From Flavobacteriaceae bacterium (GTDB taxonomy: Bacteria > Bacteroidota > Bacteroidia > Flavobacteriales > Flavobacteriaceae): a DNA stretch of 46,082 nucleotides. Shown here in pieces: positions 1-46,082 of the stretch. The stretch covers positions 1-46,082 of the forward strand of contig JAQWSN010000006.1 in assembly GCA_029243165.1 (NCBI GenBank), in the 5' to 3' direction. A model generated the notes under the pieces. That model was not told where the DNA came from. It saw nothing but the letters and a program-made list of their open reading frames with translations, and made no database searches. Made by a program: the position numbers and the translations under genes. Each line of letters starts with the position of its first letter. The stretch's first letter is position 1.

Positions 1-74
1 TTAGTAAAGGTCAGAGTTTGGAGTATTACCACATTCCAGTATCAAAGATCAACAGGATACGGCTTATTTTTTCA

Positions 75-854
75 TTAATAATAATCTTCAGGTGTTGACA
101 TCCAAAAAGTACCTACAGAGTAAAGCGAATATGTTCCAATATTCATTTTCACAAATGGGAGTTCGTCCAAAAGCTTTGCGGCATCTTCTTTTGTTGATGC
201 ATTAATAAAAAAGACTAAAGCAGGGCTTTGCAGATCTTTTTTACCGATTTTTTCTACATCCAAATACACATTTTCAATAATTCCTTCATTCCATAGTTCA
301 ATAATTTTCATTCCTTGTTCTTCTACCATTTGTTCATACTTTTCGTCGTATTCAATTGGTGTCCAGACTACAGCAAATGAGTTTTTACTTTCTTGTGCTT
401 TTTGCATGGCTTTACTATTCCGTTTCAACCATTTAACTCCTACAGGATAGAGTTTGTATTTTGTGATTCCTGAGGTAAATGCAGGGGTTTTGTTCAGAAT
501 AGTTCTCACTTCTTTCTCACTTTTCCCATTGATTATGAAAAAGGCATTTGAGAACGTTTCTGTATCATTGAGTTGAGATTTAGTATTAATGTAGGCATTT
601 TCGATAATCCCTTTTTTCCATAGGTCATTTACTTCAGCTACCTGTTTTTGAATTATTGGAATAACATCTTCAATTGAATTTCCTTCTGTCCAGTCCCAAA
701 CCACGGCAAAAGATTTAATCGGACTGAAATTGATGTCGGTTTCAGTCTCAGTTTGTTGCCCGGATTTATTTTCATTCAGTTTGTTTTTTTTCTGTGAATT
801 CTGACAACTGGCAAAAATAAAGAGGCATAAAACGAGAATTAGGTTAGTTTTCAT
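75..854 (-). CDS. Lipoprotein with two tandem YciI/muconolactone-isomerase-like domains
   Basis: The 259-residue product begins with a lipoprotein signal peptide ending at Cys17 (FASC), so it is probably anchored to a membrane facing the periplasm. The mature part is an internal duplication: FAVVW starts both halves (about residues 49 and 160). Each half then has a helix with LW..GIIEN, a strand ending in FFI, and a short helix followed by Y.LY.VG..W. That pattern fits a dimeric alpha-beta barrel such as YciI or muconolactone isomerase, so the two copies may form an intramolecular dimer. It lies 17 bases downstream of the cytochrome b561 gene and is probably cotranscribed with it. I know of no enzymatic role; fold by pattern only. 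Confidence 0.72.
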   Translation of the reverse strand: MKTNLILVLCLFIFASCQNSQKKNKLNENKSGQQTETETDINFSPIKSFAVVWDWTEGNSIEDVIPIIQKQVAEVNDLWKKGIIENAYINTKSQLNDTETFSNAFFIINGKSEKEVRTILNKTPAFTSGITKYKLYPVGVKWLKRNSKAMQKAQESKNSFAVVWTPIEYDEKYEQMVEEQGMKIIELWNEGIIENVYLDVEKIGKKDLQSPALVFFINASTKEDAAKLLDELPFVKMNIGTYSLYSVGTFWMSTPEDYY

Positions 855-871
855 TGTATTTTGATTTTAAG

Positions 872-1402
872 TTAAAAGATTCTTTTTAGTGTATTTTCTT
901 TGGTCACCACATAGTGCTTTATTACTCCAGTAACATGAATGAGAAGCAGTAAAATCATCATTAGAGCCATGATTTCATGTGCTTCTAGTGAAGCTATTTC
1001 TGACGAGTTTTTAATTAAGTCGGGATTGTTTTTTTTCAATGCTTCTCCGTATCCGCCCATTACCAGAATTGCAATTCCTGAAAGTGAGAGTCCAAATAGT
1101 AAGATGTAGAAAGTGTTGTGTACCCCTATTACCAATTTGTTATTAAAAGTTGAACCCGTATTCAAGTCTGCAGGACGGGGAGATTTAAAAAAGATCCAAG
1201 TTCTAACAATTGTGAGAATAAAAACAAGGATTCCGACCACAGCATGAAGTTGTATTAGCCCCATTTTCTCGGAAGGTTCCAGTACTGACATGTATTTCCC
1301 GAGTGGAAACAAGAAGATTATTAAAAGAGCTGTTATCCAATGGATGGCAATGATTCCCTTACTGTATTTTTGAGTCAAGTCATTTTGAAATGTTTTTTTC
1401 AT
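872..1402 (-). CDS. Cytochrome b561 family membrane protein
   Basis: This 176-residue protein has four hydrophobic helices and the histidines expected of a di-heme b561-type cytochrome: H21 in the first helix (AIHW), H53 in the second (QLHAVVG), H95, H142 and H156/H163 in the last. It would pass electrons between quinol and a periplasmic acceptor in the inner membrane. The neighbouring gene downstream encodes a lipoprotein and the pair look like a two-gene operon. The acceptor cannot be told from the sequence. The start is the first ATG after the intergenic gap. Confidence 0.82.
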   Translation of the reverse strand: MKKTFQNDLTQKYSKGIIAIHWITALLIIFLFPLGKYMSVLEPSEKMGLIQLHAVVGILVFILTIVRTWIFFKSPRPADLNTGSTFNNKLVIGVHNTFYILLFGLSLSGIAILVMGGYGEALKKNNPDLIKNSSEIASLEAHEIMALMMILLLLIHVTGVIKHYVVTKENTLKRIF

Positions 1403-2045
1403 GAGATTTTATTTAGGTTAAGCTGATTGTTGTTTAAGCAGGGCAATTTCAAACCCGATTACTGGGTGTCCTTTATTGCTCAAAGCAGAAGAAACTCAAG
1501 TCATCTTAAGTTTAAGTATCGGATCAATGATTTTTAGGGTAGTAACAAATCGTGGAGTTGCAAGGCTTCATAAGTAAGATATTTTGATTGGGTTGACGAA
1601 ATCGAATGTATGAAAAAAAACCAAGAAAGAAAGAGGTTGGAGTTCTTACTAATCAGAATTTTGATTGAAAACCTAAGAGTAGGTAAAATTCAAAAAGATC
1701 CTCGGGGCAAGGACCTTTTCTGCAAAAAAATAAACATAAATCAAAATAAAAACCAAGGTTAAGTTCGGTTTGTTTTAGTCAAGAGGCGATTAGAAGATTT
1801 TTAGTGTTGAAGCACGATTTGAAGTGGTGTGCAAAATGTAGGGTTTTCAACGAAAAGAGCTAACCTTCATAGCCTCTGGGTGGGGATTTTCTATTTTGTG
1901 GTTGTTTTTTTTAAATATTTGATTAATAGACATGCTGTTAAATTTCTATTACAAATCTGTTATTTTTTTATTAAAACACCAACTAAAAAGTATTAACTGG
2001 ACGCTAAAAAGTTACAAACGCACTTAATGATGTAATAAATGGTAA
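1403..2045. other. 640-base intergenic gap with possible structured RNA
   Basis: No recognisable gene lies here. A near-perfect hairpin at about 1691-1717 (AAAAG.TCCT against AGGA.CTTTT, one A-C mismatch) is flanked by T or A runs and could end transcription on either strand, for example for the ZIP gene downstream on the minus strand. Bases 1782-1877 can fold as a closing helix (AGAGGC with GCCTCT) around two smaller helices (GCAC/GTGC and AGGGTT/AACCTT). A 50-codon ATG frame at 1610-1762 and a short minus-strand frame near 1421-1497 show no family resemblance I recognise. The rest is AT-rich with T runs. Confidence 0.35.
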
Positions 2046-2729
2046 TTAGAGTAAGTAAGAAAGCCCAAACCCAAGTAAGATGATTAGAAGTTTTCGGATA
2101 TTGAATGCGTGTCCTTGATTACTTTCAAATAAAATGGTAGTTGCAATGTGGAGTAACATACCAATAACCAAAGCTGTGAGAGGGGGTATCCAGGGTGCCA
2201 GTCCATTGATGTTTGCGAAGAAAAAACTCCCCGCTGGGCTCATTAGGGAAAAGAAAAGGAGACAAAAAAGCTTTAGAACTGGAGTTACCCTGAGCTGCCA
2301 TATCATTAAAAACAAAACCATTCCGATCGGAATTTTATGAATAAAAATTCCCCAAACGAGTGCATCTTCCTGCTTCATAGGGATTCCCTCAATAAATGCA
2401 TGGATGCAAAGGCTGAAAAATAAAAGCCAAGGGAGTTTAGTCTTGGATTGAACATGCGTATGTCCGTGTTCAGCTCCTTGGGAAAGAAATTCCAGGATAA
2501 TTTGTAAAATCAATCCTGAAACTATCCAGATTCCTGCATCAAATCCAGCGTGTAAAAAGACATTTGGAAGCAGATGGAAAATGGTGATGCCCAGTAAAAA
2601 GGCCCCACTAAAGGATAAGATGAGTTTAAGTCCCTTAGGAGATTTAGGTTTTACAATAAAAGCGACACCCATGCCCAAAAGAGCACCAAAAAAGGGAAGT
2701 AAGTAGTTGAATGAAAAACTTGATAACAT
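2046..2729 (-). CDS. ZIP family metal permease
   Basis: This 227-residue membrane protein carries the ZIP transporter signature in helix IV, HAFIEGIP (H110, E114), and a second metal-site histidine in helix V (HKIP, H131). A short His-rich loop, EHGHTH at residues 87-92, lies in the variable cytoplasmic region between helices III and IV. It probably imports a divalent metal such as zinc, although the helix V site is altered from the usual H-E/N-x-P-x-E form, so the substrate is uncertain. It is divergently oriented from the THUMP methyltransferase gene. On the minus strand a TAATTTTG element at about 2761-2768 could be its -7 box. Confidence 0.85.
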   Translation of the reverse strand: MLSSFSFNYLLPFFGALLGMGVAFIVKPKSPKGLKLILSFSGAFLLGITIFHLLPNVFLHAGFDAGIWIVSGLILQIILEFLSQGAEHGHTHVQSKTKLPWLLFFSLCIHAFIEGIPMKQEDALVWGIFIHKIPIGMVLFLMIWQLRVTPVLKLFCLLFFSLMSPAGSFFFANINGLAPWIPPLTALVIGMLLHIATTILFESNQGHAFNIRKLLIILLGFGLSYLL

Positions 2730-2792
2730 ACAAGTGGTCTAAAGACACATTTGTAGCCAAAATTAAAGTATTTTTGACCGTTAAAACTCAGG

Positions 2793-3956
2793 ATGGAAGA
2801 AAATTTTAAAATGGTAGCGAAGACCTTCTACGGTTTTGAAGCGATTTTGGCAAAAGAATTACTGCAGTTAGGTGCTCAAAACATCAAACCCGGCAATCGA
2901 ATGGTTTCTTTTGTAGGCGATCTGGGCTTTTTGTACAAAGCCAATCTTTGCCTGCGTACCGCCCTAAAAATTCTTAAACCCATCCATTCTGCAAGAGTTG
3001 AAAATGAAGAAGCACTGTATCAATTATTCTATGATTTTCAGTGGGAAGATTATCTGGATGTCGATTCCAAATTTGCAATAGATAGTGTGGTAAATGGAAC
3101 GCTGTTTACGCATTCTCAGTTTGCCTCTCAAAAGGCCAAAGACGGCTTAGTAGATCGGTTTAGAGACCGCTCTAACGAACGTCCTAGTGTAGATTTAAAA
3201 CGCCCTGACCTTCGTATCAATATTCATATTCAGGAAGATTTTTGTACCCTTTCTCTTGACAGTTCAGGGGCTTCATTGCACCATAGGGGATATCGAACTG
3301 CAACAAATATGGCTCCTTTGAATGAGGTACTTGCAGCTGGTCTGATTCAACTCTCGGGCTGGAAAGGAAATACAGATTTTTTAGACCCCATGTGCGGTAG
3401 TGGAACTTTGGTAATAGAAGCAGCACTTTTTGCGTGTAATATCCCAGCCAATATTAATAGAAAAGTATTTGCTTTTGAAAAATGGATTGATTGGGACGCA
3501 GATTTATTTGAGAAAATTCAAGAAAGTCAACTTAAAAAAATTAAAAACCCCGGAATTAAAATTAAAGGATCAGACAAAGCTCCTTCTGCCATTGAAAAAG
3601 CATTGATCAATGTTGAAAATGCCAACTTAACGGAATTTATTGAAATAGAAAAAAAGGACTTTTTTCAGCTGGAAAAACAAACTACCGGACCGCTACATCT
3701 TTTAACGAACCCGCCCTACGGAGAACGCTTAGAAGGCGATATGAACGCATTGTATCAAAGCATTGGCGATTCTTTTAAACAGAGCTTTCCCAACACTCAT
3801 GCTTGGCTTATCAGTTCCAATAGTGAAGCCCTTAAAAATGTTGGACTGCGACCTAGTAGGAAAATTAAACTTTTTAACGGTAAATTGGAATCTCGATTGT
3901 TGTACTATCCTATTTACGAGGGAACCAAACGGACGCATAAATTAAAAAAAGAGTAG
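2793..3956 (+). CDS. THUMP-domain class I SAM-dependent RNA methyltransferase (RlmL N-terminal/YpsC type)
   Basis: The 387-residue protein has an N-terminal THUMP RNA-binding domain (about residues 45-155) and a Rossmann methyltransferase domain. The SAM-binding motif DPMCGSGT starts at about residue 198, and the amino-methylation motif TNPPYGERL is near 305. This combination is that of the RlmL/YpsC family, which makes N2-methylguanine in 23S rRNA (G2445 in E. coli). The E. coli protein is fused to an RlmK domain; that second half is absent here, as usual outside Proteobacteria. The target base is therefore inferred from homology only. Confidence 0.88.
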   Translation: MEENFKMVAKTFYGFEAILAKELLQLGAQNIKPGNRMVSFVGDLGFLYKANLCLRTALKILKPIHSARVENEEALYQLFYDFQWEDYLDVDSKFAIDSVVNGTLFTHSQFASQKAKDGLVDRFRDRSNERPSVDLKRPDLRINIHIQEDFCTLSLDSSGASLHHRGYRTATNMAPLNEVLAAGLIQLSGWKGNTDFLDPMCGSGTLVIEAALFACNIPANINRKVFAFEKWIDWDADLFEKIQESQLKKIKNPGIKIKGSDKAPSAIEKALINVENANLTEFIEIEKKDFFQLEKQTTGPLHLLTNPPYGERLEGDMNALYQSIGDSFKQSFPNTHAWLISSNSEALKNVGLRPSRKIKLFNGKLESRLLYYPIYEGTKRTHKLKKE

Positions 3957-4037
3957 TTCCTTTTTAAACCTCAAAATCCAAAATCTTTTCTTTTTAAAAT
4001 AAAAACACAGCGGCAAAATCGCTTCTTTTTACGGTTA

Positions 4038-4073
4038 AAAATTAAATACTTATTTAAATAAGTATTTAATTTT
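4038..4073. repeat. 36-base perfect AT-rich palindrome
   Basis: The half-site AAAATTAAATACTTATTT is followed directly by its exact reverse complement, with no spacer. There is no T-run typical of an intrinsic terminator on one side only, but it lies between the end of the THUMP methyltransferase gene and the end of the DUF6048 gene, so a cruciform or bidirectional termination role is possible. A symmetrical protein-binding site is the alternative. A 32-codon minus-strand frame (4072-4170) ends inside it. Confidence 0.8.
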
Positions 4074-4230
4074 AATGCTCAATAATTCTTTGCAAAGCCT
4101 TTAATTCATTGACTTTAGTCCGTAAATCTGGAGGGTTGAAGAAGATGTTTTGGCAGGAAGCGAAAATCATAGAAAATGAATAGCTTAAATAAGGTAACAC
4201 TCTTTTTTGCAAAAAGGATCACAGATTAAC

Positions 4231-4974
4231 CTACTTTTTAAACCGAAAGGGGATTCTGTAGGTTAGGGTGTAATTAAAGCTTGCTCCAAATTTATTGTCC
4301 TCGGTTTTTTTATTAAAACCCGGAATGTAAATATTGTCAAAATTTTCAGGAACGGTATCACTCAACAAGCGGTTTAGTCTGAGGCTGAGACCCAGATAAA
4401 TGTTGTTGATGACTTGAACCTTAAAACCCGCCACAAATTCCAACCAAAAGGCGTTTAAATTGGGTCGTTCTCCGGTTGCGTATCCCGAGCTGATTTTTGT
4501 TTCAGGATCTTGCCAAAAAGGGGTTCGATCCAAAAGTGTGTAGGCATTTACAAACTGACTGTGACTGCTGGAGGCCAAACGAAGTCCCAACACTACATGA
4601 TTGTCCATGCCCTCCCAGTTATCGTACATATTGTAATCAAATCCAATTTTGTAATAGGTTCCTTTGGTGGTCAGATTGATCTGTTCGGATTGTTCTGTGA
4701 TTTCTACACTACCTACTTCTGCTGCAATAAACAAATCCTTTTTGATCCGAAGGTCAGCAACCGCTTCAAAGCCTTGAAAATCATCGCTGGATTGAGAGCG
4801 AATGAGGCGGTACAAATCTGCGCCAAAACGCAAACTCAGAGGAATCTTTTCTATTACCTCCAAGCTGTCAGCAACTTCAAGGTCTGTAGCCAGCGTTTCG
4901 GTTTCTTGACCGTTGACCAACAGTACTCCCAAAAGGAGACTAGAACAAAATACCCAAGTGCGCAGCAGTTTCAT
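4231..4974 (-). CDS. DUF6048 family predicted outer-membrane protein
   Basis: The 247-residue product has a cleavable signal peptide (hydrophobic residues 4-20, then VNGQ) and about 180 residues of alternating beta-strand pattern with aromatic strand ends, ending in ..YRIPFRFKK. This matches the DUF6048 family of Bacteroidota, which I would predict to be a small outer-membrane barrel. Its start overlaps the end of the DUF6452 gene by 35 bases, and that gene overlaps rlmD, so the three are translationally coupled. Function is unknown. Confidence 0.75.
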   Translation of the reverse strand: MKLLRTWVFCSSLLLGVLLVNGQETETLATDLEVADSLEVIEKIPLSLRFGADLYRLIRSQSSDDFQGFEAVADLRIKKDLFIAAEVGSVEITEQSEQINLTTKGTYYKIGFDYNMYDNWEGMDNHVVLGLRLASSSHSQFVNAYTLLDRTPFWQDPETKISSGYATGERPNLNAFWLEFVAGFKVQVINNIYLGLSLRLNRLLSDTVPENFDNIYIPGFNKKTEDNKFGASFNYTLTYRIPFRFKK

Positions 4975-5431
4975 CTGAAATGGTGTCTTTTAAAATTACA
5001 GCTCCTTTAATCCAATTATTTCCTGAATTTAAAATAAGGATTGGAGATTGGTCTAGAATAAAATTGGCACGATAGCCACAAGCTCGATTAATAAATTGAT
5101 CGACCCGTTGATAATTAATTTGTAGGGTATCAATATTTTCATCTTGACTCCCTTGATTTAAAATAAATTCAAATTGTGTCACGGCTTCAGTTATCTGAAG
5201 AGGAAGCGCCAGTGAATCGCCTGAACTTACCGCTAAAATGTTTTCTGTTCCCAGAGGACGTATTGTAAATCCTGAGGGTGTTTTTTGAGTATTGTTTTCA
5301 TTTTCAAGCATCAAAACAATCAGGTCAGGAGTTCCTTCAACAGAGGATATGCAGATATCGTCTTTTTCACATTGAGTAAAAAATCCAAGACCAATGAAAA
5401 GGATAAGAATTTTAAATTTAAGCGTGTCCAT
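4940..5431 (-). CDS. DUF6452 family lipoprotein
   Basis: I place the start at the ATG at 5431, giving 163 residues that begin with a lipoprotein signal ending at FFTQC; an upstream in-frame ATG at 5461 would put ten residues before it and spoil the signal. The mature part matches the DUF6452 pattern: CEKDDIC near the start, then beta-rich sequence with R-x-C-G-Y-R near residue 130. It overlaps the end of rlmD by 14 bases and the start of the DUF6048 gene by 35. The conserved pairing suggests a lipoprotein working with the DUF6048 barrel, but no function is known. Confidence 0.75.
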   Translation of the reverse strand: MDTLKFKILILFIGLGFFTQCEKDDICISSVEGTPDLIVLMLENENNTQKTPSGFTIRPLGTENILAVSSGDSLALPLQITEAVTQFEFILNQGSQDENIDTLQINYQRVDQFINRACGYRANFILDQSPILILNSGNNWIKGAVILKDTISDETAAHLGILF

Positions 5432-6842
5432 TGATGGAATTAGATTGTAAAAGTACAACATTTTCTACATGATGGGTTTGGGGAAACATATCTACAGCTT
5501 GACTTTTCACTACCTGATAATGCGCTTTGAGTAGTTCTAAATCGCGCGCTTGGGTGGCACTATTGCAACTGACATACACTATGCGTTTCGGATTGAGTTT
5601 TAGTAATTGAGAGATCACGTCTTTGTGCATCCCATCTCTAGGTGGGTCTGTAATTACAACATCGGCTTTTCCGTATTTCTGAATGAAATCGTCATTAAAA
5701 CACACTTTCATGTCACCGACCTCAAAATGGGCATTTTGAATACCGTTTAACGTTGCATTTTGGTTTGCTGCTTTTATTGCTTCAGGAACCGATTCAATAC
5801 CGACCACCTTTTTACACTGCTTAGCGATGCTCAAGGCAATGGTTCCTGTTCCAGTGTAAAGGTCATAAACCGTATCTTGGGGTTGGAGTTGGGCAAAATC
5901 TTGAGCAATGGCGTACAAAAGCCCAGCTTGTTTGGGATTGGTTTGATAAAACGATTTCGCAGTAATTCGAAATTGCAAATCGTCCAAATGTTCGGTTATG
6001 TAGTCGTTTCCACTAAAACAATGAATTTCTTGGTCGTAAAGGCTGTCGTTTCCTTTGGAATTTATGCAATAAAGAAGCGAACTTACTTGAGGAAAACGCT
6101 CTTTGATAAAGTTCAACAACAATTCAATCTCCTTTTTCTTTTTTTCAAAAAACTGCACCAATACCATAACCTCACCCCCAAGTGTATTCCGAATCATTAA
6201 GGTTCTTAAAAAACCTTTTTGGGCCCTTGAATCAAAAAATTCCATCTTCTGTTCAATAGCAAACGATTTGACTGCATTTCGGATTTTATTGGATGGATCA
6301 GCCTGTAAGTGACATTTGTTGACATCTACAATTTTGTCCCACATTTGAGGTTTGTGAAATCCCAGTCCATTCCGTTCTATTTCTGTTCCTTGAGCAATTT
6401 CTTCAGAAGTGAGCCAGCGTTTGTTGGAAAAAGAAAACTCCATTTTATTTCTGTAGAAATAAGGATTTTCAGCTTTCAAAATGGGAAGAACCTCCAGGGG
6501 TTGTATTTTCCCTATGTTCTTTAGGTTGTGCAAAACTCCTTTTTCTTTAAACTTCAGTTGGGCAGGGTAGGAAAGATGCTGCCATTTACAACCACCACAG
6601 ACTCCAAAGTGTTCGCACTGCGGTTCCGTACGATCTTCTGAAGTTTGAACCCAATGTGTTGGTTCTGCCTCAAAGTAGCCTCTTCTTTTTTTGTAAACCC
6701 GAACATCTACCACATCACCTGGAACGGTATTTTTAATAAAATAAACCGCACCCTCTTTGGATTTTGCAACACCCATCCCTTTGGCATTGATGTCCATAAC
6801 GTTTAGTGCTTGCTCTGTTCTGTTTATCTTTTTTCTTGACAT
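5418..6842 (-). CDS. rlmD: 23S rRNA (uracil-1939-C5)-methyltransferase RlmD
   Basis: This 474-residue enzyme has an N-terminal TRAM domain (about residues 10-65) and the four cysteines that bind a [4Fe-4S] cluster: C76, C82 and C85 in the CEHFGVCGGC segment, plus C177. The SAM-binding motif DLYTGTGTI is at 327-335, the DPPR motif at 399-402, and the catalytic cysteine is C426 in VYVSCNS. The family methylates U1939 of 23S rRNA at C5. It leads the minus-strand unit with DUF6452 and DUF6048. The TrmFO-independent RumA family includes close paralogs acting on U747, so the exact base is inferred. Confidence 0.93.
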   Translation of the reverse strand: MSRKKINRTEQALNVMDINAKGMGVAKSKEGAVYFIKNTVPGDVVDVRVYKKRRGYFEAEPTHWVQTSEDRTEPQCEHFGVCGGCKWQHLSYPAQLKFKEKGVLHNLKNIGKIQPLEVLPILKAENPYFYRNKMEFSFSNKRWLTSEEIAQGTEIERNGLGFHKPQMWDKIVDVNKCHLQADPSNKIRNAVKSFAIEQKMEFFDSRAQKGFLRTLMIRNTLGGEVMVLVQFFEKKKKEIELLLNFIKERFPQVSSLLYCINSKGNDSLYDQEIHCFSGNDYITEHLDDLQFRITAKSFYQTNPKQAGLLYAIAQDFAQLQPQDTVYDLYTGTGTIALSIAKQCKKVVGIESVPEAIKAANQNATLNGIQNAHFEVGDMKVCFNDDFIQKYGKADVVITDPPRDGMHKDVISQLLKLNPKRIVYVSCNSATQARDLELLKAHYQVVKSQAVDMFPQTHHVENVVLLQSNSINGHA

Positions 6843-6885
6843 GGTGCAAATGTAATTGGCTTGGCAAAATAAATCACTATGTCAA

Positions 6886-6919
6886 TTGGGTTTTTGAATC
6901 TTAATATTTCTTACTTTTG
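6886..6919 (+). promoter_or_regulatory. Putative promoter of rocD
   Basis: TACTTTTG at 6912-6919 fits the Bacteroidota -7 consensus TAnnTTTG exactly. A TTG at 6886-6888 gives a 23-base spacer, at the long end of the accepted range; another TTG at 6894-6896 gives 15. Transcription would start near 6926, leaving a leader of about 37 bases before the rocD ATG. Confidence 0.55.
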
Positions 6920-6962
6920 GAAGTGAAATTGTATTAATTAAGTTCCTTAAATTTTATCCCCT

Positions 6963-8237
6963 ATGGAGACGATCAGCAAGGCATCAAATTTTATTGATTT
7001 AGAGTTAGATAATGGAGCACACGACTACCACCCTATACCGGTTGTTTTAGAACGAGGTGAAGGGGTTTATTTGTGGGATGTAGATGGTAAAAAATATTTT
7101 GACTTTTTATCCGCTTATTCTGCTGTAAACCAAGGACATTGCCATCCTAGAATCGTAAACGCTTTAAAAAATCAAGCCAAAACCCTTACCCTTACTTCTA
7201 GAGCCTTTCACAACAATAAGTTGGGAAGCTACATGAAATACGTAACGGATTATTTCAATTTTGAACGTTTGCTACCCTCAAATACAGGAGCAGAGGCAGT
7301 AGAAGCGGCCATAAAAATTACTCGAAAGTGGGGCTACACTGTCAAAGGAATTCCCGAAAATAAAGCTGAAATCATCGTTTGTTCCCAAAATTTTCACGGG
7401 CGTACTTCAACCATTATTTCCTTTTCAAGTGATCCCGGTTCAAAATCGAATTTTGGACCCCATGCCCAAGGGTTTATTACCATACCCTACAATGATATTG
7501 AAGCATTGGAAGCCGTTCTTGAAACCCACCCTCATGTGGCGGGCTTTTTGGTTGAACCCATTCAAGGCGAAGCGGGAGTTTACACTCCTGATGAAGATTT
7601 TATCAAGAAAGCCAAAGCGCTCTGTTCGGAATTCAATGTGCTGCTTATGGCAGATGAAATTCAAACAGGAATCGGTAGAACAGGGTCTTTATTGGCTGTA
7701 TGCGGAACATGCAGCTGCGAAGGGCATTGCCAACAACAGCCAGATACCTACACAAGGCCTGATGTTCTGATCCTGGGAAAAGCAATCAGTGGAGGCGCGT
7801 ATCCCGTTTCAGCGGTATTGTGTGACAGTGAAATTATGGATGTGATTCAACCCGGTCAACACGGAAGTACCTTTGGAGGAAATCCGATGGCTTGTTCAGT
7901 TGCTATGGAAGCTTTGGAGGTCATACGCGATGAAAAATTAACTCAGAATGCCAGACGGTTAGGAAAACTTTTCAGAGCTGAAATGCAAGCCTACATTGAT
8001 CAAAGTTCAATCGTATTAAAAGTTCGTGGGAGAGGACTTCTAAACGCCATTGTGATCAACGACTCAGAAGACAGTAAAACAGCATGGAACATTTGCTTGA
8101 AGCTTATGGAAAATGGCTTGCTTGCCAAACCTACTCACGGCAATATTATTCGCTTTGCACCTCCTTTGATTATGACAGAAGAACAATTAAGAGAATGCAT
8201 AGTAATCATCATTAGTACCCTAAAATCTTTTGAATAA
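6963..8237 (+). CDS. rocD: Ornithine aminotransferase
   Basis: The 424-residue protein is a class III, PLP-dependent aminotransferase. It converts ornithine and 2-oxoglutarate to glutamate semialdehyde and glutamate in arginine/proline metabolism. Visible landmarks are NTGAEAVEAAIK, the FHGRT segment, the cofactor aspartate in ADEIQTGIGRTG, and the Schiff-base lysine in LGKAISGG (about K273). Between these last two lies an insertion with four cysteines (C247, C250, C252, C256), which standard ornithine aminotransferases outside this lineage lack. A good promoter element precedes it, and the cysteine desulfurase gene follows after 23 bases. Confidence 0.93.
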   Translation: METISKASNFIDLELDNGAHDYHPIPVVLERGEGVYLWDVDGKKYFDFLSAYSAVNQGHCHPRIVNALKNQAKTLTLTSRAFHNNKLGSYMKYVTDYFNFERLLPSNTGAEAVEAAIKITRKWGYTVKGIPENKAEIIVCSQNFHGRTSTIISFSSDPGSKSNFGPHAQGFITIPYNDIEALEAVLETHPHVAGFLVEPIQGEAGVYTPDEDFIKKAKALCSEFNVLLMADEIQTGIGRTGSLLAVCGTCSCEGHCQQQPDTYTRPDVLILGKAISGGAYPVSAVLCDSEIMDVIQPGQHGSTFGGNPMACSVAMEALEVIRDEKLTQNARRLGKLFRAEMQAYIDQSSIVLKVRGRGLLNAIVINDSEDSKTAWNICLKLMENGLLAKPTHGNIIRFAPPLIMTEEQLRECIVIIISTLKSFE

Positions 8238-8260
8238 TAATCAATTAAGATCGGTCAAAG

Positions 8261-9397
8261 ATGAATATTTATTTTGATAATGCAGCAACCACCCCTTTGA
8301 GAAAAGAGGTCATTTCAACTATTTCAGAGGTTATGGAAGCCTGTTTTGGGAATCCCTCATCTACTCATGCTTTTGGTAGAACAGCAAAAACTTTCGTAGA
8401 GACCGCTAGAAAAGGAATTGCAAAGCAAATTAGTGCTGCGCCTCAAGAAATCATATTTACTTCCGGAGGAACCGAGTCGGATAACATGATTCTCCATTGT
8501 GCTGTTAAAGATTTGGGAGTCAAACGAATCATTTCGTCACCCATTGAGCACCATGCCATTTTACACGCTATGGAAGCGCTAGAGCAACTTTTTGGAATTA
8601 CAACAGCTTATGTAAAAACAGATGAAAAAGGAACCGTTGACCTTGAGCATTTGGAAATGCTGTTAAAAAGTGATGAAGAAAAGACTTTGGTTTCTCTGAT
8701 GCATGTCAATAATGAAATTGGGAATGTTCTTGATTTAGAAAAGGTAGGATCTCTTTGTCATGAGTACAATGCTTATTTCCATACAGATGCCGTTCAAGGA
8801 ATTGGTCACTTTACGTTTGATATGGAAAAACTTCCTGTAGATTTTCTGTCGGCAGCAGCTCATAAATTTCACGGCCCAAAAGGAGTTGGCTTTTCATTTA
8901 TTAGAAAAGATTCAGGACTCCAAGCGTTTATCCACGGGGGAGCTCAAGAGCGAGGATTGCGTGCCGGAACGGAATCGGTTCATAATATTGTAGGGATGTG
9001 CAAAGCCTTGGAGTTGGCTTATGAAAATTTAAATGAAGAGAGAAAAGAAGTTTTAGCGGTCAAAACGTATTTTATCGATCAGATTACAACCTTATTTCCT
9101 GAAGTACAATTCAATGGTCTGTGTAACGATCTTACTCAAAGCACTTACACCTTAGTAAATATTGCCTTGCCCATCCCTGAGGAAAAAGCATTAATGTTGG
9201 ATTTTCATCTTGATTTAAATGGAATCGCTTGCTCTAAGGGAAGTGCATGTCAATCCGGAAGTCAATCGGGTTCCCATGTCTTACGTTCGCTGCGTTCCAA
9301 TAGAAAAGAAGAGTGGCCTTCTTTGCGATTTTCTTTTTCAATCCTAAATTCAAAAAAAGAGGTGGATCGTTTGATTGAAGTACTAAAAGATTTTTAA
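8261..9397 (+). CDS. Cysteine desulfurase (NifS/IscS family)
   Basis: The 378-residue protein starts with the family hallmark YFDNAATTP. It has the PLP lysine in AHKFHGPKG (K202) and the persulfide-forming cysteine in the flexible loop GSACQSGS (C330). It would take sulfur from cysteine for Fe-S cluster or tRNA thiolation. No scaffold (IscU/SufU) or thiouridylase gene adjoins it, so its specific partner cannot be named. It follows rocD closely and may share its promoter. Its end overlaps tail to tail by four bases with the M23 peptidase gene. Confidence 0.9.
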   Translation: MNIYFDNAATTPLRKEVISTISEVMEACFGNPSSTHAFGRTAKTFVETARKGIAKQISAAPQEIIFTSGGTESDNMILHCAVKDLGVKRIISSPIEHHAILHAMEALEQLFGITTAYVKTDEKGTVDLEHLEMLLKSDEEKTLVSLMHVNNEIGNVLDLEKVGSLCHEYNAYFHTDAVQGIGHFTFDMEKLPVDFLSAAAHKFHGPKGVGFSFIRKDSGLQAFIHGGAQERGLRAGTESVHNIVGMCKALELAYENLNEERKEVLAVKTYFIDQITTLFPEVQFNGLCNDLTQSTYTLVNIALPIPEEKALMLDFHLDLNGIACSKGSACQSGSQSGSHVLRSLRSNRKEEWPSLRFSFSILNSKKEVDRLIEVLKDF

Positions 9398-11112
9398 TTG
9401 CTTTCGGTAAGGGTAGGAGCCTGTTTTTTTTTAGCTGCTTTTCTGTAAAACTCCATATCGAGTTTAGAAATATTGCCAACATTATCTTCTGCCTCAATTG
9501 TTAAATGATGTAACTCCTTATCAAAATTCAAATCTTTAAAATCGAAAATCAAACTTTCGTTTTTAGGTTCGTATTCAAAGAGAATCCATTTGCCATTGAT
9601 TTCTCCTCGGTAGGATTTGATTCCTGAGTAATCATCGGAAAGCTTTACTTTCAAAAAAGAAAAAGAATTCAGCGATTGTCCTTTTTTAAAGTTAAGAGGC
9701 TTAATATCGGGTGCCACACTATCTCGACTGATCACAAAGGTTCCCAGTGTTTTGGATTTCCCAACCCATTGGTCGTCTTGGATTTTATTGCTAAAAAAAT
9801 AGGGTTCATTTTTTGAACTCAGCGAGGCAATAAAAGACTGACTCCGAATCAAACTATCTTGTTCTGCAATTTTAAATTTGACTTCAAACGGCTTTTTAAG
9901 TGGGTAGTGGTTTTTTCCTACAAATAGTTTTTCTCCTTCTATTTTGACTTCTACAGGAATGGAATCGTAAAAACTATTCTTTGGAAAATAGACAGCACGA
10001 TTTTCAAAATCAAACAGATAATCTTTACTGGGGTCAAGCAAATCTTTCTGTTTTTTTGTTTCTGTTATTGCATCAGCTCCTGTAATGTATGCTTCGAGAT
10101 AACTCGTATTGCCATCATAATCACTAACTTCAATTAAAATTTGGTACGATTTGCCGGGACTAATTTTCATTTCCCCGTTCACGATATCCTTATTCAGAAA
10201 GCTTGTTTTTTGTTCGGTATGTGAAATAAAACGTTGAATCCTTCTCTTTTTTTGTGTCCATTCCTTGTAATCAATCAGAAGATTGATGTATTTGGAATCA
10301 TTGAAACTAATTCGATCCATTTTCATTTCGAACTGAGGAATTCCATTCAAACGAATAATTGCCTTGTAAATCCCATTTTTATTGTAGGACAAATCTTGTC
10401 TGTCAAACAATCGCAGACCAACATTTACTTTTCCGCTGATATGAATTCCAGCTGTTGAATACACACTATCGTTTTTTTTCACCAAGGGATATTCCTTTTT
10501 ATTGCTATCGGGGTGAATGCCATCGTAGAGATAGAAGTTTTGAATTTGTGGGCGCTGACTATCCTTAATTTCAAATGGATAGCTCATTGGATTGATTGGA
10601 TTTTGATTGCTTGAATTTCGTACTTCAAAGTGCAAATGGGGACCATAAGACCCTCCAGAATTCCCAGAATACCCGATCAATTCACCAGTCGTTACTTGGA
10701 GTTCTTCAGATTTAGGAAAGAGCTGAATGGTGTAGGACTCTTTTTCGTATTGTTTTTCTTTGAGATAAGTTTCAATTTTTGGAGCAAACTTTTTAAGATG
10801 TGCATAAACGGAAGTTGTTCCGTCATAGTGTTGTATGTAAATTGCTTTACCATAACCACTAGTGCTAACTTTTATTCGATTGATCCATCCGTTCTGGATG
10901 CTATTGACCTTCAGTCCCTGTCTGCCTTTTGTTCGAATATCCAATCCAGCATGGAAATGATTGCTTCTAAACTCTCCAAAAGTTCCAGAAAGTTGAATGG
11001 GTATTTCCAAGGGAGAAACCCACTCAGTCTTCAGTTGACCAAAGTGAAGCAATGGAAAAAAAATAAAAAGTAATTTTAATCTAAGGTTTAGACTTTGGGT
11101 ATTCGTTCGCAT
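9394..11112 (-). CDS. M23 family metallopeptidase (LytM-type, periplasmic)
   Basis: I start translation at the ATG at 11112 (572 residues), since it places the signal peptide (ending FGQ) at the N-terminus; the longer frame begins with TTG. The peptidase domain is near the N-terminus, with the zinc ligands in HFHAGLD and HLHFE, and the S-G-G-S-Y-G-P-H-L-H-F-E core. It is followed by about 400 residues of beta-rich, Ig-like sequence ending in KKKQAPTLTESN. Such proteins cut peptidoglycan cross-links or activate amidases. The layout, peptidase first and a long C-terminal tail, is typical of Bacteroidota. Confidence 0.88.
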   Translation of the reverse strand: MRTNTQSLNLRLKLLFIFFPLLHFGQLKTEWVSPLEIPIQLSGTFGEFRSNHFHAGLDIRTKGRQGLKVNSIQNGWINRIKVSTSGYGKAIYIQHYDGTTSVYAHLKKFAPKIETYLKEKQYEKESYTIQLFPKSEELQVTTGELIGYSGNSGGSYGPHLHFEVRNSSNQNPINPMSYPFEIKDSQRPQIQNFYLYDGIHPDSNKKEYPLVKKNDSVYSTAGIHISGKVNVGLRLFDRQDLSYNKNGIYKAIIRLNGIPQFEMKMDRISFNDSKYINLLIDYKEWTQKKRRIQRFISHTEQKTSFLNKDIVNGEMKISPGKSYQILIEVSDYDGNTSYLEAYITGADAITETKKQKDLLDPSKDYLFDFENRAVYFPKNSFYDSIPVEVKIEGEKLFVGKNHYPLKKPFEVKFKIAEQDSLIRSQSFIASLSSKNEPYFFSNKIQDDQWVGKSKTLGTFVISRDSVAPDIKPLNFKKGQSLNSFSFLKVKLSDDYSGIKSYRGEINGKWILFEYEPKNESLIFDFKDLNFDKELHHLTIEAEDNVGNISKLDMEFYRKAAKKKQAPTLTESN

Positions 11113-11229
11113 AGTATGCAATATAAAAATCAATTTATTTTTATTCTAATTTTAAAAAGCTAAAAGTAGCTGTATTGTTAAAGTTTTTAAAACAACACTT
11201 TAGAATCAGCTCATTCAGAAAAGATTCTA

Positions 11230-11237
11230 TAAATTTG
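11230..11237 (+). promoter_or_regulatory. Putative -7 element upstream of the ZapB-like gene
   Basis: TAAATTTG matches TAnnTTTG and would place the transcript start about 25 bases before the ATG. I see no TTG at the usual distance upstream, so this is only half a promoter by sequence. Confidence 0.35.
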
Positions 11238-11268
11238 TTATGATAAATTATGACACAATTTTTTTGGT

Positions 11269-11565
11269 ATGAATGGTAAAACTTCGGGTATTTCACTTTT
11301 AGAGTCGCGAATAATAGTTTTGCTCAATAAGCTGAAAGACAATCATTTAAATTTAAAAACCTTGAAAGAGCGTAACGTACTTTTAGAGAAGGAAAAAATG
11401 GAAATGGAAGTTCAAGTTAAAAGCCTCAAGGAAGAAAATAAGTCCCTTAAAATTGCAAATAATTTATTAGGCAGTAATGAAGGAAAAACACAAACGAAAG
11501 CCAAAATAAATAGTTTGATTAAAGAGGTTGATTATTGTATTTCTCAGCTTACAGAAATGAATTAG
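11269..11565 (+). CDS. ZapB-like coiled-coil protein
   Basis: The 98-residue product is almost all charged heptad-repeat helix between residues 15 and 75 (leucines and isoleucines spaced by Lys/Glu-rich segments), with a short C-terminal helix ending ISQLTEMN. There is no signal peptide or catalytic motif. Its stop is followed one base later by the zapA start. That adjacency supports a role at the division ring, comparable to ZapB with ZapA, rather than the phenylalanyl-tRNA synthetase label such short proteins sometimes get. Similarity to E. coli ZapB is structural only. Confidence 0.65.
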   Translation: MNGKTSGISLLESRIIVLLNKLKDNHLNLKTLKERNVLLEKEKMEMEVQVKSLKEENKSLKIANNLLGSNEGKTQTKAKINSLIKEVDYCISQLTEMN

Positions 11566-11566
11566 T

Positions 11567-11863
11567 ATGAGTGATCTATTAAAAATAAAATTAACGATAG
11601 CAAATAGAGTTTACCCCTTGTCTGTAGCGCCTGAACAAGAAGCTTCTCTTCGTGCATCCGCAAAAAAAATAGAGGCTACGATTCAACAATTAGAGAAAAA
11701 CTATGCGGTACGAGACAAACAAGATGTACTTGCTATGTGTTCCCTTCAATACGCAGCCCAGTTGGAAAAATTAAAAAATCAAGAAAATTCTGCCCCATCA
11801 GATAAAGAGGATAAAGTACAAGAGCTGATTGATTTAATAAATGTCCATATGGCTGCATACTAA
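11567..11863 (+). CDS. zapA: Cell division protein ZapA
   Basis: The 98-residue protein has the ZapA arrangement: an N-terminal beta-hairpin that begins with IKLTIANRVYPLSV and a helix with EASLRASAKKIEATI, followed by a second long helix (VLAMCSLQYAAQLEKL) used in tetramer formation. ZapA cross-links FtsZ protofilaments at the division site. It follows the coiled-coil gene with a single base between, and the 6S RNA lies immediately downstream, the same zapA-6S order as in many bacteria. Confidence 0.88.
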   Translation: MSDLLKIKLTIANRVYPLSVAPEQEASLRASAKKIEATIQQLEKNYAVRDKQDVLAMCSLQYAAQLEKLKNQENSAPSDKEDKVQELIDLINVHMAAY

Positions 11864-11883
11864 GTTCATATTAACAGCTAAAC

Positions 11884-12052
11884 AAACTGCCTGTATTAGT
11901 ATTTTTTGATAAACTCAACGAGCTTTTAATTCAGAGAGGTGAGTTTCTTTTGTAAAAGCAAGCTGCCGTGAGCAGATCCTTGAGCATAAGTGTAGCCTCA
12001 AACTTGATTTTTAGGAGTTTATACAAAAAACCCGCTAATACAGGTTTTTTTT
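11884..12052 (+). ncRNA. ssrS: 6S RNA (6S-Flavo type)
   Basis: The segment between zapA and rny folds like 6S RNA, the RNA polymerase inhibitor that mimics an open promoter. A perfect ten-pair terminal helix joins CCTGTATTAG (11890-11899) to CTAATACAGG (12035-12044), and a second helix joins TAAACTC (11910-11916) to GAGTTTA (12015-12021). The large central part holds a small hairpin CTGC/GCAG (11963-11975). The 3' end runs into eight Ts, so the closing helix also serves as terminator. Position downstream of zapA is the classical one. The exact 5' end is uncertain by a few bases. Confidence 0.85.
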
Positions 12053-12065
12053 AAAATAGAATAAA

Positions 12066-13631
12066 ATGGAACCTTATTATTTATTGATACTATCAGCATC
12101 AGTGGCTTTTGTTCTTGGTTATTTTCTTGGAGGTAATGCCAGAAAAGGGAAGAATAAAGCCCTTTTGGATGAGGCTAGACGAGAAGCAAAAGAACTTTTG
12201 CAAAATGCCAAATTAGAGTCGGAGTCAATTAAAAAAGAAAAAAAGTTACAAGCCAAAGAACATTTTATCGAGCTCAAATCAAATCACGAGCGTGAAATTT
12301 ACAAAAGAGAACAGAGGATTTCTGAAATAGAGAGAAGAGTAAAAAAGAATGAATCCAAACTCCAAAATGAAGTAAGAGCAAATGATGTTTTGAGAGTAAA
12401 GCTTGAAAAGGAAATTGATTTTCTTGGAGTTAAGCAAGATAAATTGAAATCTAAAGAAGCACTGTTGAATGATAAATTGGATATCCAAATCCAAAAACTT
12501 GAGGAAATATCAAAACTTTCTGCTGAGGATGCCAAAAACGAATTGATGGAGACCCTAAAGGAGAAAGCAAAATCAGACGCCATGAGTTATGCACAGCAGC
12601 ATATCGAAGAAGCCAAACTCACAGCACAACAAGAAGCAAAAAAGATTGTAATCAGTACCATACAGCGAATTGGTACTGAAGAAGCCATTGATAATTGCGT
12701 TTCCATTTTCAACTTAGAGTCCGATGATGTTAAAGGAAGGATCATTGGTAGAGAAGGACGGAATATCCGAGTTTTAGAAGCTGAGACTGGTGTAGAAATC
12801 ATCGTTGACGATACTCCTGAAGCCATCATTCTCTCTTGTTTTGATCCTGTTCGACGTGAAATCGCACGCTTGTCTTTACACCGACTGGTTAGTGATGGGC
12901 GGATTCATCCTGCAAGAATTGAGGAAGTGGTCAAGAAAACACAAAGACAAATCGAAAATGAAATCATTGAAATCGGAAAGCGAACTGTAATTGATCTCGG
13001 TATTCATGGATTGCATCCAGAATTAGTTAAACTGGTAGGTCGTATGAAATACCGTTCTTCTTACGGACAAAATTTATTGCAACATTCTAGAGAAGTTGCA
13101 AAATTATGTGGCGTTATGGCCTCGGAGTTTGGATTGAATGCCAAGATGGCCAAACGTGCAGGCCTACTTCACGATATTGGCAAAGTGCCTGAGGAAGAAT
13201 CTGAAAAACCGCATGCGCTATTGGGTATGGAATGGGCTGAAAAATACGGAGAAAAACAAGAGGTGTGCAATGCAATAGGTGCCCACCACGATGAAATTGA
13301 AATGACTACTTTATTAGCCCCTTTAGTGCAAGTTTGCGATGGGATTTCAGGAGCTCGCCCTGGTGCTAGAAGACAAGTTTTGGACAGCTATGTCCAACGG
13401 TTAAAAGACCTTGAAAAAATCGCTTACGACTTTAATGGAGTAAATAAAGCTTATGCAATTCAGGCTGGACGTGAACTCCGCATTTTTGTAGAAAGTGAAA
13501 AAGTTTCTGACAATCAAGCTGCCCGATTGTCATTTGAAATTTCTCAAAAAATCCAAACGGACATGACCTACCCAGGCCAAGTTAAAGTTACCGTTATTAG
13601 AGAAACTCGTGCCGTCAATGTTGCCAAGTAA
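12066..13631 (+). CDS. rny: Ribonuclease Y
   Basis: The 521-residue protein has one N-terminal membrane helix (residues 5-22, ending GYFLGG), then about 165 residues of charged coiled coil. A KH RNA-binding domain ([15 protein letters not shown], from about residue 223) and an HD nuclease domain follow (HSREVAKL and LLHDIGK, about residues 342-370). RNase Y is a membrane-bound endoribonuclease that starts mRNA decay. Length and domain order are standard. It lies just after the 6S RNA terminator, so its promoter must be very close or inside the RNA, or it is read through. Confidence 0.95.
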
Positions 13632-13635
13632 GGTT

Positions 13636-14379
13636 TTATTGTAAAATACTGTAAAGCAATCCTGCTGCAGCACCACCAGTGAAAGGTCCCAATATTGGAA
13701 TCCAACTGTATGCCCAGTCAGCATCTTTATTTTTCCTAGGCAATAATTGATAAACCAAACGCGGTCCAAAGTCACGGGCCGGATTGATGGCATAACCGGT
13801 AGTACCTCCTAATGCAATACCAATAACCCAAACAACAATTCCAATGGGTAAAGCATCAAGTGCACCTAAACCAAAATTTTCAACTTCAGAACCCACAATG
13901 CTAATGTTTGGACTTACAATAAACAGCGCTCCGAAAACAAGCATAAAAGTCCCAATGGCCTCACTAAAGAAATTATTTTTGAAGTTCCGTATGGCAGGCC
14001 CAGTACAAAAAGTACTTCGTACAGCTCCTTCATCTGATGTAGCCCTGTAATGATCTAGATAAACTATGTAAGCAAGCCAACTTCCCAACATTGCACCCAA
14101 TAGTTGTGCTGCAAAATAGCTGGGTACTAAGGACCAAGAAAATTTTCCCGCAAAAGCAAGCCCAAGGGTAACAGCTGGATTGAGATGAGCACCACTAGAC
14201 TGTGCACTTACAAATACAGCTACAAAAACAGCAAATCCCCAAGCACTAGTGATAAGCACCCACGGAGTTTGGCCTGAGGCAATCGTTTTTTTTAAATTGA
14301 CATTGGCAACAACACCAGCTCCTAATAAAAGTAAAATGGCAGTCCCGATGAATTCTGCTAAAAATGGGTGTAAAATCAT
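13636..14379 (-). CDS. glpF: Glycerol uptake facilitator (aquaglyceroporin)
   Basis: The 247-residue membrane protein has both major-intrinsic-protein boxes: AHLNPAVTLG (NPA at about 67-69) and AINPARDFGPR near residue 196. The Asp after NPAR marks the glycerol-type rather than water-only channels. It conducts glycerol across the inner membrane. Its ATG overlaps the glpD stop by four bases, so it is translationally coupled as the last gene of glpK-glpD-glpF. Its end is only four bases from the convergent end of rny. Confidence 0.92.
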   Translation of the reverse strand: MILHPFLAEFIGTAILLLLGAGVVANVNLKKTIASGQTPWVLITSAWGFAVFVAVFVSAQSSGAHLNPAVTLGLAFAGKFSWSLVPSYFAAQLLGAMLGSWLAYIVYLDHYRATSDEGAVRSTFCTGPAIRNFKNNFFSEAIGTFMLVFGALFIVSPNISIVGSEVENFGLGALDALPIGIVVWVIGIALGGTTGYAINPARDFGPRLVYQLLPRKNKDADWAYSWIPILGPFTGGAAAGLLYSILQ

Positions 14380-15926
14380 AATTGGTATTTTTTTAAAATT
14401 AAACTAAACTTTTCAAGTTCTTTTTCAATCCATTGAGCATCTTTTTTCAACACCTTACTCATTATTTTTGCTACTTCTGGGGCTATTTTTTCTGTTTCAT
14501 AAGCATCTAAAAACAAGCAGCGTGTTCTTCTTGCTAGTACATCTTCTAGAGTCATTGCCATTTCTTCCTGTACAGCCCATAGTACTTGATTTTCTGAGAT
14601 GAATAGCTTTTCTGAGAGTGATTGATTCGCTTTTTCAGGATTTAAGGCTTTGATCTTTGGGGCTTCTGTTCCGTAAAAATGATAAGGATTGGTAAAATCT
14701 ACATTAAAATCGTTACCCAAAATAGGAAGTGTCTCTGTGGTACACTTTCGGTCTTGAAATCCACCTACCATTTGAATGGTATTTACCGCATCCTCTGCCA
14801 TTTTTCTGTAGGTGGTCCATTTACCTCCCAATACACTAACTAATCCACTGGTACTAACAATTATCTTATGGTGTCTGGAAACTTCTTTAGTACTTTCTTT
14901 ATTGTTATTGGTTGCTGCGAGAGGTCGCAAACCAACAAAAACACTTTTGACATCTTTACGATGCGGCTTTTTGGTCATGTAAGCGCTTGCATTTTCAAGA
15001 ATAAAATCGATTTCTTCTTCCATAGGAATTGGTTCTTCCAGTGCATCATCGATTGGAGTATCCGTAGTTCCAACAACTACTTGACCGTTCCAAGGGACAG
15101 CAAACAAGACACGACCATCGGTTGTATGAGGGACCATGATCGCATGATCGCCTTGTAAAAAGGATTTATCAATTACCAAATGAACACCTTGGGAGGGTCG
15201 TATCATGGGTTTGGCCTCCGGTTGGTCCATTCGAATGATTTGATCTGAAAAAACACCTGTAGCATTGACTACAACTTTTGCCTTAATTGTTTTTTTTGAT
15301 CCGTCAATGCAATCCGTTATTTGAATTCCAGTCAGCATATCTTTTTCCTTTTCTAAACCCGTAACTTCAACATAGTTTAGCAAAGTAGCTCCTTCTTGGT
15401 CAGCGGTTAAAACAAGACTTACAGCCATTCGAGCGTCGTCAAATTGCCCATCATGATAGATGACACCTCCTCGAAGCCCTTCTTTTTTAACGTTTGGCAA
15501 GTATTTTAGCGTTTCCTCACGATTTAAAATTGTAGAAGGTCCTAAGCCAAGTTTTCCCGCCATCATATCATAAACTTTGAGTCCAATTCCATAAAATGGG
15601 CTACTCCACCAATCGTATGAGGGAATTACGAAACTTAAGTCACGAACCAAATGAGGTGCATTTTTTCTCATGATGCCTCGCTCTCTCAAAGCTTCAATGA
15701 CTAGTGAAATATCACCGTTTTGAAGGTAACGTACTCCTCCGTGAACTAGCTTAGTACTCCGAGACGAAGTCCCTTTGGCAAAGTCATTTTTTTCTAGTAG
15801 GATTGTTTTATGTCCTCTACTTGCTGAATCTAAAGCAATTCCTAGACCGGAAGCACCTCCACCAATTATTGCCACATCCCATTGTTGTTCCTTTTCGAGT
15901 TGATCTAGGTTTTTAGCTCTATTCAT
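14376..15926 (-). CDS. glpD: Aerobic glycerol-3-phosphate dehydrogenase
   Basis: This 516-residue flavoprotein begins with an FAD dinucleotide-binding motif (IIGGGASGLG) and continues with the substrate-binding segment S-R-S-T-K-L-V-H-G-G-V-R-Y-L. It has the typical C-terminal helical cap. It oxidises glycerol 3-phosphate to dihydroxyacetone phosphate and feeds electrons to quinone at the membrane. It overlaps glpK upstream by eight bases and glpF downstream by four, so the three are one unit for glycerol uptake and oxidation. Confidence 0.94.
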   Translation of the reverse strand: MNRAKNLDQLEKEQQWDVAIIGGGASGLGIALDSASRGHKTILLEKNDFAKGTSSRSTKLVHGGVRYLQNGDISLVIEALRERGIMRKNAPHLVRDLSFVIPSYDWWSSPFYGIGLKVYDMMAGKLGLGPSTILNREETLKYLPNVKKEGLRGGVIYHDGQFDDARMAVSLVLTADQEGATLLNYVEVTGLEKEKDMLTGIQITDCIDGSKKTIKAKVVVNATGVFSDQIIRMDQPEAKPMIRPSQGVHLVIDKSFLQGDHAIMVPHTTDGRVLFAVPWNGQVVVGTTDTPIDDALEEPIPMEEEIDFILENASAYMTKKPHRKDVKSVFVGLRPLAATNNNKESTKEVSRHHKIIVSTSGLVSVLGGKWTTYRKMAEDAVNTIQMVGGFQDRKCTTETLPILGNDFNVDFTNPYHFYGTEAPKIKALNPEKANQSLSEKLFISENQVLWAVQEEMAMTLEDVLARRTRCLFLDAYETEKIAPEVAKIMSKVLKKDAQWIEKELEKFSLILKKYQL

Positions 15927-17415
15927 TCGGTACCTCTTGATTATTTAATTTTACAATTCGTTTATCCCAAAGACGAATTGTTTTTTGAGTATCAGCATTC
16001 GGATTAGGGGAAAATTTTTGATCAACCGCCCAAATTTCAGCCAAACTTTCAATGGAATCCCAATAACCCGTTGCAAGACCTGCAAAAAATGCAGCTCCTA
16101 GGGCAGTAGTTTCGGTAGTTTGAGGACGAATAACTTCTGTTTCGAGCAAATCGGCTTGGATTTGCATAAGTAAGTTGTTGTTACTTGCTCCTCCGTCAAC
16201 TTTTAACGATTTAAAAGTTGTGTTTGCATCTTTTTGCATTTCAATGACTATTTCTCTAACGCGTAATGCAATAGCTTCTAGAGCAGCACGTGCGATATGA
16301 CCTTTTTGAGTTCCTCTTGTAATTCCCAAAATAGATCCTGTGGCATGAGGGTCCCAATAGGGGGCACCCAAACCAGCTAGTGCAGGAATAAAAGTGATTC
16401 CCCCATTGTTTTCAACGGTTTTGGCTAAAGCTTCAATTTCACTTGCATCGCTTATCATTCCAAGTTGGTCTCGAAGCCATTGGATAACTGCCCCTGCAAT
16501 AAAAACACTACCCTCAAGGGCATAGCTTACTTTTCCATTGATTTGATATCCTATGGTAGTCAGCATTTTATTTTTTGAAATCACGGGTGTGTCTCCTGTA
16601 TTCATGATACAAAAACAACCTGTCCCGTACGTATTTTTTACATCACCTGGGCTAATGCACATTTGACCAAACAACGCAGCCTGTTGGTCGCCAGCAATCC
16701 CTGCGATAGGGATGGGATGATTAAACCAACTGGAGTCGGTAAGGCCTACTTCTTCTGAAGAGGAAACTACTTTAGGAAGCAATGCTTTGGGAATGTCTAG
16801 TGTGCCTAAAAGTTCATCGTCCCACTGCAAGGTATGAATGTTAAAAAGGAGTGTTCTACTGGCATTGGTTACATCCGTAACGTGCACTTTTCCTTTAGTC
16901 AAGTTCCATATGAGCCAACTATCCACAGTTCCAAAAGCAAGTTCACCATGCTCAGCGGCTTCTCTTAATTTGGGATCTTGATCAAGAATCCATTTGATTT
17001 TAGTTCCAGAAAAATAAGCATCGAGTAGCAATCCTGTTTTTTCATAAAATGGTTTTTCCTTTCCTTGTTTTTTTAGTGATTCACAAATTGAAGCGGTTCT
17101 TCGATCTTGCCAGACAATCGCATTATGAACAGGTTTTCCCGTTTTTCGATCCCAAATTAGGGTGGTTTCACGCTGATTGGTAATTCCCATAGCTTGAATT
17201 TGTTCTGACTTGATGTCTGTTTTTTCAAGTACTTCGTTAATTGCCAAAAGTTGCGTTTCCCAAATTTCCAATCCATCATGCTCTACCCAACTTTCTTTAG
17301 GGAAGTGTTGTGTAAATTCATGCTGTGCGATTCCTTTGGTTTCCCCTTTATGGTTAAAAATTATTGCACGCGAGCTTGTTGTTCCAGCATCAATTGCCAG
17401 GATGAATTTTTCCAT
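15919..17415 (-). CDS. glpK: Glycerol kinase
   Basis: The 498-residue protein is a FGGY-family kinase with the N-terminal phosphate-binding motif DAGTTSSRAI, the substrate segment WQDRRTA, the GDQQAALFGQ segment, and the second signature KVDGGAS near the C-terminus. It phosphorylates glycerol to glycerol 3-phosphate. It lies 26 bases after the gluconate-dehydrogenase-like gene, so it could be read from further upstream; I see no separate promoter in that short gap. Confidence 0.95.
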   Translation of the reverse strand: MEKFILAIDAGTTSSRAIIFNHKGETKGIAQHEFTQHFPKESWVEHDGLEIWETQLLAINEVLEKTDIKSEQIQAMGITNQRETTLIWDRKTGKPVHNAIVWQDRRTASICESLKKQGKEKPFYEKTGLLLDAYFSGTKIKWILDQDPKLREAAEHGELAFGTVDSWLIWNLTKGKVHVTDVTNASRTLLFNIHTLQWDDELLGTLDIPKALLPKVVSSSEEVGLTDSSWFNHPIPIAGIAGDQQAALFGQMCISPGDVKNTYGTGCFCIMNTGDTPVISKNKMLTTIGYQINGKVSYALEGSVFIAGAVIQWLRDQLGMISDASEIEALAKTVENNGGITFIPALAGLGAPYWDPHATGSILGITRGTQKGHIARAALEAIALRVREIVIEMQKDANTTFKSLKVDGGASNNNLLMQIQADLLETEVIRPQTTETTALGAAFFAGLATGYWDSIESLAEIWAVDQKFSPNPNADTQKTIRLWDKRIVKLNNQEVPNE

Positions 17416-17441
17416 TGTTTAGTTTAAGTTTTATTAGTGAC

Positions 17442-18140
17442 TTAGGTAATCAAATTTCCTTCCTCATCCCATTGTGCTTGGTCATTGCGTTTGGACTGAT
17501 CTACAAATTTTGGCAACCAAGATTTGTCGTAGGACATACCGTGATCTTTAAGAACATCTTCGGGCACACCATCCCAAACATTGGGTTGGTTTCCTTGGTA
17601 ACCTAATTCCTTAATCCCCGCTTCAGAGGTGAAATATCCGGTCATTACTAAATTGCGTACTAAAGAAAAGAATTTGACTTCTTGTTTTTGTTCAGAAGCA
17701 TCAGGGTCAGGATATGCAATTTGATCTAAAACTTGAAGTTGTTGATCTTCACTACAGTTGATAAAATCGTTACCATAGGTTTTATTGGTATGGTTGTCCA
17801 ACCACATTAATCCACCACGCATTTGGGTTTGAATGCTAGGAAAATCTTTCGCCATGAATTCAATGAATTGAGGAACATTAGCATCCTCTATGTTTCCCTG
17901 CTCATTAGGAGGGAGAATCAGATTTGCCAATCGTTTGATTTTTCCGAGTTCACTATTTTCAAAGAATTGCTGAGCTAAAAGCTTTTCATCGTAGGCTTGT
18001 TCTTCAGGAGTTCTTCCGTATTGGTACTCCCAAATTTTTTGCTCAATTGCTGCTTCGGGTTCGGACACACAGCTTTCTAAGGCTAAGCCTCCAGCCATAC
18101 TTCCTAAAAAAAGGGATCGAATACTATCTCTTCTGTTCAT
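17442..18140 (-). CDS. Gluconate 2-dehydrogenase subunit 3 family protein
   Basis: The 232-residue product opens with a Tat-like leader, MNRRDSIRSLFLGS, and a lipobox-like LESC, so it is probably exported folded and perhaps lipid-anchored. The body matches the gluconate 2-dehydrogenase subunit 3 family (for example LANLILPPNEQG and FSLVRNLVMTGYFTSEAG). That subunit helps the partner GMC flavoprotein to be exported and assembled. The large subunit gene lies immediately upstream with two bases between. No cytochrome c subunit is encoded alongside, so the electron acceptor is unknown. Confidence 0.85.
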   Translation of the reverse strand: MNRRDSIRSLFLGSMAGGLALESCVSEPEAAIEQKIWEYQYGRTPEEQAYDEKLLAQQFFENSELGKIKRLANLILPPNEQGNIEDANVPQFIEFMAKDFPSIQTQMRGGLMWLDNHTNKTYGNDFINCSEDQQLQVLDQIAYPDPDASEQKQEVKFFSLVRNLVMTGYFTSEAGIKELGYQGNQPNVWDGVPEDVLKDHGMSYDKSWLPKFVDQSKRNDQAQWDEEGNLIT

Positions 18141-18142
18141 GA

Positions 18143-19861
18143 TTAAATATTTTGTTTTTTTAATTCTTTAATAATGAATTCTGAAGTTCTCCAAGAGAGA
18201 GCCATGATGGTCCAGGTCGGGTTTTTATCTGCTTGAGACACAAAAGGACCAGCATCAACGATAAAGACATTGTCTACATCGTGTAATTGTTCAAATTCAT
18301 TGACTACCGATTTTTTAGGGTCGCTACCCATACGTGTTGTTCCTACCTCGTGAATAATTCTACCCGGATTGAGTAGTCCGTAATCACGATCTGCACCGGG
18401 TTTGTCACCAAGTACAATACCTCCCATGTTTTCAATAATTTCTTCAAAGGTATTGTGCATGTGCCGTGCTTGTTTACGCTCATTATCGGACCATGAATAG
18501 TTAAATCGCAGTACAGGGATTCCAAATTCATCTACAGCGGTGGGATCAATTTCACAATAATTGTCTTCTCTAGCTATGGATTCTCCTCGTCCGGACATTC
18601 CCATTACCGATCCGTAAAACTTCTTGACATCCTCTCTCAATTGATTTCCATAACCACCTACTTTAAGTCCGAGGTATTTGTTGAGGTCATTGGGATTGAA
18701 TCCGGTTCCATAACTCGGCATTCCCAGACCTCCCCATACTTCAATGTGATACCCTCGAGGGAAGTCTAATTTTTTATTGTCGAGCCACCAAGGGGAATAA
18801 AGGTGCATTCCACCTACGCCGTCTTCGTTGTAGCGTTTTCTGTTCATCAGTTCAGGGACAAAGGCCATCCGATCCGATCCTGTAGAATCGTGTAAGTATT
18901 TACCCACCATATTACTACTGTTTCCTAAGCCATTGGGGTGTTGTGCACTTTTTGAGTTTAAGAGAATTCTTGCAGTACTACACGCCGAGGCTGCCAACAC
19001 CACAACTTTTCCAGTAACTCGATATTCTTTTCTATCTTCTTTGTTAATGTAAAGTACACCTGTTGCTTTACCTTCTTGATTTACCTCAACTTCACGAACC
19101 ATGCTGTTTACATAAAGATCTACTTGACCTCCAGATTTTTGTGCTGGAAAGATCAAACACGAACCGGCAGAGAAATCACCATAAACGGAACAGGATCGAC
19201 TACACTGGTTGCAATAAAAGCAAATTCCTCTTTCATTGTTGATTCGCTTGGTTAAAATAGAAAGTCTAGAAGGCATTACTTTAACTCCTGATTTTTCAGC
19301 TCCTTTTTTGTAATACAATTCGTGGAGTCTTGGTTTTGGAGCAGGCAGGAAGTAACCGTCAGGTTCGTTGTACATATTTTCTTTACTTCCAAAAACTCCA
19401 ATGAGTTTATCAACTTTGTCGTAATAAGGTTTTATGTCTTCATAACCAATGGGCCAATTATCTCCTAATCCATCTCGATCTTTTCCTTTAAAATCTCGAG
19501 GTCCAAATCGCAATGAGATTCTACCCCAGTGATTGGTTCTGCCTCCAAGCATTCTTGATCGAAACCAGTCAAATTGGGTATCACCGATTTGATTGTAGGG
19601 TTCTCCGTCTATCTCCCATCCGCCATAGGCCATATCAAATTCACCAAAGGCACGCGTAGTTCCTGCACCCCTTCTAGGAGATTGGTAAGGCCATTTGAGT
19701 TGGGTTTGTTGTTCGGGATTGGCAGGATCAAAAAAGGGTCCCGCTTCAACCACGGCAACTTTCAGACCAGCATCAGCAAGAATTTTTGTTGCCATTCCAC
19801 CGCCAGCTCCAGAACCGACGATGACAACATCATATTGCTTTTCATTTTCAATTATTTGCAT
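18143..19861 (-). CDS. GMC family oxidoreductase (gluconate dehydrogenase large-subunit type)
   Basis: The 572-residue protein has the FAD-binding motif VIVGSGAGGG at about residue 14 and the C-terminal GMC pattern G.TRMG.DP.. with the conserved HN-type end region (VDAGPFVSQADKNPTWTI). A cysteine cluster CFYCNQCSRSC lies in the middle, as in sorbitol- and gluconate-dehydrogenase large subunits, where an Fe-S cluster has been proposed. It has no leader of its own; export would depend on the Tat-type partner gene directly downstream. A sugar, polyol or sugar acid is the likely substrate. Whether it feeds the glp genes that follow is inference. Confidence 0.87.
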   Translation of the reverse strand: MQIIENEKQYDVVIVGSGAGGGMATKILADAGLKVAVVEAGPFFDPANPEQQTQLKWPYQSPRRGAGTTRAFGEFDMAYGGWEIDGEPYNQIGDTQFDWFRSRMLGGRTNHWGRISLRFGPRDFKGKDRDGLGDNWPIGYEDIKPYYDKVDKLIGVFGSKENMYNEPDGYFLPAPKPRLHELYYKKGAEKSGVKVMPSRLSILTKRINNERGICFYCNQCSRSCSVYGDFSAGSCLIFPAQKSGGQVDLYVNSMVREVEVNQEGKATGVLYINKEDRKEYRVTGKVVVLAASACSTARILLNSKSAQHPNGLGNSSNMVGKYLHDSTGSDRMAFVPELMNRKRYNEDGVGGMHLYSPWWLDNKKLDFPRGYHIEVWGGLGMPSYGTGFNPNDLNKYLGLKVGGYGNQLREDVKKFYGSVMGMSGRGESIAREDNYCEIDPTAVDEFGIPVLRFNYSWSDNERKQARHMHNTFEEIIENMGGIVLGDKPGADRDYGLLNPGRIIHEVGTTRMGSDPKKSVVNEFEQLHDVDNVFIVDAGPFVSQADKNPTWTIMALSWRTSEFIIKELKKQNI

Positions 19862-19872
19862 TTTATTTATTT

Positions 19873-20847
19873 TTAAAAAATGGATTTAGAGTCAATATTT
19901 TGACATTTATTGTTTTTGTAAATCGTGTAAGAAAATCCTTTGTGAATACTAAAAGCTCCAATCGCTCCTTGTTTGTTCGTAGCAACATAAGCTACCTGAA
20001 AATCGGGTTTTCCTTTTTGTTTTTCTACGATCCTTTGAATGGCAATTTCACATGCTTCTTGAGGACTTTTACCCTGTTTCATGAGCTCTACAATTAAAAA
20101 ACTACCTACCGTTTTGATGACTTCTTCCCCAAGTCCTGTAGCAACTGCTGCTCCCACAGAATTATCAACAAAAAGTCCAGAGCCTATGATTGGCGAATCA
20201 CCAACACGCCCCTTCATTTTGTATGCGAGTCCACTTGTGGTACAAGTACCCGAGAGTTCCCCTTGCTGATCAAAGCAAAGCATTCCGATGGTATCGTGGT
20301 TTTCAATATTTATTTCAGGCTGATAATTGCTGTTTTTGAGCCATTTTTGCCAAGCTTTTTTACTTTCTTCACTAAGTAAGTTTTCTGCCTGATAGCCTTG
20401 TTCTAAGGCAAATTTTCTAGCTCCTTCTCCAGCAAGGATAACATGGGGAGTTTTTTCCATTACATCTTTAGCCAGTGCTGCTACATGGGTAATGTTTTGA
20501 ACAGCTAAAACAGCTCCACAGTTTCCCTTAGCATCCATTACGCAAGCGTCTAAGGTAACCTCTCCTTCACGATCGGGTGTTCCTCCTTTACCCACAGTAG
20601 TGTTGTGTATGTCGGCTTCTTCAATTGCGGCACCTTGGATGGATGCATCCAAAGCGTTACTTCCTTGGTCCAATGCCTTTCCAGCAGTGGAAACCGCTCT
20701 TTGAACATCCCAAGTGGCAAGAGCAAAAGGAGTGAAAGATGCAACTCCTTTTGAGTTTTTGATTGTTTTTTTTGCAAAAACAGAAGGTGAAATTAACAGG
20801 CTAGAAATTCCCAGACTACTTCTTTGGATAAATGACTTTCGATTCAT
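19873..20847 (-). CDS. N(4)-(beta-N-acetylglucosaminyl)-L-asparaginase family Ntn hydrolase
   Basis: The 324-residue precursor has a signal peptide (residues 6-25, ending VFA). It has the glycosylasparaginase autocleavage motif HDTIGM: T186 becomes the N-terminal nucleophile after self-cleavage. Substrate loops GRVGDSPIIGSG and TGLGEEVIKT follow. The family removes GlcNAc-Asn from glycoproteins, or acts as isoaspartyl peptidase/asparaginase. It lies 11 bases upstream of the GMC gene, at the head of the minus-strand run. The link between this scavenging enzyme and glycerol use is not obvious. Confidence 0.9.
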   Translation of the reverse strand: MNRKSFIQRSSLGISSLLISPSVFAKKTIKNSKGVASFTPFALATWDVQRAVSTAGKALDQGSNALDASIQGAAIEEADIHNTTVGKGGTPDREGEVTLDACVMDAKGNCGAVLAVQNITHVAALAKDVMEKTPHVILAGEGARKFALEQGYQAENLLSEESKKAWQKWLKNSNYQPEINIENHDTIGMLCFDQQGELSGTCTTSGLAYKMKGRVGDSPIIGSGLFVDNSVGAAVATGLGEEVIKTVGSFLIVELMKQGKSPQEACEIAIQRIVEKQKGKPDFQVAYVATNKQGAIGAFSIHKGFSYTIYKNNKCQNIDSKSIF

Positions 20848-20912
20848 ACTCCTCTAAAATAGAAACAATTTTCGTTTATTAAAAGATTCTGAATCAAATG
20901 TGATTCTTTTTT

Positions 20913-20920
20913 TAGTTTTG
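20913..20920 (+). promoter_or_regulatory. Putative -7 element upstream of cutC
   Basis: TAGTTTTG fits TAnnTTTG and lies 24 bases before the cutC ATG. No TTG is found at the usual distance upstream, where instead a small hairpin GAATC/GATTC is followed by seven Ts. Confidence 0.35.
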
Positions 20921-20943
20921 TTTAAACGAAACTTAAAAAAAAT

Positions 20944-21666
20944 ATGATTGTTGAAGTATGCAGTACCTCTTTGATTGGAATTCAAAATGCAGTTCAAGCA
21001 GGGGCAAATCGTATTGAGTTGTGTTCTGGGTTGGAACTTGGAGGATTGACTCCATCAATGGGATTGATTCAAGAAGCAGTTGCTTTAGAGGCTCTTGATA
21101 TTCACCCTCTGATACGGCCTCGGGTAGGTCATTTTACGTATTCTCAGGAAGAAATAAGAATTATTGAAAAAGACATCTTGTTTGCTAAAGAAAGAGGTTG
21201 TAGGGGAGTAGTCATCGGCGCACTGAATTCTGATTTTAAGTTAAACGTTCCTTTGTTAAAAAAATGGAAACAACTGGCTGGACCTTTGTATCTTACTTTT
21301 CATAGAGCAATTGATGTAGTAGTAGATCCTCATCTGGCTATTAGACAGTTGATTGATCTTGGATTTGATTGCATATTATCTTCAGGTCAGAGCGAAAAGG
21401 CTGTTGACGGTTTTGAAAAACTAAACCAATGGCAAGAGGAATTTGGAGACGAAATTCTTATCATGCCCGGAAGTGGAATCAACAGTTCAAACTGTATGCT
21501 TTTTAAGACAGCTGGTTTTAAGGCGATTCACCTTTCAGGATCAAAAGCACAACCGTTACTAAAAATCCCTGAGGGTGTCCATAATGAAATCTCATTTTTG
21601 AATCAATTATTAAGTGTAAGTGATACATCGAAAATAAAGAATGTAGTCAGTCAATTAAAATCTTAA
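20944..21666 (+). CDS. cutC: CutC family protein (copper homeostasis/TIM barrel)
   Basis: The 240-residue protein has the CutC signature at its start (EVCSTS, NRIELCSGLELGGLTPS) and the family's LTFHRAIDV and GFDCILSSGQ segments of a TIM barrel. CutC was named for copper tolerance in E. coli, but its biochemical activity is unresolved. It is a lone gene here; its stop overlaps tail to tail with the convergent TauE/SafE gene. Confidence 0.9.
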   Translation: MIVEVCSTSLIGIQNAVQAGANRIELCSGLELGGLTPSMGLIQEAVALEALDIHPLIRPRVGHFTYSQEEIRIIEKDILFAKERGCRGVVIGALNSDFKLNVPLLKKWKQLAGPLYLTFHRAIDVVVDPHLAIRQLIDLGFDCILSSGQSEKAVDGFEKLNQWQEEFGDEILIMPGSGINSSNCMLFKTAGFKAIHLSGSKAQPLLKIPEGVHNEISFLNQLLSVSDTSKIKNVVSQLKS

Positions 21667-22403
21667 TTAAATAAAATCATAAATCCACCGATTGCGGTAA
21701 ACAAAAGAATCAATTTCCTGTAGTTGTCATTTTCGATTTTCTTAACCAAATAAACACCTACGACCAGTCCTACAATAACAAAAGGAACGAGCTGTAAGCT
21801 AATTAGGATGGATTTGGAATTGATTGTTTTCCAGCTCCAAATATGAAAGGGAACTTTAAAAGAGTTTATCAAAAAGAACAACCAAGCAGCTGTTCCAATA
21901 AAATCATTTTTTGGAAGTCGCATGGCTAAAAAGTAAATGTTTGAAAAGGCACCAGCAAGATTGCCAATCATGGTAGTGAAACCTGCCAAAAGGCCCATTG
22001 AGCTACCAAAAGTCCAATGGGAAGGAATATTCTGATCTTTTTTGTTTTCCCAATAATACATCAGTCCTACACTAAAAATAATGATGCTAGCCATTCCGTA
22101 TTTGAACAAATCTTCAGTAACGTAACTTCCTCCTACTACACCAACTAAGACTCCAATAACCATCCAAGGCAGGAGTTTGATGATGTATTTTTTTTGAACG
22201 TGCCTTTTGTAATAGATAATAGCGAATACATCACCTACCAACAAAAGAGGCATTAAAATACCAGTTGAATTTCTTGCTCCGTAAACCAGTGCAAGTCCCG
22301 TAACTACGAGTGATGCAATCCCTTTAATTCCTGATTTAGAGACTCCTAATAAAAAAGCACAGCCAGCTGCTATTGTAAAGTTTAAGAGAGTTATTTCTGA
22401 CAA
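21663..22403 (-). CDS. TauE/SafE family anion exporter
   Basis: The 246-residue membrane protein has about eight helices and the two repeated family motifs, beginning with FLLGVSKSGIKG near residue 16 and MIGNLAGAFSNIYFL in the second half. Members export sulfite or sulfoacetate, or other organosulfur anions; the substrate here is unknown. The frame opens with TTG at 22403, and there is no in-frame ATG near enough to keep the first helix. Confidence 0.85.
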   Translation of the reverse strand: MSEITLLNFTIAAGCAFLLGVSKSGIKGIASLVVTGLALVYGARNSTGILMPLLLVGDVFAIIYYKRHVQKKYIIKLLPWMVIGVLVGVVGGSYVTEDLFKYGMASIIIFSVGLMYYWENKKDQNIPSHWTFGSSMGLLAGFTTMIGNLAGAFSNIYFLAMRLPKNDFIGTAAWLFFLINSFKVPFHIWSWKTINSKSILISLQLVPFVIVGLVVGVYLVKKIENDNYRKLILLFTAIGGFMILFN

Positions 22404-22454
22404 TATGAGTTCTAAATTGAATAACGAAGATACTATTTATTTTTAGTGCTTTAG

Positions 22455-22482
22455 TTGTTGTGATTTCAAAGCATTACTTTTG
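22455..22482 (+). promoter_or_regulatory. Putative promoter of the EamA transporter gene
   Basis: TTG at 22455-22457, a 17-base spacer, and TACTTTTG at 22475-22482 match the Bacteroidota promoter. The transcript would start near 22489, only about ten bases before the TTG start codon, so the leader is very short. Confidence 0.6.
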
Positions 22483-22499
22483 ATTAAAATTATCAATTT

Positions 22500-23369
22500 T
22501 TGAATTCTTCTTTTTTAAAAGCTGTTCAGTACATGCTTCTTAGTACTTTGTCTTTTGCATTTATGAATGCAATTGTTAAATACTTAACAACTTATCCTAC
22601 TTTACAAATTGTTTTTTTTAGGGCTTTAGGTTCGCTTTTAATTAGCTTCAGCTATTTGAAAGTTATGGGGATACCTCAATGGGGTAATCAAAAAAAGCTT
22701 TTGTTTTACAGGGGGTTGATGGGGGTTATTTCAATGATATTATTTTTTTGGGGTGTACACTACATTTCTGTGGGTAGTGCAGTAACACTTCGTTATGTTT
22801 CACCAATATTTGCTGGGGTTTTGGCGGTAATGTACCTAAACGAAAAAATCAAGCCCTTGCAATGGTTCTTTTTTTTAATGGCCTTTTTAGGCGTTTATTT
22901 GATTAAAAATTTTGATTCTTCCAATTCTAATTTTGGAGTTTTATTAGTGTTGCTTGCAGCATTCTTTTCAGCGATTGTTTACATTTTAATAAGTAAGATA
23001 GGAAAAGGAGATCATCCAGTAGTGGTGGTTCATTACTTTATGCTGATTGCTACTTTGGTTGGTGGTGTAGGTTGTTTGTTTTTTTGGGAGTCTCCTAATT
23101 TTTACGATTTGCTACTGTTTTTGAGTTTAGGTTTTTTTGGCTTTTTTGGCCAATTGTTTATGACCAAAGCTTTTCAAAATGCAGAGGCACATATGGTAGC
23201 ACCTTTCAAATATGTTGAAGTGATTTTTACACTCCTTTTTGGAGTTTTTGTATTGTTTGAGACTTACAGCTTTTATCATCTACTCGGGACATTTTTGGTT
23301 GTTTTTTCATTAGTTCTTAATGTATTGTACAAATCACGTCTAAATAAAAAAGCCACCGAAAATAGGTGA
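22500..23369 (+). CDS. EamA/DMT family transporter
   Basis: The 289-residue protein has ten predicted membrane helices in two EamA repeats, with the typical segments LSFAFMNAIVKY, FFRALGSLL and VSPIFAGVLAVMYLNEKI in the first half and GQLFMTKAFQNAEA in the second. Substrates of this superfamily range from amino acids to purines and cannot be predicted. An in-frame stop lies 15 bases upstream, so the start must be the TTG at 22500 or a later codon; the first ATG, at codon 12, would cut into helix 1. A hairpin terminator overlaps the stop codon. Confidence 0.82.
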   Translation: MNSSFLKAVQYMLLSTLSFAFMNAIVKYLTTYPTLQIVFFRALGSLLISFSYLKVMGIPQWGNQKKLLFYRGLMGVISMILFFWGVHYISVGSAVTLRYVSPIFAGVLAVMYLNEKIKPLQWFFFLMAFLGVYLIKNFDSSNSNFGVLLVLLAAFFSAIVYILISKIGKGDHPVVVVHYFMLIATLVGGVGCLFFWESPNFYDLLLFLSLGFFGFFGQLFMTKAFQNAEAHMVAPFKYVEVIFTLLFGVFVLFETYSFYHLLGTFLVVFSLVLNVLYKSRLNKKATENR

Positions 23370-23375
23370 CTTTTT
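23346..23375. terminator. Bidirectional terminator overlapping the EamA stop codon
   Basis: AAAAAGCCACC pairs with GGTGACTTTTT around a seven-base loop, with one C-A mismatch. The T-run on each strand lets it serve both the EamA gene and the convergent DUF2911 gene, whose end is 21 bases away. Confidence 0.7.
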
Positions 23376-23395
23376 AAACGATCGTAAAAGGATTT

Positions 23396-24232
23396 TTAGT
23401 TAGACCATTCCTCTATTGCTTTTTTATTAAGACGAACATAATCTTGATTACCTGCTTCAGTTGCTAATTTAAGTGAGGTTTTAGATGCAGCTATTGCAGC
23501 GTCGGTTTCGTTTAACTCATTTAGAATAAGTGCCTGTTGGCGGTACATCCAATATTTTCCTTCGTCCATTTCGATGGCTTTTGCGATCCATTTTTTTGCT
23601 TTTTCCAAATCGCGCCCCGTTTCTCTTAGGTAGATGGCAGCGCTGTAATAGTCTCCTGATTTGGGATTGCCTTTCATGGTTTTTTCAATCGATGCCATTG
23701 CTTTAGCATCGGTGGGTACTTCAAGTTTTAAGCTTGCAAGGGTTTTTTCCCATTTAAAGTTCAGAGTTGCTCCATTAGGATGCAGATCATCAAGTGAGAT
23801 TGTAAAGCTCTCGACTGCTTGCTCTATTGCAGCGGGATCGATTTCTGCAACTAAGGCTACTGCTTTTGGATCCCATTCACGGGGGAGCCCTCCATTGTCT
23901 GTTTTCGTGTAAAAGAATACTTCCCATAAAGAAAACCCTGGCCGCATAAAAATGGCATATTTTCCAGCGGCTAGTTTTTGACCTTCAAGGAGTACCTCGT
24001 CACTAAATTCTATTGTTGTATTTGCATTTGCACCTGCTCTCCACAGGGCACCGTAAGGAACAAGTTCGCCCATAATAACCCTATTACGCATTGCAGGACG
24101 TGAATATTGAATTGTTACATCTGTGAGTCCTACTACCTGATCAATTTTTGAAAAAGGACTGGGTTGAGGTGTCTGTATTTGTCCGTAGCTGAAACCACTA
24201 CATAAAAGTGCTAGAAGAAATATTTTTTTCAT
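23396..24232 (-). CDS. DUF2911 domain protein with C-terminal TPR-like repeats
   Basis: The 278-residue product has a signal peptide (MKKIFLLALLCSGFSYGQ). A DUF2911 domain follows (about residues 25-170), recognisable by VTIQYSRPAMRNR, LVPYGALWRAGANANT and GKYAIF. The last 90 residues form helical pairs like tetratricopeptide repeats (YSAAIYLRETGRDLEKAKKWI and following). It is likely periplasmic and protein-binding; no activity is known. On the minus strand TTG-N20-TATCTTTA, one base off consensus, lies upstream of the start. Confidence 0.82.
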   Translation of the reverse strand: MKKIFLLALLCSGFSYGQIQTPQPSPFSKIDQVVGLTDVTIQYSRPAMRNRVIMGELVPYGALWRAGANANTTIEFSDEVLLEGQKLAAGKYAIFMRPGFSLWEVFFYTKTDNGGLPREWDPKAVALVAEIDPAAIEQAVESFTISLDDLHPNGATLNFKWEKTLASLKLEVPTDAKAMASIEKTMKGNPKSGDYYSAAIYLRETGRDLEKAKKWIAKAIEMDEGKYWMYRQQALILNELNETDAAIAASKTSLKLATEAGNQDYVRLNKKAIEEWSN

Positions 24233-24386
24233 TTTTTGTAATTTTTTAAGTTTTTAAAGATACCCATTATGTCTCAACAGCCCAATTTTACTGACCTTCA
24301 AAGTGAATTTTTAACATGTGGATAAGTTTTGTTTAATAAAAATAAATAATTATTAAACATTTTGTACTTTTAAAAAAAAATCGTTT

Positions 24387-24854
24387 GTGAAACTCTATCG
24401 TTTAGAAACAGTTCAGAATTTACCCATAACTAAGGAAAAAGCTTGGGAATTTTTCTCTGATCCAAGAAATTTAAAAGCCATTACCCCTGACTACATGGGT
24501 TTTAAAATTTTAAAAGGAGAAGCGCCAAAAATGTATGCTGGGCAAATTATTCAATACATCGTTACTCCACTTCTTAATATTCCTGTAAAGTGGATAACAG
24601 AAATTACTCATGTTGAAGAGGGGAGTTATTTTGTTGACGAACAGCGATTTGGTCCTTATGCGCTTTGGCATCACAAGCATTTTATCAAACCTATCAAAAA
24701 TGGAGTTGAGATGATTGATATCGTAGACTACAAAATACCTTTTGGTTTTTTAGGTCAATTGATGCATCCAATTTTGGTTGGGCCGAAACTAAAAGAAATT
24801 TTTGATTACAGAAGAACAGCTTTAATAGAGCGCTTTGGAAACTACGAAATATGA
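24387..24854 (+). CDS. SRPBCC family ligand-binding protein
   Basis: The 155-residue protein has the SRPBCC (START-like, helix-grip) pattern: an N-terminal strand, a helix with KAWEFFSDPRNLKAITP, and a long C-terminal helix after PFGFLGQLMHPI. These proteins bind hydrophobic ligands. Translation appears to begin at GTG. It is the first gene of the photolyase unit and overlaps the SDR gene by four bases. An SRPBCC-SDR-photolyase order also recurs in proteobacterial light-stress clusters as I recall, which suggests a role in pigment or oxidised-lipid handling; that is inference. Confidence 0.8.
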   Translation: MKLYRLETVQNLPITKEKAWEFFSDPRNLKAITPDYMGFKILKGEAPKMYAGQIIQYIVTPLLNIPVKWITEITHVEEGSYFVDEQRFGPYALWHHKHFIKPIKNGVEMIDIVDYKIPFGFLGQLMHPILVGPKLKEIFDYRRTALIERFGNYEI

Positions 24855-25552
24855 TAGAAAATAAAAACATTCTGATTGTTGGTGGAAGTTCGGGTATCGG
24901 GCTGGCGCTTGCGGAACATTTAAGTCCTCAAAATAATGTCTATGTTGCTAGCCGATCGAGTGAGGCGTTACAGCATTTAGACTTACACCATATCAAATTC
25001 GATGCTACTTTAGATGAGTTGGATACCAGTCAACTTCCTGAAACACTTCACGGATTTGTTTATTGCCCTGGCAGTATTAACCTTAGGCCATTTAAGGGAC
25101 TTAAATTAGAGTCGTTTCAATCTGATTTTGAGATAAATGTTTTGGGTGCGGTTCGTTCACTAAAATCCGTTTTAGGTCATCTTAGTTTAAGTGGGAATGC
25201 TGCAGTAGTATTTTACAGTACGGTTGCTGTACAAACAGGGATGCCTTTTCACAGTTCGGTGGCAGCTTCTAAAGGTGCTATTGAGGGGCTAACCCGTTCT
25301 TTGGCTGCAGAATTTGCACCTAAAATAAGAGTCAATGCAATCGCACCTTCATTAGTAAATACTCCGCTTGCTTCAAAATTTCTCAACAATGAAACAAAAA
25401 TGGATAAAGCCAATGAAAGACATCCGCTGGGCAGGGTAGGAAGTCCCAAAGAAATTGCCCAAGCAACAGCTTTTTTATTAGGTGAGGAGAGTGCCTGGAT
25501 GACAGGTAGGGTATTGCAGTTGGACGGAGGCATAGGAAACTTGAAAACTTAA
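24851..25552 (+). CDS. Atypical short-chain dehydrogenase/reductase lacking the catalytic Tyr
   Basis: The 233-residue protein has the SDR cofactor motif GGSSGIG (11-17), the structural N95 and the C-terminal QLDGGIG. In the active-site segment K141 is present, but the residue four positions before it is V137 instead of Tyr, and the catalytic Ser position holds T124. I recall the same H-x-S-V-A-A-x-K pattern in other photolyase-linked SDRs, so this may be a family trait and not decay. It may bind NAD(P) without ordinary SDR chemistry. It overlaps the SRPBCC gene by four bases, and the photolyase gene follows after two. Confidence 0.85.
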   Translation: MIENKNILIVGGSSGIGLALAEHLSPQNNVYVASRSSEALQHLDLHHIKFDATLDELDTSQLPETLHGFVYCPGSINLRPFKGLKLESFQSDFEINVLGAVRSLKSVLGHLSLSGNAAVVFYSTVAVQTGMPFHSSVAASKGAIEGLTRSLAAEFAPKIRVNAIAPSLVNTPLASKFLNNETKMDKANERHPLGRVGSPKEIAQATAFLLGEESAWMTGRVLQLDGGIGNLKT

Positions 25553-25554
25553 AA

Positions 25555-26862
25555 ATGAAAAAGTACACCATTTTTTGGTTTCGAAGAGATTTAAGAATAG
25601 AAGATAATCACGGATTGTTTGAAGCCTTATCGGGAAAAAATGAAGTGATACCAATATTTATTTTTGATCAGCAGATATTAAAAAAATTACCAAAAAGTGA
25701 CGCTCGATTAGAGTTTATTTTAGTAGCCTTGGGTACCATAGATATTGCTATGAAGAGGAACAGATGCAGTCTTGGAATGTATCTTGGTACCCCTAAGGCT
25801 ATTTTTAAAAAAATAATAAAACAATGGCCCATTGAAAAAGTAATTTGCAATACAGATTACGAGCCTTATGCCCGGGAGCGTGATGCATCAATTGCAGCTT
25901 TTTTAGAAGAAAATAACATTATATTTGAGAGTTATAAAGACCAAGTGATCTTTGAAAAAGATGAGGTTGTTAAAAACGACGGTACACCTTACCGAGTGTA
26001 CACTCCTTTTTCGAGGAAATGGCTGGAACTTTTTTCGCAAAACCCAATTGCGAATTTCCCTTCAGAATCTCATTTAAATAATTTAGCTCCATTGGATTTG
26101 CCTCAGCTTAATCTTGAAGATTTAGGTTTTAACCCCTCTCAACTCAGTTCTCCAAAATATATTTTTAACGAAAAAATCATTTCTTCTTATGAAGAAACCA
26201 GAAACTACCCAGCAGTTGATCAAACATCTCGCATTGGAACTCATCTTCGATTCGGAACTTTAAGTGTAAGAAAGATGGTCCAAAAATCATCTGAAAATGA
26301 GAATCCAACTTTTTTAAAAGAATTGATTTGGAGGGAGTTTTTTATGCAAATTCTATGGCACTTCCCTCATACCATGACAAGAAGTTTTAAGCCTCAATAC
26401 GATCGGATTGAGTGGAGAAATGATCCCTCAGAATTTGAAAAGTGGTGCCAAGGTAAGACAGGCTATCCATTGGTTGATGCGGGAATGCGTCAACTCAATC
26501 AAACTGGTTTTATGCACAATCGTGTCCGCATGTTAGTGGGTAGTTTTCTCTGTAAACATTTGTTAATTGATTGGAGACTAGGAGAAGCTTATTTTGCAGA
26601 GAAATTATTTGATTATGAAATGTCAAGTAATGTTGGGAATTGGCAATGGGTTGCAGGTTGTGGAGTTGATGCGGCTCCCTACTTTAGAATTTTTAATCCT
26701 ACGGAACAGATTAAAAAATTTGATAAGCAACACGAATACATAAGAAAATGGGTACCCGAATATCAAGAATTGAACTACCCTAAACCCATGGTAGATCACA
26801 AATTCGCAAGAGAGCGTTGTTTGACTACCTACAAATCAGCTCTCAATGCCCAAGCGAGTTGA
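25555..26862 (+). CDS. phrB: Deoxyribodipyrimidine photo-lyase, class I CPD type
   Basis: The 435-residue protein has the antenna-binding N-terminal domain ([12 protein letters not shown]) and the FAD-binding C-terminal domain with [22 protein letters not shown], a [11 protein letters not shown] segment and HNRVRM. N359, four residues before W363, corresponds to the flavin N5 contact of E. coli photolyase; W363 and W365 are in place (NVGNWQW). It uses blue light to split cyclobutane pyrimidine dimers. It is coupled to the SDR gene upstream and overlaps DUF2256 downstream by 17 bases. Confidence 0.94.
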
Positions 26863-26986
26863 AAAGAGGAATCTTCCTCAAAAAATTTGTCAAAGCTGTT
26901 CTAGACCCTTTTACTGGAGAAAAAAATGGGAGGCAAATTGGGATGACGTAAAGTACTGTAGTAAAAGATGTAGAGTTGAAAAATGA
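26846..26986 (+). CDS. DUF2256 domain protein (46 residues, zinc-ribbon-like)
   Basis: This short gene is read in another frame from the last 17 bases of the photolyase gene and ends with TGA at 26986. The 46-residue product is Lys/Arg-rich with two cysteine pairs, CQSC and CSKRC, and the family core [18 protein letters not shown]. That is the whole of the DUF2256 family (COG4338 type), which often lies next to photolyase or cryptochrome genes. The cysteines suggest a zinc site. No function is established; cofactor delivery or nucleic-acid binding are possibilities only. Confidence 0.9.
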
Positions 26987-27146
26987 TCTTTAAAACTTAA
27001 AATACATTCAACAAAACTACCTCTAAACGATAACTTATTCAGGAAAGTAAAAAAAGGAGTGATTATTAAAAGTTTTCCATAAATTAGCACTGCATACCAA
27101 ATCAATTAAGGCTGCCTCAACGCCTTGATTATCTAATTCTTAACCT
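26987..27146. other. 160-base spacer between DUF2256 and the OmpA gene
   Basis: No gene and no clear consensus promoter is visible. A weak imperfect hairpin (AAGGC/GCCTT around TGCCTCAAC, extended by AATC/GATT) lies at about 27103-27133 just before the OmpA start. Confidence 0.3.
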
Positions 27147-28505
27147 ATGAAACATAATTCTTTTCACCCTTATTTTATTGTACTTTTTTTTTCAGTAACA
27201 ATGCTTTTTTCTCAAACTAAAGAGCATCCTTGGCAAATTTCTTTTGGATTTAATGCTGTGGATACATTCCCAACGGATGTTGTAACTCAAGGTGATTTAT
27301 TTGAAGACTTTTTTAATGTTGGAGACCATTGGAATGTAGCTCCGTATCCTTCTCAAATTGGTATTACAAATTACATTGGTAGTGGCTTTTCTTTTGGGCT
27401 TCGTTTCAGTCATAACACCATCTCAAAGTATGGAGATCTCAAAGCGGATAATGATCTTTTTGCTTCGGGAGATGCCGTTATTAAGTACGATATCAATGCT
27501 TTATTAAAGACGGAACGATTTGCTCCCTATCTTGAAACGGGAGGAGGATATGTTTTTTTCGATGAGATCAGTGCTGGGTATTTTAATCTTGGTTTTGGAA
27601 TAGAATATGCACTAGGACAGAAGAAAAAAACAGTTCTTTTCGCCCAAAGTATTTTTCGAAATACAGGAGAAACTTATGGCAACAAACATTTTCAACATTC
27701 AGCGGGCTTAGGTTTTAGGTTTGGAAATAATGATCAGGATAATGATGGTATTAAGGATGCTGAAGATGCCTGTCCAGAGGAGTTTGGTCTTGCTGAGTTT
27801 AACCGTTGTCCAGATTCTGATAATGATGGGGTGCAAGATTCTATTGATGCTTGTCCTGAGAGCCCAGGTTTGGCAGAATTGAATGGATGCCCTGACCGGG
27901 ATGGCGATGGAGTAGAAGATCGTCAAGATAATTGTCCTGATACAAAAGGGTTACAAAGCCTAATGGGCTGCCCAGACTCAGATGCTGATGGGATTCGTGA
28001 TTCGGAAGATGCTTGTCCAGAGGTTTATGGGTTAGAAGCTTTTGACGGATGTCCAGATTCAGATAATGATGGTGTAGAAGATGCAGAGGATGAATGTCCT
28101 GAGGTTGTAGGCTCAATCACAAATAATGGATGTCCAGAAGTAGATGAAAGCGTAATAGAGGAACTCAATGAGATTGGACAAACAATTTATTTTCAGACTA
28201 ATAGTAATAAGCTGAGTAAAAATGACAAACGTATCCTAAGTCGTGTTTATGAAACTTTAGCCGCTTATCAAAATTATGAAATTGAAGTGCAAGGGCACAC
28301 TGACAGTGTAGGAGCAGAGGATTTGAACATGAAATTGTCTAAAGCTCGTGCCCAAGCAGTTGCAGATTATTTAATTTTTAAAGGCTTTTCTCGAAATAAG
28401 ATTAGTGCTCGTGGATACGGTGAAAGTAAACCAGCAGAATCAAATCTTACGGCAAGAGGAAGATCATTAAACAGAAGAGTGGTGTTTAAGTTGATAAAAA
28501 ATTAA
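27147..28505 (+). CDS. OmpA family protein with five TSP3-type calcium repeats
   Basis: The 452-residue protein has a signal peptide (ending MLFSQ), an N-terminal beta-barrel of about 165 residues, and five 27-residue thrombospondin type-3 repeats of the form D.D.DGV.D..D.CP......GCP. A C-terminal OmpA peptidoglycan-binding domain follows (EVQGHTDSVGAEDLN, LSKARAQAV, then ARGRSLNRRV). It would tie the outer membrane to the cell wall, with calcium stiffening the repeats. It sits between the two halves of the photolyase island but has its own terminator, so it looks like an independent unit. Confidence 0.92.
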   Translation: MKHNSFHPYFIVLFFSVTMLFSQTKEHPWQISFGFNAVDTFPTDVVTQGDLFEDFFNVGDHWNVAPYPSQIGITNYIGSGFSFGLRFSHNTISKYGDLKADNDLFASGDAVIKYDINALLKTERFAPYLETGGGYVFFDEISAGYFNLGFGIEYALGQKKKTVLFAQSIFRNTGETYGNKHFQHSAGLGFRFGNNDQDNDGIKDAEDACPEEFGLAEFNRCPDSDNDGVQDSIDACPESPGLAELNGCPDRDGDGVEDRQDNCPDTKGLQSLMGCPDSDADGIRDSEDACPEVYGLEAFDGCPDSDNDGVEDAEDECPEVVGSITNNGCPEVDESVIEELNEIGQTIYFQTNSNKLSKNDKRILSRVYETLAAYQNYEIEVQGHTDSVGAEDLNMKLSKARAQAVADYLIFKGFSRNKISARGYGESKPAESNLTARGRSLNRRVVFKLIKN

Positions 28506-28532
28506 CCTGGACTTCTTGCTGATTTTTTACAG

Positions 28533-28566
28533 AAAAGACCGTTTAATTTTAAGCGGTCTTTTTTTT
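28533..28566 (+). terminator. Intrinsic terminator of the OmpA gene
   Basis: AAAAGACCG (28533-28541) pairs perfectly with CGGTCTTTT (28554-28562); the stem extends inward through GTTTA/TTAAGC with one G-U pair. A run of eight Ts follows the GC-rich part. Confidence 0.9.
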
Positions 28567-28636
28567 GTAATATTCAATAATTTCGTTCCATATTTTTTTT
28601 CTATTTAGTATCTTGTAGGTAAAAATTGTTAGCGAA

Positions 28637-29950
28637 ATGGAGAATGAAAAACCAATTGCTATGGTTTGGTTGCGCAATGATTTGAGACTTTCGGATCAGC
28701 AATCATTCAGCTCGGCGGTAAGCTCAGGCCTAGACGTTGTAGCTTATTATTGTTTTGACCCCAAGCATTATGAAACCACTCAATGGGGATTTCCGAAAAC
28801 AGAAAGCTACAGAGCTCAATTTTTAATAGAAACATTAACCCAGCTTAAACAAGCGCTACTGGAATTAAATATTAGTTTAATTGTAGAACATAAAGATCCT
28901 GTTGAAGGTCTTGTTCATTGGATTGATAAACTTAACGTATCTACAGTTTACTTTCAAAAGGAGTGGACCCAAGAAGAACGCGTTGTTGAAAAAAAACTTC
29001 GTTCAATTGTTCGCTCAGAGATTGTATTTAAATCACATTACGATCAGTTTTTATTCCATCCAGAAGACCTTTCCTTTCCTTTGGATGAATTACCAGAGGT
29101 GTTTACTCAATTTAGAAAACTATGCGAAAAAAAATGTCATGTTCGAAAATTGATTCCAGAGATTGTTTCTTTACCCAAAGACAATTTACTTACTAATAAT
29201 TTTGAAATTCCAAGCTTGAATGATTTGGGATTAACAGCTAGAGAAGTGCATCCAAATTCTGCCTTTCCTTTTAAAGGGGGCAGTAAAGAGGCGGAGAAAA
29301 GACTGAATCATTACTTCTGGAATACTAAAAAACTCTCCTATTACAAGCAAACAAGAAATGGCTTAATCGGTAACGATTACAGCTCAAAATTTTCAGCTTG
29401 GCTAGCTAATGGATCCCTTTCGGCACGTCAGATTTATTGGGAAATTAGTTCATACGAAAAGGAAGTTAAAAAAAATCAGTCTACCTATTGGTTGATTTTT
29501 GAATTGATTTGGAGGGACTATTTTAAGTACATTTCTCTAAAACATCAGGATACGATCTTTCATTTAGGTGGAATTTTACAAAAGGATTACCACTGGGAAA
29601 GGGATACTAGAAGTGTAAAAAATTGGATGGAAGGGAAAACCAAAGAACCTTTTGTTAATGCCAATATGATTGAACTAAAAAAGACAGGATGGATGAGTAA
29701 TAGAGGTCGTCAAAATGTAGCTTCTTATTTTGCAAAAGACCTTCTGCTCGATTGGCGCATTGGGGCAGCTTATTTTGAATCTTTACTCATCGACTATGAT
29801 GTGCACAGCAATTATGGGAATTGGATGTATGTGGCTGGGGTTGGGAATGATCCACGGGATCGGAAGTTCAATGTCCGATTTCAAGCGGAACGCTATGATG
29901 AGGGCGGAAAATTTCAACAGATTTGGAATCAAAAAACACTTTTTGAATGA
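28637..29950 (+). CDS. Cryptochrome DASH
   Basis: The 437-residue protein has the photolyase antenna domain (MVWLRNDLRLSD) and FAD domain, with the DASH features KGGSKEAEKRLNHYFW, YKQTRNGLIG, and the C-terminal GNDPRDRKFN segment that separates DASH from class I enzymes. HSNYGNW (about 390-396) keeps the flavin-contacting Asn and the Trp. DASH proteins repair dimers in single-stranded or looped DNA and may also signal. Its stop overlaps the FeS-BCP start by four bases (ATGA). I see no exact consensus promoter; TATCTTGT about 25 bases upstream is near-consensus. Confidence 0.93.
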   Translation: MENEKPIAMVWLRNDLRLSDQQSFSSAVSSGLDVVAYYCFDPKHYETTQWGFPKTESYRAQFLIETLTQLKQALLELNISLIVEHKDPVEGLVHWIDKLNVSTVYFQKEWTQEERVVEKKLRSIVRSEIVFKSHYDQFLFHPEDLSFPLDELPEVFTQFRKLCEKKCHVRKLIPEIVSLPKDNLLTNNFEIPSLNDLGLTAREVHPNSAFPFKGGSKEAEKRLNHYFWNTKKLSYYKQTRNGLIGNDYSSKFSAWLANGSLSARQIYWEISSYEKEVKKNQSTYWLIFELIWRDYFKYISLKHQDTIFHLGGILQKDYHWERDTRSVKNWMEGKTKEPFVNANMIELKKTGWMSNRGRQNVASYFAKDLLLDWRIGAAYFESLLIDYDVHSNYGNWMYVAGVGNDPRDRKFNVRFQAERYDEGGKFQQIWNQKTLFE

Positions 29951-31479
29951 ATCTAAAACTCATTTTAGGGGATCAATTAAATCTTGAGCATTCTTGGTTT
30001 AAAAAAGGGGACGATTCTGTCGTTTTTGTACTGATGGAAATGCGTCAAGAGACCGACTATGCAACGCATCACATTCAAAAGATTGTTGCTTTTTTCGGTG
30101 CAATGCGTAATTTTAATGAGACCCTATTAGCAAGGGGACACCAAACGCACTATTTGACTCTTGACGACCCCAAAAACACTCAGAATTTAGAAGATAATTT
30201 AAAGATACTTCTTCAACAGTATTCAGCAACCACCTTTTCTTATTTGGAACCCGATGAATTCCGACTTGACAAGCAATTGAAAGATTTTTGTAATTCGCTT
30301 TCCATCTCTAGTAAGGTTGAAGACACAGAACATTTCATGACTTCTAGGACAGAATTGAGTTCTTTTTTTGAAGGGAAAAAACAGTTGATTTTGGAATTTT
30401 TTTACCGCAATATGCGAAAGAAATTCAATCTATTGATGCAACTCGATCAGCCGGAGGGTGGTCAGTGGAATTTTGATAAAAATAACCGTAAAAAGTGGAA
30501 GGGTACACCTGAAATCCCACCACCGTATTTACCAAGTTCGGATCAACTTTTAGGTTTAAAAAAAATGATTGAGAAGGCTGGAGTAAAGACCATTGGATCT
30601 TTTGATCAAGACCACTTTCTCTATCCATTGAGTCGGAAACAAGCTCTAGATCAGTTAGCGTATTTTTGTGAGCACTTATTAGTCCATTTTGGTGATTATC
30701 AAGATGCTTTGCATACTGATGAGGTAAATCTTTTCCACTCAAGGATTTCGTTTGCTTTAAATACCAAAATGATAGATCCGCTTGAGGTTGTTCAGCAGGT
30801 AATTGATTTTTACAGAGAAAACAAAGAGGATATTGAACTCTCACAAGTAGAGGGATTTGTTCGTCAAATTATTGGTTGGAGAGAATACATGCGTGGAATT
30901 TATTGGAAAGAAATGCCGAATTACGCAAAAACCAATGCATTGGAAAATTCGAATCCTTTGCCTAAATTCTATTGGACAGGAACGACTAAGATGAATTGTC
31001 TTCATCAGAGCATTACTAATTCTTTGGATCACGCCTATGCACATCACATTCAGCGGCTGATGATCACAGGCAATTTTGCCTTACTTGCTCAAGTTCATCC
31101 CGATGCTGTGGACCAGTGGTATTTAGGAATTTATGCGGATGCTATTGAATGGGTTCAAATCACAAATACTCGTGGAATGAGTCAATGGGCAGATGGAGGC
31201 ATTGTAGCAACAAAGCCATACGTCTCAGCTGCAGCTTACATTCACAAAATGAGTAATTACTGTGACAGTTGTCAGTACGATAAGAAAAAACGCGTTGGGG
31301 AAGACGCCTGCCCGTTTAACAGTTTGTATTGGAATTTTTTAGATGATAAAAAACAGTTTTTTGCAAAAAACAATCGGATGGCAATGATGCTTCGTTTGTT
31401 AGAAAAAATTCCACCAGAGGATCTAGAGCAAATCAAATTAAGAGCAGCAAAAATTCTAAATAATCCTGATGACTTCTAA
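29947..31479 (+). CDS. FeS-BCP photolyase (bacterial 6-4 photolyase, PhrB/CryB-like)
   Basis: The 510-residue protein begins with L-I-L-G-D-Q-L, the mark of the iron-sulfur bacterial cryptochrome/photolyase family. Four cysteines at the expected places, C351 (NCLHQS), C439 and C442 (CDSC) and C455 (ACPFN), would bind a [4Fe-4S] cluster. The family repairs (6-4) photoproducts and uses FAD with a ribityllumazine antenna, from work on Agrobacterium PhrB and Rhodobacter CryB. It overlaps CRY-DASH by four bases and the next photolyase-like gene by eleven. Activity here is inferred from family and the intact cysteines. Confidence 0.93.
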
Positions 31480-32950
31480 CCGAATTCCAGTAGGGGTAGT
31501 TTGGTTTAAACGGGATTTAAGGCTATTAGATCACGAGGCTTTAACGCATGCGATAAAAAAACACAAAAATGTTTTACTGATTTACATTGCGGAGGATTCG
31601 CTTCAAAAGGAACCCCATACTAGCGAAAGGCATCTGGATTTTATCAAGCAGTCAATAGTGGATTTAAACACGAAGTTAGAAAGGTTTAACACCCAAATTC
31701 TTGCCGTTGAGGGAGAAGTGGTTGAGGTATTGGAAAAATTGAATTTGTATTTTAAAATAGAGGCCCTCTATTCCCATTATGAAACAGGAATTGGACTGAC
31801 TTTCAAGCGCGACATTGAAGTGAAAAAGTGGGTTGAAAAGCAGCAAATTCTTTGGGATGAGTATCGACATCAAGGTGTTTTTCGGGGTTTGAAACATCGC
31901 AAAAAATGGTTGCAGCATTGGACCGCTTTAATGAATGAAGAGCTGTTTCCATTTCCTTCCGAAAAGAAATTTATCAGCAAAAATCACTTGGGTAAATTTT
32001 TAAAGTATTTTAAAATAGTAGACTTAACTACGGAGCACTCAAAGTTTATCCAGCCGGGTGGAGAAACTAATGCTCATCGTTATTTAAATTCTTTTTTTGA
32101 AGGTAGGTACGTTACTTATCAAAAGCACATATCAAAACCCGATTTAGCTCGAAAAAGCTGTAGTAGACTTTCACCCTACATAGCCTATGGTAATTTATCG
32201 ATGCGTCAGGTTTTACAAAGAACAGAGGAGGAGAAGGAAACGGGAAAAACGGGTTTTGGTATCCGTGCTTTTGAATCCAGACTGCGTTGGCAGTCCCATT
32301 TCATTCAAAAATTTGAAATGGAATGTCGAATGGAATTTGAAAGTATTAATCGGGGTTATCATCGTTTAGAAAAACCGATTAACCGACATCATATTAGGGC
32401 TTGGGAAGCAGGAAAAACTGGTGTACCGATGGTTGATGCTGCAATGCGTTGTTTGGTGGGTACGGGTTATTTAAATTTTAGAATGCGGGCTTTGGTAGTT
32501 TCGTTTTTTGTACATCAATTGTGGCAACCGTGGCAAGCTTGCTCTGCTTTTTTAGCACGTCAGTTTCTAGACTTTGAACCTGGAATTCACTTTCCTCAAC
32601 TGCAAATGCAAGCGGGTGAAACAGGGATTAACACCTTACGTATTTACAACCCGGTAAAAAACGGGCAAGAACACGATCCTAAAGGACATTTCACCAAACA
32701 GTGGCTCCCTGAGCTTAAAAACCTTCCTGAGGAACTGATACATGCCCCATGGGAAATTACTGCATTTGAAGAAATGCTTTACGATTTCAATATTGAAAAA
32801 AACTATTTGCGCCCCATTGTAGATTTAGAGCAAAGTCGTAAAGAGGCCTCTTCACTTTTGTGGGGAATGCACCAAGATAATTTAGTTAAACAAGAAAGTA
32901 AGCGTATCTTGCAACGTCATACGCTTCCAAATAGGAAAAGTATCCAGTGA
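31469..32950 (+). CDS. Divergent cryptochrome/photolyase-like FAD-binding protein
   Basis: The 493-residue product has an antenna-type N-terminal domain ([14 protein letters not shown]) and the FAD-pocket segments [10 protein letters not shown] (about 232-241) and [10 protein letters not shown]. The stretch that should hold the flavin Asn and the NWQW-type tryptophans reads instead like [13 protein letters not shown] (about 374-386), and DW in the preceding helix is replaced by QPWQ. It is thus a distinct clade, possibly a repair enzyme with different electron transfer, or a photosensor. It overlaps the FeS-BCP gene by 11 bases; the TIGR03643 gene follows after one base. Confidence 0.85.
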
Positions 32951-32951
32951 T

Positions 32952-33236
32952 ATGAAAAAGAAAATCGACTTTACAGCGCCTCAGATAGATCGAATCATTG
33001 AAATGGCATGGGAAGATCGGACACCTTTCGAAGCGATATCCATTCAGTTTGGATTGAAAGAACAAGAGGTGATTACTCTTATGCGAAGAGAAATGAAACC
33101 TTCTAGTTTTAAAATGTGGCGTGCAAGGGTGCAGGGTAGGGGAACCAAACATCAAAAAAAGCGTCCAGATTCAACACAGACGTTTCGATGTACGAGACAA
33201 AAGGGAATCAGTAACAATAAAATTTCCAAACGGTAA
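32952..33236 (+). CDS. TIGR03643 family small protein
   Basis: The 94-residue protein matches TIGR03643 over its first 70 residues: IDRIIEMAWEDRTPFEAI, QFGL, EVITLMRREMKPSSFKMWR and GRGTKH. The front part looks like a helix-turn-helix (a tri-helical region with Q-F-G-L-K-E-Q-E-V), and the tail is basic. The family is found near cryptochrome/photolyase genes. It is probably cotranscribed with the three preceding genes. DNA binding is a guess from the helical pattern and charge. Confidence 0.82.
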   Translation: MKKKIDFTAPQIDRIIEMAWEDRTPFEAISIQFGLKEQEVITLMRREMKPSSFKMWRARVQGRGTKHQKKRPDSTQTFRCTRQKGISNNKISKR

Positions 33237-33240
33237 AAGA

Positions 33241-34068
33241 TCAATAACGAACTTCTACGTTCATCCCTACACTTCCAGAGCCTACCTTAGACCAAGTTCC
33301 TTGACTCACTTCACGAGCAATCAGAGGAGATCCAAAGAAACCTCCTGAAAAATACAGTTTTCCAGGGCCTAAATCTTCAATCCACTCGATTGAGACAAAA
33401 AAATCTTCATCTATTACAATTTCATAGGGAGCTAAATCTTTACTCACAATCCCCGAAGTAGCATCGGTTTCGATAATTATGTTTTCTTTTAGTAGTGTCG
33501 AGGTGGGGAGTCCATTTTCAACCGAATAAAAGTTGATTCGAAAACGAATAAGACCGTAATCGTTTTCCACTAAAGAAATATTAAATTTCTTAAGGATCAT
33601 TGGGCGTTTGCGTTGGCGTACAACAAACCCCATCTCATTTCCTAGTTTATTGGTGGTAAAAGCGGCATAAATAAGCTTTGTAGTAGTTTTGTTTCCAAGA
33701 ATTTTTGTTTCAAATTGAGTTCTTTTGGTAGAGACAACGACTTCTTCAAGTTCAGTTGATTCTTCAGTAAGCGGTATGATCAGGAGCTCTTTTTGAAGAT
33801 ATTCCTGTAAAACATAAGTTTTACTTTCAAAACCAATCATTGAAAAACGCAAGTTTGATTGACTGTATTGGAGTGGGTCAATTTCAAGTTGGAAATACCC
33901 TTGTTCGTCAGAGACAGTACCAATATTTTCGTCCACTAAACCAATGTTTACATAGGGAATCGGTTCTTCGGTCAATGCGTCAATGACTTGGCCAATCAGT
34001 TCTGTTTGACCAAAACCAGATACATAGTTAAGGATTAAAACAAGTAGGAATAGAACATATTTGGACAT
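33241..34068 (-). CDS. CarboxypepD_reg-like domain protein
   Basis: I start at the ATG at 34068, which leads straight into a signal peptide (YVLFLLVLILNYVSGFGQ); a longer frame opens with TTG inside murA. The 275-residue protein has a carboxypeptidase-regulatory-like beta-sandwich (G-Q-V-I-D-A-L-T-E-E-P-I-P-Y-V-N-I-G, about residues 26-100), then a domain typical of Bacteroidota with VVSTKR after it. Unlike TonB-dependent receptors it has no barrel. Likely periplasmic or surface protein of unknown role, last gene after murA. Confidence 0.78.
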   Translation of the reverse strand: MSKYVLFLLVLILNYVSGFGQTELIGQVIDALTEEPIPYVNIGLVDENIGTVSDEQGYFQLEIDPLQYSQSNLRFSMIGFESKTYVLQEYLQKELLIIPLTEESTELEEVVVSTKRTQFETKILGNKTTTKLIYAAFTTNKLGNEMGFVVRQRKRPMILKKFNISLVENDYGLIRFRINFYSVENGLPTSTLLKENIIIETDATSGIVSKDLAPYEIVIDEDFFVSIEWIEDLGPGKLYFSGGFFGSPLIAREVSQGTWSKVGSGSVGMNVEVRY

Positions 34069-34081
34069 GGAGCAATCCGTT

Positions 34082-35395
34082 TTAATTTTTAATACGCTCA
34101 ATTTTAGCTCCTAGTTTTTGGAGTCGTGGGACAATGTTTTCATAGCCTCGATCAATTTGTTCGATGTTGTGAATCACGCTTGTTCCTTTTGCGGAGAGTG
34201 CAGCGATCAGTAATGAAATTCCGGCACGAATGTCAGGAGAGGTTAAAGTAGCCGCTTTTAATTGGGACTTAAAATCATGTCCAATAACAGTAGCTCTGTG
34301 GGGATCACATAAAATAATTTTGGCTCCCATGTCAATGAGTTTATCTACGAAAAACAGGCGACTTTCGAACATTTTTTGATGAATCAAAACACTTCCCCTT
34401 GCTTGGGTCGCTACTACTAAAACAATACTTAGTAAGTCAGGGGTAAATCCTGGCCAAGGGGCATCTGAGATGGTTAAAATAGACCCGTCAATGTAACTTT
34501 GTATTTCATAACCGTCTTTATGAGCAGGGATAAAAATATCATCCCCCTTTTTTTCAATGGTAATACCGAGTTTTCGGAACACATTAGGCATTTGCCCTAA
34601 ATACTCCCATCGAACATTTTTAATGGTAATTTCACTTTTAGTCATTGCAGCTAAACCTACCCAACTTCCTATTTCAATCATATCGGGAAGTACGGTATGT
34701 TCTGTTCCGGTGAGACTCTTCACCCCTTCGATGTGAAGTAAGTTTGACCCAATGCCTTTAATTTTTGCTCCCATTCTATTGAGCATGGAGCAAAGCTGTT
34801 GAAGGTAAGGTTCGCAGGCTGCATTGTAGATGGAGGTATGTCCTTCTGCCAGCACGGCTGCCATAACGATATTTGCTGTTCCAGTTACTGAAGCCTCGTC
34901 CAATAAGAGATCGGTTCCAACCAGTTTTTTTGCTTCAACACTGTAGAAGTAATCTTCCTTATTGTAATTGAATTCAGCTCCTAGTCGGATAAGCCCTTCA
35001 AAGTGGGTGTCAAGTCGGCGTCTACCAATCTTGTCGCCACCGGGTCTTGGAATACTTCCTTTTCCAAAACGAGCCAATAACGGACCAACTAGCATAATGG
35101 AGCCTCTCAACCCTTTGCCGTCCTTTTTAAATTGTTCTGAATTGAGGTAGTTTAAATCAATAGCGTCTGATTGAAATTGAATACTGCCTTTACCTAGTTG
35201 ATTAACTTTCACCCCAAAGTTGCTAAGTAACTTGATGAGTTTATTGACATCAACAATATCAGGGATATTGTGAATAGTAATGGGGTCAGCTGTTAAGAGT
35301 ACAGCACATAGGATTTGCAAGACTTCATTTTTTGCACCCTGAGGTGTAATGGATCCTTTTAATGGATGACCTCCTTCAATTACGAATGACTCCAT
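34082..35395 (-). CDS. murA: UDP-N-acetylglucosamine 1-carboxyvinyltransferase
   Basis: The 437-residue protein is an EPSP-synthase-type enzyme that adds enolpyruvate to UDP-GlcNAc, the first committed step of peptidoglycan synthesis. K22 (GAKNE) and the catalytic Asp in the GFTPDLLSI segment are present. In the active-site loop PGGDKIGRR the position of E. coli Cys115 is D121. That change is known to prevent alkylation by fosfomycin. It lies between DUF4290 (5 bases upstream) and the CarboxypepD_reg-like gene. Confidence 0.95.
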   Translation of the reverse strand: MESFVIEGGHPLKGSITPQGAKNEVLQILCAVLLTADPITIHNIPDIVDVNKLIKLLSNFGVKVNQLGKGSIQFQSDAIDLNYLNSEQFKKDGKGLRGSIMLVGPLLARFGKGSIPRPGGDKIGRRRLDTHFEGLIRLGAEFNYNKEDYFYSVEAKKLVGTDLLLDEASVTGTANIVMAAVLAEGHTSIYNAACEPYLQQLCSMLNRMGAKIKGIGSNLLHIEGVKSLTGTEHTVLPDMIEIGSWVGLAAMTKSEITIKNVRWEYLGQMPNVFRKLGITIEKKGDDIFIPAHKDGYEIQSYIDGSILTISDAPWPGFTPDLLSIVLVVATQARGSVLIHQKMFESRLFFVDKLIDMGAKIILCDPHRATVIGHDFKSQLKAATLTSPDIRAGISLLIAALSAKGTSVIHNIEQIDRGYENIVPRLQKLGAKIERIKN

Positions 35396-35400
35396 GCGAA

Positions 35401-36042
35401 TTAGTAGCGTTTGCGTTTGCGGTTTCTTTGTTTGCTGCTGTTATTGCTTTTAGGGCCGTTACCATTTTTGGTCTTGAACTTAAGAAGTTCAGAAGATTCA
35501 CTCAAAGGGAGTTGTGCTACTGCAACTTTGAGTTTCCCATTAGAGAGTTCGTCTAAATGTGCTAAAATGACGGCATCGTCAACTGAATCTTTGTTCCAAC
35601 TCAAAAAACTTTTTTTCATGTGATTGGCAATTGTAAAAACCAAAACTTCTTTGAGTTCATTTTCTTCCCAGTTAATGGCAACATCGATCATGCGTTTGAT
35701 GTTATTTCCGTAAAATCGATATTTGGGATGATTTTGTGGATAAGCGAGTTTTTCTGGTTTGGCTTCCAGAACCTCTTTTTCAGGTTTTTCGTAAGGACAA
35801 TCGACATCGATATCGAAATTTGCCATGATGAAAAATTGATCCCATAATTTGTGTTGAAAATCGGGAACGTCTCTTAGGTGTGGATTTAGGTTTCCCATGA
35901 CACCAATAATGGCTTTAGCCTTTTTGTTTCGCTCTTCAGCGTTGGTCTCTGCCATGGTTTGCTCAATCATTAAATGAATGTGTCTTCCGTATTCTGGAAT
36001 TATCAATTGTTTACGCTTGGTGTTGTACTGCAAGGTATCCAT
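35401..36042 (-). CDS. DUF4290 family protein
   Basis: The 213-residue protein has the DUF4290 pattern: LQYNTKRKQLIIPEYGR, HIHLMIEQTM and a helical middle containing GNLNPHLRDVPDFQHKLWDQ, followed by a charged C-terminus (RNRKRKRY). It has no signal peptide and no catalytic motif, so it is probably cytoplasmic. In this phylum it regularly precedes murA, as here, which suggests a link to cell-wall synthesis or simple cotranscription. Function is unknown. Confidence 0.85.
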   Translation of the reverse strand: MDTLQYNTKRKQLIIPEYGRHIHLMIEQTMAETNAEERNKKAKAIIGVMGNLNPHLRDVPDFQHKLWDQFFIMANFDIDVDCPYEKPEKEVLEAKPEKLAYPQNHPKYRFYGNNIKRMIDVAINWEENELKEVLVFTIANHMKKSFLSWNKDSVDDAVILAHLDELSNGKLKVAVAQLPLSESSELLKFKTKNGNGPKSNNSSKQRNRKRKRY

Positions 36043-36128
36043 AAAAAATAGTTGCTAATGTTGTGGTGAAGTAAATATCGTATGCAAAATAGTAAATTCT
36101 ATTGAATTCTTTAGTTTTTTAGAAAAAA

Positions 36129-36422
36129 TTAGAGGGTAATAATTCCCTCTAGGGTACTGGCCTTTTTGTAGATTTGAATCACATGATCTGGAGTTTCCAT
36201 TTTAACCTTTACAGATAAACTGGTAAATGTTTTTTTACTCGACTGTTTTTCCGAGAATTCAGGTCTTGAATTTTCAAAAAAGGATTTTAAAGTTTGCAGA
36301 TGTTCAGATTCCGCTTTAACTATGAACTTGAAGAGATAAATTCCTGGCCAGACTTGAGATTCAAGCAATTGATCATAAAATCGTGAATAAAAATCTTCAG
36401 ACTGTGGTTGGGATTGCGACAA
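36129..36422 (-). CDS. DUF493 (YbeD-like) family protein
   Basis: The 97-residue protein fits the DUF493/YbeD fold, a small ferredoxin-like domain: W-P-G-I-Y-L-F-K-F-I-V, a helix with LQTLKSFF, S-S-K-K-T-F-T-S-L-S-V and a last strand and helix. In E. coli YbeD sits beside lipoate genes, but no lipoate gene is here. It may act as a small regulatory subunit. It is divergent from the AAA_28 ATPase gene with 48 bases between. Confidence 0.8.
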   Translation of the reverse strand: MSQSQPQSEDFYSRFYDQLLESQVWPGIYLFKFIVKAESEHLQTLKSFFENSRPEFSEKQSSKKTFTSLSVKVKMETPDHVIQIYKKASTLEGIITL

Positions 36423-36436
36423 GGCTTTTAATTTTG
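36408..36436 (+). promoter_or_regulatory. Putative promoter of the AAA_28-recQ-fmt operon
   Basis: TTG at 36408-36410, an 18-base spacer and TAATTTTG at 36429-36436 match the Bacteroidota promoter. The -33 part lies inside the start of the divergent DUF493 gene. The transcript would start near 36443. Confidence 0.65.
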
Positions 36437-36470
36437 CATAAAGATACGGTAATATTTTCTTAGCATATTT

Positions 36471-37022
36471 ATGAAAAAAAAAAGAATAGTTATCAGCGGA
36501 GGTCCAGGAGCAGGGAAAACAGCTCTTGTTGAGGGTTTAAAAATCAAGGGCTACACGACTGTTGCTGAATATTCGCGAACGTTGATTGAGATTGCTAAAA
36601 AGGAAGGTAAAAGTCGTTATTTCTTATCGGACCCTATTGAGTTTAGTGAGGCATTGTTTTTAGGAAGAAAAAAACAATTTGAATTGCTTAACGATAAGTC
36701 AAGTGATTTACATTCCCCTTATGTTTTTTTTGACCGAGGGATTCATGATATCTATGCCTACCTAAAGGCCATAGGACAAGAATCAAAATCTTGGTACGAC
36801 AGGATTTCAGAGTATCAATACGATTTGGTTTTTCTATTGACTCCGTGGGAAGCTATTTATCGTCAGGATGAGCAGAGAACCGAGACATTTGAAGAGGCAT
36901 CAAACTATTTTTCATTTATTGAAGCTACCTATCGAGATGCACACAAAGTCATTTGTATTCCACAGCGTTCGGTTGCGGAAAGAATTGCATTTGTGAAAGA
37001 CACATTGAAACAGTATGAATAA
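36471..37022 (+). CDS. AAA_28-type ATPase (NadR/Ttd14-like P-loop protein)
   Basis: The 183-residue protein has a Walker A motif, GGPGAGKT, at residues 10-17 and a later acidic strand (VFFDRGIHDI) typical of nucleoside-kinase-like P-loop proteins. It matches the AAA_28 family in size and in the EYSRTLIE segment. Substrate unknown; kinases and GTPases of this fold act on small molecules. It is the first of three overlapping genes; recQ begins eight bases before its end. Confidence 0.78.
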   Translation: MKKKRIVISGGPGAGKTALVEGLKIKGYTTVAEYSRTLIEIAKKEGKSRYFLSDPIEFSEALFLGRKKQFELLNDKSSDLHSPYVFFDRGIHDIYAYLKAIGQESKSWYDRISEYQYDLVFLLTPWEAIYRQDEQRTETFEEASNYFSFIEATYRDAHKVICIPQRSVAERIAFVKDTLKQYE

Positions 37023-38907
37023 AAAAGAGCTTCTGAGCACCTATTGGGGTCATGATACTTTTAGACCCTTTCAAGAGGAAATCATCGATTCGGTTTTGGC
37101 AAATCAGGATACACTTGCGGTACTTCCCACTGGAGGAGGAAAGTCACTTTGTTTTCAGATACCTGCGCTGATTATGGAAGGTTTTGTTTTGGTGATTTCG
37201 CCCTTGATTGCATTAATGGAAGATCAGGTCAAAGCTTTGAAAGATAAGGGAATAAGGGCCATGTATTTTGAGTCTGATCCGAAAGGTATTTCACTATCGA
37301 ATCAATTGGATAACGCTATTAACGGCAATTACAAAGTAGTTTTTGTATCTCCTGAACGTTTGACCAATACTTCTTTTTTGGAACGTTTAAAATTTGCAAA
37401 GATTTCCTTAATTGCAGTTGATGAAGCACACTGTATTTCAGAATGGGGCCACGATTTTAGACCTGCTTACAGAAAAATAGGTTCTTTGAGAAGTCTTATG
37501 CCTAAGTTGCCAATTTTGGCACTTACTGCTTCTGCCACCCTAGAGGTAAAAAAAGATATTGAAACCCTTTTGGATTTGAAATCAGTTGAAATCTTTCAAG
37601 GTTCTTTTGAACGTTACAACATAGGATATCAGATTTGGAACACAGAGGACAAATTTAATTCTGTAATTCAACTTTTGAAATATTTTGAAGGGAGTAGTAT
37701 TGTTTATTGTTATTCGAGAAAGCAAACAGAAATTCTAGCAGAACACATTAACCAGCACGGTCTAAAAGCTTCTTGTTTTCACGGAGGATTATTGCCTTTA
37801 GAAAAAAAGCAACGCTTACAAGCTTGGCAAGAGGGAAGGGTGACCCATATGATTGCTACCACTGCTTTTGGGATGGGGATAAACAAATCTAATGTGAGAA
37901 CTGTCATACATACAAACCTTCCTGAAAGTATTGAAAATTATTATCAAGAAACGGGAAGGGCAGGAAGGGATGGAAAACCCTCCAATGCATTTCTTCTTTA
38001 TCATCAAGGAGATTTTGAAGAATTGGAGCATAGAATTTTTAGTCAGTTTCCAGAAAAAAAAGAGCTGACAGGTATTTACAAAGACCTCTGTAATTTTTTG
38101 CAAATTGCTTATGGTGAGGGTCAGGAAATTACCCATGCCTTGGATTTGAATCAATTTAGTAAGCGGTACCATCAAACTGAAAAAAAACTTCACCAATGTC
38201 TGATTCAATTAGAGAAAACAGGAGTTTTACATTGGCATGCTTCGAAAACTAAACAACTCCATTTAAGATCAAAAAGTAGCCCAGAACAGGCGCTCCAGTT
38301 TGTAAAATCCGAAACAACTTCCTCGCGTTTGATGGAATTTCTTATGCGTCAGCATTCTCATTTTTTTTCAGAATCAATTCGTATCTCCATGCAAAGTCTT
38401 TGTGCAGCACTGACGATATCTGTCGAAAGGCTTGAGGCTGCTCTTCACCAACTTAAGCAACAAAATTTGATCGACTACACGGGTAGTGCCACAACTCTTT
38501 ATTTATCATTTCAGGTTCCCCGGGAGGATCAGTACACACTTCGCCCTACCTTGGAATTACTCAAAAAGTTAAAATCGCAAAAGTTGAAGAAATTTAAAAC
38601 GTTGAAGTCTTTTGTTTCAGATGATAAGCAGTGTAAGCGAAATTTTATTTTAAATTATTTCGGAGAAGAGAATGAGGATCCCTGCCAAAACTGTTCCTCG
38701 GATTTGTGTAAACAGTCAAATCAAATATTTTCGGGTCTTAGGACTCAGGTGATTGAGTTGCTTCAAAACAGACCTCATTCCATCCAAGAGCTGAAGCAAA
38801 AGTTGTATTTTGAGCCCAAAGCACTGGAAATGCTTTTTTCTGAATTGTTAGAACAGCAGCAAATAAGTAAAAATTCACAGCATAAATTTTATTGGATAGA
38901 TGAATAA
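37015..38907 (+). CDS. recQ: RecQ family ATP-dependent DNA helicase (short form)
   Basis: The 630-residue protein has all SF2 helicase motifs: motif I LPTGGGKSLCFQ, motif II VDEAHCISEWGHDFR, motif III ALTASAT, motif V AFGMGINKSNVR and motif VI QETGRAGRDG. The RecQ zinc site with C...CxxC..C (DPCQNCSSDLC) lies at about residues 540-565. There is a winged-helix region after it but no recognisable HRDC domain, so it is shorter than E. coli RecQ and probably a second paralog in the genome. It overlaps the ATPase and fmt genes by eight bases each. Confidence 0.93.
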   Translation: MNKKELLSTYWGHDTFRPFQEEIIDSVLANQDTLAVLPTGGGKSLCFQIPALIMEGFVLVISPLIALMEDQVKALKDKGIRAMYFESDPKGISLSNQLDNAINGNYKVVFVSPERLTNTSFLERLKFAKISLIAVDEAHCISEWGHDFRPAYRKIGSLRSLMPKLPILALTASATLEVKKDIETLLDLKSVEIFQGSFERYNIGYQIWNTEDKFNSVIQLLKYFEGSSIVYCYSRKQTEILAEHINQHGLKASCFHGGLLPLEKKQRLQAWQEGRVTHMIATTAFGMGINKSNVRTVIHTNLPESIENYYQETGRAGRDGKPSNAFLLYHQGDFEELEHRIFSQFPEKKELTGIYKDLCNFLQIAYGEGQEITHALDLNQFSKRYHQTEKKLHQCLIQLEKTGVLHWHASKTKQLHLRSKSSPEQALQFVKSETTSSRLMEFLMRQHSHFFSESIRISMQSLCAALTISVERLEAALHQLKQQNLIDYTGSATTLYLSFQVPREDQYTLRPTLELLKKLKSQKLKKFKTLKSFVSDDKQCKRNFILNYFGEENEDPCQNCSSDLCKQSNQIFSGLRTQVIELLQNRPHSIQELKQKLYFEPKALEMLFSELLEQQQISKNSQHKFYWIDE

Positions 38908-39859
38908 TAATCCTTCTTTACCCTCCGTAGTTTTTTTTGGAACCCCAGAATTTGCTCGTTTTTGCTTGGCTAGTCTTGTTGATTTTGGCTTCCCCATTCT
39001 TGCGGTTGTTACTGCACCCGATCGAAAAGCGGGTAGGGGGAAAAAAATAACAAGCTCTGCGGTTAAGGATTTTGCTTTGGCTAAGGAGATTCCAATACTG
39101 CAACCTACAAACCTAAAAGAGTCAAATTTTTTAAATGATCTACAAGATTTAAATGCGGATATTTTTGCCGTAGTGGCATTTCGAATGTTACCAAAGGCAG
39201 TTTGGAACCTTCCACCACTAGGAACGATTAATTTACATGCATCTCTATTACCAGATTACAAAGGGGCTGCTCCAATTAATTGGGTGATTATTAATGGAGA
39301 AACAGAAACAGGCGTTACTACGTTTTTGATTAATGAAGCAATAGATTCTGGTGCTTTGCTTATGAGTAAAAATGTTCCGATTACAGATCAGGATAACTTT
39401 GGGTCGCTACATGATAAATTACTTAGTGAAGGAGCCCCTTTGCTTTGCGAAACACTTTTTCGACTAGCAGAGAAATCCTTAAATCCTCAAGACCAAATAG
39501 AGCAAATAAATGCTAAGAGCGCTCCCAAATTAAACTCCGAAAATTGTCAAATCCAGTGGGATCGGGATTTAAAACAAATTGTCAATCAGATTCGGGGATT
39601 AAATCCGTATCCTGGGGCATGGACAAGTTTGAGAAACAATGGGGATGTTCATAGAATTAAAATTTATGTAGCAGAGGCTGTCCATGAAAAGCATGAATTG
39701 AGTCTGGGAAAGGTTTTGGTTCGAAACTCAAAACTCATGATTGCGACTCAGGAGGGATTTATTAATTGCATAGAAATTCAGTTGCCTAATAAAAAAAGGA
39801 TGAATGTAAGCGATTTGTTAAATGGCTATTCTGTAGGGGCTGACGCACATATTGACTAA
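38900..39859 (+). CDS. fmt: Methionyl-tRNA formyltransferase
   Basis: The 319-residue protein has the formyl-transfer motif around NLHASLLPDYKGAAPI (about residues 112-127), with the Asn-His-Asp catalytic set, and a C-terminal OB-like domain ending in VSDLLNGYSVGA. It formylates initiator Met-tRNA in the cytoplasm. It starts inside the end of recQ by eight bases, so the three genes are a unit. Length is normal for the family. Confidence 0.94.
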   Translation: MNNNPSLPSVVFFGTPEFARFCLASLVDFGFPILAVVTAPDRKAGRGKKITSSAVKDFALAKEIPILQPTNLKESNFLNDLQDLNADIFAVVAFRMLPKAVWNLPPLGTINLHASLLPDYKGAAPINWVIINGETETGVTTFLINEAIDSGALLMSKNVPITDQDNFGSLHDKLLSEGAPLLCETLFRLAEKSLNPQDQIEQINAKSAPKLNSENCQIQWDRDLKQIVNQIRGLNPYPGAWTSLRNNGDVHRIKIYVAEAVHEKHELSLGKVLVRNSKLMIATQEGFINCIEIQLPNKKRMNVSDLLNGYSVGADAHID

Positions 39860-39873
39860 GAATAGCGGGTGCA

Positions 39874-39905
39874 TTATCAACAAAAGCCCCTACTTATCAA
39901 CAAAA
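39874..39905 (+). repeat. Two 12-base direct repeats 20 bases apart upstream of the HU promoter
   Basis: TTATCAACAAAA occurs at 39874-39885 and 39894-39905, exactly two helical turns apart. The first nine bases differ from the DnaA box TTATCCACA by one base. They end 24 bases before the -33 element of the HU gene, a good place for an activator or repressor site. Confidence 0.6.
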
Positions 39906-39928
39906 TCAAGCTTTTCACTACTTTTTCC

Positions 39929-39958
39929 TTTGGTCTTTTGAAAATCCGTATAAATTTG
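39929..39958 (+). promoter_or_regulatory. Promoter of the HU gene
   Basis: TTTG at 39929-39932, an 18-base spacer and TAAATTTG at 39951-39958 form a close match to the Bacteroidota promoter. The transcript would start near 39965, about 20 bases before the ATG. Confidence 0.75.
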
Positions 39959-39984
39959 TTGAATAACCTTATAAATATAAAAAT

Positions 39985-40257
39985 ATGAACAAAACAGAAT
40001 TAATTGATGCAATGGCAGCTGATGCTGGCATCTCAAAAGCGGCAGCAAAAAAAGCATTAGAATCTTTTTTAGGAAGTGTAGGTGGAACACTTAAAAAAGG
40101 AGGACGTGTATCTCTAGTTGGATTTGGATCTTGGTCAGTATCTAAAAGAGCTGCTCGTGATGGAAGAAACCCACAGACAGGAGCAACGATTAAAATTGCT
40201 GCAAAAAATGTTGTGAAGTTTAAAGCGGGTGCTGAATTATCTAGTTCTGTAAATTAA
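39985..40257 (+). CDS. HU family DNA-binding protein
   Basis: The 90-residue protein is a standard HU: MNKTELIDAMAADAGISK at the start, the GRVSLVGFGSWSV strand pair, and the flexible arm R-D-G-R-N-P-Q-T-G. HU bends DNA and shapes the nucleoid. It stands alone with its own promoter and terminator, and an A-rich leader, which suggests strong expression. Upstream are two direct repeats resembling DnaA boxes. Confidence 0.95.
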   Translation: MNKTELIDAMAADAGISKAAAKKALESFLGSVGGTLKKGGRVSLVGFGSWSVSKRAARDGRNPQTGATIKIAAKNVVKFKAGAELSSSVN

Positions 40258-40274
40258 TTTTACACTACCCAATT

Positions 40275-40304
40275 AAAAAAAGGCTCCCTAGTGGAGCTTT
40301 TTTT
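40275..40304 (+). terminator. Intrinsic terminator of the HU gene
   Basis: GCTCC (40283-40287) pairs with GGAGC (40293-40297) around a five-base loop; flanking A and T runs extend the stem, and seven Ts follow. Confidence 0.85.
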
Positions 40305-40320
40305 GTCTTAGGGTTTAGAT

Positions 40321-40866
40321 ATGAAGCCAGGTGATTTTCTTATTGCAACCCCAACAGTTCTTGGAGATTTTAATTTCCAGCGTTCTGGAATACTTATGGT
40401 TGATTCTAAAGCTTCGGGATCAGTTGGGTTCATTATCAATAAAAAATTAGAATATTCCTTAGATGATTTAATGGAAAATATAAAAACTCCCTTTCCCGTT
40501 TATTATGGTGGACCGGTAGAACAAGACAATCTATTTTTTGTTCACACACTTGGGGCACTTGTTCCAGGGAGTATTCAAGTTCAGGAGGACCTTTTTTGGA
40601 GTGGTGATTATGAAGCTGTCATCAATCTTATTGAATCACGTAAAATTTCATCAAATCAAATTCGATTTTTTTTAGGCTACAGCGGCTGGTCTGAAGGGCA
40701 ATTAGAGTCTGAGATTGAGGAAAATTCATGGGTAGTGGTCAAGGGCTTAAAGACTCATGACTGGATGGGAAACCCTCCAGAGAATTTTTGGAAAAATCAA
40801 ATGAGGGCTTTAGGAGGGAAATATTTGATTTGGTCCAATGCTCCAGAAAATCCCATGTCGAATTAG
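40321..40866 (+). CDS. YqgE/AlgH family protein
   Basis: The 181-residue protein has the YqgE/AlgH pattern: GDFLIATP near the start, F-Q-R-S-G-I-L-M-V, then GSVGFIINK, YYGGPVEQDNLFFVHTLG and FFLGYSGWSEGQLESEI. The family's role is unclear (named in alginate regulation). Its stop overlaps tail to tail with the aminotransferase-like gene. It begins 64 bases after HU, beyond the HU terminator. Confidence 0.9.
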   Translation: MKPGDFLIATPTVLGDFNFQRSGILMVDSKASGSVGFIINKKLEYSLDDLMENIKTPFPVYYGGPVEQDNLFFVHTLGALVPGSIQVQEDLFWSGDYEAVINLIESRKISSNQIRFFLGYSGWSEGQLESEIEENSWVVVKGLKTHDWMGNPPENFWKNQMRALGGKYLIWSNAPENPMSN

Positions 40867-41681
40867 CTCAAATCGGATAAAAAAGATTGATAAACGACTT
40901 TAGACTGTTCGGAGGTGTAATTTGTTTTTCTGTATCTGGTTACATTTTGCCTTCCTTTTTCTAAAGAAAGGACCATTAATTCTTTAGATTTTTGAAGTTC
41001 GAAAGGATTGATGGATTGCTCTACGAGTTTAATCGAGGTTTGTTTTTTGTCGATCCACTCATTGAAAGCCGTACGGAGCGCAAAATCTTGACAACCTGAT
41101 TCCAAACTTGGTGTGAGAATTTTATCCTCTTGAAAAAGGTATAAATTTCCTTCGAGTGTTTCAGCCACATTCTTTTGATCGTTCAGCAATACACAGTCGT
41201 GAAGACCATTTTCTTTTGCGTAACGCTTACCTATGGTCATGATTGTGGCATTGGTGGTTGATAAATTTGATAGATTGTTTGCCTGAATGCCATTTTCTTT
41301 AAATAAATCGAGTGAATAGGGTTCAGCAGTATTAATTTGATCTAAGCTGGTTGTAGGTTGAGCACTGATTAAAAAACCAATAGCTTCCTGATAGGGTAGA
41401 AATTGAATTCGAATAAGTGCTGCATCCGTTTCTTTGAATACACTTCCTTGCAATGAACTAATTTGAGCTAACAAATATTCCATGGTGTAATGCATCGGGA
41501 TTTCAAACCGATGTCTTCTCAATCCTGCAATTATTCTAAAATAGTGGTATTCCCAAAATAAAATATTTCCGTTTTCAAAACGCAGAACTTCGGAAAACGA
41601 AAAGTGTGTATGGAGTTTTTTTAAAAAGTCCGTTTGGATTTCATTAAAACTAGAAATCAAAGAGCCGTTAAAGTTAATCAT
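40863..41681 (-). CDS. Aminotransferase class IV-like protein lacking the PLP lysine
   Basis: I begin at the ATG at 41681 (272 residues, MINFNG...), eight bases after the START-like gene stop; the longer frame reads into that gene. The protein fits the PabC/branched-chain fold-IV family: N-terminal EVLRFENG, H-Y-F-R, and the partner Glu in VAETLEGNLYLF (E174). But the Schiff-base Lys, which lies three residues before the conserved Asn, is S141 (LSTTN). It may be non-catalytic, or bind another ligand. Related Bacteroidota proteins, as I recall them, read LKTNN here. Confidence 0.8.
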   Translation of the reverse strand: MINFNGSLISSFNEIQTDFLKKLHTHFSFSEVLRFENGNILFWEYHYFRIIAGLRRHRFEIPMHYTMEYLLAQISSLQGSVFKETDAALIRIQFLPYQEAIGFLISAQPTTSLDQINTAEPYSLDLFKENGIQANNLSNLSTTNATIMTIGKRYAKENGLHDCVLLNDQKNVAETLEGNLYLFQEDKILTPSLESGCQDFALRTAFNEWIDKKQTSIKLVEQSINPFELQKSKELMVLSLEKGRQNVTRYRKTNYTSEQSKVVYQSFLSDLS

Positions 41682-41689
41682 AGAGCCTA

Positions 41690-42082
41690 TTAGCTTGCGC
41701 CTAAAACTTGTTTGAGATCGGAAACGAGGTTGTCCCAAAGCATTTTTGATTCTTCAAGCTCATCCTCTTCTGCAAAATCAGTGATGATTAAAGAAACATC
41801 TTTAGTGATTTCGTCAACTTGAATTTTGAATTCAAAATAATACTCACCGTCATCGTCTTCGTCATTTTGCCACTGGAACTTGACCTTATCATTATTCTTT
41901 TTTTGAAGTAATAATGCAGTTTCTTCAGAATCATCCCAAATAAATGTGAAACGCTCACCTCTAGAATTCACGTTATCAGCAAACCACTCAGACAAGCCAG
42001 AAGGGGTTGAGAGGTACTGAAACAGCAGTTGCGGTGAGGCGTGAAAATCGTACTCTATTGAAAAACTCTTTTTGGTGCTCAT
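41690..42082 (-). CDS. START-like (AHSA1-type) domain protein
   Basis: The 130-residue protein has the helix-grip pattern of SRPBCC/AHSA1 proteins: I-E-Y-D-F-H-A-S-P-Q-L-L-F-Q-Y-L, GLSEWFADNV, then acidic strands and a last helix with LWDNLVSDLKQVL. It has no signal peptide. It pairs with the class IV aminotransferase-like gene, 8 bases downstream, as commonly seen in flavobacteria. Ligand unknown. Confidence 0.85.
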   Translation of the reverse strand: MSTKKSFSIEYDFHASPQLLFQYLSTPSGLSEWFADNVNSRGERFTFIWDDSEETALLLQKKNNDKVKFQWQNDEDDDGEYYFEFKIQVDEITKDVSLIITDFAEEDELEESKMLWDNLVSDLKQVLGAS

Positions 42083-42155
42083 GGATTAATAATCTGTGCC
42101 CAATATATTGAAAAAACATTTAGAACCATATTTATTTTAAAATATTTTCAAAAGG

Positions 42156-42186
42156 TTGTTCGTAGTGGATTATGTTTTTATATTTG
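42156..42186 (+). promoter_or_regulatory. Promoter of the tRNA-Met gene
   Basis: TTG at 42156-42158, a 20-base spacer and TATATTTG at 42179-42186 match the consensus; the start point would fall about six bases before the tRNA 5' end. Confidence 0.75.
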
Positions 42187-42197
42187 CCCACCGAAAA

Positions 42198-42271
42198 GGC
42201 GAGGTAGCTCAGCCGGTTAGAGCGTCGGATTCATAACCCGGAGGTCGGGAGTTCAAGTCTCCCTCTCGCTA
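42198..42271 (+). tRNA. tRNA-Met(CAT)
   Basis: The 74-base sequence folds as a full cloverleaf: acceptor helix GGCGAGG with TCTCGCT (G-U pairs at both ends), D-stem GCTC/GAGC, anticodon loop TTCATAA, and T-arm GGGAG-TTCAAGT-CTCCC. The anticodon is CAT. A paired first base and the absence of three G-C pairs next to the anticodon loop (an A-C lies at the end) argue for elongator methionine tRNA rather than initiator. A lysidine-type Ile tRNA cannot be fully excluded. CCA is not encoded. Confidence 0.95.
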
Positions 42272-42279
42272 CGATTGTT

Positions 42280-42327
42280 AATCCATTGATTAAATATTTT
42301 TAAAATATCAAATCGATGGATTTTTTT
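42280..42327 (+). terminator. Terminator of the tRNA-Met gene
   Basis: AATCCATTGATT (42280-42291) pairs along all 12 bases with AATCGATGGATT (42311-42322), one G-U included; the loop can form its own short AT helix. Seven Ts follow the stem. Confidence 0.88.
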
Positions 42328-42340
42328 GTTTTCAAAAACT

Positions 42341-43564
42341 TTATTGTCCCAACTTACCAGCGATAAATCCGGTACTCCAAGCAGCTTGAAAATTATACCC
42401 GCCAGTTATGGCATCGACATCGAGAACTTCGCCAACAAAGTACAATCCTTTTGAATTTTTACTTTCCAATGTTTTTAAATCAACAGTCTCCAAGGCAACA
42501 CCTCCACAGGTTACAAATTCTTCTTTAAAGGTTGTTTTTCCTGAAACAGAGTAAGTATCGTGGGTAAGTAGGTCGATGAATTTTCGAGCCTGTTTCTTTC
42601 CCAGTTCATTCCAGCGCCTGTCTAGGGGGATGTCTGATTTTTGAAGTAGAAATTGCCAAAGTCTATTGGGTAATTCAAAGCTTTTCTGATTAGTTATTGT
42701 TTTCTGAGGGTACTGTTGAATTGTTTGCTGTAGTTTTTGGAACAGCAGTTCTGTGTTTTGTTCTTGAAGCCAATTGATTTCGATCTCAAATTGATAATTG
42801 AGTTGTGCTAATTTGCGAGCTCCAAAAGAGGAAGCAACCAAAACTGCTGGTCCACTAAATCCCCAATGCGTAATAAGAAGCGGTCCTTTTGTTTCTATGC
42901 CTTCTCCTTTTATTTTAACTGCTGTTTTCTCTACGGAAAGGCCCATTAATTGCGTAATTTTATTTTGGGGTAGGTTAAAGGTGAATAAGGAAGGTACAGG
43001 AGTTTTGATGGTATGTCCCAAAGCCTTTAGCCAGTTGAATCCACTTTCCTTTGGGCTTCCCCCTGTTGCTACAATTACATCAGTAAAGGTTTCCGTCTTA
43101 TCCGATTTGTTAAAACCGATCTCCCAGAGGGTATTCTTTTTTTGAAGACTATGGACTCCTTTATTGTAATGAATCAAGACGCCGAGTTTTTCAGCTTCAG
43201 AAAGAAGACAGTCAATGATGGATTGAGAATTATCAGAAACTGGAAATACTCTCCCATCTGATTCGGTTTTCAGTGGGACTCCGCGACTTTCAAACCATTC
43301 GAAAGTATTCTGAGTATTGAAGTGATAAAAAACATTTTTTAGTTTTTTTCCGCCTCTGGGGTAGGCCGCAACAAGACTATTAACGTCGTGGTTTCCATTA
43401 GTTACATTACAACGTCCACCCCCGGATATTTTAACCTTAGCTAAAACTTTTGAGGTTTTTTCAAATAAGTGTACTTGTGCATTAGGAAAATGATCCTTTG
43501 CAGATAGGGCAGCGAAAAATCCTGCTGCACCACCACCAACGATGGCAATGTGTTTATCGGTCAA
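42341..43564 (-). CDS. HI0933/YhiN-type NAD(P)/FAD-dependent oxidoreductase
   Basis: The 407-residue flavoprotein starts with the dinucleotide motif AIVGGGAAG, followed by the family's KVKISGGGRCNVTN. The C-terminus contains TCGGVALETV and GLYFVGEVLDVDAITGGYN. Some members reduce bile acids or other small molecules; most are uncharacterised. Its start overlaps the DUF1569 stop by four bases, so it is the last gene of the coupled chain from the PIG-L gene. Function can only be called flavin-dependent oxidoreductase. Confidence 0.9.
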   Translation of the reverse strand: MTDKHIAIVGGGAAGFFAALSAKDHFPNAQVHLFEKTSKVLAKVKISGGGRCNVTNGNHDVNSLVAAYPRGGKKLKNVFYHFNTQNTFEWFESRGVPLKTESDGRVFPVSDNSQSIIDCLLSEAEKLGVLIHYNKGVHSLQKKNTLWEIGFNKSDKTETFTDVIVATGGSPKESGFNWLKALGHTIKTPVPSLFTFNLPQNKITQLMGLSVEKTAVKIKGEGIETKGPLLITHWGFSGPAVLVASSFGARKLAQLNYQFEIEINWLQEQNTELLFQKLQQTIQQYPQKTITNQKSFELPNRLWQFLLQKSDIPLDRRWNELGKKQARKFIDLLTHDTYSVSGKTTFKEEFVTCGGVALETVDLKTLESKNSKGLYFVGEVLDVDAITGGYNFQAAWSTGFIAGKLGQ

Positions 43565-43980
43565 ACCCTAAATTGTCTTAAATGATGATTCATGTGATAG
43601 GAGGCTATCTTTCTCCATTCCAAATGATTGAGTTTACCAAAATAAAAATGAGAAGGGTAGTTGTAACTTTCTTCTAAGGTATAAAATTCTTCCAGATGGG
43701 TTTTAAGAGCAATAATATCTTTTTTAAACTCTATTGGTGGAGTTCCATTCCCTTTGACTTGATCCAGTTCTTTTGGAGAGGGTACTGTCTTTTTAGATTG
43801 TGCTAATTGGATTACCTCTTGGGCGTTTAATGAAGGTTTTTCCTTGAGTTTTTTTTTACCTAATACCAATCGATAAAAGTCAGTACAATGACACACCATT
43901 TGGTGTACTGTCATTTGTCCATATTTGGGCTGAATGTTAGGGGTTAACTAATCAATACGATTTAAAAACTCAGCTTTCAT
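43561..43980 (-). pseudogene. DUF1569 family gene interrupted by an in-frame TAG at codon 11
   Basis: From the ATG at 43980 the reading frame gives M-K-A-E-F-L-N-R-I-D, then TAG (43948-43950), then LTPNIQPKYGQMTVHQMVCH and the rest of a DUF1569 (DinB-like four-helix) protein. The first ten residues and the text after the stop join without a frame change and fit a normal family N-terminus. The ATG overlaps the symporter stop by 11 bases, as expected of the operon start. Translation could restart at Met (43914) and give 117 residues lacking the first helix. The rest, including the HH metal-type residues near the end, looks intact. Confidence 0.75.
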
Positions 43981-45607
43981 TGAATAGTTTTTGAAGAATT
44001 AACCCAAGCGATACTGTCAATAAGGCCCCAATTACATTAAGCCATAAAAAGCTAACGACCTCCATTAAAAAAAGAAGAATTATGATAGTTTCAGAAATGA
44101 TTGCTGCCCAAAACACGGCTTTTCCTTTAACTTTTTTAATGAAAATAGCAATTAAAAAAACACCTAAAATAGTACCGTAAAATACAGATCCAATGATATT
44201 TACGAGTTGGATGAGGTTTTCAAAAAGACTCCCAATACTCGCAAATAAAATGGCAATTATTCCCCAAAGTAAGGTAAATGCCTTGGAAGCTTTTACATAG
44301 TGAGCTTCAGACTTTCCGAGATTATTTCGTTGGTACAAATCTACCGTAGTTGTGGCTGCAAGTGCATTGAGTTCAGATGCTGTTGAACTCATAGCTGCCG
44401 AAAAAATAACAGCAAGTAAGAGTCCGATGAGTCCTGAGGGCAAGTATTTTAAAATAAAACTGATAAAGACATAATCTTTGTCGTTTACTTCTTGTTGGGG
44501 TGCTGCTTTGGTAATTATTTCTTTCGCTTCTTGCCGTTGAATTTTATTCTGTTCACTGAGCTGATCGAGATTTGTATTTCCCTCTAAAAGAGCTTCTTTA
44601 ATTTTTTGTTGAACAGCAAGATTTTCGATTTCCAAAGTATTAAAAGCCTCAGCTTGCGGAGAATTTTTTACTGCAGCAATAGCTTTTGGATTAAAATGGA
44701 GTGGTGCAGGCTCAAATTGATAAAACACAAAGACCATTACTCCTACTAAAAGGATAAAAAATTGCATGGGTACTTTTAGAACTCCATTCATCATCAGTCC
44801 CATTTGGCTCTCTTTTACAGACTTTCCCGAAAGATAGCGTTGAACTTGGGATTGATCAGTGCCAAAATATGAAAGTGCTAAAAACAGACCTCCTGTTAGT
44901 CCACTCCAAAAGTTGTAACGACTTTTTAGATCAATACTGAAATCGATCACATTAAGTTTACCTGCATTTCCTGCAATAGAAAGAGCTTTAGAAAAACCAA
45001 TACCCTCTGGAAAACGATTTAAAATAAAACCGAAAGCCAAAAACATTCCCAGAAAAATAATGAACATCTGTTGTTTTTGTGTAACATTAACGGCTTTTGT
45101 TCCGCCGATCATCGTGTAGGAAATAACCAAGACACCAACGAGTAGAACCAATATTTTTAAATCCCATCCCAAGACAACACTTAAGATAATAGAAGGCGCA
45201 TAAATCGTTATTCCTGCTGCCAAACCTCTTTGTACTAAAAATAAAATTGCAGTAAGTGTTCGTACGTTTAAATCAAATCGATTTTCTAGAAACTCGTATG
45301 CTGTGTAAACTTTTAATTTGTGGTAAACGGGAATGAAAAAGAGGCAAATTAAAAGCATGGCAAAGGGAAGGCCAAAGTAAAATTGAACAAAGCCCATCCC
45401 GTCATGATAGGCCTGACCAGGAGTTGATAAAAAAGTGATGGCACTAGCTTGAGTAGCCATCACCGATAATCCGACGGTCCACCAGCGGGCTTGATTTCCT
45501 CCTTTAAGGTATTCATTGATGTTTTTATGGCTTCTGTTTTTCCAGACTCCATAAAGCACAATAAAGGCCAAGGTAGCTATCAGTATGATCCAATCGAGAA
45601 GCTGCAT
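43970..45607 (-). CDS. Sodium:solute symporter (SSS family)
   Basis: I start at the ATG at 45607 (545 residues), since it overlaps the stop of the small gene before it (TAATG); the alternative at 45646 adds 13 residues. The protein has about 13-14 membrane helices with the SSS landmarks GGNQARWWTVGLSVMATQAS, FYFGLPFAM and SAAMSSTASELNALAATTTVD. Between two helices (about residues 305-385) lies an Ala/Gln/Glu-rich polar insertion. It imports an unknown solute with sodium, perhaps a sugar or a deacetylated product, as the PIG-L neighbour suggests. Confidence 0.9.
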   Translation of the reverse strand: MQLLDWIILIATLAFIVLYGVWKNRSHKNINEYLKGGNQARWWTVGLSVMATQASAITFLSTPGQAYHDGMGFVQFYFGLPFAMLLICLFFIPVYHKLKVYTAYEFLENRFDLNVRTLTAILFLVQRGLAAGITIYAPSIILSVVLGWDLKILVLLVGVLVISYTMIGGTKAVNVTQKQQMFIIFLGMFLAFGFILNRFPEGIGFSKALSIAGNAGKLNVIDFSIDLKSRYNFWSGLTGGLFLALSYFGTDQSQVQRYLSGKSVKESQMGLMMNGVLKVPMQFFILLVGVMVFVFYQFEPAPLHFNPKAIAAVKNSPQAEAFNTLEIENLAVQQKIKEALLEGNTNLDQLSEQNKIQRQEAKEIITKAAPQQEVNDKDYVFISFILKYLPSGLIGLLLAVIFSAAMSSTASELNALAATTTVDLYQRNNLGKSEAHYVKASKAFTLLWGIIAILFASIGSLFENLIQLVNIIGSVFYGTILGVFLIAIFIKKVKGKAVFWAAIISETIIILLFLMEVVSFLWLNVIGALLTVSLGLILQKLFNES

Positions 45608-45693
45608 TAGCTGTAAATTTGCATGAATAAATAAAAGAGAATCCAATAAATTAGATTACTGCCAATCAATAAGATGTAAGTCTTTTGTTTCAT
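45607..45693 (-). CDS. 28-residue single-helix membrane peptide between PIG-L and symporter genes
   Basis: This short frame runs from ATG (45691-45693) to TAA (45607-45609). Its ATG overlaps the stop of the PIG-L gene (ATGA), and its TAA overlaps the ATG of the symporter (TAATG). Both junctions are classic coupling signals, which is hard to explain by chance. The peptide has a short basic N-terminus (MKQKTY), then one hydrophobic helix, ILLIGSNLIYWILFYLFM, ending QIYS. It could be a subunit or regulator of the symporter, or a translational coupler. No homolog is known to me. Confidence 0.62.
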   Translation of the reverse strand: MKQKTYILLIGSNLIYWILFYLFMQIYS

Positions 45694-46082
45694 TGACCGT
45701 AGGATATTAAATTAGCAAACAAACGAAACGCACCCGGGACTCCTGCTGGAAGTTCTCTGAAAAAACTGAGCCCTGTAAAAATAAACTTTCCTTCTCCAAA
45801 ATCAGCCACCAGTAAACTTCCTTTTTTTGGACTTTCACCTGGGTCATTCATGGCAAGTAGAGGAGTGTATTGTTCGTCCCAATTGTTGGCAAAATACAAA
45901 CCCCGTTCTTGAACCCATCCGTCAAAATCTGTTGCTGAAATCTTATTAGGAGTGGTAAAAATAGGATGTGTAGGATTTAAGAAAGTAACTTTTGATGACT
46001 CATCGGTTACGCGATCTCTTGACAAGCTAATAGGATAAGGAGCAAGGGTTGATGAATCAAAACCTCTACTGGTGTTGTATTG
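45690..46082 (-). CDS. PIG-L family deacetylase, C-terminal part (cut by window edge)
   Basis: The reading frame enters at the right edge of the window without a start codon in the expected place and ends at 45690. About 130 residues are visible. They match the far C-terminus of the roughly 830-residue PIG-L deacetylases of Bacteroidota: LAPYPISLSRDRVTDES, F-L-N-P-T-H-P-I-F, GWVQERGLYFANNWDE, NDPGESPKKGSLLVADFG and GLSFFRELPAGVPGAFR. The catalytic N-terminal domain (HPDD) would lie outside. The family removes acetyl groups from N-acetylated sugars. It heads the coupled chain leading to the symporter. Confidence 0.8.
   Translation of the reverse strand, partial: QYNTSRGFDSSTLAPYPISLSRDRVTDESSKVTFLNPTHPIFTTPNKISATDFDGWVQERGLYFANNWDEQYTPLLAMNDPGESPKKGSLLVADFGEGKFIFTGLSFFRELPAGVPGAFRLFANLISYGQ

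Follow-up and report, generated by a model that had tools for sequence, protein, structure and literature searches.

Photolyase genes have been described in several kinds of bacterial gene groups. In Synechococcus sp. PCC 7335, two photolyases are encoded in a single UV-B operon with an 11-base overlap (PMC9649867), and light-induced clusters of Pseudomonas hold phrB, an SDR, an FAD oxidoreductase, folE and cryB (PMC9758184). Among the enzymes themselves, FeS-BCP has been proposed as the ancestral photolyase, a view that is also disputed (PMC9498864), and the small family DUF2256, which accompanies a photolyase in the locus described here, has been placed in the TRASH clan (PMC4047054).

We have investigated an island of photolyase-related genes in a 46,082-nucleotide stretch of DNA from a Flavobacteriaceae bacterium (contig JAQWSN010000006.1, hereafter termed the window). 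We regard it, with about even confidence, as a flavobacterial photoreactivation operon, in which DUF2256 would be a partner of FeS-BCP, DUF2805 a helix-turn-helix (HTH) protein, the divergent photolyase-fold protein PHL4 an enzyme of distinct chemistry and the SDR and SRPBCC-like proteins helpers. This view is built on gene order and its conservation, the link between DUF2256 and FeS-BCP, the clade and residues of PHL4 and the fusions of its homologues to uracil-DNA glycosylase (UDG), from which we infer the molecular roles of PHL4 and the small proteins and a presumable induction by light.

Organization of the island

The original prediction had listed eight repair genes in tandem, and ORF calls recover all of them in the same order and position (Table 1). 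The predicted spacings are equally found. In the first half (24387-26986), successive genes overlap by 4 bases, lie 2 bases apart and overlap by 17 bases, and in the second (28637-33236) they overlap by 4 and by 11 bases and finally lie 1 base apart. Photolyase N- and C-terminal domains, SDR, DUF2256, DPRP and DUF2805 were all matched in the island by Pfam, and the family labels of the SDR, the photolyases, DUF2256, DPRP and DUF2805/TIGR03643 hold up in profile searches, whereas the SRPBCC label is weak: the window protein has no Pfam match at 1e-3 (E 0.083 for Polyketide_cyc) and homologues from five relatives reach 2.7e-4 at best for the same model, which is below its cut-off. For the SDR gene, no NCBIfam SDR model lies above cut-off among the 25 matches listed. 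Both proteins would probably serve as cofactor or photo-oxidation helpers.

Table 1. Features of the photolyase island in the window.
Feature	Coordinates	Strand	Evidence
SRPBCC-like small protein, 155 aa, GTG start	24387..24854	+	ORF; sub-threshold Polyketide_cyc; same place in 7 relatives
SDR oxidoreductase, 233 aa	24851..25552	+	PF13561 130.7 bits
Class I-type CPD photolyase, 435 aa	25555..26862	+	PF03441/PF00875; closest solved relatives the class I enzymes 1owl and 1tez; CPD-pocket residues
DUF2256, 46 aa, four-cysteine zinc-finger-like, likely FeS-BCP partner	26846..26986	+	PF10013 72.6 bits, cut-off 25; invariant Cys; co-occurrence; plasmid adjacency
OmpA/TSP3 outer-membrane protein gene, operon insert, outside the system	27147..28505	+	PF00691, PF02412; absent there in 7 relatives
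Terminator-like hairpin with T-run, 3' of OmpA gene	28525..28575	+	Folding energy vs shuffles
CRY-DASH, 437 aa	28637..29950	+	TIGR02765 (crypto_DASH) 496.4 bits, cut-off 317.05
FeS-BCP, Fe-S (6-4) photolyase type, 510 aa	29947..31479	+	DPRP/PF04244 250.6 bits, cut-off 22.1; 7ykn alignment
PHL4, divergent fourth photolyase-fold protein, 493 aa	31469..32950	+	Profile, residue, tree and structure-model evidence
DUF2805/TIGR03643, 94 aa, HTH-like	32952..33236	+	Pfam DUF2805 124.3 bits, cut-off 22.5; TIGR03643 119.9 bits, cut-off 66.55

Three of the photolyases can be assigned to described types. The residues R226, E274, W277, N341, M345, W359, W382 and W384, which together with W306 we take to be positions of the CPD pocket and the Trp chain, are found in all 38 members of the class I group (W306 in 36 of the 38), and the class I protein of the island thus belongs to a group in which pocket and chain are both kept. 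The alignment of FeS-BCP with 7ykn is nearly full length and includes all four cluster cysteines. By family, class I enzymes presumably act on CPDs in duplex DNA, CRY-DASH on CPDs in single strands and FeS-BCP on (6-4) photoproducts. The combined repair of CPDs, (6-4) photoproducts and single strands proposed for the island fits these three enzymes but does not extend to PHL4, which is devoid of most residues of the CPD mechanism.

Between the two halves of the island lies a gene for a protein with OmpA and TSP3 domains that the original prediction had not named. The hairpin downstream of this gene has a folding energy of -19.6 kcal/mol (z -7.09), a stability equalled in none of 200 shuffles, and is absent from the list of a pattern scan for terminators. 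In seven relatives (L036, L037, L038, L040, L043, L046 and L089), the same eight genes follow each other in the same order, with all junctions being overlaps or gaps of at most 6 bases in mechanical ORF calls and no OmpA gene between DUF2256 and DASH in any of the seven. Since the eight genes run uninterrupted in these relatives, we propose a single ancestral operon that was split in the genome of the window, and the identical order argues for an association beyond chance. The view of each half as one translation-coupled unit thus describes the window but a secondary state. The tight spacing and co-inheritance of the repair genes are supported. A scan for regulatory sites yielded 16 promoters compared to a mean of 24.7 in shuffles and 12 terminator-like sites compared to 6.8; as the promoters are fewer than in shuffles and the 12 sites omit the hairpin, we base no claim on it.

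Association of DUF2256 with FeS-BCP

The four cysteines of DUF2256 (C15, C18, C38 and C42) are invariant in 23 sequences and its core contains the basic-aromatic motif WRKKW. A sequence comparison with solved structures gave no significant relative, the best match being uL24 (E 0.016). A photolyase domain is present in 63 of the 64 genomes containing DUF2256, compared to 122 of 198 overall, as expected from the proposed tie of the family to photolyases, which can now be narrowed to FeS-BCP. The 64 genomes include G082 (a partial match of 27.7 bits) and G011 (24.6 bits, below cut-off), which were both left out of the 62 counted in the following comparison. Within the 198 genomes, 58 contain DUF2256 and FeS-BCP, 4 only the former, 7 only the latter and 129 neither, corresponding to FeS-BCP in 58 of 62 DUF2256 genomes and DUF2256 in 58 of 65 FeS-BCP genomes. 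The correlation with DUF2256 in this sample is highest for FeS-BCP (phi 0.87), followed by DASH (0.74) and PHL4 (0.56), with rhodopsin as control for a sunlit lifestyle at 0.43; PF02607, a second control, is uninformative as it occurs in 189 of the 198 genomes.

The association is also found within families, where 120 PF03441-bearing genomes contain 58 pairs against an expectation of 45.1 (p 5e-5, the lowest value attainable with 20,000 within-family shuffles). Once FeS-BCP is given, the prediction of DUF2256 gains nothing from DASH (p 0.25) or PHL4 (p 0.87), whereas given DASH, the tie of FeS-BCP to DUF2256 stays at p 5e-5. In 148 genomes without DASH and PHL4, DUF2256 was found in 16, FeS-BCP in 20 and both in 15. 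On plasmids, 24 of the 32 records listed for both have the two genes 7-155 bases apart; these 24 come from seven genera (10 of them from Acinetobacter). In a control set, DUF2256 occurs in 2 of 14 genomes, both with DPRP, which itself is found in 3. Co-inheritance as such does not equal interaction. We consider it most likely that DUF2256 is a small zinc-finger protein acting as partner of FeS-BCP, which may aid the enzyme either in finding or holding damaged DNA or in gaining or keeping its 4Fe-4S cluster. A role of DUF2256 on DNA stays a candidate, since four-cysteine motifs can be structural or metal-handling.

Several observations deviate from this pattern. Besides the 7 genomes with FeS-BCP only and the control Haloferax, which contains DPRP without DUF2256, four genomes contain DUF2256 but not FeS-BCP, and three of these carry DASH. 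In the window, DUF2256 comes immediately after the class I gene; elsewhere it adjoins PHL4 in Tritonibacter and is located 83-155 bases from a PHL4 match on four Salinivibrio plasmids with FeS-BCP more than 100 kb away. In three plasmid regions examined, no photolyase is found within 6 kb of DUF2256. Together with its short distance to DASH (at most 3 kb in 26 of the 43 genomes carrying both), these adjacencies would be expected if DUF2256 were a general partner of several photolyases of which FeS-BCP is merely the commonest, which we consider unlikely in light of the lack of predictive value of DASH and PHL4 described above.

PHL4, a divergent photolyase-fold protein

In a tree restricted to E. 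coli Phr, class I-like, DASH and PHL4 sequences, PHL4 forms one clade with a support of 100/100. The window protein contains S, R, W, F, A, W, L and M in place of R226, E274, W277, N341, M345, W359, W382 and W384 and has thus lost most residues of CPD repair. Conversely, all 51 PHL4 sequences retain W277 together with R344 and D372, which bind FAD, a His is found at the FAD N5 position and the photolyase fold is intact in a structure model. Three Deinococcus homologues combine PHL4 and a UDG domain in one fused protein (Pfam). We have compared PHL4 to CRY-DASH, class I, Phr2 and PhrSph98 but could assign it to none of these four: its score for CRY-DASH is 149.9 bits (TIGR02765, cut-off 317.05), the class I residue set is not found, and the Phr2 of marine Synechococcus is PhrB-like (PMC9426592). 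Its residues also differ from the published set E310, W314, N384, M388 and N412 of PhrSph98 (PMC9649867) in a comparison of residue lists.

We read PHL4 as a chemically distinct repair flavoprotein, which would combine a retained FAD fold with a chemistry unlike CPD photolyases. The loss of the CPD pocket and of W382, the His near the flavin and the intact fold would also suit a non-catalytic protein, either one that senses light or a cryptochrome-like one that binds DNA, a function that appears doubtful in view of the UDG fusions, the strict conservation of W277, R344 and D372 and the position among repair genes in the uninterrupted operon.

DUF2805 and a possible light regulon

DUF2805 is found exclusively in photolyase-bearing genomes (56 of 56, compared to 122 of 198 overall), as expected from its proposed tie to photolyases, but a photolyase is located within 8 kb in at least 16 of the 56. 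Occurrence in most genomes without a nearby photolyase had been named as evidence against a role of either family in light repair. This is not observed for DUF2256 (photolyase within 8 kb in at least 44 of 64 genomes) but, read strictly, is the case for DUF2805 in this sample. In a set of 80 closer relatives, the DNA examined carries a class I, DASH or PHL4-like photolyase in 45 (46 of 81 with the window). A test for DUF2256 or FeS-BCP as the partner of DUF2805 (p 0.31 and 0.50) cannot separate the two. The structure model of DUF2805 has no PDB match at E 0.001, a sequence comparison found no significant relatives of solved structure and HTH matches in Pfam are sub-threshold. A metagenome correlation study describes DUF2805 near translation domains (PMC3597751). 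An origin as phage gene found no support, as the window protein is unmatched in 50,697 phage records. Most likely, DUF2805 is a small, putatively DNA-binding HTH protein of the same photoreactivation response.

The genes could also be merely co-regulated, as unrelated light or UV genes under a LitR/CarH-type regulator, with DUF2256 and DUF2805 serving other photoprotective tasks. This would be consistent with the frequent distance of DUF2805 from photolyases, with MerR genes carrying LitR-type motifs on the DNA examined at 9 of 80 DUF2805 loci (motif search; three combine MerR and B12-binding domains in Pfam), with a LitR/CarH-type gene beside phytoene synthase in the window's own genome and with GTP cyclohydrolase I, flavin reductase, TspO and a glutathione-peroxidase family protein as conserved neighbours in relatives. 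A general light regulon is not expected to single out FeS-BCP, and the preference of DUF2256 for this one type after conditioning on other photolyases and on family, and its proximity on plasmids of seven genera, leave co-regulation as an improbable account.

Discussion

With these results, two small families that had not been studied become testable components of photoreactivation, and one of the two is statistically tied to a single enzyme type. The results also point to PHL4 as a widespread photolyase-fold clade with a conserved active site that misfits the CPD mechanism. An overlooked partner of FeS-BCP would bear on the working and evolution of this enzyme, given the debate on its ancestral position (PMC9498864). 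In a more far-reaching and tentative interpretation, DUF2256 would be a required partner of FeS-BCP across bacteria and PHL4 a new repair class acting on a uracil-coupled UV product, as suggested by the Deinococcus fusions. If so, assays of the FeS-BCP enzymes studied to date would have lacked a subunit, and the Arg/Phe/His/Met active site of PHL4 might process UV products such as deaminated cytosine dimers.

The FeS-BCP of the island resembles prokaryotic (6-4) photolyases such as PhrB of Agrobacterium and the Vibrio cholerae enzyme in its nearly full-length match and its cluster cysteines, but differs in its DUF2256 companion, which is not mentioned for these proteins in the literature searched; the same literature, outside of which most subscription journals lie, contained no paper pairing DUF2256 with a photolyase. 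The PHL4 model finds its top structural match in the class III photolyase PhrA (4u63), from which it is distinguished by an identity of 22% and the lack of most CPD-pocket residues. With the light-induced LitR regulon clusters of Pseudomonas, the island shares similar gene classes (phrB, SDR, folE, cryB) and a LitR/CarH-type gene in the same genome, although a motif search found no such regulator within the window. Finally, the island resembles the Synechococcus sp. PCC 7335 operon in its joint arrangement of photolyase genes with an 11-base overlap, but the second enzyme encoded there is a homologue of PhrSph98, which is related to class II and carries a residue set unlike that of PHL4.

Conserved organization of the photolyase island

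ORF calls in the window bear out the eight-gene island and the spacings of the original prediction, and we consider the association of its genes to be real and more than chance. Searches of Pfam and NCBIfam identify an SDR (PF13561), a class I-like photolyase, DUF2256, a CRY-DASH (DASH; TIGR02765, 496.4 bits), an Fe-S (6-4) type photolyase (FeS-BCP; PF04244), a fourth PF03441 protein (PHL4) and DUF2805 (TIGR03643). The first gene is present as predicted, its assignment as SRPBCC finding only sub-threshold support. The island also contains an OmpA/TSP3 gene, followed by a hairpin with a folding energy of -19.6 kcal/mol and a z-score of -7.09. None of 200 shuffles equalled this stability, and the hairpin was not among the sites from a pattern scan for terminators. 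The stable fold and the T-run behind the OmpA/TSP3 gene suggest that the second half of the island is probably a transcription unit of its own in this genome.

Features discussed in the text (plain positions, window; L, fetched loci; G000, the window's own genome)
Feature	Location	Remark
OmpA/TSP3 gene	27147-28505	inside island; omitted from the original prediction
Terminator-like hairpin	28525-28575 (51 bases)	behind OmpA/TSP3 gene; strong fold and T-run
PHL4-UDG fusions, Deinococcus plasmids	L157:4968-7280, L182:2995-5268, L183:2992-5313	annotated only as uracil-DNA glycosylase
PHL4-like gene, Halorubrum plasmid	L161:3926-5524	split over two annotated CDS
Divergent second DUF2805 copies	L041:9643-9915, L054:9671-9946, L061:76-357, L091:9667-9945, L102:2067-2342	directly upstream of main copy
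Member of family upstream of DUF2805	L053:9573-10001	142 aa
LitR/CarH-type MerR and B12-binding gene	L165:6768-8596 (G000:C34)	followed by phytoene synthase
Rhodopsin gene (PF01036)	G000:C26:26700-27353 (L166)	

Using the DUF2805 protein of the window, we gathered 80 Bacteroidota loci, the best 80 of 586. Seven of these (L036, L037, L038, L040, L043, L046 and L089) contain the order SRPBCC-SDR-CPD1-DUF2256-DASH-FeSBCP-PHL4-DUF2805 without the insert, and at all 49 of their junctions the genes overlap or lie no more than 6 bases from each other, with overlaps being approximate since ORF starts were set mechanically. L039, which ends at a contig edge, keeps the order with PHL4 not detected. Because seven relatives hold the same order without the insert, we infer that the island was originally a single operon and that the ompA-like gene divided it afterwards. 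In the window and the best 80 of 586 loci together, a photolyase of the class I, DASH or PHL4 kind is found on the fetched DNA of 46/81 and FeS-BCP on that of 33/81. The wider region in other Flavobacteriaceae includes GTP cyclohydrolase I (25/81), a flavin reductase (27/81), an NmrA/DUF2867 protein (28/81), TspO (24/81) and a glutathione-peroxidase family protein (22/81), names that rest on the Pfam match of one example per family. Another family lies directly upstream of DUF2805 in 23/81 loci; its member in L053 has no Pfam match at 1e-3.

DUF2256 accompanies the Fe-S photolyase

The proposal that DUF2256 and DUF2805 are candidates for undescribed parts of a light-repair system was right in direction, with the strongest support for DUF2256 with FeS-BCP and weaker support for DUF2805. 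In 198 genomes of Bacteroidota (at least 90% complete, the same draw for every family), DUF2256 is present in 62, after removal of weak matches in G082 and G011, and FeS-BCP in 65, with both in 58, DUF2256 alone in 4, FeS-BCP alone in 7 and neither in 129 (phi 0.87). DASH exceeds the cut-off in 46 genomes and PHL4, called from matches to alignment A1 of at least 418 bits with the next at 267, is found in 27, their phi values with DUF2256 being 0.74 and 0.56; for comparison, rhodopsin reaches 0.43 with DUF2256 and 0.47 with FeS-BCP. Among the 148 genomes without DASH and PHL4, FeS-BCP occurs in 15 of 16 containing DUF2256. Within-family shuffles of the 120 PF03441-bearing genomes yield 45.1 expected vs 58 observed co-occurrences of DUF2256 and FeS-BCP (p 5e-5, the lowest value that 20,000 shuffles can give), and when DUF2256 was tested conditionally, only FeS-BCP (given DASH) kept its significance. 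Two of 14 control genomes carry DUF2256, both with DPRP (PF04244), which is present in three. Where both genes exist, DUF2256 resides within 3 kb of FeS-BCP in 25/58, of DASH in 26/43 and of PHL4 in 13/26 genomes, and it is near any of the three in 43/62.

DUF2256 was also detected in 133 plasmid records and FeS-BCP in 86. Among the matches listed (60 entries per family and three extra for DUF2256), the gap between the two is 7-155 bases in 24 of 32 records with both, 7.7 kb in one and above 100 kb in seven. The 24 close pairs span seven genera, with Acinetobacter contributing ten, and are thus not 24 independent cases. In four Salinivibrio plasmids among the distant pairs, DUF2256 has PHL4 as its neighbour instead, 83-155 bases away. 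Pantoea accounts for 57 of the 133 records, and the one Pantoea region examined contains no photolyase within 6 kb. Two papers place DUF2256 in the TRASH clan (PMC4047054) and among frequent small proteins (PMC11796252). We found no paper naming both DUF2256 and photolyase, an absence that is not proof as most subscription journals lay outside the search.

DUF2805 as putative DNA-binding protein

DUF2805 is present in 56 of the 198 genomes. All 56 encode a PF03441 photolyase (vs 120/198 overall), 48 contain FeS-BCP and 48 DUF2256 (49 if the two weak matches are kept), and partner tests do not distinguish the latter two. Adjacency is loose, with a photolyase within 8 kb of DUF2805 in at least 16/56 genomes. 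DUF2805 is located beside DUF2256 and FeS-BCP in Acinetobacter, beside DUF2256 with PHL4 about 4 kb off in Pseudoalteromonas, and about 4 kb from PHL4 on one Vibrio plasmid; another Vibrio plasmid and a Nostoc plasmid show no photolyase within 7 kb. In alignment A2, 26 sequences from Bacteroidota, gamma-proteobacteria and one cyanobacterium are 55-76% identical to the window protein, and three Flavobacterium-type paralogues 27-31%. Divergent second copies precede the main one in several loci (27-31% identity in the three aligned).

The AlphaFold2 model contains helices at residues 9-21, 26-33, 37-47 and 50-61; over residues 11-60 the mean pLDDT per block is 89-92. Foldseek returned no match at E 0.001; its weak matches include many HTH proteins (LsrR, sigma region 4, KorA, TrpR) and others that are not HTH, and 28 of 55 members show a weak Pfam match to a NirDL-type HTH (best E 0.0018). 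From model and sequence, we infer that DUF2805 is probably a small DNA-binding protein, a reading not favoured by a metagenome correlation that places it near translation domains (PMC3597751).

PHL4 combines an altered active site with glycosylase fusions

What surprises most in the island is PHL4, whose non-canonical active site is conserved and which occurs fused to uracil-DNA glycosylase (UDG). An alignment to E. coli Phr covered 51 PHL4, 38 CPD1 and 38 DASH sequences, many of them closely related, and follows the published residue numbers and roles. In PHL4, R226 is replaced by S, E274 by R, M345 by A or S and N378 by H (51/51 each), and N341 by F and W384 by M (50/51 each). Trp is absent at position 382 in 51/51, and at 306 Lys is commonest (34/51), with Trp outside the five commonest residues, which cover 46. 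W277, R342, R344 and D372 (51/51) and W359 (49/51) are retained. Because the replacements are near-invariant, they argue for selection and not for decay.

In a tree whose only other members are E. coli Phr, class I-like and DASH sequences, PHL4 forms a single clade (support 100/100, 27 sequences). It spans Bacteroidota, Deinococcus and the alpha- and gamma-proteobacteria, and a long-branched sequence of a Nostoc plasmid that lacks the EPGIH motif is outermost. The model displays a complete photolyase fold (mean pLDDT 92.0), its top structural match being the class III protein 4u63 at 22% identity. A Halorubrum plasmid gene also resembles PHL4.

Pfam identifies a UDG domain on the same protein as PHL4 in three Deinococcus species. 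For D. proteolyticus and D. aetherius the annotation shows the fusion as one CDS; for D. gobiensis, the third species, the annotated CDS begins inside the longer ORF. A uracil-DNA glycosylase feature underlies the PHL4 match in 7/7 Deinococcus plasmid records, three of which were examined further. These associations favour a repair role of PHL4. Deamination turns cytosines in dimers into uracil, and this would explain why PHL4 is paired with UDG.

Possible light regulation

A motif search identified no LitR-like gene in the window; the window's own genome encodes a LitR/CarH-type regulator and a rhodopsin. The island may be induced by light, by analogy to the known light induction of such clusters in Pseudomonas (PMC9758184) and of photolyase and cryptochrome operons by blue light in Vibrio (PMC5241685).
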